Below, piece by piece: positions 1-37,440 of a stretch of DNA of 37,440 bases. The notes beneath the pieces were generated by a model, which worked only from the letters and a program-made list of their open reading frames with translations, had not been told where the DNA came from and did not search any database. Where the stretch lies: IMG/VR virus record IMGVR_UViG_3300021963_000323, positions 1-37,440 of that record. One strand, 5' to 3'. Source of the stretch: a virus. The first letter of the stretch is position 1; each line of letters opens with the position of its first letter. The translations under genes and the position numbers were made by a program.

Positions 1-369
1 GTCGTGATAGATTTCTTCAGCAACAGCACGAATAGCAGCAGCAACTCCATCCTTCGGAAAGTTGTAAGTATCCTCTGCTTCATATGCTCTCATAATCTTT
101 TGTGCTCGTTCAGTCATACTTTCCTCCCAATATGCTCTCACATCTTTATAAGGTTCTGTTCTTACTACATTATGAATGGTAGGAGTAGTGCTTGAAGCAG
201 GTGGAATATAAGGAGCACTATAAAGTAATGGAGATTTACTCAAATACTCTTCAATAATATTACAAGACCATCCATCCTCATAGAACTGCTTACCATAGAA
301 AATAGCATCTTCCTTATTTGGAAAAGAAGCAACATAAGTGTCGTTATGATAGAGTGAATAAACTTTCAT
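1..369 (-). CDS. small early protein with C-terminal A-family segment, 3' end outside window
   Basis: The reading frame starts at the ATG at 367-369, overlaps the upstream stop codon by four bases (ATGA), and is still open after 123 codons at the left edge. The first ~80 residues (MKVYSLYHNDTYVASFPNKE...) are unlike any family I know. From about residue 85 the protein switches to MTERAQKIMRAYEAE followed by AAIRAVAEEI, which resembles the whole of the free-standing small protein at 972-1190 (MTERAQQLREVARQ ... IREIVNEF). It therefore looks like a fusion of a unique N-terminal part with a member of the local small-protein family. Function unknown. Confidence 0.75.
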   Translation of the reverse strand, partial: MKVYSLYHNDTYVASFPNKEDAIFYGKQFYEDGWSCNIIEEYLSKSPLLYSAPYIPPASSTTPTIHNVVRTEPYKDVRAYWEESMTERAQKIMRAYEAEDTYNFPKDGVAAAIRAVAEEIYHD

Positions 370-584
370 TTTACAGCATCCACAAATACAGGAACTTCAC
401 CACAAATAGAATTTGCTGAATGACCTACGGTATAAGATTTCCTACATTCTAACACAATCTCATAAGATTTCAAGAACATCTCTCTGTCCTTTTGAGTATT
501 GTAAGTGTTTAGTAGTTCCATAGAAAGGAAATAACCAGTAACGATAAGAAGTGGAATGATGAGAGTGAAGATAAAGAGTTTCAT
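366..584 (-). CDS. small single-pass membrane protein (72 aa)
   Basis: The start is placed at the ATG at 582-584, which overlaps the preceding stop as ATGA; an upstream in-frame ATG at 638 would overlap the previous gene by 58 bases and is unlikely. Residues 2-20 (KLFIFTLIIPLLIVTGYFL) form a clear hydrophobic helix after a single Lys, so this is a membrane anchor or uncleaved signal. The rest (~50 residues) is hydrophilic with two cysteines (LECRK, SICGE), perhaps a disulphide if exported. Family not recognised. It sits late in the early small-gene chain and depends on translational coupling. Confidence 0.75.
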   Translation of the reverse strand: MKLFIFTLIIPLLIVTGYFLSMELLNTYNTQKDREMFLKSYEIVLECRKSYTVGHSANSICGEVPVFVDAVK

Positions 585-790
585 TGTGGTTCTCCAAAAA
601 GTCCAGTGTATCCAGTGGAATAAGATGTTTCGTAGCAACCATCATCATAACCCATTTGATAGATTTTTTGGGCAAACTTCAAGAGGTCTTCTTCATCACA
701 TTCCCAGTAAATGTCGTGTGTTGTTTTACTTATGTGTCTATCAAACCCATAGGTGTTAGCAAGTTTGAGGACTTCTTCATTTAAAATCAT
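581..790 (-). CDS. small acidic protein, B family copy 2 (69 aa)
   Basis: It begins MILNEEVLKLANTYG and is a clear paralogue of the gene at 1187-1396 (MILDEEVLKLVKEHF). Both continue with an acidic aromatic stretch (WECDEED / WEYSGNF), then LLKFAQKIYQMGYDDG versus FVKFARALYDEGYTKG, and a Gly/Tyr-rich tail. No catalytic motif is visible. The start overlaps the previous stop by one base (TAATG). Function unknown; the pairing with neighbouring A-family genes suggests segmental duplication. Confidence 0.8.
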   Translation of the reverse strand: MILNEEVLKLANTYGFDRHISKTTHDIYWECDEEDLLKFAQKIYQMGYDDGCYETSYSTGYTGLFGEPQ

Positions 791-975
791 TAGAGTGCAT
801 CCAGTTCCTCACACAATTCTAACACATCAGCACACATAATCACACCAGGGCTTTGTTGGAGTTGGTTGATGACTTCACGGAGAGCATTAGAAAGGTTCCA
901 TCCATCAAGGTCATCTGGGTAATATGTGTTTTCCCAAAATGCTTCCCATACTTTATGAGTTTTTTCAGAAGTCAT
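790..975 (-). CDS. small acidic protein, A family copy 3 (61 aa)
   Basis: The product (MTSEKTHKVWEAFWEN ... ALREVINQL ... LELCEELDAL) shares its plan with the proteins at 972-1190 and 1396-1602: an N-terminal MT...VWEAF helix, a central (A/I)(L/I)REVI(N)xL helix, a short loop with G-V, and a C-terminal xELxEL(D/E)AL end. It is predicted all-helical and acidic. The ATG overlaps the preceding stop by four bases. Function unknown; A-family genes make up much of the last part of the early chain. Confidence 0.8.
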   Translation of the reverse strand: MTSEKTHKVWEAFWENTYYPDDLDGWNLSNALREVINQLQQSPGVIMCADVLELCEELDAL

Positions 976-1190
976 AATGCCTCCAATTCATCAGCAAGTT
1001 CATAAAGCACACGAGCATCAACTACCATATCTTCTACACCTTCTTCTTTACAACACTGATAGTATTGAAACTCATTTACAATCTCACGGATAGTAGCAAC
1101 CATAATGGGAACCTCACACTCTTGGTCGTTTGGAGTGCTATAAAGTGCTTGTCGTGCTACTTCTCTTAATTGTTGTGCTCTTTCAGTCAT
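972..1190 (-). CDS. small acidic protein, A family copy 2 (72 aa)
   Basis: It starts MTERAQQLREVARQ and ends LYELADELEAL, the same ending as its neighbours at 790-975 (CEELDAL) and 1396-1602 (ADDVEAL). It carries an extra segment with a CC pair (YYQCCKEEG) in the loop before the last helix. Its N-terminus is nearly the same as the C-terminal segment of the partial protein at 1-369. ATGA overlaps join it to both neighbours. No known domain; role unknown. Confidence 0.8.
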   Translation of the reverse strand: MTERAQQLREVARQALYSTPNDQECEVPIMVATIREIVNEFQYYQCCKEEGVEDMVVDARVLYELADELEAL

Positions 1191-1396
1191 AATCCTCTGC
1201 GTGATACTTCTTCATTTAGTTCCCAACCAGCATCGTGTCCTACTTTGAAACCTTTAGTATAACCCTCATCATAAAGTGCTCGGGCAAACTTCACAAAGGC
1301 ATCAAAGTTTCCAGAATACTCCCAACCATCATTCTCATCCCAATCTTCTTCAAAGTGTTCTTTTACAAGTTTGAGGACTTCTTCATCTAAAATCAT
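1187..1396 (-). CDS. small acidic protein, B family copy 1 (69 aa)
   Basis: MILDEEVLKLVKEHFEEDW, followed by FVKFARALYDEGYTKGFKVGHDAG, is paralogous to the gene at 581-790. It is strongly acidic in the first half, with a Gly-rich second half. The start codon overlaps the upstream stop by one base (TAATG). No enzymatic motif and no membrane segment is visible. Function unknown. Confidence 0.8.
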   Translation of the reverse strand: MILDEEVLKLVKEHFEEDWDENDGWEYSGNFDAFVKFARALYDEGYTKGFKVGHDAGWELNEEVSRRGL

Positions 1397-1602
1397 TAGA
1401 GTGCCTCCACATCATCAGCAATTTCATCCAGTTCTTGAGCAGTATGAGTAAGCCAAGGTTCATTTGCAAGCACTCCATCCCTATGAATGAGAGAAGAAAT
1501 CACACGAATAGAAGATGCTAATGCTTCTTTCATATCATCTGTTGCTGGTTGTGTAAGTTCTGCTTTGAATGTTTCCCAGATTTGGTATGCGGTGTTAGTC
1601 AT
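1396..1602 (-). CDS. small acidic protein, A family copy 1 (68 aa)
   Basis: First of the three free-standing A-family genes in transcription order: MTNTAYQIWETFKAEL, then SSIRVISSL, then ELDEIADDVEAL. Its IWETF start and ADDVEAL end match the gene at 790-975 (VWEAF ... CEELDAL). It overlaps the upstream gene by eight bases and has a good Shine-Dalgarno (GAGG seven bases before the ATG). Predicted helical; function unknown. Confidence 0.8.
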   Translation of the reverse strand: MTNTAYQIWETFKAELTQPATDDMKEALASSIRVISSLIHRDGVLANEPWLTHTAQELDEIADDVEAL

Positions 1603-1873
1603 ACTTAGCCTCCACTTCTTTCACACGCAATAAAAAACTATCATCACCATGGTCACCCGAATACAGATAGTCAATGTGCCTCATAATCTCTGCCATCTTA
1701 CGCATTTTGGGTATCTGTGCTTCAAGGTAATCAATCACATCAGGATCATAATCATGCTTATCACCATATTCATTCACTTTACCATTATTCTCAATCGCCA
1801 ATTCTAACTCATCAGCAAACTGTGCTACCTTGTAATAGTCGTAACCACAATCACCAAAATGTCCGCCGCTCAT
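1595..1873 (-). CDS. MSGGHF-type conserved phage protein (92 aa)
   Basis: The N-terminus MSGGHFGDCGYDYYKVAQFADELELAI resembles a family of small phage proteins that begin MSGGHF(N/D)Y and continue with an (I/F)ADE(I/L)E helix. I know the family only as conserved hypothetical. The remainder is acidic and helical (LEAQIPKMRKMAEIMRHIDYL) with a GDHGDDS loop. The start codon overlaps the previous stop as ATGA. No function is established to my knowledge. Confidence 0.8.
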   Translation of the reverse strand: MSGGHFGDCGYDYYKVAQFADELELAIENNGKVNEYGDKHDYDPDVIDYLEAQIPKMRKMAEIMRHIDYLYSGDHGDDSFLLRVKEVEAKYD

Positions 1874-2145
1874 GGTTGTGTCTCCGTTGTTACTGGTGGG
1901 GGTGGTGCTACTGGAGGTAGTGTAGCAGGTTGTGGTGCTGGTGTCAATACCTGAGGAGCAGCAGGCACCACAACTGGTGCAGGTTTAGCTAACTCTTCAA
2001 GTTTCTGGTCAAGTTGATTAATCTTTTCGTCTAATGCTGTTGGAGGTTGTTGTGAGTTTGATTCAGCAAGTTTCCATCCAGCAGCAGCGGCACCAAAGAT
2101 ACTTGCAAGGGCAGCAATAGTTGAAATGGTCTTGCTAAAGCTCAT
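1870..2145 (-). CDS. membrane-anchored coiled-coil / proline-rich protein (91 aa)
   Basis: Three regions are visible: a hydrophobic Ala-rich helix at residues 7-25 (ISTIAALASIFGAAAAGW), a short predicted coiled coil at about 36-54 (ALDEKINQLDQKLEELAK), and a Pro/Ala/Val-rich tail to residue 91 with PPVAPPPP. The layout suggests an inner-membrane anchor with an extended periplasmic or cytoplasmic arm. An inner spanin has a similar plan, but no lysis genes are nearby, so I do not call it one. ATGA overlap upstream; function unknown. Confidence 0.75.
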   Translation of the reverse strand: MSFSKTISTIAALASIFGAAAAGWKLAESNSQQPPTALDEKINQLDQKLEELAKPAPVVVPAAPQVLTPAPQPATLPPVAPPPPVTTETQP

Positions 2146-2321
2146 AGATCCTCTTCGTCGAAAGTAAAGTATTCATAGATTTCACCCATCACAGCATCAT
2201 CAATGCGCTCCATGATGGCACTAGGATCAGGATTTTCTACATGTTTGTGTGCTTGATGCCAACCACGACGCACACCTGCTTCAATCGCCATCTCTAAGAT
2301 GACACGGGTTTTAGGTTTCAT
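2142..2321 (-). CDS. hypothetical protein (59 aa)
   Basis: I place the start at the ATG at 2319-2321 (MKPKTRVILEMAIEAG) because it overlaps the stop of the 40-residue gene upstream as ATGA; an ATG nine codons earlier lies inside that gene. The N-terminal third is basic and helical, with GVRRGWHQAHKH, and the last 15 residues are highly acidic (YEYFTFDEEDL). No domain recognised. Confidence 0.75.
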   Translation of the reverse strand: MKPKTRVILEMAIEAGVRRGWHQAHKHVENPDPSAIMERIDDAVMGEIYEYFTFDEEDL

Positions 2322-2440
2322 TGTCGGTATCCATTGATAGTATTCCAAAATTGTTTGCTATTAGCACCAGGAATGTGTGGCAGTTTCTTCTCCCAGTATC
2401 CTGTAACATGACGATACCAGAGTTTCATAACGTAAATCAT
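2318..2440 (-). CDS. very small protein (40 aa)
   Basis: The reading frame begins MIYVMKLWYRHVTGY and ends FWNTINGYRQ. It is joined to both neighbours by ATGA overlaps (2437-2440 upstream, 2318-2321 downstream), which is how this operon is built and is the main reason to accept it. It fills what would otherwise be a 115-base gap. It is aromatic-rich (three Trp, four Tyr) and basic. Function unknown. Confidence 0.65.
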   Translation of the reverse strand: MIYVMKLWYRHVTGYWEKKLPHIPGANSKQFWNTINGYRQ

Positions 2441-2610
2441 TCATCTTCCTCGTAAGGAAACATTTCATCATACTCTTCATCAGTCACCGTAAGATACTGA
2501 ACATTAGCATCACGGTGTTCTTCTGCATACACTAGCTGATAGTGAGCGAAAGAAGAAGGGTCAGTGCTAGCAAACTCTAGCAGACCATCAACAAAACAAA
2601 GGTAGTTCAC
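2437..2610 (-). CDS. small acidic protein, probable GTG start (57 aa)
   Basis: The best start is the GTG at 2608-2610, which overlaps the upstream TGA as GTGA and follows GGGAGG. The longer ATG start at 2640 would overlap the upstream gene by 34 bases. The product reads (M)NYLCFVDGLLEFAS and ends with a very acidic tail (DEEYDEMFPYEEDE), as expected of a nucleic-acid mimic or protein-binding peptide, although nothing proves that. Function unknown. Confidence 0.65.
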   Translation of the reverse strand: MNYLCFVDGLLEFASTDPSSFAHYQLVYAEEHRDANVQYLTVTDEEYDEMFPYEEDE

Positions 2611-2807
2611 AACACCTCCCAATCGCATTCCCAGTGACAATCATTACTCACATTGACCCAGAAGAAGTATTTCTGATTCTCACTAGCGAGAAACATCATA
2701 CCATCACCTTTGTCTTGCTCTACAATACAGATAGGATTGTTACCCATCATGTTAGCAAGGCGATTCTTAGCTTTACTAGATTTAGGTTTGACTGTGACTC
2801 GCTTCAT
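2607..2807 (-). CDS. hypothetical basic/aromatic protein (66 aa)
   Basis: MKRVTVKPKSSKAKNRLANMM gives a basic N-terminus; the second half (MMFLASENQKYFFWVNVS then CHWECDWEVL) looks like beta strands. This arrangement recalls small phage proteins in which a KPK(S/T)xKAKNR motif precedes a beta sheet. I have no function for them. ATGA overlap with the membrane protein upstream. Confidence 0.75.
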   Translation of the reverse strand: MKRVTVKPKSSKAKNRLANMMGNNPICIVEQDKGDGMMFLASENQKYFFWVNVSNDCHWECDWEVL

Positions 2808-3007
2808 TTGAAAGCACCACCAATGATAGCAAAAATCAGAATAACAGCAACAATGGAGAGAAAAATGAGAGCACTAATCCACAGCGGCGACAACACCCAG
2901 ACCCACGGCCAAGTAATATGACCAGTCAGTTTCAGACCGACAAACAGAATAGTCAACCAACCAGAGAATCCCATGCCAGAAGATGCAGTAGAAGTGTTGT
3001 TAGACAT
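2804..3007 (-). CDS. small two-helix membrane protein, Fragile-X-F (Tmemb_185A)-like (67 aa)
   Basis: The start is the ATG at 3005-3007, 24 bases after the -10 box of a strong promoter and preceded by AAAGG; the upstream in-frame ATG at 3040 lies within the promoter and is excluded. The sequence FSGWLTILFVGLKLTGHITW, then PWVWVLSPLWI, matches the widespread small phage/bacterial membrane protein often labelled transmembrane Fragile-X-F protein. Two hydrophobic segments are present (about 14-30 and 38-64). The role is unknown; as first gene after an early promoter it should be made early. Confidence 0.8.
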   Translation of the reverse strand: MSNNTSTASSGMGFSGWLTILFVGLKLTGHITWPWVWVLSPLWISALIFLSIVAVILIFAIIGGAFK

Positions 3008-3030
3008 AGTTGCCTTTCGTTGATGAATAC

Positions 3031-3059
3031 AATATAACACCCCTCAACGCTGCTGTCAA
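3031..3059 (-). promoter_or_regulatory. sigma70 early promoter
   Basis: On the minus strand TTGACA (3054-3059) is followed after exactly 17 bases by TATATT (3031-3036). It lies between the genes ending at 3081 and starting at 3007 and should drive the last 14 genes of the window. The -35 and spacer sit in an inverted repeat (ACCCCTT ... GAGGGGT), so the same DNA could form a weak hairpin in read-through RNA. Confidence 0.85.
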
Positions 3060-3080
3060 GGGGTTTTGCATAAGCATTGC

Positions 3081-3287
3081 TTATCGTTTTTTCTTTCTAT
3101 CAATAACTTCTACATATGTAACATGACCCGCTGGAGTTTGCATCCAACGAGCTATCACTTCATCATACCATTCGTATGTCTCTACCTTGCCACTAGCATA
3201 GAATAGTTTATACTTATGCCTGTCATATGGTTTGTAGCACGACTGCGAGAAATACTGTGGGTCGTCTTTAGCAATCAGTCGTGTCAT
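3081..3287 (-). CDS. hypothetical basic protein (68 aa)
   Basis: MTRLIAKDDPQYFSQSCYKP, followed by KYKLFYASGKVETYEWYDEV, suggests a small beta-sheet protein; the C-terminus is strongly basic (DRKKKR). Last gene before the internal promoter at 3031-3059. ATGA overlap upstream. Not recognised. Confidence 0.75.
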   Translation of the reverse strand: MTRLIAKDDPQYFSQSCYKPYDRHKYKLFYASGKVETYEWYDEVIARWMQTPAGHVTYVEVIDRKKKR

Positions 3288-3727
3288 GGGTATCTGCCAA
3301 TAATCTCAACAGTATAGCGAATCTGCCCACCAAATCCAGTGAATGAAGAATCTATTTCAGCAGAAATACCAGCAACAGTTGCTCTACTATGTGCTACATC
3401 ATCCAATACTTTATTAAACTGCTGCTCTACTGATGTTTGATTAGGAAGACAAAAGCTTTTAGTATTTGATGTAAATGTATTTGCATTGATACTGGTGATA
3501 CCATTAGTAATATATGCTGGATTGAGATTCAGCACACTGCTATCAATATAATCACCAGTCAGATTTATACCACCACCAGGCATCTTCTGTGCTGTTGGAA
3601 TGACAGTATCACCACCCAAACTGATTACATCAGGGCTAGCATCTGCACCAGCAATCTGTTCAATCAAACCACCTTCTACAGGCTTCTTACCATATACTTC
3701 TTCGTATTTTTCAATCAATGGATTCAT
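3284..3727 (-). CDS. hypothetical protein, possibly virion-like (147 aa)
   Basis: The start at 3727 has a strong Shine-Dalgarno (AGAGGAGA), although it overlaps the previous gene by 17 bases. Residues 35-95 are rich in Asn/Ser/Thr/Gly (GGGINLTGDYIDSSVLNLN), unlike the charged helical proteins around it; the end (GGQIRYTVEIIGRYP) looks like beta strands. The central part reads more like a structural or secreted protein. No family recognised; its place in an early chain is odd for a virion protein. Confidence 0.7.
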   Translation of the reverse strand: MNPLIEKYEEVYGKKPVEGGLIEQIAGADASPDVISLGGDTVIPTAQKMPGGGINLTGDYIDSSVLNLNPAYITNGITSINANTFTSNTKSFCLPNQTSVEQQFNKVLDDVAHSRATVAGISAEIDSSFTGFGGQIRYTVEIIGRYP

Positions 3728-3998
3728 ACTTTGATTCTCCTCTACGATACCATTCTAAGTTACGTGGTTTAAACTGTAAAAAACTACAAAGAATCTCAAA
3801 GTGTCTGAAACGAATGGAGAATCCAAACAAATCATTTGGTCCGATACCAAATAGAATAGTTGGAAACCATTCAGTAGCAGGATAGTCATCCCACTGAATC
3901 GTGCAATCAATCAGTGCAAACTTAGGATACTTTGAGAGAACTTGGAAATACCACTCGTGCCCGTAATCGTTGTAGTAGACGTAATCTAGGAGTTTCAT
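3711..3998 (-). CDS. hypothetical aromatic-rich protein (95 aa)
   Basis: The start is placed at the ATG at 3996-3998 (MKLLDYVYYNDYGHEWYF) because it overlaps the upstream stop as ATGA; the longer ORF from 4031 would overlap the previous gene by 37 bases. The protein is unusually rich in Trp, Tyr and Phe (for example ILFGIGPNDLFGFSIRF) and ends with a basic, Glu-rich tail. Function unknown. Confidence 0.75.
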   Translation of the reverse strand: MKLLDYVYYNDYGHEWYFQVLSKYPKFALIDCTIQWDDYPATEWFPTILFGIGPNDLFGFSIRFRHFEILCSFLQFKPRNLEWYRRGESKYESID

Positions 3999-4183
3999 AG
4001 GTCGTAAGGATGTTGAGGGTCTTTGGTCCACAGTTTAGAATAAACTAACCATTTTTCTTGCTTGTTATCCATTTCAGCAGACCAGTGCATTCCATTCTCA
4101 TCAATAGCATCAAGGTAATGAATACCTTTGCGGTCATCAATCACACGAGTGACAGTTACAAACTTTACTTTTTCTACAGTCAT
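3995..4183 (-). CDS. hypothetical protein (62 aa)
   Basis: Predicted mainly beta: VEKVKFVTVTRVIDD, then GIHYLDAIDENGMHW and KWLVYSKLW. It resembles a small single-sheet domain with a charged turn between strands. ATGA overlaps join it to both neighbours. No known family. Confidence 0.75.
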   Translation of the reverse strand: MTVEKVKFVTVTRVIDDRKGIHYLDAIDENGMHWSAEMDNKQEKWLVYSKLWTKDPQHPYDL

Positions 4184-4494
4184 TTCAGAATCTCATTAAC
4201 ATCAGGGTGGTAGAAATCCATCGGTTTGTTCTTACCCAGCAATTGTAGCACATATCCCTCAAAATCGGTAGAATCCGATTCGTAGATGACATGACCGTGA
4301 TTGTTATCACTCTCAGTGTAGTTGCCAAGGTAATCTGCAAAGGTCAGAAATACCGCCATAGCACGAGCTTTGTCATGCTCTGTGAGTGTTTTGTGTGGGT
4401 GTGCAATGATGCACATAATCACGTTGAATAGCTCTTCCAGCGTATACGAAAACGCTGGTGCTTCTTCATTCAGTTTCAGTGGGTTGCTCGTCAT
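4180..4494 (-). CDS. hypothetical helical protein (104 aa)
   Basis: I prefer the ATG at 4492-4494 (MTSNPLKLNEEAPAF), which leaves a 29-base overlap with the previous gene; the ORF extends to another ATG at 4530 but that start has no ribosome-binding site. A helix-rich middle (LEELFNVIMCIIAHPHKTL then RAMAVFLTFADYLGNY) is followed by an acidic region. The start choice is uncertain. Function unknown. Confidence 0.7.
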   Translation of the reverse strand: MTSNPLKLNEEAPAFSYTLEELFNVIMCIIAHPHKTLTEHDKARAMAVFLTFADYLGNYTESDNNHGHVIYESDSTDFEGYVLQLLGKNKPMDFYHPDVNEILK

Positions 4495-4678
4495 GCCATT
4501 CTTCGTAGCGCGTTTGGATTCTACCATCATTCAGAAAAATATTCAAGTGCCCTGTGCTACCATTCTCCATATAGAATGCCATCCACACATGATGCCCTTC
4601 ATCCATCACCTCGTAATGATACTCCTTGATACCATCAAGCAGAAACTCATCAGGGTTGTAGAGTGTTTTGTCAGTCAT
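4466..4678 (-). CDS. hypothetical acidic protein (70 aa)
   Basis: The ATG at 4676-4678 overlaps the TAA of the 211-residue gene by one base (TAATG), which fixes the start over the longer ORF. It reads MTDKTLYNPDEFLLDGIKEY, then HHVWMAFYMENGSTGHLNIFLNDG, suggesting a small alpha/beta fold with a beta hairpin. Ends in an acidic tail (EQPTETE). Not recognised. Confidence 0.75.
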   Translation of the reverse strand: MTDKTLYNPDEFLLDGIKEYHYEVMDEGHHVWMAFYMENGSTGHLNIFLNDGRIQTRYEEWHDEQPTETE

Positions 4679-5313
4679 TATGAAAAGTTGTAGTGAACGC
4701 GGGTGTAGAAATCTTTGAAACAACTCTTATTGAGGAGCTTCATCATCGCTGGAGGAATGTAGTATGAATATTCACTAAAGAAATCTTCTTTAGTGAGGAA
4801 TCTGAGACCATGAAGATACCAAGTGCCAAACTGCTCATGGAATGCTCTCACAGCACGATATTGCTGTGTAGTGCAAGCAACATACTTATTGGTGGAGGTT
4901 TCAAAATCTTCTGCATGTCCAGGAGCTGCCTGTGTCATCATAATACACACCGTTTGACCTTCACCAGTGCCAAAGTATTCAGAAATCATATACACCCAGT
5001 ATTCATCTACTGGGAATACATCACGCTGATACTTCTCCTCGTATTCTTTCATACAAGCATCAGCAACCAGTTGAAAGTTTTCTTTCTTCTTTGCTTCTAA
5101 CTCTGCTCTCAACTCTACCTTTTCAGTTTCAGCAAGTGCTTTGAGTGCATCAGAATACTTACCGATGGCACCACAAGCGGTTTGAATCACTTTGATTCTT
5201 TCATGCTCGGCAAGTTGTTTCATACCTTCATCATTCTCATCATAGAGTTTGTCTAATGCTTCTAATGCTTTCTCTCGCCGTGCGGCTTCTTCAAGCATTT
5301 CTTCGTGTGTCAT
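4678..5313 (-). CDS. coiled-coil N-terminal hypothetical protein (211 aa)
   Basis: Largest product of the early chain. Residues 1-90 are charged and helical with heptad character (EEMLEEAARREKALEALDKL; ALAETEKVELRAELEAKKKE), a likely coiled coil; residues 95-211 form a mixed, aromatic-rich domain (VFPVDEYWVYMISEYFG; QFGTWYLHGLRFLTKEDFF). A good ribosome-binding site (GAGGTGA) precedes the ATG, and the gene overlaps its upstream neighbour by 23 bases. No catalytic motif identified. Confidence 0.8.
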   Translation of the reverse strand: MTHEEMLEEAARREKALEALDKLYDENDEGMKQLAEHERIKVIQTACGAIGKYSDALKALAETEKVELRAELEAKKKENFQLVADACMKEYEEKYQRDVFPVDEYWVYMISEYFGTGEGQTVCIMMTQAAPGHAEDFETSTNKYVACTTQQYRAVRAFHEQFGTWYLHGLRFLTKEDFFSEYSYYIPPAMMKLLNKSCFKDFYTRVHYNFS

Positions 5314-5593
5314 AAATCACCTCAAAACATACTGAGTTAAACTTACCTTTCACTCCACGTAGCTCAATCTTTGTGTGCTGTGAATGCACATAAACATGCT
5401 CTACATGAAACTTGTCACCCAAGAATAGCATACCATTAGGGTTGTCGTTGTTGCCCCATGCAACCTGCTCTGGTGAGCATCCGATAAACTTTACAGTGTC
5501 TCCTGCTCTGATTCTATCCATCTTTGCCCATCCGAGATTTGGCCACGTATCTCTATATATTTGGTTGAGACGCTCGTTACTGTAGTCAGTCAA
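5291..5593 (-). CDS. small beta-rich conserved phage protein, probable TTG start (100 aa)
   Basis: The core, RAGDTVKFIGCSPEQVAWGNND ... VHSQHTKIELRGVKGKFNSVCFEVI, resembles a family of small phage proteins with an SH3/KOW-like pattern (GDxVxFxGCxxxQxxWGNND ... VHSxHTK ... G.FNSVCFE). Function unknown. There is no ATG where the frame opens: the codon at 5591-5593 is TTG and overlaps the upstream stop by eight bases. An ATG start at 5521 (MDRIRAGDTV) would keep the conserved core and is the alternative. Confidence 0.75.
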   Translation of the reverse strand: MTDYSNERLNQIYRDTWPNLGWAKMDRIRAGDTVKFIGCSPEQVAWGNNDNPNGMLFLGDKFHVEHVYVHSQHTKIELRGVKGKFNSVCFEVIYDTRRNA

Positions 5594-5813
5594 TGGTTTG
5601 TTGGGATTCGCTTACATAGGTGGGTGGATGATATTTGAGATACTCAAAGAATGTGAGTTTCATCTCCTTTTTAGTCATGCCACAATGCTTTGCTGCAGCA
5701 GGTAGAGTCATTTTAGCATGAAACAACCCCTCGTTTGCCTCTTTAACATTCTCTGGGGTTGTCTTCACAGGCACCTCATACAGTGCTGCTTTATTGATTT
5801 TTAAAAGGCCCAT
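5586..5813 (-). CDS. hypothetical protein with HTH-like middle (75 aa)
   Basis: MGLLKINKAALYEVPVKTTP leads into GLFHAKMTLPAAAKHCGMTKKEMKLTFFEYL. The segment MTLPAAAKHCGMTKKEMKLTF has the spacing of a helix-turn-helix (small residues before a Gly turn, then a second polar helix), as in small transcription regulators, so DNA binding is plausible but unproven. Overlaps the previous gene by 23 bases. Confidence 0.75.
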   Translation of the reverse strand: MGLLKINKAALYEVPVKTTPENVKEANEGLFHAKMTLPAAAKHCGMTKKEMKLTFFEYLKYHPPTYVSESQQTID

Positions 5814-5997
5814 CCTTCATTCCATCGAGTGTGTCAAAGAGTTTATCAAAAGATTTGAGTTTGTCAATACTACACATCAAATCTGCAATGCCCTGATTTA
5901 CCATAGGGCGCTCGTTGCGAGCAGCATAAGCAAGTGCATTACGCAATGCTGCTTGTGCTTCATCGAGCGATTCTTCTACTTGTTGTGATAGTGCCAT
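5791..5997 (-). CDS. helical hypothetical protein (68 aa)
   Basis: Nearly all helix: SQQVEESLDEAQAALRNALAYAARNE, then GIADLMCSIDKLKSFDKLFDTLDGM. Possibly a small helical bundle. The start overlaps the previous stop by one base (TGATG). Not recognised. Confidence 0.75.
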   Translation of the reverse strand: MALSQQVEESLDEAQAALRNALAYAARNERPMVNQGIADLMCSIDKLKSFDKLFDTLDGMKDGPFKNQ

Positions 5998-6182
5998 CAG
6001 TCAGATGCTCTCCATTTTGTATTGTTTACTTTAGTGCGATTCGATTGAAACTCTTCAACCATTGTAAGAATCTTGTGCGCTTTTATCTTAGCAGATTCTT
6101 CATTCCAGTCTGTAGTGTTTTCACTCCATAGATACCACATTTCCTCTACAATAGAGTCAATTAGTTTGTCGTAGTGAGTCAT
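5997..6182 (-). CDS. helical hypothetical protein (61 aa)
   Basis: MTHYDKLIDSIVEEMWYLWSE followed by SAKIKAHKILTMVEEFQS and a basic tail (NRTKVNNTKWR). The ATG overlaps the stop of the 41-residue gene as ATGA and follows a GGAGGT ribosome-binding site. No known family. Confidence 0.75.
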   Translation of the reverse strand: MTHYDKLIDSIVEEMWYLWSENTTDWNEESAKIKAHKILTMVEEFQSNRTKVNNTKWRASD

Positions 6183-6304
6183 TGGATGACCTCCAGTTTA
6201 CGCTTCAGTGCCTGCTTACGCGCCTTCGCTTGACGCAGCGCCTGTGGTTTCAGGCGACGCTTTGCATCCTTCTTAGAGTGGTGCTGCCAGTTGGGCGTGG
6301 TCAT
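6179..6304 (-). CDS. very small, highly basic protein, first gene of early operon (41 aa)
   Basis: Frame: MTTPNWQHHSKKDAKRRL followed by KPQALRQAKARKQALKRKLEVIQ. About one third of the residues are Lys or Arg, arranged as an amphipathic helix, so nucleic-acid or ribosome binding is a reasonable inference. It is the first gene after the promoter at 6326-6354 and ends in an ATGA overlap with the next gene, both good signs that it is real. It has no strong Shine-Dalgarno (AGGACAAG lies ~15 bases upstream). Confidence 0.7.
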   Translation of the reverse strand: MTTPNWQHHSKKDAKRRLKPQALRQAKARKQALKRKLEVIQ

Positions 6305-6325
6305 CGGTCTGTTGCTTGTCCTAGC

Positions 6326-6354
6326 ACTATATAGGAAAAAAGGGAGCGTGTCAA
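6326..6354 (-). promoter_or_regulatory. sigma70 early promoter embedded in a terminator
   Basis: Minus strand TTGACA (6349-6354), 17-base spacer, TATAGT (6326-6331). It drives the chain starting at 6304. The -35 box is also the loop of the intrinsic terminator at 6336-6365 and contains the stop codon (TGA, 6351-6353) of the upstream gene, so one short sequence ends a gene, ends a transcript and starts the next. Confidence 0.9.
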
Positions 6355-6365
6355 GCCCCCTCTTT
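6336..6365 (-). terminator. intrinsic terminator overlapping early promoter
   Basis: In minus-strand RNA an 11-bp stem (AAAGAGGGGGC with GCUCCCUUUUU, two G-U pairs) encloses the loop UUGACAC and runs into a U tract. It should stop transcripts of the tail-fibre block before the early block. The stop codon of the 63-residue gene is in the loop. Confidence 0.8.
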
Positions 6366-6542
6366 GGATTCTATAAATTTAAGATATCTTTCGTATGATT
6401 TGTGTATTATCGGTGCTATTTCTTCTATCGCTTTATAATACGAATTCAATTCTTCAAACGAGAGTGTTACCCCATGTTTATAAAGTATGTTGTTTATTTG
6501 TCCAACTTCTTTAGACAAGTATTTAAATTTATATTTTCTCAT
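6351..6542 (-). CDS. hypothetical helical protein (63 aa)
   Basis: MRKYKFKYLSKEVGQINNILY followed by VTLSFEELNSYYKAIEEIAP and a helical end. Basic first third, AT-rich codons like the fibre genes upstream. It overlaps the previous gene by four bases and is the last gene of the fibre transcript. Not recognised. Confidence 0.75.
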   Translation of the reverse strand: MRKYKFKYLSKEVGQINNILYKHGVTLSFEELNSYYKAIEEIAPIIHKSYERYLKFIESKEGA

Positions 6543-6892
6543 ACTCCATTTACTATATCAATATCATCATTCACAGAAACTAATCTAACATAAAAATAAA
6601 AGTCTTTTTCTTCGTCACTTAAGTCTGTTTTTTGAGGGAACCACTCATTAAAAGCATTCCAAGCTTGCTCTTTCGTCAAAAAATAGCAGTAAATTTCACC
6701 AAACTGTCTCAATCCTGCGATAATATTAGCATCACACTTATCATCATAAAAATCCCAAACTTGATCTAAAATTTCAGGACTTTGACACTGATTTGGTCCA
6801 TCAGCTCTTATATACATAAGAGGTTTTTCTGACAATTTAGAAATTTGAAATAATATGTCAGAATTAGAAAAATAGTCTATGTTGTATTCCAT
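6539..6892 (-). CDS. hypothetical protein of tail-fibre cluster (117 aa)
   Basis: MEYNIDYFSNSDILFQISKL is followed by PLMYIRADGPNQ, an acidic aromatic stretch (VWDFYDDKCDAN) and LTKEQAWNAFNEWFPQ. It looks like a small alpha/beta protein. It overlaps its upstream neighbour by one base, so it probably works with the 371-residue fibre assembly candidate, perhaps as a small chaperone. That role is inferred from position only. Confidence 0.7.
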   Translation of the reverse strand: MEYNIDYFSNSDILFQISKLSEKPLMYIRADGPNQCQSPEILDQVWDFYDDKCDANIIAGLRQFGEIYCYFLTKEQAWNAFNEWFPQKTDLSDEEKDFYFYVRLVSVNDDIDIVNGV

Positions 6893-8007
6893 TAGGAATT
6901 TCCTCCATTAAGAGATTCTTCCAAAGATATATTTTCTAATAATTCTATTGCTTGTTGTTCTGCTTCTTTTTGTAAAGCTTTTTCTTTCAAATCTTCCGCA
7001 AACTTTTGCACAATATCAGATAAAGTAAATCCTATGTTATAATTTTGCAACTTCTCATTAATTTCGTCTATTTTACCTTGTATATTAGAAAGATACAAAG
7101 ATAAATCATTGGTATTAATATTTGTTATTTCTTCTGCTGTCATGTCCTGAGATGAAAGAATATAATTTTCCACTTCATTGATATCAGTAACAGAATACCC
7201 AATCGGCATTTTGATTTTGCTAAAAGAATTTAAAATTTCAACTTTTAATGTGATTGCCACAAAATTTTCAATAACAGAATCTAATCCACCATTTCCATAT
7301 TCGCTACTGGCAAAATTAGAAATAGTATCAATAATACTTTGCGGGATATCAGACGAAGAGAATATATTACCAATATTTGCAAATATTTCAAGCATTTGCT
7401 CTTTTGGTTTTGGACTTACAGGTATTTTAATATTCAAAAAGTCATTATTAATCCAAGCTTCTTGTTCGGTAATATCTCTCCACTTCTGTCTATACTCTTT
7501 CCACACAATTGAGTCAGATTCTTCTTTGAAAGAATAATCGGAATTAAACATGTAATCAGTCTCAGATAAAATATTTTTTCTCAAATCTAAAATTTGATAT
7601 TTAATATAAGATACATCAGATAAATTTTCAATGACTTTATCATAAAAATCATTTACTTCTTTTGTTTTCTGTTGAATAAAGTAATTTTCTAAGTATTGTA
7701 CAAACTCTCTTACTTGATCTGAGGTGGCAGCATTAAAGTTATATAATTTTTCTTCGGTTTCTTTTGTAGAAAAATTAAATACTTCCTTACTTCTTTGACA
7801 CAAAAAAGAATGGTCGGAAAAATAAACGAAATACAATAGTTTATCTTTTGTTGTATTCCAAAATTCTGGCAGAATAGATAAGAAATTATCTATGTTTTGA
7901 TCGTCAAAGTTTATGCGATTTCCTTTGAAAGACAAATATCTTTCAACTTTTTGATCATAGTATTCTTTTCTCTGCAACCTTAATGAGAGGATACGATCAG
8001 AAGCCAT
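6892..8007 (-). CDS. probable tail-fibre assembly protein/chaperone (371 aa)
   Basis: It begins MASDRILSLRLQRKEYYDQKVERYL and is predicted largely helical with long charged stretches (for example NEKLQNYNIGFTLSDIVQKF; KEKALQKEAEQQAIELLE). Around residues 170-185 YRQKWRDITEQEAW resembles the (R)xxLRDIxxxEG(F) motif of caudoviral tail-fibre assembly chaperones. Its place immediately after the fibre adhesin fits such a role, but the length is greater than usual and only this motif supports it. Strikingly AT-rich. Alternative: a structural helical protein of the fibre. Confidence 0.5.
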   Translation of the reverse strand: MASDRILSLRLQRKEYYDQKVERYLSFKGNRINFDDQNIDNFLSILPEFWNTTKDKLLYFVYFSDHSFLCQRSKEVFNFSTKETEEKLYNFNAATSDQVREFVQYLENYFIQQKTKEVNDFYDKVIENLSDVSYIKYQILDLRKNILSETDYMFNSDYSFKEESDSIVWKEYRQKWRDITEQEAWINNDFLNIKIPVSPKPKEQMLEIFANIGNIFSSSDIPQSIIDTISNFASSEYGNGGLDSVIENFVAITLKVEILNSFSKIKMPIGYSVTDINEVENYILSSQDMTAEEITNINTNDLSLYLSNIQGKIDEINEKLQNYNIGFTLSDIVQKFAEDLKEKALQKEAEQQAIELLENISLEESLNGGNS

Positions 8008-8032
8008 TTTCGTTTTCTATTAATAACAGTAT

Positions 8033-11000
8033 TTAGTATGCTTTCATTATATACTTCAATCTGAAATAAGGAGCATTCATTGGTATTTCTTCATTGTTAC
8101 GAAGAGTAAATCTCAGATTGTTATCAAATATTTGTCTGGATTGTCCAGCCATTCTTAACGTAGTATCACTAATAAATTGACCTCCATCCCTGACAATATC
8201 AAATGTTCCACCAGGATTTTCCGCAGTATGACCATGATCAGATCCACCTGCCGTGCCATGTGGACCTTCTAGTATTTCTCCTTGACCACCAGAAGTACCA
8301 AAAAATGGACCGCTTGGATTCAATACAGTATTATTTCCTCTACATGATACTTTAACAGCTCTTCTTTCTTCATATGCAACACTCACCGCAGAGTGATTAT
8401 GTAAAGGAGTTTGAGTAAACGCATTAAATGGGCTTGGTAAACGATATGTAGCGAGGGTATTACTTAATACTGGTTGGACAAAAGAATTAACTTCTTCAAA
8501 ACCAGTGGTCCTATAAGTCCCCAAACTAAAAGTAGCAGCATTTATAGATCCATCTGCAGTGCCATCTGGCTCACCACCAACTCCTGGAGATCCTGGAGGG
8601 AGCTGAGCAGACTTAACATAGTTGTAAACGCCACCCATGCTGCCTGGAACATTTTTATCTCCACCCGAAGTGCCATCTGGATTATATAATGGTGTTATAG
8701 AAATAGATCCACTGTTGTTATTTACGTTTCCTGTGCCAAGTAAACGTTTTCCATACATATTAGGCATTCTAAATGTATCATTAGAATTATAAATTGGGTA
8801 AGATCCAGATATACTTCCACCATAGCTAGTCCCTAATATTCTCGCTAGCTCAGGAAATTCTCTCGCTCGCAAATATTGTCCTCGCATTTCAACATATCCC
8901 TGAAATCTATCTCTTTGCTGTAACCATTTGGGAGAAGTATAGGAAGATGATGTCCATGATGGTTTGTTGGCATTATAAACTGATCCACTAGAAACAGAAG
9001 AGCTAACATTACCAGTTGGTGAAATATCTCCAGATACAGAAACTTCCCATAATGATACATCATCTGTATTAATAGATGGATTATTAATAAATCCAGATGG
9101 TTTAGGAATTGCAATAACTGTACCAACTGCAGCTCCTGTTTTTTGTGTCTCTAAAGAATAATATTTTGATCTACTACCAGATGCCACCACAGATATAGTT
9201 ATCGGCAAAGTGAAACCTACTTCACTAGCAGGAACAACGAAATTAACATTATTTCTAGTATATGAATATTCATTGCAACCTGGCAAAGTTACTCTACATC
9301 TATAAATTCTTCCATTATAAGAATTGTCAATATTAGGTATTACTAAAGAAGTATCTGTTTCATTCATATCTATCCATGTAGATCCGCCATTACTACTATA
9401 TTGCCACATGAATGAAGGTTCGCCACCTGTCCAGGTAGGATTCAAATTAATAAACAAGGTAGATCCATTAGTGACAAATTTAGTTGGTCTATCTGCAAAA
9501 TATGTGAATCTTCTCGTGACACCAACAGTGCATTGAGTAGTGTAAGATTCATTTGGTATGCCAGATGCAGTCATTTTACATCTTATACGACAAAGATTAT
9601 CAGAAATTCTATCAAAAGCGAGAGGAGCATATATTCTAGATGTATCACTAGAGTTATTGAATCCAGCACCTATATTTTGAAAATTTGGACTTGATGCAGA
9701 AGAATTAACAAAATTTCTAATTGCAACTTGTGCTTCTAAACTAGTAATAAACGCAGCATGTTGTCCATTCACAGGTAAATATGTGTAATCTGCATTAATA
9801 GAATCATTTAAATCTATAGCATATAACAACTGCTCTAACCATACTATTTGATTATTATTTCCTGTTGTATCTTGTTGCCCCTGAATATACAACATTGGAG
9901 ACAGAAGATTCTCATCATATGAAATTACAGATCTAGAAAGATATTCAGAAGATCCTACTCCTCTAGCAGATCCATATATATCTTGCATTTTTCTACAAGT
10001 GTCCCCAAGATTACCACTTAATTCTTGAGTTGAGCATGTTAAATCTAAACGTATTGGTCCAGGAGCATTGCATATTACACCATCTACTGTTTCCAAAGTA
10101 TTCAACTTATGTACTAAAGCTCCTCCCTGAGAATGCCCGAAAGTAAAAACTTTATCTATAGTCTTCGCAATTCCATTAGATGCCATAAAAGCATTTAAAG
10201 AATTTTTAGCCCACAATAGAGAAGCTCTAGCATATGGCAAATTACTTTCAAAAATAAAATTAGGATCTTCCAATCCACCTATACCAAATTGATTTGCCGC
10301 AGGAATCGCATCCTGAGGATATGCAACAGAAAAGATAATTTTATCCTTCAAATTCAATATAGAATCACTAAGAGCATAATTCATAAAAGTCTGCGCCGCC
10401 TGCATTATTGTAGTTGCAGTACCTTCAATAGTACCATGATAGCAAACAACTACATCGATGGATGTCGCAGGTAAACTAGTAGGAACGTATAGAATTCCAT
10501 ATACTGGATAAGAAGTTCCAGAAATACTATATGATTGACCAGAAGTTATTTGAATTTGAGTGCCAGAAATTTCAGTATATGATAATGCTTTTTGCCACTG
10601 ATAGTTTACAAAAGACCCATTTGAAGCAACACCTTCACACTCAAAAGTATATGCATTAGATACGCCTTCTAAAACAGTTATAGAAGATGGTATATCTCTA
10701 GTGACTGTTATGGCAAGAGCATAAACAATTACTCTAGCAACATTCGTATATGCTACCTCACCACCAAAACTAGTTAGTTTTAATCTATAGTAAGCTTGAT
10801 CACTAGGTTGTACGCTCAATAAAGATAATTCGTTTGTTGTTTCCCCTATAATGTCTATCCAATTACCACTTAAATTACCAGGATTATAATCATAACTTAA
10901 TTGCCATTGATAAGAAATTGGACCTTGTGATAAAGAAGAAGCTGTTACTTCATAAGTAATATTATCATATTGATTTGCATATACATCATTAATACTTGTT

Positions 11001-12898
11001 ATTTCAGTGAATAAATCTCTGGTGGTAGACAAAATAGTAGGTTGGGATGTAACTGTAGCCAATCCATCTGGGAGAGACAAAACACATCTATAATAAGGAT
11101 AAGTTATATTTCTAGGAACAGAATTTATAATCAATAAATTAGTATTAATGCCACTATATCGAGGAGAATTTGGTATATTCTGCCACGAATTGAGAGTACC
11201 AGTTACACTATATTGCCACTGATATTGAATATCATCTACTCCACTAGAAACAATTGCATTAACAGAAAATGATGCAGATTGATTGGGGAAAACTGTAGCT
11301 GGAGCTGGTTGATTTATAATATAAACTGTGCGATAAACATTCAGCGTAATTTCTGGAGAATAATATGGCGTTAATGTTTTAATATTATTATTTAATGTGA
11401 ATAATGATGATGACAATATTTTAAGTCTGTATTTTGTCTTGTCATCTACACTTTTTCTTACTGGTGGAGTAACATAAGTAATATTAGCTACATCTGTTGG
11501 TACTTGAGAAGGAAACCGAGTGTATGTAAACCACGTTGTAGGTAGTGTAGTATTGATTTCATCAAAATCAGATACTTCACTCCATGTGTTACTTCCAAAT
11601 ATTTGTTTTTCTAAAGAAATTGTTATTTCTCCATTTAATCCCGTGTTTCTACTATAATCTAAACTAAATTCTCCAATTTGAGCAGTAATAATAGGATCAA
11701 ATGAGAATGTATTTCTTGTAGGAATATCGCCATATTTATCTTCTATAACATTAATAGTATTAGTTGATACCTCTACTGGTTCTTCTATGTCTGTCATATA
11801 AACATAATGAGGAGAAGAAGTAATTTCTGCTTCTCCAGAAGTTCCAGTCACAACGCATCTAAAACCAAGAGTATTAAAAAATGTTGTCCTTTCTAATTCT
11901 AGTACTGGAGCATTTGTTGTAGTTCCTGGTTTGATAATAAAAAGATAGTTGCTCAATAAATCTGTTATGTCAGTCCAACTTGCTCCATCATCAATACTAA
12001 GTTGCCATTTATAATTTAAAGAAGAGTTAGCAGTAGTTAAAGCACCAACTTCTACTTTAATATTACCAGATCCAGAAATAGACGTTTTATAACAATTAGT
12101 AATAGTCGTATCATTTCCAGTGCCAGGTTGACGATATATTGTAATCTCTGGAGAGACCAATAGTAAAATATCAGGTAGTGTTACTGGAGTATTGCTAGCA
12201 CCAGAATAAGAAACCACACTTCTCCAGAGAAAATTATTATAAGCAAATGCAGTTGCACTTAAAGTAAATTGAGAATATTTATAGTATACCAGAGGGTTAG
12301 TAGTTAAAGTAGATACAACATTTTGAATTGTAATTTGAGGATTTAATCCTTCTGCTTGGGCACCCTCATCCAAAAATTGATTATTAAAAGTGCTAATCCA
12401 ATTAAGTCCGTTATCCTTGCTGTATTGCCACTGAAAAGATAATCCAGTCAGATTATTTGGGTTAGATACATCAACATTCTGTACTGTAGCAGAAGCAGTA
12501 AAAGTTAAAGACTGTGCAACTTCTACTACGGCAGTATCTGGGTAATTGTCGATACTAGGATTAACCTGAGTAATTATCTGTGGAGCACTAATTACAGTAA
12601 CAATTCTATTTCCTATTCCTGGATATTCATTGCTATAAACAGTTGTAATACCGTTGCTAATAGCAACTCTAAAATATAATCCAGATTGATTAGATGTTAG
12701 ATTACTAGTAGTATAAACAGCGGTAGTATTTCCAGTCAATCCATTTGCAGTGTAAGTAACACCACCATTATTAGAAAATTGCCATTGGTAACTTAAAATT
12801 AAACCACCGTCATCATAAGCATCAACAATAAATTCTATTGAAGTGCCTGCAATAGTAGATGGATTTTCTGGAGTTAAAGAGTTAATTACTATAGCCAT
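8033..12898 (-). CDS. giant Ig-repeat tail adhesin with inserted alpha/beta-hydrolase and tail-collar domain (1621 aa)
   Basis: About eight Ig-like domains can be counted by the pattern YQWQ(Y/L)S...W..I ... (Y)YRC/YRL, spaced by ~90-110 residues. Between residues ~790 and ~1070 an alpha/beta-hydrolase interrupts one of them: strand VVVCYHG, nucleophile elbow GHSQGG (Ser923), acid in QGQQD (Asp1010) and His in NGQHAAF (His1047). The final ~300 residues hold a phage tail-collar domain (RGQYLRAREFPELARILG, then FRMPNMYGKRLLG) and a Gly/Ser-rich tip ending LKYIMKAY. I infer a distal tail fibre/receptor-binding protein whose esterase could deacylate surface polysaccharide or lipid. The start follows the previous stop by six bases. 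Confidence 0.85.
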   Translation of the reverse strand: MAIVINSLTPENPSTIAGTSIEFIVDAYDDGGLILSYQWQFSNNGGVTYTANGLTGNTTAVYTTSNLTSNQSGLYFRVAISNGITTVYSNEYPGIGNRIVTVISAPQIITQVNPSIDNYPDTAVVEVAQSLTFTASATVQNVDVSNPNNLTGLSFQWQYSKDNGLNWISTFNNQFLDEGAQAEGLNPQITIQNVVSTLTTNPLVYYKYSQFTLSATAFAYNNFLWRSVVSYSGASNTPVTLPDILLLVSPEITIYRQPGTGNDTTITNCYKTSISGSGNIKVEVGALTTANSSLNYKWQLSIDDGASWTDITDLLSNYLFIIKPGTTTNAPVLELERTTFFNTLGFRCVVTGTSGEAEITSSPHYVYMTDIEEPVEVSTNTINVIEDKYGDIPTRNTFSFDPIITAQIGEFSLDYSRNTGLNGEITISLEKQIFGSNTWSEVSDFDEINTTLPTTWFTYTRFPSQVPTDVANITYVTPPVRKSVDDKTKYRLKILSSSLFTLNNNIKTLTPYYSPEITLNVYRTVYIINQPAPATVFPNQSASFSVNAIVSSGVDDIQYQWQYSVTGTLNSWQNIPNSPRYSGINTNLLIINSVPRNITYPYYRCVLSLPDGLATVTSQPTILSTTRDLFTEITSINDVYANQYDNITYEVTASSLSQGPISYQWQLSYDYNPGNLSGNWIDIIGETTNELSLLSVQPSDQAYYRLKLTSFGGEVAYTNVARVIVYALAITVTRDIPSSITVLEGVSNAYTFECEGVASNGSFVNYQWQKALSYTEISGTQIQITSGQSYSISGTSYPVYGILYVPTSLPATSIDVVVCYHGTIEGTATTIMQAAQTFMNYALSDSILNLKDKIIFSVAYPQDAIPAANQFGIGGLEDPNFIFESNLPYARASLLWAKNSLNAFMASNGIAKTIDKVFTFGHSQGGALVHKLNTLETVDGVICNAPGPIRLDLTCSTQELSGNLGDTCRKMQDIYGSARGVGSSEYLSRSVISYDENLLSPMLYIQGQQDTTGNNNQIVWLEQLLYAIDLNDSINADYTYLPVNGQHAAFITSLEAQVAIRNFVNSSASSPNFQNIGAGFNNSSDTSRIYAPLAFDRISDNLCRIRCKMTASGIPNESYTTQCTVGVTRRFTYFADRPTKFVTNGSTLFINLNPTWTGGEPSFMWQYSSNGGSTWIDMNETDTSLVIPNIDNSYNGRIYRCRVTLPGCNEYSYTRNNVNFVVPASEVGFTLPITISVVASGSRSKYYSLETQKTGAAVGTVIAIPKPSGFINNPSINTDDVSLWEVSVSGDISPTGNVSSSVSSGSVYNANKPSWTSSSYTSPKWLQQRDRFQGYVEMRGQYLRAREFPELARILGTSYGGSISGSYPIYNSNDTFRMPNMYGKRLLGTGNVNNNSGSISITPLYNPDGTSGGDKNVPGSMGGVYNYVKSAQLPPGSPGVGGEPDGTADGSINAATFSLGTYRTTGFEEVNSFVQPVLSNTLATYRLPSPFNAFTQTPLHNHSAVSVAYEERRAVKVSCRGNNTVLNPSGPFFGTSGGQGEILEGPHGTAGGSDHGHTAENPGGTFDIVRDGGQFISDTTLRMAGQSRQIFDNNLRFTLRNNEEIPMNAPYFRLKYIMKAY

Positions 12899-12904
12899 TT
12901 TACT

Positions 12905-13840
12905 TTAAAATTTTATTAGGTATTCGCATAATATAAATCTTGGAGCAATATCATCCATTTTGAATATTTCTCTAGTTCTAACATTAACTGTAGTTATCAA
13001 ACTAGAAGCAGATAATAGTACTGGTGGTATAACAACTCTTGGACTTACAGATATTGATGGGGGAGGTAATTGATGATTGTGTGAAGATTCAGATCCAGCA
13101 TCTGTTATGTTTAGTGCTACCCAAGTTACGCCAAAATTTTCATCTGGATTACAGACTTTTGAAACTCTTCTTGTGCAAATCGGGACGGGAAATGGTATGA
13201 ATATATATTTAAATCCTGTCCAACTAGCATCTTGCATACCCTGAGAATTAGTATTAATCTGACCCCCAATACTATAAGTTCCTCTATGACCGTGAGCAAC
13301 GAAATTACTAATTGCTAAAGAGGTACTGGTAGTTCTAGAGGCTGGTGATACTGGTCTCCATCCACCAGACAAAGAAACATTAGATACACCTGGAGATCTG
13401 AAACTATTTTGATACGTAAATTCTACAAAATCACCGTTACTAGTTAATGTAACCGAAATACCAGCTCTAGGAACTTCTCTATTGGCAATAGTATCTGTGG
13501 CAGTATCATTGGTATACAATCCTGGATTAGATGAAGTTGTAATATATTTACTTCCTAAATCAGGTAGTTGAAAAGTTCCTCCAGTCCCATCATCATTTCT
13601 CTCCTGAAGTGTAGTATTTGCTTTTCTATAGATACAATTACTACCAACTCCCAACAGTTCTGCTAACTGAGGAAACTGATCTGCAGACAATATTTGACCC
13701 CTACATTTCAAAAATCCTGCTGGAATATAATCGCTATAATCACCTCCTGTCGGCAAATTACCTTCTATTTGTCTAAAAAAAGGAAAAATTGCCCCACATG
13801 GTCCTCCATATTTTCCTTTCTCGAATGAGTAGTTAGCCAT
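12905..13840 (-). CDS. tail-collar domain fibre protein (311 aa)
   Basis: A phage tail-collar domain spans about residues 14-100: GAIFPFF, then PAGFLKCRGQILSADQFPQLAELLG, then GTFQLPDLG. The rest is Ser/Thr/Asn-rich beta structure with HGHRGTYSIGG and a His cluster (SSHNHQLPPP), as in trimeric fibre tips where His residues can bind metal. The C-terminus (RFILCEYLIKF) resembles the final strand of the two neighbouring collar proteins. It starts one base after the upstream stop. Probable short or distal fibre component. Confidence 0.85.
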   Translation of the reverse strand: MANYSFEKGKYGGPCGAIFPFFRQIEGNLPTGGDYSDYIPAGFLKCRGQILSADQFPQLAELLGVGSNCIYRKANTTLQERNDDGTGGTFQLPDLGSKYITTSSNPGLYTNDTATDTIANREVPRAGISVTLTSNGDFVEFTYQNSFRSPGVSNVSLSGGWRPVSPASRTTSTSLAISNFVAHGHRGTYSIGGQINTNSQGMQDASWTGFKYIFIPFPVPICTRRVSKVCNPDENFGVTWVALNITDAGSESSHNHQLPPPSISVSPRVVIPPVLLSASSLITTVNVRTREIFKMDDIAPRFILCEYLIKF

Positions 13841-13841
13841 A

Positions 13842-14984
13842 TTAATATGCTCTGATTATATACAACATCTCTAAAGAAGGGGTAGCTGTATTAGCTTGTA
13901 TAATACAAAATTGTTCTCCAGGTTGATTATCTAATCTTACATTATTTAGAGAAATATCATTACGTATTCCTGGACTAATTACTGTATATCTTCCCGTGAA
14001 GTTATAATTAGTAGTTCCATGCTCATGAGGAGATACATCTCCTATGTTTTTTTGATCATTACTCAAACTAGTAAATAATGTATCACTACCACAACTCATA
14101 CTACCACCACAAAATCCATCCCCGTTGATATAAACAGTTCCAGACGAAGAAGTCTCGCCAACTGCTGCTTGACCACCACTACCACCTCCTCCTGGACGTG
14201 TATATGTACTATTATAATTTCTTGAATTTCGCCAAGCATCATCAAAATCTCTATCATTATCCCCTGTCATAATTGCTCCAGATGATTGTCTAGAATATCC
14301 AGCAACTCTCCTAACAGATGTTCTATTACAGTTTACTCTACAAAAACTACCACCAGCATCAGCCCAAGCTCCACTATAACATTGCACTGCTTTATTATTA
14401 TTCAAAGAAAGTGAAGTAACTTCTTCATTATCAACACCATGATTATGAGATTGTAAGTGATAATCATATAATCGTGTTTCGGTATATGATGTACTATCGC
14501 TAAAGCTGCCATCTGATATTGTGATTTCATCATAGCTAGCTAAAAAATTAGGACTTCCTATAAATTCACCAAATACGTCTATTTCTGATTGCCAATCTAC
14601 TTGGGTAGAACCACCTTCATCGCCATTATTACCTCGCCCTATAATTTGCCAAAATCTATCATTAGATATACTATTAGTTTCTGGGGCATACGCTGGTCCT
14701 TTGTCTCTCAAATAATTGTAATGTCCTCTAAAAATATCAACAATACCTTTTGGACTATTAGTTAATGGTGGAAGTTTAAAGGTCGATCCTTCAGTACCAC
14801 CATATGCATTCCCAATAACATTGAATAACAATGGATATGTTGTATTGGATAATACCCTACCGTTACATATCACCCATCCTCTAGGTATATTACTTTGATC
14901 AGATGCCCACGGAATAATTGCTCCGATAGGAAGACCTTTTAATGACCTAACAGTATTATATTTTATAGAATCTGCAAATGCCAT
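13842..14984 (-). CDS. tail-collar domain fibre protein (380 aa)
   Basis: The start is the ATG at 14982-14984 (MAFADSIKYN), two bases after the stop of the giant gene and preceded by GGAG; the longer ORF overlaps that gene. A collar domain at about residues 17-75 is clear (PIGAIIPWASDQ; GWVICNGRVLSNTTYPLLFNVIG; STFKLPPL). A Gly-rich middle (RPGGGGSGGQ), several Cys and an HEHG element follow, and the protein ends LEMLYIIRAY. Likely a fibre or baseplate-fibre connector that acts with its collar-domain neighbours. Confidence 0.85.
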   Translation of the reverse strand: MAFADSIKYNTVRSLKGLPIGAIIPWASDQSNIPRGWVICNGRVLSNTTYPLLFNVIGNAYGGTEGSTFKLPPLTNSPKGIVDIFRGHYNYLRDKGPAYAPETNSISNDRFWQIIGRGNNGDEGGSTQVDWQSEIDVFGEFIGSPNFLASYDEITISDGSFSDSTSYTETRLYDYHLQSHNHGVDNEEVTSLSLNNNKAVQCYSGAWADAGGSFCRVNCNRTSVRRVAGYSRQSSGAIMTGDNDRDFDDAWRNSRNYNSTYTRPGGGGSGGQAAVGETSSSGTVYINGDGFCGGSMSCGSDTLFTSLSNDQKNIGDVSPHEHGTTNYNFTGRYTVISPGIRNDISLNNVRLDNQPGEQFCIIQANTATPSLEMLYIIRAY

Positions 14985-14986
14985 TC

Positions 14987-17900
14987 TTATATCTCCATTA
15001 GATACCAACCTTGTTGCTCTGATGGTATTCCGTTTCCATCAGCATCGACATCTCCAGAATATATTAAACCAAATGCAGCATTTGGTGTATTCACAACTAA
15101 TTCTCCTCCGCCATAGTTAGAAACACCACCAATATTACTACCAACAGATCCATTCTGCAATCTAACATTTTGAGGAGCTCTAACTACTAGGTTAATCGAG
15201 AAATTCAATGCCCCACCAACATCAACAATTCTCACCGTATCACCAGTAACAGCATCAGATGGAAGACGAAGAATTAACGTGGATGATGGTCTCACCAAAT
15301 ACTGTAGATTTGGTCTTAACTGATAAGCAGTAGCATCGGTATTTCCTTGCGTAGCAACGAAAATAGTTTTTCTTCCTCCATTTTCATTATAGAAGTTTTC
15401 ATGACCAAACGCCTCTATAGAAGCATCTTGCCTTATTCTAAATGGTTTTTCGTTATTAATTCCTAAATTATTAATACTAAATGTATTGACAGCTACCGAA
15501 GGGCTACTCGTATATGTGCCATTAAGTGTTAAAGTGGCTCCAGTATTAGCAGAAGTTAATTCTCTGCCTACAACAGTAGTTCCTGTCTGAGCATCCACAA
15601 AGAATCTAGGAGTAAATGGATTCAATTGTGTCTCTGCGCCAGAAGGAGAGAGAAGAGTTCCAACTGCTAAATCATCACCAACTCTTAACGTACCAGCGAT
15701 CTTAGTATTTCCAGTAGATCCTATTACTTCTAATGCAATATTTGTTGCAGCGTCTATTCTAGATTTATCAAAAGATCCCGAAGAGAAGAAAGAATCTTTA
15801 AAGATTTTTAGATTTCCACCATTATAAATGCTGGTATTACCAGAAGCAGACTCAACATAGAATTTTGGTAGAGTGCCATTTGTAATAACAAAATACTGTT
15901 TTCCAGGTAATGACGTGACAGTATTACCACTCAATTCAATAGAGTTGTGAACTGTTAGGTTACCACCTCCACTAGTTGATATCGTAGATCCAGTAGAAGT
16001 GCTGGATGGATTTACATAAAAATCAGCAAGATTTTGGTCGTTTTCAGCATTTATGAATGGTTTTTGAGTATCGAAACCAATCACAACATCACCAGAAATT
16101 TGAGTATTTCCAGTGGTGCTAATAGTTTTAAATACCTCCAATGGATCTTTTGAAATAGATTCATTGCCAAAATCACCATTATTAATGGTAAAAGCTTGAG
16201 CGTCAGCTGGATTTACTGTTGCAATTCTAACATATTCTCCACCTTCGTTTAGATTAAGTTTATTCAATCTAAACAAATCACCTAATTTAATATTAGCAGA
16301 AAATTCTGCAACATTAATAAATTCATCTACTGCGGAAATCGGATTTGGTGTAATATATGAAGCATTTTGCTGCTCAACCAATCTGTAAACTCTTTCTCCA
16401 TCGGGATGAGAAGTTTGTGATGTTCCTCTTTCTGCTCTAGTAACTTCTACAACATAAGGAATTGGACTATTTGGAACATATGATGTTGGGAAATTGACAG
16501 TTTGTACTATTTCTTTACCAATCAAATATAATTGATTTATACCAATACCAGTTGGATTGTTTATTGGTAGATTCCAAGTTTGTTTTCCATCTAAAATTCT
16601 ATTCTTGAAAGCATCAGATCCCCATGGAACGTCACCTGTAGTATCAATAACAGTAGCAAACAATCTAACTCTAGCGGTTCCAGCATCATTAGATCCAGTC
16701 TGCAATGAGATTACAATAGAATTATCGGATGAATCCTTTAAAGTAAATCCAGTGCTATCTCTTTGGTCGATAAAATATGTCGTGAAAGAAGAAAGACCAG
16801 TTAAATTACCAGTATCAATAAATTCAACAGCATCATTTTGACTAAACCAATGAGAATCTACAATTATTTTGTTGGCAACTACTGTTTGAATATTCACTAA
16901 TCCATCAAAATTAGGAATTACCGAGAAGTAATCAATATTCAGATTAGCAAGATTTCCAACTGATTGTACTATTCCGACACCATCTGGAATTACCGTTCCA
17001 GTTGCTGATTGTTGTGTATAATCAGGACCATTGTTGGTGTAGGTAAATGTATTGGAATTTATGACAGTAATATTTACAAATCCTACAGTGTTAAATGAAT
17101 CTACACTGCTTACAATTTGCACATCACCAGAAAGATTATGAGATCCAATGGTAGTTACAGTAGCTGTATTTCCAGATCTTGCTAACGTCGCAATTCTAAC
17201 TGCGCCAAAGATATTTCTGTCAATACCCAAATTAGTATTCTTAAGTCCACCATTTTGAGTAATATCAGATTCAAAGAAAGATGATCCTAATACTCTCAAT
17301 CCATTTCTAATAGTAGTTGTGCCAGCAACACCACCTAATGTAAACTCTCCAACACTTAATCCAATATTAAGTTTAGTAATACCAGATGGGAATAGAGTAA
17401 ACTCGTTATTAAGTGAAGTTGTATTAATTTCTCCACCATTAATGGTTAATACACCGTCAACAATAGTTCTATAATTTTTAATGTTAAAGAAACTAGACTG
17501 TCTATTTGCAAATGCGCCACCTACTGTTATATTTGAAGAGAAACCAGTGTCATCATTACCAACTGTCCCAATATCTACGATGGAATTTGATGCATTATTA
17601 TGAATATTAAGTGTTGTGGATCCAGTTACAGATGTACCTATATTTACTGTTTGCTGAGTAGTTACAAGGTTACCTACATTAACAGTAGTCGCGTATCCAG
17701 CAAGAGTAAGGTTAGTTGTGCCAGACTGATTTGCAATCGTAAAGATGCCAGAGGTCGTGCGAATATCTCCACCATTTACATCAATGTCAGATTCAAATCT
17801 GAAATCTCCAGTAATTCTACCAGTGCCAGCAACTACAAGTGCTCTATCTAAGCTACCGTCACCAACATTAATACCAACTCGCCCATTGTTATTTGTAGCA

Positions 17901-20900
17901 ATTCTAAATGTAGCAGTTGTATCTGGATTTGCGCTATCACCACCAACTAAGAATGCATGTCTTGTTGATAATGGAGTGCCGCCGTTGAGGTTAGAGAAAT
18001 TTGTTTGCTTTCTACCACTAATAAAGGCGTTACCAACAACGTCTAAGTTTGCTCTTGGCTCGGTTCTTGTAGGAGCAATAAATCCAGTTGCATAATCAGT
18101 TGAAAGTGCTCTAGCAAGAGTATTAATACCTAACTTATAATCACCATATGTTTCAGTTTCAGTGCGAAGTGCCTCTGCACCAATCACACCAACTTCTTTC
18201 CACTGAGATTCACCGCGAGCAATTTCAAGTGTGCCTTGAATGATAGGATTAGTAGAAGAAATATATGGAGGATTGCCAACTAACGTTGCTTCCGATGCTC
18301 TTCTAGTTAAGAGATAAACATAGCTATTTGCTTCAGCATACTCATATCCTTCCGATGGATTATCATAAACAGTGTGTACACCATTGATAAATTGTAGTCT
18401 GTCAACACCTCCAGTAATTCTAATTTGAGTTGCTCTAGTAATGTTTAGAGATGCACCAGGATTTGATGTGCTGAAGTTAACTTTACCAATTTGGAAAATT
18501 AGTTTAATAACATTTAGATTAGGATAGAATTGGACTCCTGTGATGTCAATAGATGATTCTTGTCCAGCAGGAGCACTTAATCTATATGCAACGTAAGAGT
18601 TAGCGTAAATCCAACCAAGAGAACCAGTATAATTAATCTGTGCTCCCTTGAGCATCACATCTCCAGATAGAGGAACTGAAGATCCAAATGCAATAGTCTG
18701 CGAAGAATCAAATCGTGCCTTCGCTCCCACAGTAAACTGATTTGGAGTAATATTTGTAATAGATGTGCGGAATGAATAACGCTGACTGCCGCGTGTATTC
18801 ATGTCGAATATCGCAGCTCTTACTCTATTCTTATCAATTACAACATCGCCAGCTCTTGTTGTATCTAATTGTGGGTCATCATCACCAGGGAATACACCTT
18901 GTCTATCTCCAGGTCTAGAAACAATTGTGAGAGATGGAGGCGTCATGATTGCCTCAAACTCTGGATCAACGTTAACAGTTACTGGAGAGTTGAAGAAGTT
19001 AGTTAGATTTGGTGGAGCATTGAGAGTAATAATATTCTCAAATGTAACGGGATCTTCAAATACCGTTACTAAACTTCCGAAATCTCCATCCTCTTCGGTC
19101 TCTTCATCTGTAATGATAGCATCAAGGAATTCTTCTTCGCCAGTAATAGCATTGATCTTACGATTACCGATATACAATTCACCGTTGGAGTTGATACCAG
19201 TATAGAATACAATACCAGCATCTTGACGCTTAGACTGTGCATAGAAATCTTGGACAGCAGTGAGAATAACAGTTTGTCTAGCAGGAAAACCAGTTGAGTA
19301 GTTACCAGGACCGAAACCTAGGTATTCAAATGTGTGGTTGCCAGCACGGGCAATAGATGGTCTACGCAATTCGACGTAGATTCTCTGCTCTAGTGGGAAT
19401 GGAGAATCACCCGCAATAGGAATTAATCTTTCTTCTGCACCAGAAGATGCAGCACCAGATCTAGCTTCAATCTTAGTAGAATTTGTAGCAAATTCATATC
19501 TACCAGATCCAGGATCTTGGACGAAATCTAATACCGCTTCTTTTGTAATGCTATTCTTAGCATCATTAATATAAACTAAACCATGAATATAGTTATCCGC
19601 AGAGCAGACTGATTCTGGTGGGTCAATAATTGTTGTATTCTGATTACCACCTTGAGAATCAGATCCATCATACTGGAATAGTAATGCGTCATTCTTATAT
19701 GATAGTGGATATAGTCTAGAAACTGGTTGACTAAACTTAAAGTTTCTAAAGTTTGTGCCAATACCAGATCCAGTTGGATATGGAGAAATATCACCACGAA
19801 TACAAGTTAGATAGTAAATACCATCTTGTTGACGTGGAATTCTTCTTTGGATAGTTTCAATTTTGTAAATATAATATGTTTGTGCTAAGTCTTCTACATC
19901 TTCAACGCTCACAACACGATACTGTCTAGCAGCATCATCGGTAATAATATCACCAGGAGTTACAGTGTAAACATTAGATGCTTCCACACCATACAAGAAA
20001 TTAGACTTATCTTCTTTACCAAAGTTTGGTCTGGAAATTAGCTCAGCAATTACATCTGCTTCGCCGTCAATTTCTTGAATGAAGAAGGTCTGAGTTCTTT
20101 CATCAAAATCTAATTCACCCTGCACTTCCTTGAGGATGAGATAGTTAAACGTCTGTGTACCACCTTCTACTGGCTCAGTGCCATACCACGAATGCACGAC
20201 CGCAGTTCCAGTATACTCACCATACCACCTAATTCTCTTTTCTGGAATAAAGTTTCCGTTTCCACCTTGAGGTTGTGCAACCTTTACAGTTACAAATCTC
20301 TGTGCTTTCAGCGACTCAACATCAAGTCCATGATCGAATACGACCATTTCCATATATCCATCTTCAACAATCTTAGCAGACTGAATAGTAAATGAAATAT
20401 TACTTTCAGTCTTAGTGCCTTCGATTCTCTTTCTAATTTCTGGATTATATGGGTCGTATGTGCCCAATACACCAGTTACACCAATTCTTTCTCTTGGTGA
20501 TGGACCATTTTGGAAGAATGTTGCATCTCTCTGGTCATTAGCAGAAACTGGCTTAAGTAGTAGTCTCTGTGGTAGTAGTTTTCTAGTTTCGTCAGTTCTA
20601 ATCTTAATTGCAAATCCATTAATAGGATCTCTAACGTCATCACGATAGTTAGGAATTACATAACGGAATTTATATGTTCTATCGTCATTTTTCCTAGTAT
20701 CGTCTGCTCTATAGAAGAATGAGTCAGGAGTTCTAGGTGGCTTGTTGACATATGAAGATCCTCTTGATGGGTCATTAAGAGTTAATCTCTGATAGATTTC
20801 ATTACCCTGAAGAAGAGTTCTAATAAACCATCCACCTTGTACTGGGTCATAACCAATAGGACTTCTCTTTCTGTTTGCAAATACAAAGAAGTCTTCCCCA

Positions 20901-23900
20901 CTTGGATAGTTGAATTGGACAGCATTCTGTCTGTTAATAGCATCAGATACTGTAAGGTAAATCGAGAATTGATTATTCTTAGTATATGTTGCTGGTCTAC
21001 CAACATAATAATTTCTATTTGTCTCTAGTCTACCACCAGATGTCTTAGATGGTAGTGTGGCAAGAGCAGAAGCATCAACTTCACCATTTGTTAGATTCTC
21101 TTCTAATGGATAGAAGAATACTTGTTGCACCTGGACACCAGCGTAAGCAGTATCAAATACATTATTAGTTGAAGTTTCAAATACTCTAGAGCTAGTTAGT
21201 CTAGCAGTATAACGATGTAGGTCATATTGGACATTGGTTAGATACTGATGGACTTCAATCTGCACATCTGGGTCAATTCCATTTGTCTCAGATGAGTAGA
21301 TGTAATTACCAGCAGTAGCGTTCTCAATGCTTGTGGCAAGCATGAATGATTGGGTGTCATTAAACTGCGCTACAGCACCACCAGCAGAATAGTCATATGG
21401 AGATGTAATCTTACCAGGAGCAATTACATAGTAGTTTTTATTGCTTTCAAATCCTTTTGGTAGTCTTACTAGACGCTTATCAACATTAACTGGTAGTCCA
21501 GTTGAAGGATCTTTTCTAGGAACTGCAACTAGTCTTACTGGGGTGCCAGTTTCTAGGTTATGTGGATTGCTACCAGATACTTTGAAGAGTGTTGCTCTTT
21601 GTGCAAAAGATGAAGTATTGACAAGTTGAGAGATGAGAGGCTCTGCATCAACACCATTCTTGATAATGTTTTCGATAACTCTCATCTTTTCGATGATAGC
21701 ATCTTTAGTGCCAGCACACTTATTAGCAGCAGCATCTACAATGATACTATTATCTCTTTCTGGTTTTGTTCTTTCAGTATATTCATCCGTGCCAAAAGTT
21801 TTTGGTGGAAGTGGAGATAGATTCTGAAGAGCACCAAGAAGAATATCAAATTCAGTGGAGATAGTATAAGCTACATCTGCACAACGTGGCACTCCAGCAG
21901 TTGTAGTATCAATTGTAGAATCAATTTGATAATCAAGAGTTGTAGCAGGAAGTTTGATGTATAGTGGGTCTGTGTCTTGACCGTCACCTGTTCTCCAATT
22001 ACGCATTGCGAGAATAGCAAGGTCTCTTGCCTTCTTGTATGCGTAAACGCTCATATCAAGCTCACCAACCAATGATTCTGCGCCAGCATTATACTTAAGT
22101 GCAGGATATTGATATGCATCATTTTGTAGTTTGATGAGAAGAATACCAAATAGACTATCAATAGTATTTCTTACATCTAAGCAAGAATTTGGATTATCAT
22201 TAGGAATATCTGGTCCAACAATACCAAGTTGAGCTGGTCCTTCCGAAATATCAAAGTCTCTTACATTGAGTTGATTTGTTACTGCCTTAAAGCAAAGGTC
22301 TCTAGCAGCCTGGAATGCAGTTACAGATTGAGCAATTTCACCAGCAAGACCATTGTTAAGTAGAGTGTTTCCAGTGCTATCAAAGTATGACTTAGTTGCC
22401 GTAATGATGTTGTAGTTACCACCAAGAGCAATATCTTCAGCGATAGCATCTACAATATATCCAATATCACGCTTGCACTTAGCTTGGAATTCTGGTGCGC
22501 TGCCATAATTAATTGATGGCAGTGCTGGGTTTTGTGAAGTGCCAGTTACCAAGTCACCCTGACGAATTCTAGCAAAAATAATGCTAGAAAGAGTATCTAA
22601 CGTCGCCTGGACATTAGAGCATGACTGACTATCATCATTGTTAGCAGTTACACCAGGAGTGCCAAATACGCTAAGACCAGACTGCTCAGTGCCAGGTGCA
22701 GGATCTCCAGTAAGGGTAAGATCTTTAATAGTTAACTGGTTAGTAATTGCCTTCTTCATTTCGGCAATTGCTGCAGTGTAAGCAAAGATTGACTTATCTT
22801 CCTCACCCTGTAGACCATTTTGAATCCATGCCTGCTCTACCGTAGATACGGTGACAACAACATCATCAACTAGATTTACACCACCAATCGAAGATCCAGG
22901 AATAGTTACTGTGTTTCCTGCAGCATACTTATAACCACCAGTAGCAATAGAAACAGATGCAATAGCACCAGTTGCACTTCTAGTTACATTGAAGGTAGCA
23001 CCAACTCCAACTCCATTGGTTGTAGTTGCAACTCCAGTATAAACTCTATTCTGTCTATTTGCAAGTGTTGTGCCGTTGCTACGAGTAAAGGTTAGAATCT
23101 TTCCATTTACTTTATCATCGAGGAAATACTGACGAATAAAGTCAATAGAATAAGAATTGCCTAAAGTTGTTAAATCCGTTGAAATGGCATCGATGAAGAA
23201 ACCAATATCTCTCTTACACTTATTCTCCAAATCAGCAGGTGCTGGTGTTGGAAGTCCACTAGCAATAAGAGCATTGTATGCATTGTTGATGATTTCCGCT
23301 CTGTTTTGCTGGATTAAACGATATGAATCCTTGTAACGTGAATAAACGTTAGTCTGAGTATCGCCGCCGTCAGTAAATCCAGGACCACCATAGTAGAAGT
23401 CAGGATACTCGATGGCAAGTTTGGCAGCTGCTTTGTCTACAATCTCTCTTCTGTTAGAAAGAATGAGATTCTTAGCATCAAAATAACGTGATGGAGCGCC
23501 AACATATGCTTCGGCAGCAGTTACAATACCAGAATTTCCAGTTGTCCTGAGATCTTGAATTACACCATCTAGGACATAACCAATATCACGCTTGCACTTG
23601 TCATCATTAGGAACGGTAACTGTTGGATACTGTGCTTTAGCGATGTTAAGTGCTTCTTCGGCAATAAAATCTTTATTGAGATTGATTAGGGTGCCAGCAT
23701 CGAATGCTCTACCAGAAGAGGTTGCAAACTTACCTTGCTCTAACTCAAAGTTGAGAATTACTCCACCAACTCCAATAGAGTTAGCAGTGATAGTAATGAG
23801 TGCTTGCACATCATCAGTATCATTTCTATTACCTAGTTTAAACTGAGTAGTGCTTACAATTTCTCTAACATAAGTGCCTGCAGGAATTGGATTTGTTTGT

Positions 23901-26320
23901 CCAGAAGCAACCGTAGCGGTCACTTTCATTCCTTCTACCAATCCAATGGTAGTGATGTTATTAGGAACAGAAACTGTTGACTGTCCAACAAACGTAGAGC
24001 ATCCTTCAATACGGAAATTCCAATTACGCATTGCAGCAACTGCAAGGTTTCTAGCATAATTGAATGCATCAAGAGTTTCTTCTTTCTCAGTGCTGATATA
24101 ATCTAGCTCATTACCAACATAGTATGCTTGTGCTGCTTGGACGCTATTAATGTTGCCACCAACACGAAGGTCGTTAGCAACAGCTTCTAGAATATATCCT
24201 ACGTCACGCTTACACTTATTGATACTGATAGGTCTGGTGAGTAGATATGGATACTTGCGAGTGATATATCCATATGTCTCTGCAGCGATAAAATCTCTAT
24301 TTAAATCAATGAGATTGGCAGCATCCTGGTCGTTATTAGATACACCAGTTACTACGTCTGGACTTAGAATTGATAGAGCAACATCCCACTTCTGATAACC
24401 AGCAGGAGAAATTTCTGCACTACGAATAGAACCAGTAAATCCTTGTGCTGGATCGAGCTTGACATAAATCTTTTCGTGAGCAGCAGCGCCTAAACGATAT
24501 CCATTTACAGTAGTAGATGGTTTTTGTAGAGGATTAGATGCTTCATCTTGTCCATAATATAGTTTTGTAGTAACTGAAGAATTACCACCAGGACCATCAA
24601 AGTTTAGAGCATTTGGATTTCTAGACTTAATTTGGTTGAAGGTATAATACTGGAATTTCTTTGTTGTAGTAGTTACTTTTCTTGGTGGGACAATGTGTGA
24701 AATGTATCCACCCTGATCCTGAGCAAAAGAATATCCTTTATAACCAATTGCATGTAGTGAAGTGTTACCAAAGTTAGAGTTTGAGTTGGTGATAGACATG
24801 TCACCACCAGACTCCATCAAGAAGTGGTCTGCAAAACCAACAGCGAAGATGGAAACGTTTTGGATAAATGCATCATTAGATGCTTTAACGTGGAAGTTTC
24901 TCCAATCATCTTTCCAGTATGCATCACCTTTAGTGTGATAAGGAGTTGTAGCAAAGGCATCAGTGAGAGGTGCTTGATTCCAAGTATTACTAAACTCATC
25001 GTAACGGATGAATGCACGGTCGTCTCTCTGTAGCGAAACACCCGTATACTGGGCGATAACCATTGACTTGAAACCGCTGGCTTTGCTACCATCAGCGTGG
25101 ATGCCGCAGATACCCCACGTAGAGCGGATAGAGACGTTGAAAACGTATGGCGAGGCAGATTCTACCGAATCGACTTCTGCCTGCGTGATGGCGTTTGTAT
25201 CGAGCGTAGGAGGCGTAATTGGTTGCCCAATTCTATCACCTAAACCAACAGCAGCTGCATTCTTGCCTTCTACACGATAACTGAATTCTTTAGGGTCAGT
25301 TACACTGATTTCTCTAACAGCAAATACGCCTGTCAGAGGGTCATTTGCGAGAGGAATAGGCTCACTTGCACCAGCAGGTAGCGTAGAGCGTAGATTTGCA
25401 ACAGCAACTGCCTGTCCTACATAATAACCATGATTTGTTTTTGTTCTAACAGTAACGTCAAGTGCAGTTGTGCCAGGAACGTTGTTAACTTCAATAGAAT
25501 CAATACGAATAGCATCCTGAAGAGGACCAACAATTCTGTTTTCCTGTGGTCTCTGAGTGAATTCACCTGGATCATCAATTGTAGGTTGGAATAGAGAGAA
25601 TGCGCGAGCAATCTTTCTATAGAGTAGACCTAGATCATCTCTGCTAGCAAATTCAAAGTTACAAATTTTGTGGTGTGAGTAATAAGGAATTTGCTTGATT
25701 GTGGAATTTGGTTGCGAATATACCTTACCAATTCCATCATTAACATCATAAAGTGGTGAATTAGGCTCTACATCACCATCAAGAATGGTAAACTGCCAGA
25801 AATAGCAACCACCAGTTACGTTGAAAAGAGTTGTACGACCAATATCCTTATCTGCTGGGTCTGGCACATATAAAGGATGTAGACGAGTTCTACGAAGGTC
25901 CATACCAACAAGTGAGGTGCCTCTAGGAATCGTAGCACCACCATTAGGACCATTAAACTTGTAGAGAATGTTATCAGGATTGCTGAGGTCTACAATCGAG
26001 TTATCTTCCCACTCACCAGTAGCTTGATTGAACGCAAAAGGAACAATCTCCTCTGGATTCATGATACCTGGACGGTTATCAATGTAGTGATTACCAGGAG
26101 ATAACATGATAGTGAATTGATCAAAACGATCATTCTCAGCGCCAGGAACATACGAATAACGAGCAACCTCAAGGAATGCTCTCTGAATTGTGAGAAAAGG
26201 GCGGGTTGGGGAGTTGCCTCTATTATCTAAGGCATCAGAAGCATTAAAATCGTCAGGTGAAACATATAGATATCTTCCAGTTTTGCTGGAAATTAAATTC
26301 TCTAATTTAGTTAATGGCAT
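14987..26320 (-). CDS. giant virion structural protein, cyanomyovirus type (3777 aa)
   Basis: The N-terminus (GNSPTRPFLTIQRAF, residues 35-50) has the look of the entry to a right-handed beta-helix. Between ~700 and ~1560 two cysteine-centred repeats alternate: KCKRD(I/V)G(Y/F)(I/V)..A(I/V)..DL...GN near residues 701, 908, 1035 and 1282, and xC.xV..T(I/L).....IL...L (for example SCLDVRNTIDSLFGILL). The rest is beta-rich, with Gly-rich YxxGxTVTIPG and STGNT(K/Q)I(S/A)G-type repeats, ending in QQGWYLMEI. Large proteins of this style occur in T4-like cyanophages as tail-fibre or baseplate-associated proteins; the exact role is inferred. Late promoter 42 bases upstream. Confidence 0.85.
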   Translation of the reverse strand: MPLTKLENLISSKTGRYLYVSPDDFNASDALDNRGNSPTRPFLTIQRAFLEVARYSYVPGAENDRFDQFTIMLSPGNHYIDNRPGIMNPEEIVPFAFNQATGEWEDNSIVDLSNPDNILYKFNGPNGGATIPRGTSLVGMDLRRTRLHPLYVPDPADKDIGRTTLFNVTGGCYFWQFTILDGDVEPNSPLYDVNDGIGKVYSQPNSTIKQIPYYSHHKICNFEFASRDDLGLLYRKIARAFSLFQPTIDDPGEFTQRPQENRIVGPLQDAIRIDSIEVNNVPGTTALDVTVRTKTNHGYYVGQAVAVANLRSTLPAGASEPIPLANDPLTGVFAVREISVTDPKEFSYRVEGKNAAAVGLGDRIGQPITPPTLDTNAITQAEVDSVESASPYVFNVSIRSTWGICGIHADGSKASGFKSMVIAQYTGVSLQRDDRAFIRYDEFSNTWNQAPLTDAFATTPYHTKGDAYWKDDWRNFHVKASNDAFIQNVSIFAVGFADHFLMESGGDMSITNSNSNFGNTSLHAIGYKGYSFAQDQGGYISHIVPPRKVTTTTKKFQYYTFNQIKSRNPNALNFDGPGGNSSVTTKLYYGQDEASNPLQKPSTTVNGYRLGAAAHEKIYVKLDPAQGFTGSIRSAEISPAGYQKWDVALSILSPDVVTGVSNNDQDAANLIDLNRDFIAAETYGYITRKYPYLLTRPISINKCKRDVGYILEAVANDLRVGGNINSVQAAQAYYVGNELDYISTEKEETLDAFNYARNLAVAAMRNWNFRIEGCSTFVGQSTVSVPNNITTIGLVEGMKVTATVASGQTNPIPAGTYVREIVSTTQFKLGNRNDTDDVQALITITANSIGVGGVILNFELEQGKFATSSGRAFDAGTLINLNKDFIAEEALNIAKAQYPTVTVPNDDKCKRDIGYVLDGVIQDLRTTGNSGIVTAAEAYVGAPSRYFDAKNLILSNRREIVDKAAAKLAIEYPDFYYGGPGFTDGGDTQTNVYSRYKDSYRLIQQNRAEIINNAYNALIASGLPTPAPADLENKCKRDIGFFIDAISTDLTTLGNSYSIDFIRQYFLDDKVNGKILTFTRSNGTTLANRQNRVYTGVATTTNGVGVGATFNVTRSATGAIASVSIATGGYKYAAGNTVTIPGSSIGGVNLVDDVVVTVSTVEQAWIQNGLQGEEDKSIFAYTAAIAEMKKAITNQLTIKDLTLTGDPAPGTEQSGLSVFGTPGVTANNDDSQSCSNVQATLDTLSSIIFARIRQGDLVTGTSQNPALPSINYGSAPEFQAKCKRDIGYIVDAIAEDIALGGNYNIITATKSYFDSTGNTLLNNGLAGEIAQSVTAFQAARDLCFKAVTNQLNVRDFDISEGPAQLGIVGPDIPNDNPNSCLDVRNTIDSLFGILLIKLQNDAYQYPALKYNAGAESLVGELDMSVYAYKKARDLAILAMRNWRTGDGQDTDPLYIKLPATTLDYQIDSTIDTTTAGVPRCADVAYTISTEFDILLGALQNLSPLPPKTFGTDEYTERTKPERDNSIIVDAAANKCAGTKDAIIEKMRVIENIIKNGVDAEPLISQLVNTSSFAQRATLFKVSGSNPHNLETGTPVRLVAVPRKDPSTGLPVNVDKRLVRLPKGFESNKNYYVIAPGKITSPYDYSAGGAVAQFNDTQSFMLATSIENATAGNYIYSSETNGIDPDVQIEVHQYLTNVQYDLHRYTARLTSSRVFETSTNNVFDTAYAGVQVQQVFFYPLEENLTNGEVDASALATLPSKTSGGRLETNRNYYVGRPATYTKNNQFSIYLTVSDAINRQNAVQFNYPSGEDFFVFANRKRSPIGYDPVQGGWFIRTLLQGNEIYQRLTLNDPSRGSSYVNKPPRTPDSFFYRADDTRKNDDRTYKFRYVIPNYRDDVRDPINGFAIKIRTDETRKLLPQRLLLKPVSANDQRDATFFQNGPSPRERIGVTGVLGTYDPYNPEIRKRIEGTKTESNISFTIQSAKIVEDGYMEMVVFDHGLDVESLKAQRFVTVKVAQPQGGNGNFIPEKRIRWYGEYTGTAVVHSWYGTEPVEGGTQTFNYLILKEVQGELDFDERTQTFFIQEIDGEADVIAELISRPNFGKEDKSNFLYGVEASNVYTVTPGDIITDDAARQYRVVSVEDVEDLAQTYYIYKIETIQRRIPRQQDGIYYLTCIRGDISPYPTGSGIGTNFRNFKFSQPVSRLYPLSYKNDALLFQYDGSDSQGGNQNTTIIDPPESVCSADNYIHGLVYINDAKNSITKEAVLDFVQDPGSGRYEFATNSTKIEARSGAASSGAEERLIPIAGDSPFPLEQRIYVELRRPSIARAGNHTFEYLGFGPGNYSTGFPARQTVILTAVQDFYAQSKRQDAGIVFYTGINSNGELYIGNRKINAITGEEEFLDAIITDEETEEDGDFGSLVTVFEDPVTFENIITLNAPPNLTNFFNSPVTVNVDPEFEAIMTPPSLTIVSRPGDRQGVFPGDDDPQLDTTRAGDVVIDKNRVRAAIFDMNTRGSQRYSFRTSITNITPNQFTVGAKARFDSSQTIAFGSSVPLSGDVMLKGAQINYTGSLGWIYANSYVAYRLSAPAGQESSIDITGVQFYPNLNVIKLIFQIGKVNFSTSNPGASLNITRATQIRITGGVDRLQFINGVHTVYDNPSEGYEYAEANSYVYLLTRRASEATLVGNPPYISSTNPIIQGTLEIARGESQWKEVGVIGAEALRTETETYGDYKLGINTLARALSTDYATGFIAPTRTEPRANLDVVGNAFISGRKQTNFSNLNGGTPLSTRHAFLVGGDSANPDTTATFRIATNNNGRVGINVGDGSLDRALVVAGTGRITGDFRFESDIDVNGGDIRTTSGIFTIANQSGTTNLTLAGYATTVNVGNLVTTQQTVNIGTSVTGSTTLNIHNNASNSIVDIGTVGNDDTGFSSNITVGGAFANRQSSFFNIKNYRTIVDGVLTINGGEINTTSLNNEFTLFPSGITKLNIGLSVGEFTLGGVAGTTTIRNGLRVLGSSFFESDITQNGGLKNTNLGIDRNIFGAVRIATLARSGNTATVTTIGSHNLSGDVQIVSSVDSFNTVGFVNITVINSNTFTYTNNGPDYTQQSATGTVIPDGVGIVQSVGNLANLNIDYFSVIPNFDGLVNIQTVVANKIIVDSHWFSQNDAVEFIDTGNLTGLSSFTTYFIDQRDSTGFTLKDSSDNSIVISLQTGSNDAGTARVRLFATVIDTTGDVPWGSDAFKNRILDGKQTWNLPINNPTGIGINQLYLIGKEIVQTVNFPTSYVPNSPIPYVVEVTRAERGTSQTSHPDGERVYRLVEQQNASYITPNPISAVDEFINVAEFSANIKLGDLFRLNKLNLNEGGEYVRIATVNPADAQAFTINNGDFGNESISKDPLEVFKTISTTGNTQISGDVVIGFDTQKPFINAENDQNLADFYVNPSSTSTGSTISTSGGGNLTVHNSIELSGNTVTSLPGKQYFVITNGTLPKFYVESASGNTSIYNGGNLKIFKDSFFSSGSFDKSRIDAATNIALEVIGSTGNTKIAGTLRVGDDLAVGTLLSPSGAETQLNPFTPRFFVDAQTGTTVVGRELTSANTGATLTLNGTYTSSPSVAVNTFSINNLGINNEKPFRIRQDASIEAFGHENFYNENGGRKTIFVATQGNTDATAYQLRPNLQYLVRPSSTLILRLPSDAVTGDTVRIVDVGGALNFSINLVVRAPQNVRLQNGSVGSNIGGVSNYGGGELVVNTPNAAFGLIYSGDVDADGNGIPSEQQGWYLMEI

Positions 26321-26361
26321 GTTCCTCAGGTACCCTTAATTACATAGGATTTCTTCTGAGT

Positions 26362-26369
26362 TATTTATA
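26362..26369 (-). promoter_or_regulatory. T4-type late promoter
   Basis: Minus strand TATAAATA, the T4 and cyanomyovirus late -10 element, lies 42 bases before the ATG of the giant structural gene. Only one base separates it from the T tract of the preceding terminator, so it restarts transcription where the accessory island ends. Confidence 0.85.
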
Positions 26370-26370
26370 C

Positions 26371-26399
26371 AAAAAAACCTCAGGGGTTACCTGAGGTTT
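26371..26399 (-). terminator. intrinsic terminator after tRNA-Thr
   Basis: A perfect 10-bp stem (AAACCTCAGG / CCTGAGGTTT) with a five-base loop is followed by seven Ts on the minus strand. It ends the transcript that carries tRNA-Thr. Confidence 0.9.
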
Positions 26400-26420
26400 A
26401 TCTTACTTCCTTCACACGGA

Positions 26421-26494
26421 AGCCCAAGGTCGGACTTGAACCGACGACCTACGGTTTACAAAACCGTTGCTCTATCCAGCTGAGCTACTCAGGC
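26421..26494 (-). tRNA. tRNA-Thr(UGU)
   Basis: 74 nt fold as a standard cloverleaf: acceptor GCCTGAG / CTTGGGC (with wobble pairs), D arm GCTC...GAGC, anticodon stem ACGGT / ACCGT with loop TTTGTAA (anticodon UGU, reads ACA), and T arm GTCGG TTCAAGT CCGAC. CCA is not encoded; the discriminator is U. Phages often carry tRNAs that read A/U-ending codons common in their own genes. Confidence 0.92.
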
Positions 26495-26495
26495 A

Positions 26496-26762
26496 TTATT
26501 CATCTTGTGGAAGTAATTCTGGATTTTCTATGTCTACATCAAACATTAGTGGATGCATCTCTTCCATTATTAGATAATTAGAAACTTTAAACAAGTCTTC
26601 ATCATCATAATCACGACGAGAGAGTGCTTCTGTTTGCACAGCTGGGTGGTCTTGTATAATTTGAGGTAATTCATCAAATGTATACGGAAGACCTTGGATG
26701 AAATACATCCTCACAACTTGCCCCATATAGAAACAATATGCTTGTGATAATGTGTATTTCAT
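26496..26762 (-). CDS. hypothetical acidic protein (88 aa)
   Basis: MKYTLSQAYCFYMGQVVRMYF is followed by PYTFDELPQIIQDHPAVQTEAL and a strongly acidic tail (DVDIENPELLPQDE). Preceded by GGGAATGTT. Its stop lies one base before the 5' end of tRNA-Thr, so gene and tRNA probably share a transcript that is then cut. No family recognised. Confidence 0.7.
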   Translation of the reverse strand: MKYTLSQAYCFYMGQVVRMYFIQGLPYTFDELPQIIQDHPAVQTEALSRRDYDDEDLFKVSNYLIMEEMHPLMFDVDIENPELLPQDE

Positions 26763-26783
26763 AACATTCCCACTACATTGTAT

Positions 26784-27254
26784 TTAGCGGGAATACTTGT
26801 TTTTACCACGATATGTCTCTGTTTGAGCGTGGCAATTCGGGCATATCAACCGAAGATTTTCTAAACGATTATCATAACGATTACCGTTTATGTGATCTAA
26901 CTCTATTGGAGTGATTTTACCATTCCAGTGAGTAATGCCACATTCTTCACACTGATGAGTTTTGATACCTTCTTGTAAGAGGCGATTTTTTAACTTGTAA
27001 GACTGATGATATGAATTTTCAGTCAAATAATATTCAATTGGTTTTGTATTAAAGTTATGGGTTTTCCCTTTTAGATGAGCTTGACCAGTCATATGAGATA
27101 CATCCAATCCCATAGATTGTATACGCTGTTTCATAACAGCGTAATTACCTCCAGCTTGTTTTAATCCTAATTTAGATAAAACTTGTCTGTAGCTCAAAGA
27201 AGTTTTTACAGCTTCAACAAATTGTTCATCTGTATAAGTTCTTGGTTTTCCCAT
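26784..27254 (-). CDS. free-standing HNH endonuclease (156 aa)
   Basis: The N-terminal half (YTDEQFVEAVKTSLSYRQVLSKLGL ... MKQRIQSMGLD) is the helix-turn-helix-like segment seen in many phage HNH homing enzymes. The nuclease follows: zinc-type pair CEEC (102-105), LDH with the catalytic His121, NRLENLRL, and CPNC (138-141) with His142. All expected HNH residues are present, so it is probably active as a nicking or cutting enzyme. It starts 43 bases downstream of an intron-bearing tRNA-Leu and has its own late promoter. A partnership with that intron is inferred from position only. No good ribosome-binding site is seen. Confidence 0.9.
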   Translation of the reverse strand: MGKPRTYTDEQFVEAVKTSLSYRQVLSKLGLKQAGGNYAVMKQRIQSMGLDVSHMTGQAHLKGKTHNFNTKPIEYYLTENSYHQSYKLKNRLLQEGIKTHQCEECGITHWNGKITPIELDHINGNRYDNRLENLRLICPNCHAQTETYRGKNKYSR

Positions 27255-27277
27255 ATCAGTAAAGGTAAAGTTATATT

Positions 27278-27285
27278 TATTTATA
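27278..27285 (-). promoter_or_regulatory. T4-type late promoter for HNH gene
   Basis: Minus strand TATAAATA in an AT-rich stretch 23 bases before the HNH start codon and just after the 3' end of tRNA-Leu. The site would separate late endonuclease expression from tRNA expression. The short leader (about 15 bases) leaves little room for a ribosome-binding site. Confidence 0.7.
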
Positions 27286-27297
27286 TAAGTTTACTAA

Positions 27298-27581
27298 TAG
27301 GAGCGGCGAGACTTGAACTCGCATAGCTTAAAGCCGACGAATTTTCTTACCACTATAGTTTTCACTACCCTTTCAGTTTGTGGTCTAGACTATCCCTTCA
27401 CCATACTTTTCAGTTTAGGTGCTCCCCGTCTAGTCGTTACACCTTCAAGATTTCTCTTGCTTGGCTCGGGATTGCCATTTTAAAGGTTTCCCCGAATTTG
27501 AGGAGTTACACTCATAAGGTTTCCCAAATGAGGCTCAATTTTACATAAGTCCGTTGTGTCTACCTATTCCACCACGCTCCC
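27298..27581 (-). tRNA. tRNA-Leu(UAA) interrupted by a group I intron
   Basis: The two exons (27547-27581, 35 nt; 27298-27345, 48 nt) join into an 83-nt class II tRNA: acceptor GGGAGCG / CGCTCCT, D arm GTGGAATAGGTAGACAC typical of Leu, anticodon stem ACGGA / TTCGT around CTTAAAA (anticodon UAA), a long variable arm (GGCTTTAAGC), T arm GCGAG TTCAAGT CTCGC, and discriminator A, the leucine identity base. The 201-nt intron lies after U34, the same position as the cyanobacterial tRNA-Leu intron. CCA is not encoded. A consensus sigma70 promoter lies 136 bases upstream with a terminator-like hairpin in between. Confidence 0.9.
27346..27546 (-). ncRNA. group I self-splicing intron (IC3-like) in tRNA-Leu
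   Basis: The ribozyme core is readable: the guide TTGAGCC (27532-27538) can pair with exon ...CTT to give the expected U-G pair at the 5' splice site; P element AATTCGGGGAAACC (27486-27499); Q element AATCCCGAGCCAAGC (27459-27473), with P4 pairing TTCGGG / CCCGAG; R element containing ACGACTAGACGGG and S element GATAGTC (27382-27398), with P7 pairing GACTA / TAGTC; and a terminal G before the 3' exon AAAATTCGT. These elements match my memory of the Anabaena tRNA-Leu intron closely. It is small, with no internal ORF. Confidence 0.88.
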
Positions 27582-27611
27582 AAAAAATTACCGATATATT
27601 ATATTATCGGT
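27582..27611 (-). terminator. terminator-like hairpin directly before tRNA-Leu
   Basis: Minus strand ACCGATA ... TATCGGT (7-bp stem, AT-rich 8-base loop) is followed within two bases by TTTTTT and then immediately by the first base of tRNA-Leu. It overlaps the stop codon of the 59-residue gene. It may be a weak terminator for the small genes, an attenuator for the tRNA, or a 5' leader structure. Confidence 0.6.
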
Positions 27612-27767
27612 ATTTAACAAACCCTTACACTTTTCGATAAACTCGACTAACTCATTAATAGTAGAGCACTTGAAAACAATCGTTGAATCCTCTTCACTAC
27701 GAATGATTACCTTTTTATTATACAGGTCAACGATGATTTTGTCAAGCACTCTTTCGTTGGAAATCAT
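27588..27767 (-). CDS. hypothetical small protein (59 aa)
   Basis: The frame (MISNERVLDKIIVDLYNKKV ... STINELVEFIEKCKGLL) starts in an ATGA overlap with the upstream gene and ends in the hairpin before tRNA-Leu. The pattern suggests a beta hairpin followed by a helix. A perfect sigma70 promoter lies within its first 20 codons, so it may be read from one promoter while the tRNA is read from another. Function unknown. Confidence 0.65.
   Translation of the reverse strand: MISNERVLDKIIVDLYNKKVIIRSEEDSTIVFKCSTINELVEFIEKCKGLLNTDNIIYR
27717..27745 (-). promoter_or_regulatory. consensus sigma70 promoter inside a small gene
   Basis: TTGACA (27740-27745), exactly 17 bases, TATAAT (27717-27722): a perfect match at both boxes, on the minus strand, inside codons 8-16 of the 59-residue gene. 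It points at tRNA-Leu and its intron and is the best candidate for early expression of that tRNA. Confidence 0.8.
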
Positions 27768-27991
27768 TTTTCTGCTAATCGTGGTAGGAAAAGATAACCA
27801 ATCTCATCACCATCGTCTGCACTACCCCATTCCCAAAATTCTTGAGCAAGTGCCATCATATCTTGTTGACGGTCTTGCATTTCCATCATTTCAAAACGAG
27901 ATTCTACATAATCCAGAATAGTGTCAATGGTATCTTGCACATCGTCAGATTCAACTTCTTGGATGCGACCGTCATCACCATAATTGAGCAT
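27764..27991 (-). CDS. hypothetical acidic protein (75 aa)
   Basis: The frame opens further upstream (ATG at 28048), but that start lies on the -35 box of the promoter at 28020-28048. The ATG at 27989-27991 (MLNYGDDGRIQEVESDDV) follows AGAGGAGA at the right distance and is the real start. It is acidic and helical (VQDTIDTILDYVESRFEMMEMQDRQ), with an aromatic WEWG element and an end at LPRLAEK. Family unknown. Confidence 0.75.
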   Translation of the reverse strand: MLNYGDDGRIQEVESDDVQDTIDTILDYVESRFEMMEMQDRQQDMMALAQEFWEWGSADDGDEIGYLFLPRLAEK

Positions 27992-28019
27992 TTGGAGTGT
28001 CTCCTCTGTGTATGTATGT

Positions 28020-28048
28020 ATTGTAGCACGGTGGTCAAGGGTTGTCAA
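28020..28048 (-). promoter_or_regulatory. sigma70 promoter, proximal of a tandem pair
   Basis: TTGACA (28043-28048), 17 bases, TACAAT (28020-28025) on the minus strand. A second TTGACC lies within the spacer. It should transcribe the 75- and 59-residue genes; the ribosome-binding site follows 20 bases later. Confidence 0.85.
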
Positions 28049-28091
28049 GAGGTCTTAGAGAGCTCTTAGGGACTCGGCCCCTTCAACCGAG
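28047..28091 (-). promoter_or_regulatory. structured leader between tandem promoters
   Basis: RNA from the distal promoter would pass two hairpins before the proximal promoter: CUCGG/CCGAG (28073-28091) and AAGAG/CUCUU (28047-28067). The loop and 3' arm of the first can instead pair as AGGG/CCCU, so two folds exclude each other. No U tract follows either. Function unknown; attenuation or RNA stabilisation is possible. Confidence 0.35.
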
Positions 28092-28100
28092 CACATCGTT

Positions 28101-28129
28101 ATTGTAGCGGTATCCTGGAGGTCTGTCAA
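28101..28129 (-). promoter_or_regulatory. sigma70 promoter, distal of a tandem pair
   Basis: TTGACA (28124-28129), 17 bases, TACAAT (28101-28106) on the minus strand, with A/T tracts upstream (28141-28175) that could act as an UP element. It shares CCCCTTGACAG with the promoter at 3031-3059. Confidence 0.85.
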
Positions 28130-28211
28130 GGGGGGCTCGACTTTTTTTACCAATTTTTTGCCGAGATTTTTTTTGGGGCATTTTGGTAATTGAGTGTCAA
28201 TTTTGGATTTT

Positions 28212-30185
28212 CTAAATCAAACCTATGTTATCCTGTGTCAAGTCCTCTCCGTTTGCCCTAATGATAGGACCAACTAATAAAACTGATGCAGCACTAACAA
28301 CTGTAGTATTTAATGCACCAGATAAAACAGCGGCACCACCTGCCAAGAGCCCAATTGCTCCAGCAGCAGAAACATTTAATGCTCCGCCTGCATTAATACT
28401 AACTGTGCCGCCAGCATTAATGTTATAAGCACCTTCTGTATTCACAGTAATCGCTGGTGCTTTTTGTGATGCTGGACCGAATCCTAATTTTGCCCAAACA
28501 GCCCCATCTAGTTTTGCAAAAGCACCTGCATCAAATTCAAATGCACTACCAAGTTTAGAAGTTTTATCGAATCCGAGAGTGGTATCAAACTTAGCACCTT
28601 TAATATCCTTCCACTCAATTCCAGAAATAGTCTTTGTTTTGAAACCATTGATAATATCAAGTGCTCCTACTGGAGTAAATGACTTGATAGAAGCTCCTGT
28701 TGATGTTATAATACCAGCAGTTGCTCTCTGCGTTATGGTCCCTAATGCACTACTCATCAAAATATTTTGAGGCACTGCTTCAGCAACATCAAACGGAATC
28801 ACTTTACCAGTATACATGTTGATAGATCCCACTTGAGTGCCAAGCGTAATACCACCTAGACCAGTTGTATTAGCACGAATAGAAGAATTCCAACTTGATA
28901 ATTGTATACCAAAAGGAGTAGGTGGACCCAAGACATTAGCTGCTAATTCAAACGCTGCTAGTTGCTGTATTTGCCAAACAGGTGGTATAGTAAGTGGATT
29001 TGATGTATTGATTGGCCAATTCTGTGCTTCGATTCTAACTTTTTGACCAGCAGAAATCCTTACATTGCCAGACGTGCTGAGATTAATATCTGCTGCAGAA
29101 TCTGTTGCATCAACAGCATTTGATGACCCTACTTCAGAAGTTTTGGCGGCACCAGTTTTCGACTGACGTTGAGATGCAGAATCTTTCAACGTAGTGACAT
29201 CCATATTTAATTTGCCACCTTTGATGAGGATTTCTCCACCACCACCAACAGGTAACTCAAATCCAAACAAACTACCAAGTTGTTTTGCTGCATTAAATGC
29301 TCCACCTTTAGACCCAGTAAATGATGAGAACAATCCTAGAGACCTAGTGCCATTGAGGTGTAGATTTTCTGTGGCATTCATGATAATATTCTTTCCTAAG
29401 AAAGAAATATTTCCATTTTCACACGTAATATCTAAACCACCATTGGTAACATTAATACTGAATGCTGGGTAATAAATTTTAGAAGATGACTGAGACCCAG
29501 AAGAGCTCATCTTAGTCTCTTCCTTATGCTTCCCAGACTGGTTGACATCAATCTTTAAAGATGTGCCAACGTTGATTCTCATTCCATGCTCAGATCCAAC
29601 CTCAACATTGCCCATTGTGAGGTCAGTATCAACTGGAGGAGCTGCTTTTATCTTTGCATTTCCCTTTTCATCTAAGATAAAATGCGATCCAGGTGTAGTC
29701 ATTACACCCCATGTGCTATCACCTTCTTTATTTTCTCCATGAAAGGTCATAGTGCCTTTCACTACACTCACAGAAGAATCTGGGGGGACTACACTAGCAG
29801 TGCCCTCTTTGAATGGAGATTTTGGAATGGAATCAACTTGTCCACTATCTCCAGCTGGGTCAGCATTTTCTCCAGTGGTTGTTCTAGGTGCAACATCATC
29901 AAATGGTGACGCAATATTTGGATTGCCGATTGATGGAAGTCTAGGAAAATTTCTTGTGGGAGTGCCAGTAGTTGCAGTAGTATTAATTTCTTCAGTATAT
30001 GCAACGTCATCTCCGAATATTCCCTCGTTTCTATCTCCTTCCAAATCAGTTAATTGTCTTCCAGAGATATTTGCATCTTTAGTTAATGCATTAACAGCTC
30101 CATTTCTATTGAAAAGACCTGTCTCATTTCTTACAATAGTAGATCTTTGATTACCACCAATTACTGCTTCTAAATTTCTAGACAT
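28212..30185 (-). CDS. baseplate spike-like beta-repeat protein (657 aa)
   Basis: The first ~130 residues are polar and of low complexity. From ~140 the protein is beta-rich, with elements such as GSHFILDEKGNAKIKA and SEHGMRINVGTSLKIDV that resemble gp5/VgrG-type spike strands; residues ~585-640 hold short repeats (NAGGTVSINAGGALNVSAAG) expected of a trimeric beta-helix needle. It ends TQDNIGLI. With the gp27-like and gp5-like genes upstream, I infer that it extends or caps the central spike. Strong Shine-Dalgarno (GAGGAGA). Last gene of the hub operon. Confidence 0.65.
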   Translation of the reverse strand: MSRNLEAVIGGNQRSTIVRNETGLFNRNGAVNALTKDANISGRQLTDLEGDRNEGIFGDDVAYTEEINTTATTGTPTRNFPRLPSIGNPNIASPFDDVAPRTTTGENADPAGDSGQVDSIPKSPFKEGTASVVPPDSSVSVVKGTMTFHGENKEGDSTWGVMTTPGSHFILDEKGNAKIKAAPPVDTDLTMGNVEVGSEHGMRINVGTSLKIDVNQSGKHKEETKMSSSGSQSSSKIYYPAFSINVTNGGLDITCENGNISFLGKNIIMNATENLHLNGTRSLGLFSSFTGSKGGAFNAAKQLGSLFGFELPVGGGGEILIKGGKLNMDVTTLKDSASQRQSKTGAAKTSEVGSSNAVDATDSAADINLSTSGNVRISAGQKVRIEAQNWPINTSNPLTIPPVWQIQQLAAFELAANVLGPPTPFGIQLSSWNSSIRANTTGLGGITLGTQVGSINMYTGKVIPFDVAEAVPQNILMSSALGTITQRATAGIITSTGASIKSFTPVGALDIINGFKTKTISGIEWKDIKGAKFDTTLGFDKTSKLGSAFEFDAGAFAKLDGAVWAKLGFGPASQKAPAITVNTEGAYNINAGGTVSINAGGALNVSAAGAIGLLAGGAAVLSGALNTTVVSAASVLLVGPIIRANGEDLTQDNIGLI

Positions 30186-30195
30186 TATTATCTCC

Positions 30196-31167
30196 TCAAG
30201 TTACTGCAATTTGTTGAGGTAACTCTGGATCAGATCCAAATTCAACTTCATTATCATTTATAACTTCAAATGCTTTAGTCCATATACCCTTTATAACATT
30301 ATCATATGGATTATAATCAGATTCCCACACATTAGATATACCATAAAAAGATTGCGTTGTTCCACTGGTGCTAGTGAATGCACTAACATCTCTGAATCTA
30401 GAATTTAAAGTATTTTTCCATTCAATATACTGCGAAAATTCCAAAAGAAAAGCTTTAATACCAAACTCTTTAACGTTATATCCTTCCTCAAGATTTTCTC
30501 GCAGTGCTCTATCATAATCTCTTCTCCAATCTACTGGCAAATCGAGGTATAAGGGTAATTTTTGAAGAGCACGTAACTCTGGATTATTATAGTAAAGAAT
30601 TCCCCCTCCAACTTTTCTTAAGGTATAGACATTCTGCCCCATACCTAGTCTGACATCTGTTGCAGCAAGAGAATAATATGACTTACCTTCATAAGTAAAA
30701 GATGGTTCTTGCCTCGCCATCATACGATAGTATTGTCTTCCATCTTCACCAGTAAAAGGAAATAATTCTATACCTTCATAATCACTACCATCTAATCTAA
30801 TTCTATTTGTATCATATACTTTAGTGTCAAATAAAACGTAGTCATCTAATTGTATGTGAGTAAAAAGTATAGGAACATCACACAACACTCTTTTCGATAA
30901 GTCAGCAGTATACTTTCTAGTGCCATCAACTATTCTAGAACTTATAGCTGGTTTAGATTGATAGTACACTACATTTTTAATGTTATAAGTATATCTTCCA
31001 CCTACAGTAAATGGATAATCAAACACAACATATTTTGCAAAATTCCTTTCTCTAGCATTGTAAAATCCTGTAGGACTATTATATAAACTAGACCCTAGAG
31101 TTCTTTTTTGAAAATCATCTATAGCTGGTTTGAATACAGACGGCAGTGTTCTTTCTGTGAATATCAT
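30196..31167 (-). CDS. putative baseplate-associated protein (323 aa)
   Basis: MIFTERTLPSVFKPAIDDFQ is followed by a beta-rich body with many Tyr and Arg (DYPFTVGGRYTYNIKNVVYY; GGGILYYNNPEL) and a helical segment (YDRALRENLEEGYN; FLLEFSQYIEWKNTL). I do not recognise a T4 counterpart. It lies between the gp5-like protein and the spike-like protein with a strong AGGAGA ribosome-binding site, so a baseplate hub or wedge role is likely on position alone. Confidence 0.6.
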   Translation of the reverse strand: MIFTERTLPSVFKPAIDDFQKRTLGSSLYNSPTGFYNARERNFAKYVVFDYPFTVGGRYTYNIKNVVYYQSKPAISSRIVDGTRKYTADLSKRVLCDVPILFTHIQLDDYVLFDTKVYDTNRIRLDGSDYEGIELFPFTGEDGRQYYRMMARQEPSFTYEGKSYYSLAATDVRLGMGQNVYTLRKVGGGILYYNNPELRALQKLPLYLDLPVDWRRDYDRALRENLEEGYNVKEFGIKAFLLEFSQYIEWKNTLNSRFRDVSAFTSTSGTTQSFYGISNVWESDYNPYDNVIKGIWTKAFEVINDNEVEFGSDPELPQQIAVT

Positions 31168-31178
31168 TTTCTATTCTC

Positions 31179-34100
31179 CTATGGGCAATCAATGTATTCG
31201 CCAACAGGTGTTGGTCCAACAATATCTGCGAGCTCATTAACCCTTTCTCTATCTAGGCAAGAAATATTTGCCACCGCAATAGCACCGAGACCAGTTGTAG
31301 ATGCAATGATTCTCACTGTTGGATTATCAAGAAACTCTTTTGTTTTTTGTTTCACTTTGATGTCTACTAATACACCGTTAGAAACTACTGCCTCGGCAAC
31401 AGTAGGATCTCCGTCTACCAATACAGTAGGTGGACTGCTATATCCAAACCCACCCTTAATAATAGTGAAACCAGTTATGACACAATTTAAATTATCATTA
31501 GGTAGAGCTGGTGGATAACCTCTTCCTGCTCTGACAACCTTAATCTCTTTTACATATCCATTGTCATCAAGGACAGCAACAGCAGAAGCACCGTATCCAT
31601 TTCCTTCGGATTGAATGTAAATATCAGGTGGTGTTATATATCTACTACCTGGCTTGCAAATAGGAATGCTTAAGATTTGTCCTTCAGTTGAAATGATAGG
31701 AGGACATGCAGTTGGTGGTTGTGGTTCTAAAGGAATAGTTTCTGGTATAACTGGAGTATAATTTCCTTTAATTACAAACTCAGTTGCTGCAGCACCATTA
31801 TAAAGAGCGGCGTAAACTAATTCATCTTCAACAAAACTAACCTGCTCAGACACAGTAAAATCAAAAGTTGCATAGTTATCTACTACATTAAATATCCCAG
31901 TAAAAGTTTCTTCCTCCAAATCAGAAAACTGCATATTAGGACCGAAAATATAAAATGGTATAGCACTATTATTGTTTATATTTTCCGTACGTAACGTCAC
32001 TCTAAACTTTTGACCAGCATTTACTACTCTTGGGAAAACAGATAGTTGATACACTGGATTCTCTACTACATAATCAATTCTTCTGGGACTAGGAATATAC
32101 AATACTTCAACATTACTATTAAAACCAAACGTCCTCTGCCTCAAATTTGAATTATCAAAAACATGATCATATCTATTTGATTGTGCATTAAACGTAGTAT
32201 AATTTACAGATGACACCGATTGTCTCACCGTTACACTATAATCATTGAATCTTCTCGGACTATTATCAACTAAATCTGCACCATCAAATAAAGATATCGT
32301 AGCAGAGTCAGATATAACTGAAGATGGATTTGTATTAGATGAAGATACTACACATCTATAAGTATATTGCTCTTGAGTTAATTGGATATCTTCTACTGTA
32401 TATGTTGATTGATTTGCTTCAGGAATGTCATCCCACAAAACAATTGCTGGATTTCTTATAGCATCATACACTTGCCATTGATATGATATTGCACTTCCCC
32501 TTGATGTAGATGCAACCACTTCAAACGTATGATTCTGTCCTATTCTTTTTGTTACAGACCTAGGATCTATTAGTATAGTGAGGGTTTCTTCATCTAAAGT
32601 ATTACCTCTTCCTGTTGTTCTTTCATCAGGATCACCAGTATATCCTGGATTAGGAATAGTCTCTGGCATTGGATCACCGCCGCCAATAACCACATCAACT
32701 TCTGGGACTTGAGGCTCTCTGCTTTCCTCGCAAACAGATGGAGGAGAATATTTAATTCCACCAGTGAGAGGGTCTGTGCTTGGCGCTGCGTTTAAGTCGT
32801 TGAGTAATCTATCTAAGAAATCTTCTCCCTTTCCTTGCTTTACTTTCGGACCTTCGCCACACTCTTGCACTGGCTTCTTACATTCTTTAGGGAGACCAGA
32901 ACAAGTGATGCCAAGCACATCAAAAATCTGAGAGATAACCGCACCGATACCATCAAATACTTTTCCAACCGCACCTAGAATTTCTAGCAGTGGTCCGAGA
33001 ATAGATTGAATAGCATTCTCAATAAATGATTGAATCTTTTGAATGATGTTTGCTACGAATTCGTCAACTGCACAAACAGCATTAGACCAGATTCTATTCA
33101 CCGCATCGAAAATAGTATTCATGATAAACCCTAAGAGTCTATCATATAAACTCTCGATAGTGCATCCAATCTTTGCTAATTGGTCTGTTAAAAACTTTTC
33201 AATTTTATCTAAAAGTTTTCTCGGATTTGCTGGATTGTATGGTGGTTTAGCATTCTTTGGTTTGGCTTTATCAGTGATTAAACTCAGTAGAGAATTGACA
33301 AGAAACTGCACACCCTGCTGCAGAAGATTATATAACTCACCTTTAACCCATGCATATCCTCCAGAAATAACTGCCAATATTTTATTGACGTATCCCATCA
33401 CAAACTGCTGACCAGTGATGGCGTAACCAGTTACTTTACTAGTCAATTGACTTCCTATCTGCCCACCAGACTGACTAACAATTTTAAATAACTCGGAAAG
33501 AATTATCTCAAGTTTGGATGCAGTCCTACCAGCAGGACATTGTGCTTGTGAAAGTGTTGTACATTTGTAACCAGCAGGATTTAAATTTCCTCCTGGTTGA
33601 TGAGGTCCATGCATGATAGATGATGGACCACCTGGACCTTGCTTAGTAGGATACTTAGACGTGCCAGCTTGAACTGTGGTCGCAACAAATCCTTGTGTTG
33701 CTTCAGTGAGAGTCTTTTCATCTCTCGCTAAAGTCATATGAGGATTAATTTTCTCTGGAGCAAAGTTTGTAAATGCTCTACAATCTTCTTCGTCTCCTTC
33801 TAGTTTAGGATATGGTAGATTTTCTTTTGACTCTGCATTCGCAATACTACCAATAGACCCCAAGATAAATGGCTGCTGCGCCATATCAGAATCCATGAAG
33901 AATCCAATAACCCAATCACCCGCTTCTAATGGAGTGCTTGTGCTAGTATGATATCCATATGGTTGAGTTGTTGGAGCAACTGTTTGAGCAAGAGGTAAGT
34001 CCTCAGTCTTAATTGCTTCGCAACTCTTAAGATGGTGACCAACAATTCTCACATGATAGCGATTGGAATTTTTTCCATTCTGCTCTCTATCTTTCACACC

Positions 34101-34193
34101 TCTCTTGTCAGACTTTTCAATCTGACCTACCCACCAGTGGAAACCATCTTTACCAACGAAATTATTTGGTCCGATATAGCTTTCAAATGCCAT
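31179..34193 (-). CDS. gp5-like baseplate hub protein with OB fold and Ig-like domain (1004 aa)
   Basis: Residues 1-115 follow the plan of the T4 gp5 OB domain: WWVGQIEKSDKRG, YHVRIVGHH, ...TEDLPLAQTVAPTTQ, GDWVIGFFMDSD, PFILGSIGSI. No lysozyme domain is visible. Residues ~230-450 are amphipathic helices. An Ig-like domain covers ~541-635 (HTFEVVAS; SYQWQVYD; YTYRCVVSS). The C-terminal third has Gly-rich beta repeats (GGFGYSSPPTVLVDG). In T4, gp5 plugs the gp27 trimer and punctures the envelope; this protein probably forms that hub without the muralytic part. It starts two bases after the CP12-like gene. Confidence 0.75.
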   Translation of the reverse strand: MAFESYIGPNNFVGKDGFHWWVGQIEKSDKRGVKDREQNGKNSNRYHVRIVGHHLKSCEAIKTEDLPLAQTVAPTTQPYGYHTSTSTPLEAGDWVIGFFMDSDMAQQPFILGSIGSIANAESKENLPYPKLEGDEEDCRAFTNFAPEKINPHMTLARDEKTLTEATQGFVATTVQAGTSKYPTKQGPGGPSSIMHGPHQPGGNLNPAGYKCTTLSQAQCPAGRTASKLEIILSELFKIVSQSGGQIGSQLTSKVTGYAITGQQFVMGYVNKILAVISGGYAWVKGELYNLLQQGVQFLVNSLLSLITDKAKPKNAKPPYNPANPRKLLDKIEKFLTDQLAKIGCTIESLYDRLLGFIMNTIFDAVNRIWSNAVCAVDEFVANIIQKIQSFIENAIQSILGPLLEILGAVGKVFDGIGAVISQIFDVLGITCSGLPKECKKPVQECGEGPKVKQGKGEDFLDRLLNDLNAAPSTDPLTGGIKYSPPSVCEESREPQVPEVDVVIGGGDPMPETIPNPGYTGDPDERTTGRGNTLDEETLTILIDPRSVTKRIGQNHTFEVVASTSRGSAISYQWQVYDAIRNPAIVLWDDIPEANQSTYTVEDIQLTQEQYTYRCVVSSSNTNPSSVISDSATISLFDGADLVDNSPRRFNDYSVTVRQSVSSVNYTTFNAQSNRYDHVFDNSNLRQRTFGFNSNVEVLYIPSPRRIDYVVENPVYQLSVFPRVVNAGQKFRVTLRTENINNNSAIPFYIFGPNMQFSDLEEETFTGIFNVVDNYATFDFTVSEQVSFVEDELVYAALYNGAAATEFVIKGNYTPVIPETIPLEPQPPTACPPIISTEGQILSIPICKPGSRYITPPDIYIQSEGNGYGASAVAVLDDNGYVKEIKVVRAGRGYPPALPNDNLNCVITGFTIIKGGFGYSSPPTVLVDGDPTVAEAVVSNGVLVDIKVKQKTKEFLDNPTVRIIASTTGLGAIAVANISCLDRERVNELADIVGPTPVGEYIDCP

Positions 34194-34195
34194 AA

Positions 34196-34408
34196 TTAAT
34201 CTTCATAAATTCTACATTCTAGTGCTGATGGATTCTCATCACAGAATAATTCTAGTGGACTTGGATCTTTCTCTTCGCCTGGATGTCTTTCTTGGTATCT
34301 TTCTAGTGCTTCTAACTCTTCTTCTGCATGTCTTCTTGATTGTGAAGATACCATTGGGTCATCTAGAATTTTTCTGTCATGCTCTATATGTTTTTGAATG
34401 TTTTCCAT
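34196..34408 (-). CDS. CP12-like small protein with C-terminal CP12 motif (70 aa)
   Basis: The end, PLELFCDENPSALECRIYED, is an excellent match to the C-terminal part of CP12, where C-x8-C (here Cys56 and Cys65) forms the redox-sensitive loop that holds glyceraldehyde-3-phosphate dehydrogenase, and -(R)xYED closes the protein. The N-terminal helices align in style with CP12 (IEHDRKIL ... HAEEELEALERY) but the usual N-terminal cysteine pair, involved in phosphoribulokinase binding, is missing. In cyanobacteria CP12 shuts down the Calvin cycle, and cyanophages are known to carry CP12. Its place between two baseplate hub genes is unexpected. It may instead be a virion chaperone that has kept the motif. 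Confidence 0.75.
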   Translation of the reverse strand: MENIQKHIEHDRKILDDPMVSSQSRRHAEEELEALERYQERHPGEEKDPSPLELFCDENPSALECRIYED

Positions 34409-34409
34409 G

Positions 34410-35786
34410 TTACTTTGCCTTGCTAATTAACCAACCAGGAGTATCTTTGATTGCATCGATAACTGTGGTGGCTGTGTATGGATTTGCACCTCTTACAATA
34501 AAATTGTATCCAATATTCTTTACAAGATATTTGCCACTATGCTCTTCATCATATGGTGTTTGCTCTCTACCAGTTTGGTTAACCATGTTAGGAAATTTTA
34601 GAGTAAGCAAATCCCCAGCCCTCACCGATAGATTCGGTGGGACTGTAATATTTAGCTGCTGATTACTAGCGAAATGATATCGAGCATTAGACTGTGCTAT
34701 AGCATAGAGATAGGTATCTTTAAATTTAGCATTCTCTTTTCCTGGTGTTTCTCTTTGCTCATGAAACATCTCGTTGTTAATCATTTGTGTCATAATTCTA
34801 GTAGGATACTGCGATAACTCTTTAGCACCCTTACTAATACTCGCTGTCTTACCGAGATGTTTCATCTCATTAAAAGAGTCTTCAAACTTATAGAGTCTTT
34901 CTTCGTATGAATTTGTTGTAACATCAAATGCAACATACATTGTTGAGTAAACACCTGACCTCAACTGTTTTAGCATGTCAAATTCATCTCTAAAAGAATA
35001 CTCTAGAATCTTCAACGCATTCTGACTATCACTCACGCCATCATTTGCTATACCATATGTGTAGGTATACTTTGATTTCTGACTCATCAAATCATTGAGA
35101 GATCTGAAATGATAGTTATCATAAGTCTCATAAAATAGATATCCAGCAGTGCCTTTCAATCTCTTCATATCCTTTCCAGTGATATCACTCTCTGGTGTTT
35201 CTGAGGTTGCTCCACCGTCATTGGATTTTGCTGCGTTAGACTGCTCCCAATTAGACACAGTAATTCTTGCTAACTGATAGATGAAATCAAATGGTCTCTT
35301 AAGAGATGGAATATACTTTTGTCTAAATGCAGAAGGAGAAGACTTCAATCCTTTCTTTACCTTGAGATACTTGGAAAGAATAGCGGAAACAATTTCTTCT
35401 GGTTTACCCTCTAATGTCTTGCCGATTCTAATCCCTTCATTCTGCATACCAGCATACGACATTAACATTAAATCATATACCTGTTGTCGTCCACCAATAG
35501 TGCGGGAATTAATTCCACTAACTGTTAAATCAAAAGTATATTCTTGTTGAGATATTGCTGGTGTGCTGACAACAATAACAACTCTTTCTCTTCCTTGTAT
35601 TGGAAGGTTAGATAAAATATTGTTTGAGCTATCCTCTAACAATAACGACCCTAACATATAAGGATTGTTAATACTTTCAAAGATAGTAAACTCAATCACC
35701 AAAGGAGTAATATTAATACTCTGGTTATCAACACTGCTTAGTGTTACTGATTTCAATGAAAATTGTCTTGCGTTTTCTATTGTCAT
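34410..35786 (-). CDS. gp27-like baseplate hub protein (458 aa)
   Basis: Starts MTIENARQFSLKSVTLSS, followed by alternating strands (TPLVIEFTIFESINNPYM; SLLLEDSSNNILSNLPIQG; ERVVIVVSTP) that resemble the first torus domain of gp27/VgrG hub proteins, and a long KRPFDFIYQLARITVSNWEQ segment; the end has a tube-domain feel (NLSVRAGDLLTLKFPN ... GKYLVKNIGYNFIVRG). T4 gp27 is 391 residues, so the length is plausible. The neighbour encoding a gp5-like OB fold supports the call. The start is one base after the upstream stop. Confidence 0.65.
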   Translation of the reverse strand: MTIENARQFSLKSVTLSSVDNQSINITPLVIEFTIFESINNPYMLGSLLLEDSSNNILSNLPIQGRERVVIVVSTPAISQQEYTFDLTVSGINSRTIGGRQQVYDLMLMSYAGMQNEGIRIGKTLEGKPEEIVSAILSKYLKVKKGLKSSPSAFRQKYIPSLKRPFDFIYQLARITVSNWEQSNAAKSNDGGATSETPESDITGKDMKRLKGTAGYLFYETYDNYHFRSLNDLMSQKSKYTYTYGIANDGVSDSQNALKILEYSFRDEFDMLKQLRSGVYSTMYVAFDVTTNSYEERLYKFEDSFNEMKHLGKTASISKGAKELSQYPTRIMTQMINNEMFHEQRETPGKENAKFKDTYLYAIAQSNARYHFASNQQLNITVPPNLSVRAGDLLTLKFPNMVNQTGREQTPYDEEHSGKYLVKNIGYNFIVRGANPYTATTVIDAIKDTPGWLISKAK

Positions 35787-35787
35787 T

Positions 35788-37440
35788 TTATTCTATCAAA
35801 TCTGTGTATAAGAAGTCAGCAAATGTAGATGCCATCGATTTTCCTGATGGAACGTTTCCACCAAAGGTGCCTCCTGTGTATGATTGATTTGCGCTTGATT
35901 GCACTGGAGGTGTGACAACTGTTGCTGCCTGTGCTCTACTTCCTGATGTTGATGGTGCTGGACCAACACCCGAAGCAGGTGCTGCTGGAGGGGCTGGCCT
36001 TGGTTTTGGTGCCTGTGGTTTTACTTTTGCTGCTTCCTGTTTATTTAACCTATCAGCAAGTGACTTTGCTAATGCTTCTTGCTTTTGTTTTCTTTCTGAT
36101 GTTGCTCCTTTCTTATTCCAAACTTGCCACCATGGATTACCACCAACTGCTCTGTCACTGACTCCCATGTTAACCCACTTGCCATTCACTTTCTGCACAC
36201 CCAATCTTGAGCGTTGCTCTGACGCTCTCTTTGCTTTTAATTTGGCAGCATGTGCATGTCTGGAATCCATAGGTCCACCAGATGCATAACCTTTTAGTGG
36301 TGGTAGCCCCATCATTCTTCTCATTTCTGGGTCAGTTACATCTTTATATCTTGCGTTATATCCTAATCCACTATTAGTATTTCTTTGATTGTTTACTAAT
36401 TTACCCCAAGAGAATGGATTCCACCATGCTCCACCATCCTGTGCCTTTAACATTCCTCCCCTCTCTTTCCAATCAAATATTGGGCTAACTTGTCCCTGTG
36501 GTAATCCTGACGCTTGCTGTCCTCCTGCTGGTGCTCCAGCTACATTGGATGGATTTGGCATCGCTTGAGTTTCTACAGAATTTGCAGATCCAGCTGCCCC
36601 GTGAGCAAGTCTAACATTAGTTCCTATTATTCTTGCGGTTCTTCCAGATCCACCGCTAATATCTTGAGATACATTAGTAACTTTCAGAGGAAACTTAAGT
36701 GCCATATTTCCATCTGGCGCTTTTTCCTGCATGTCGATACCACCTTGAGTTCTGCCTGATTGAGTATGCGCTTGTTGCTCTGCACTAATTTGTTGTTTTA
36801 ATGTTGCTGGATCCGAAGATGCATATTGTTTTAAGTTACCAAAATAGATTGTAGATCCTCTCTGTAACATTGCTTGAGCAGAAGTGAAAGCAACATCTCT
36901 TGCTTGTTGCCATCCCGCAGGATCGTTTGATGGAGGACTTAAATGCCAGTGTGTAGCATAACCTTTATTAGTATTTTGGCCACCTTCACTACCAAGTCCC
37001 GATCCACCTTGTATAAATCCTCCAGGATCTGCCGCACCTTGAGCTTGTATAGTTTCACCTGGCACCATAGATGCACCCAAATCAGCACCACCTCCAGGTG
37101 GATTCTGTTGTTGCTGTTGCTGTTGTTGATTACCACCTCCGCCGCCACCTCCAGATCCAAATAAACTCATATTTTCAAACAGAGAAATTAGGAAATTTTT
37201 GCTATCTTTTTGCATGTCTACTTTACCAAAATTTCCTTTGCCAATAGAAGACGTGAATGTGAGATTGGAAATTCCAAATTGTTTAGATGCTTTTCTAATA
37301 TCTTGCTTGACCATATCACCTGCAGTGCCACTCTCTGTCTTGCCGAGCATACCAGAAGCAACACCAAGAATCATTGCGCCAACAGTATCAACTGCAGTTT
37401 CTCCTGCAGATGTATCCTTAGCGCCACCAAACATCTTCTT
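35788..37440 (-). CDS. large low-complexity tail/hub protein, 5' end outside window
   Basis: The frame is open to the right edge (two Lys codons precede the ATG at 37434), so the true start is probably beyond the window; 550 residues are visible. It includes MILGVASGMLGK, a GGGGGG-plus-eight-Gln linker, an aromatic/His element (GYATHWHLSPP), and a C-terminal Pro/Ala-rich basic tail (KVKPQAPKPRPAPPAAPA). I cannot assign a T4 number; tape-measure-like or hub assembly protein are possibilities given the gp27-like gene after it. Confidence 0.6.
   Translation of the reverse strand, partial: KKMFGGAKDTSAGETAVDTVGAMILGVASGMLGKTESGTAGDMVKQDIRKASKQFGISNLTFTSSIGKGNFGKVDMQKDSKNFLISLFENMSLFGSGGGGGGGNQQQQQQQQNPPGGGADLGASMVPGETIQAQGAADPGGFIQGGSGLGSEGGQNTNKGYATHWHLSPPSNDPAGWQQARDVAFTSAQAMLQRGSTIYFGNLKQYASSDPATLKQQISAEQQAHTQSGRTQGGIDMQEKAPDGNMALKFPLKVTNVSQDISGGSGRTARIIGTNVRLAHGAAGSANSVETQAMPNPSNVAGAPAGGQQASGLPQGQVSPIFDWKERGGMLKAQDGGAWWNPFSWGKLVNNQRNTNSGLGYNARYKDVTDPEMRRMMGLPPLKGYASGGPMDSRHAHAAKLKAKRASEQRSRLGVQKVNGKWVNMGVSDRAVGGNPWWQVWNKKGATSERKQKQEALAKSLADRLNKQEAAKVKPQAPKPRPAPPAAPASGVGPAPSTSGSRAQAATVVTPPVQSSANQSYTGGTFGGNVPSGKSMASTFADFLYTDLIE

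Follow-up and report, generated by a model that had tools for sequence, protein, structure and literature searches.

A group I intron in a phage tRNA-Leu(UAA) gene and the adjoining HNH endonuclease gene: a probable collaborative-homing unit

The DNA analysed in this study, hereafter the window, is the whole of the 37,440-base linear IMG/VR virus record IMGVR_UViG_3300021963_000323. A tRNA-Leu(UAA) gene on its minus strand is split between U34 and A35. The 5' exon (27547 to 27581, minus strand; tRNA positions 1 to 34) ends in CTT, corresponding to C32, U33 and U34, and is followed by a 201-nt intron (27346 to 27546, minus strand) and by the 3' exon (27298 to 27345, minus strand), which begins with AAAATTCG and does not encode CCA. 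At the splice junctions, the 5' exon ends in ACGGACTT, the intron reads ATGTAAAATTGAG...GTGGTAAG, and the 3' exon starts with AAAATTCGTCGG. ARAGORN called a tRNA-Leu(taa) with a 201-nt intron once introns were allowed, and the joined exons gave a complete 83-nt class II tRNA-Leu(taa) with all arms present. A preliminary description of the sequence had placed both exons, and these boundaries proved right to the base. It had also anticipated that a standard tRNA scan may miss the gene; indeed, both ARAGORN run without introns and the Rfam model RF00005 missed the tRNA-Leu gene and reported only a tRNA-Thr gene in the window.

A covariance-model search, which had been proposed together with the intron-allowing tRNA search, was performed with Rfam cmscan. 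RF00028 gave a single match in the window (27556 to 27364, minus strand) with 69.3 bits and an E value of 9.8e-16, against a cut-off of 50 bits, and this match spans the full model from 1 to 253. The CUU of the exon pairs with a GAG guide at intron positions 11 to 13 (27534 to 27536, minus strand) to form P1, with a U.G pair at the splice site; this assignment comes from reading the sequence, and the same layout of CTT and GAG is found in relatives. The final base of the intron is G (27346). P3 is formed by CTCC (27502 to 27505, minus strand) and GGAG (27422 to 27425, minus strand), and P7 by GACTA in the R region (27431 to 27435, minus strand) and TAGTC in the S region (27388 to 27392, minus strand).

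Relatives were gathered from viral contigs and bacterial genomes by a degenerate pattern of the P4-P6 core, and their splice sites were set by joining the exons and demanding a complete tRNA. Because the search pattern fixed part of P4-P6, the pairing of P4-P6 is not independent evidence; the P3 pairs were untouched by it. Among the 99 Leu and Arg introns listed, the P3 pseudoknot helix showed 99.7% standard pairs compared with 60% after shuffling, and Watson-Crick double changes were observed in all four of its pairs. The other helices were paired in 98.6% (P7), 88.5% (P6a) and 84% (P8) of cases in the same 99 introns. The window intron thus has the catalytic P3-P9 core with pseudoknotted P3/P7 of group I introns. 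The covariance-model score, the P3/P7 covariation, the CUU/GAG P1 and the terminal G confirm that the 201 nt inserted behind U34 of this tRNA-Leu(UAA) gene are a group I intron, as had been proposed.

The assignment of the window to a phage, a marine one, was also borne out. Its tail genes are T4-like and include baseplate, collar and fibre genes, and the best relatives of the baseplate hub/lysozyme are those of Kyanoviridae cyanophages, at about 28-32% identity. Downstream of the tRNA-Leu gene are a gene of the phrog_4134 family (26496 to 26762, minus strand), which marks a locus shared with S-SM2 and other cyanophages, and an intronless tRNA-Thr(UGU) gene (26421 to 26494, minus strand; Rfam and ARAGORN), which is syntenic with that of S-SM2. 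The order in S-SM2 is the same, namely tRNA-Leu, the phrog_4134 gene, tRNA-Thr and the fibre gene, without the intron and without an HNH gene. In the window, the place of the S-SM2 fibre gene is occupied by a 3,777-aa ORF (14987 to 26320, minus strand), residues 934 to 975 of which gave a weak and possibly spurious match to the Pfam Phycobilisome family. Among the leucine codons of the window's large ORFs, UUA is used most often (34%).

The preliminary description had mentioned neither the gene that follows the tRNA nor the fact that the intron is one of many. An ORF of 156 aa (26784 to 27254, minus strand), which starts about 44 nt past the tRNA, encodes an HNH endonuclease, with matches to Pfam HNH_3 (2.3e-6) and HNH (6.1e-5) and to phrog_10822 (5.5e-52). 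The catalytic residues H121, N133 and H142 and the zinc cysteines C102, C105, C138 and C141 were invariant in an alignment of 24 relatives, and dN/dS was 0.03-0.19 (0.06-0.19 for pairs with the window). By these measures, the HNH gene is intact and under purifying selection. No PDB relative of this family was found by sequence. The "DNA endonuclease" that adjoins tRNA-Leu in S-RIM32 was considered as a relative of the HNH and rejected.

In a family set assembled by protein search and from the loci already gathered, including those fetched by the intron pattern, 93 of 99 distinct phrog_10822 HNH members lay in a tRNA gene or no more than 350 nt from one, in most cases tRNA-Leu. Ten of these 93 lay within a tRNA-Leu intron, 28 beside an intron-bearing tRNA and 55 beside an intronless tRNA. 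A 595-kb phage carries a member inside its tRNA-Leu(UAA) intron whose product is 49% identical to the window protein. This family occurs in many phages and may be a tRNA-targeting homing family in general. Among genes of the same exon type, an HNH gene was found directly 3' of 14 of 38 intron-bearing genes and of 0 of 104 intronless genes among the matches listed (Fisher p 1.2e-9, not corrected for kinship); when kinship was considered, three to five concordant pairs of HNH and intron stood against none, which is not significant. HNH genes of the same clade were also observed some 60 nt downstream of tRNA-Leu(UAA) genes that have no intron and whose exon type differs from that of the window, for example in L328, whose HNH is 78% identical to that of the window. 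An intron is therefore not always needed to tolerate the enzyme; enzyme turnover has been proposed as another way in which such arrangements arise (PMC10448857). In addition, of the 80 phage tRNA-Leu(UAA) genes with an intron among the matches listed, 43 had no HNH gene of the phrog_10822 family nearby.

At least about 80 of the phage pattern matches interrupt tRNA-Leu(UAA) at the position seen in the window. The remaining phage matches were in tRNA-Arg(UCU), Ser(UGA), Thr(UGU), a CAU-anticodon tRNA and a few others, or in capsid genes. Two huge phages, one of 595 kb and one of 735 kb, are among the carriers, and psbA or psbD was present in 11 of 45 carrier records among the matches listed. 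Blastn matches in cultured phages were mostly introns in protein genes, with the exception of Agrobacterium phage Atu_ph07 (MF403008.1, L545:1252-1613), which has a 278-nt intron at the same site of tRNA-Leu(UAA); this tRNA is unannotated, and the record calls a hypothetical CDS that starts at the 3' exon. In three contigs of uncultured Bacilli MAGs (L147, L164 and L224), the intron of tRNA-Leu(UAA) is about 680 nt long and contains a phage-type HNH gene, and the genes neighbouring that of L164 look ordinary chromosomal. Intron-bearing "tRNA-Tyr(ata)", "Ser(aga)" and "His(atg)" called by ARAGORN in phage loci were rejected as missplit tRNA-Leu(UAA) genes.

Several further arrangements were observed among these loci. 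Adjacent Arg(UCU) and Leu(UAA) tRNA genes about 600 nt apart each have their own group I intron in L029, L063 and L123. The tRNAs of L066, L069, L120, L328 and their relatives have a UAA anticodon with a short variable loop and a total length of 73-76 nt, unlike class II tRNA-Leu, and some of these genes have the intron and some the HNH only. In L020, L060, L067, L072 and L104, phage introns that follow the anticodon of a CAU-type or another tRNA fall into a 99/98 clade with introns that proteobacteria carry at this CAU site. Closely related cores occur in capsid genes of marine podovirus-like phages (L004:1946-2126 and 2655-2835; L019 and L026), and one intron family therefore occupies both tRNA and capsid genes. 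Photo_RC (psbA/psbD) matches were fragmented in G018, G028, G030, G035 and G042 (the records of L042, L066, L074, L081 and L113), which suggests introns in the photosystem genes of the same phages.

Near-identical introns were found in tRNA-Leu genes that are not orthologous. The introns of L066 and L107 are 99.5% identical and their tRNA-Leu exons 58.6%; the corresponding values are 93% and 67% for the window and L113, and 91% and 58% for the window and L069. The site therefore looks actively mobile in phages. An exact empty site was identified by comparing L116 with L506, whose flanks are 92% identical over 918 nt (blastn); the intron is missing precisely between GACTT and AAAAT. Furthermore, the tree of the phrog_4134 flank protein requires at least 15 changes in intron presence, and the HNH tree 22 changes of intron state. 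The ORF-less intron and the adjoining free-standing endonuclease are both sporadic at the same locus. These sequence comparisons support horizontal movement of the intron, at least among phages, in agreement with the preliminary description, which had offered a vehicle for such movement as one reading of a viral copy.

The tRNA-Leu(UAA) intron is the textbook example of an ancient intron with mainly vertical inheritance, and the window intron had been described as cyanobacterial-type. Like the cyanobacterial and plastid trnL intron (IC3), it lies after U34 of the same tRNA, belongs to a size class of about 200-300 nt, is ORF-less, and has a CUU/GAG P1 and a terminal G. In trees of 174 and 130 introns, whose power is limited by about 200 columns, however, the sampled cyanobacterial trnL introns formed a 100/100 clade of their own, set on a long branch, from which the window intron was excluded. 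The window intron grouped with other phage introns, its closest kin being dozens of tRNA-Leu(UAA) introns from other phages, among them psbA-bearing cyanophages, huge phages and Atu_ph07. A topology with the cyanobacterial trnL introns and the window-type phage introns on one side of the tree was not rejected (AU p 0.29); therefore, the window intron is not nested in the cyanobacterial clade, and it may still be sister to it. The label thus fits in site and architecture but not in lineage, with the reservation of the sister relation. The window intron also differs from the trnL intron in its phage location, its HNH neighbour and its signs of frequent movement.

We consider it probable that the intron and the neighbouring endonuclease gene constitute a collaborative-homing unit in a phage tRNA gene that splices to a working tRNA-Leu(UAA). 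In infected cells, the precursor would lose the group I intron after U34 by self-splicing to give the working tRNA. The downstream HNH would most likely cleave, close to the anticodon, those tRNA-Leu genes of co-infecting phages that lack an intron, and repair from the intron-bearing phage would copy the intron, the tRNA exons and the HNH gene together, while the donor would be protected from the HNH by its intron. It is rather unlikely, although it deserves weight, that the intron instead spreads by general phage recombination or reverse splicing and that the HNH is an independent, free-standing enzyme with tRNA-Leu as its own landing site, which merely adjoins the intron. HNH genes beside intronless tRNA-Leu and introns without an HNH are both common, as this would have it, and kindred introns after U34 of other tRNAs in which CUU precedes the site (Arg UCU, Ser UGA and Thr UGU) are expected for guide-directed reverse splicing. 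An independent HNH is at odds with the ten distinct family members that reside inside the intron, and with the association of 14/38 versus 0/104 within one exon type.

Capture from a cyanobacterial host of a trnL gene with the ancient intron inside it, which the preliminary description had offered as one origin, would account for the same tRNA, site and compact architecture and for the many carriers with psbA or psbD. It is nevertheless very improbable, and was rejected as the likeliest origin on the basis of the tree, a genome-wide blastn search and the mismatch between exons and introns. The intron is outside the 100/100 trnL clade, even if a sister relation was not rejected; in 292 cyanobacterial genomes there were only 22 weak intron matches by blastn, at most 81% identical and mostly partial, the best being tRNA-fMet introns at about 75%; and near-identical introns in unrelated exons contradict the joint capture of an intron and a trnL gene. 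Least probable of all, and scarcely credible in our estimation, is that the intron is kept for a benefit to the phage, such as delayed tRNA maturation or an anticodon loop hidden from host anticodon nucleases. The anticodon loop is indeed interrupted and UUA is the commonest leucine codon, but close relatives have the same tRNA without the intron (at least 104 loci), only the spliced tRNA is useful, and the spliced loop is normal.

According to a 2014 review, all phage group I introns then known interrupt protein genes, and phage tRNA introns are not mentioned in the main texts searched of subsequent publications on introns in phages and huge phages or on a 2025 group I intron database; this concerns the open literature, so that priority is uncertain. 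Both kinds, the tRNA group I intron and collaborative homing, are known in themselves; what may be new is their occurrence in a class of host gene and a lineage for which they were not known. In phages, the tRNA-Leu(UAA) site, familiar chiefly from slow vertical inheritance in cyanobacteria, holds introns whose movement is plain. A candidate mobility enzyme accompanies them, which opens the route by which tRNA introns spread to direct testing, also in a phage that is in culture. Because standard tRNA scans skip intron-bearing genes, the tRNA complement of phages is probably underestimated. As a speculation that we regard as more doubtful than likely, phage tRNA genes might hold a large and overlooked stock of mobile tRNA introns. 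Phages equipped with a tRNA-Leu-specific HNH family would then have carried U34 introns to one another and into the chromosomes of bacteria from several phyla, and most tRNA-Leu introns outside the cyanobacteria would descend from phage-borne ones. The uncultured Bacilli with an HNH of the same family inside the tRNA-Leu(UAA) intron would be an example of the spread into bacterial chromosomes.

Related arrangements are known from other systems. The T4 SegB-type enzymes are free-standing endonucleases in tRNA regions (PMC13096335; SegB also in PMC3984707); like the window HNH, they are free-standing phage homing endonucleases acting on a tRNA gene region, whereas no intron is present at the SegB site. 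A cyanobacterial tRNA-fMet intron encodes an endonuclease (Bonocora and Shub 2001, as cited in PMC3984707). As described there, that enzyme resembles the window HNH in being aimed at the anticodon region of a tRNA and in being tied to a group I intron, although it belongs to a cellular tRNA-fMet gene. Collaborative homing itself has a precedent in the psbA intron of cyanophage S-PM2, where psbA without the intron is cut by the free-standing enzyme F-CphI and the intron prevents this cleavage (PMC6083498). The S-PM2 system and that of the window share an ORF-less group I intron, a free-standing endonuclease gene adjoining the host gene and a T4-like cyanophage setting. In the window, on the other hand, the host gene is a tRNA gene, the enzyme is a zinc-type HNH (phrog_10822) and not an Endo VII-motif enzyme like F-CphI, and its family is also found inside introns.
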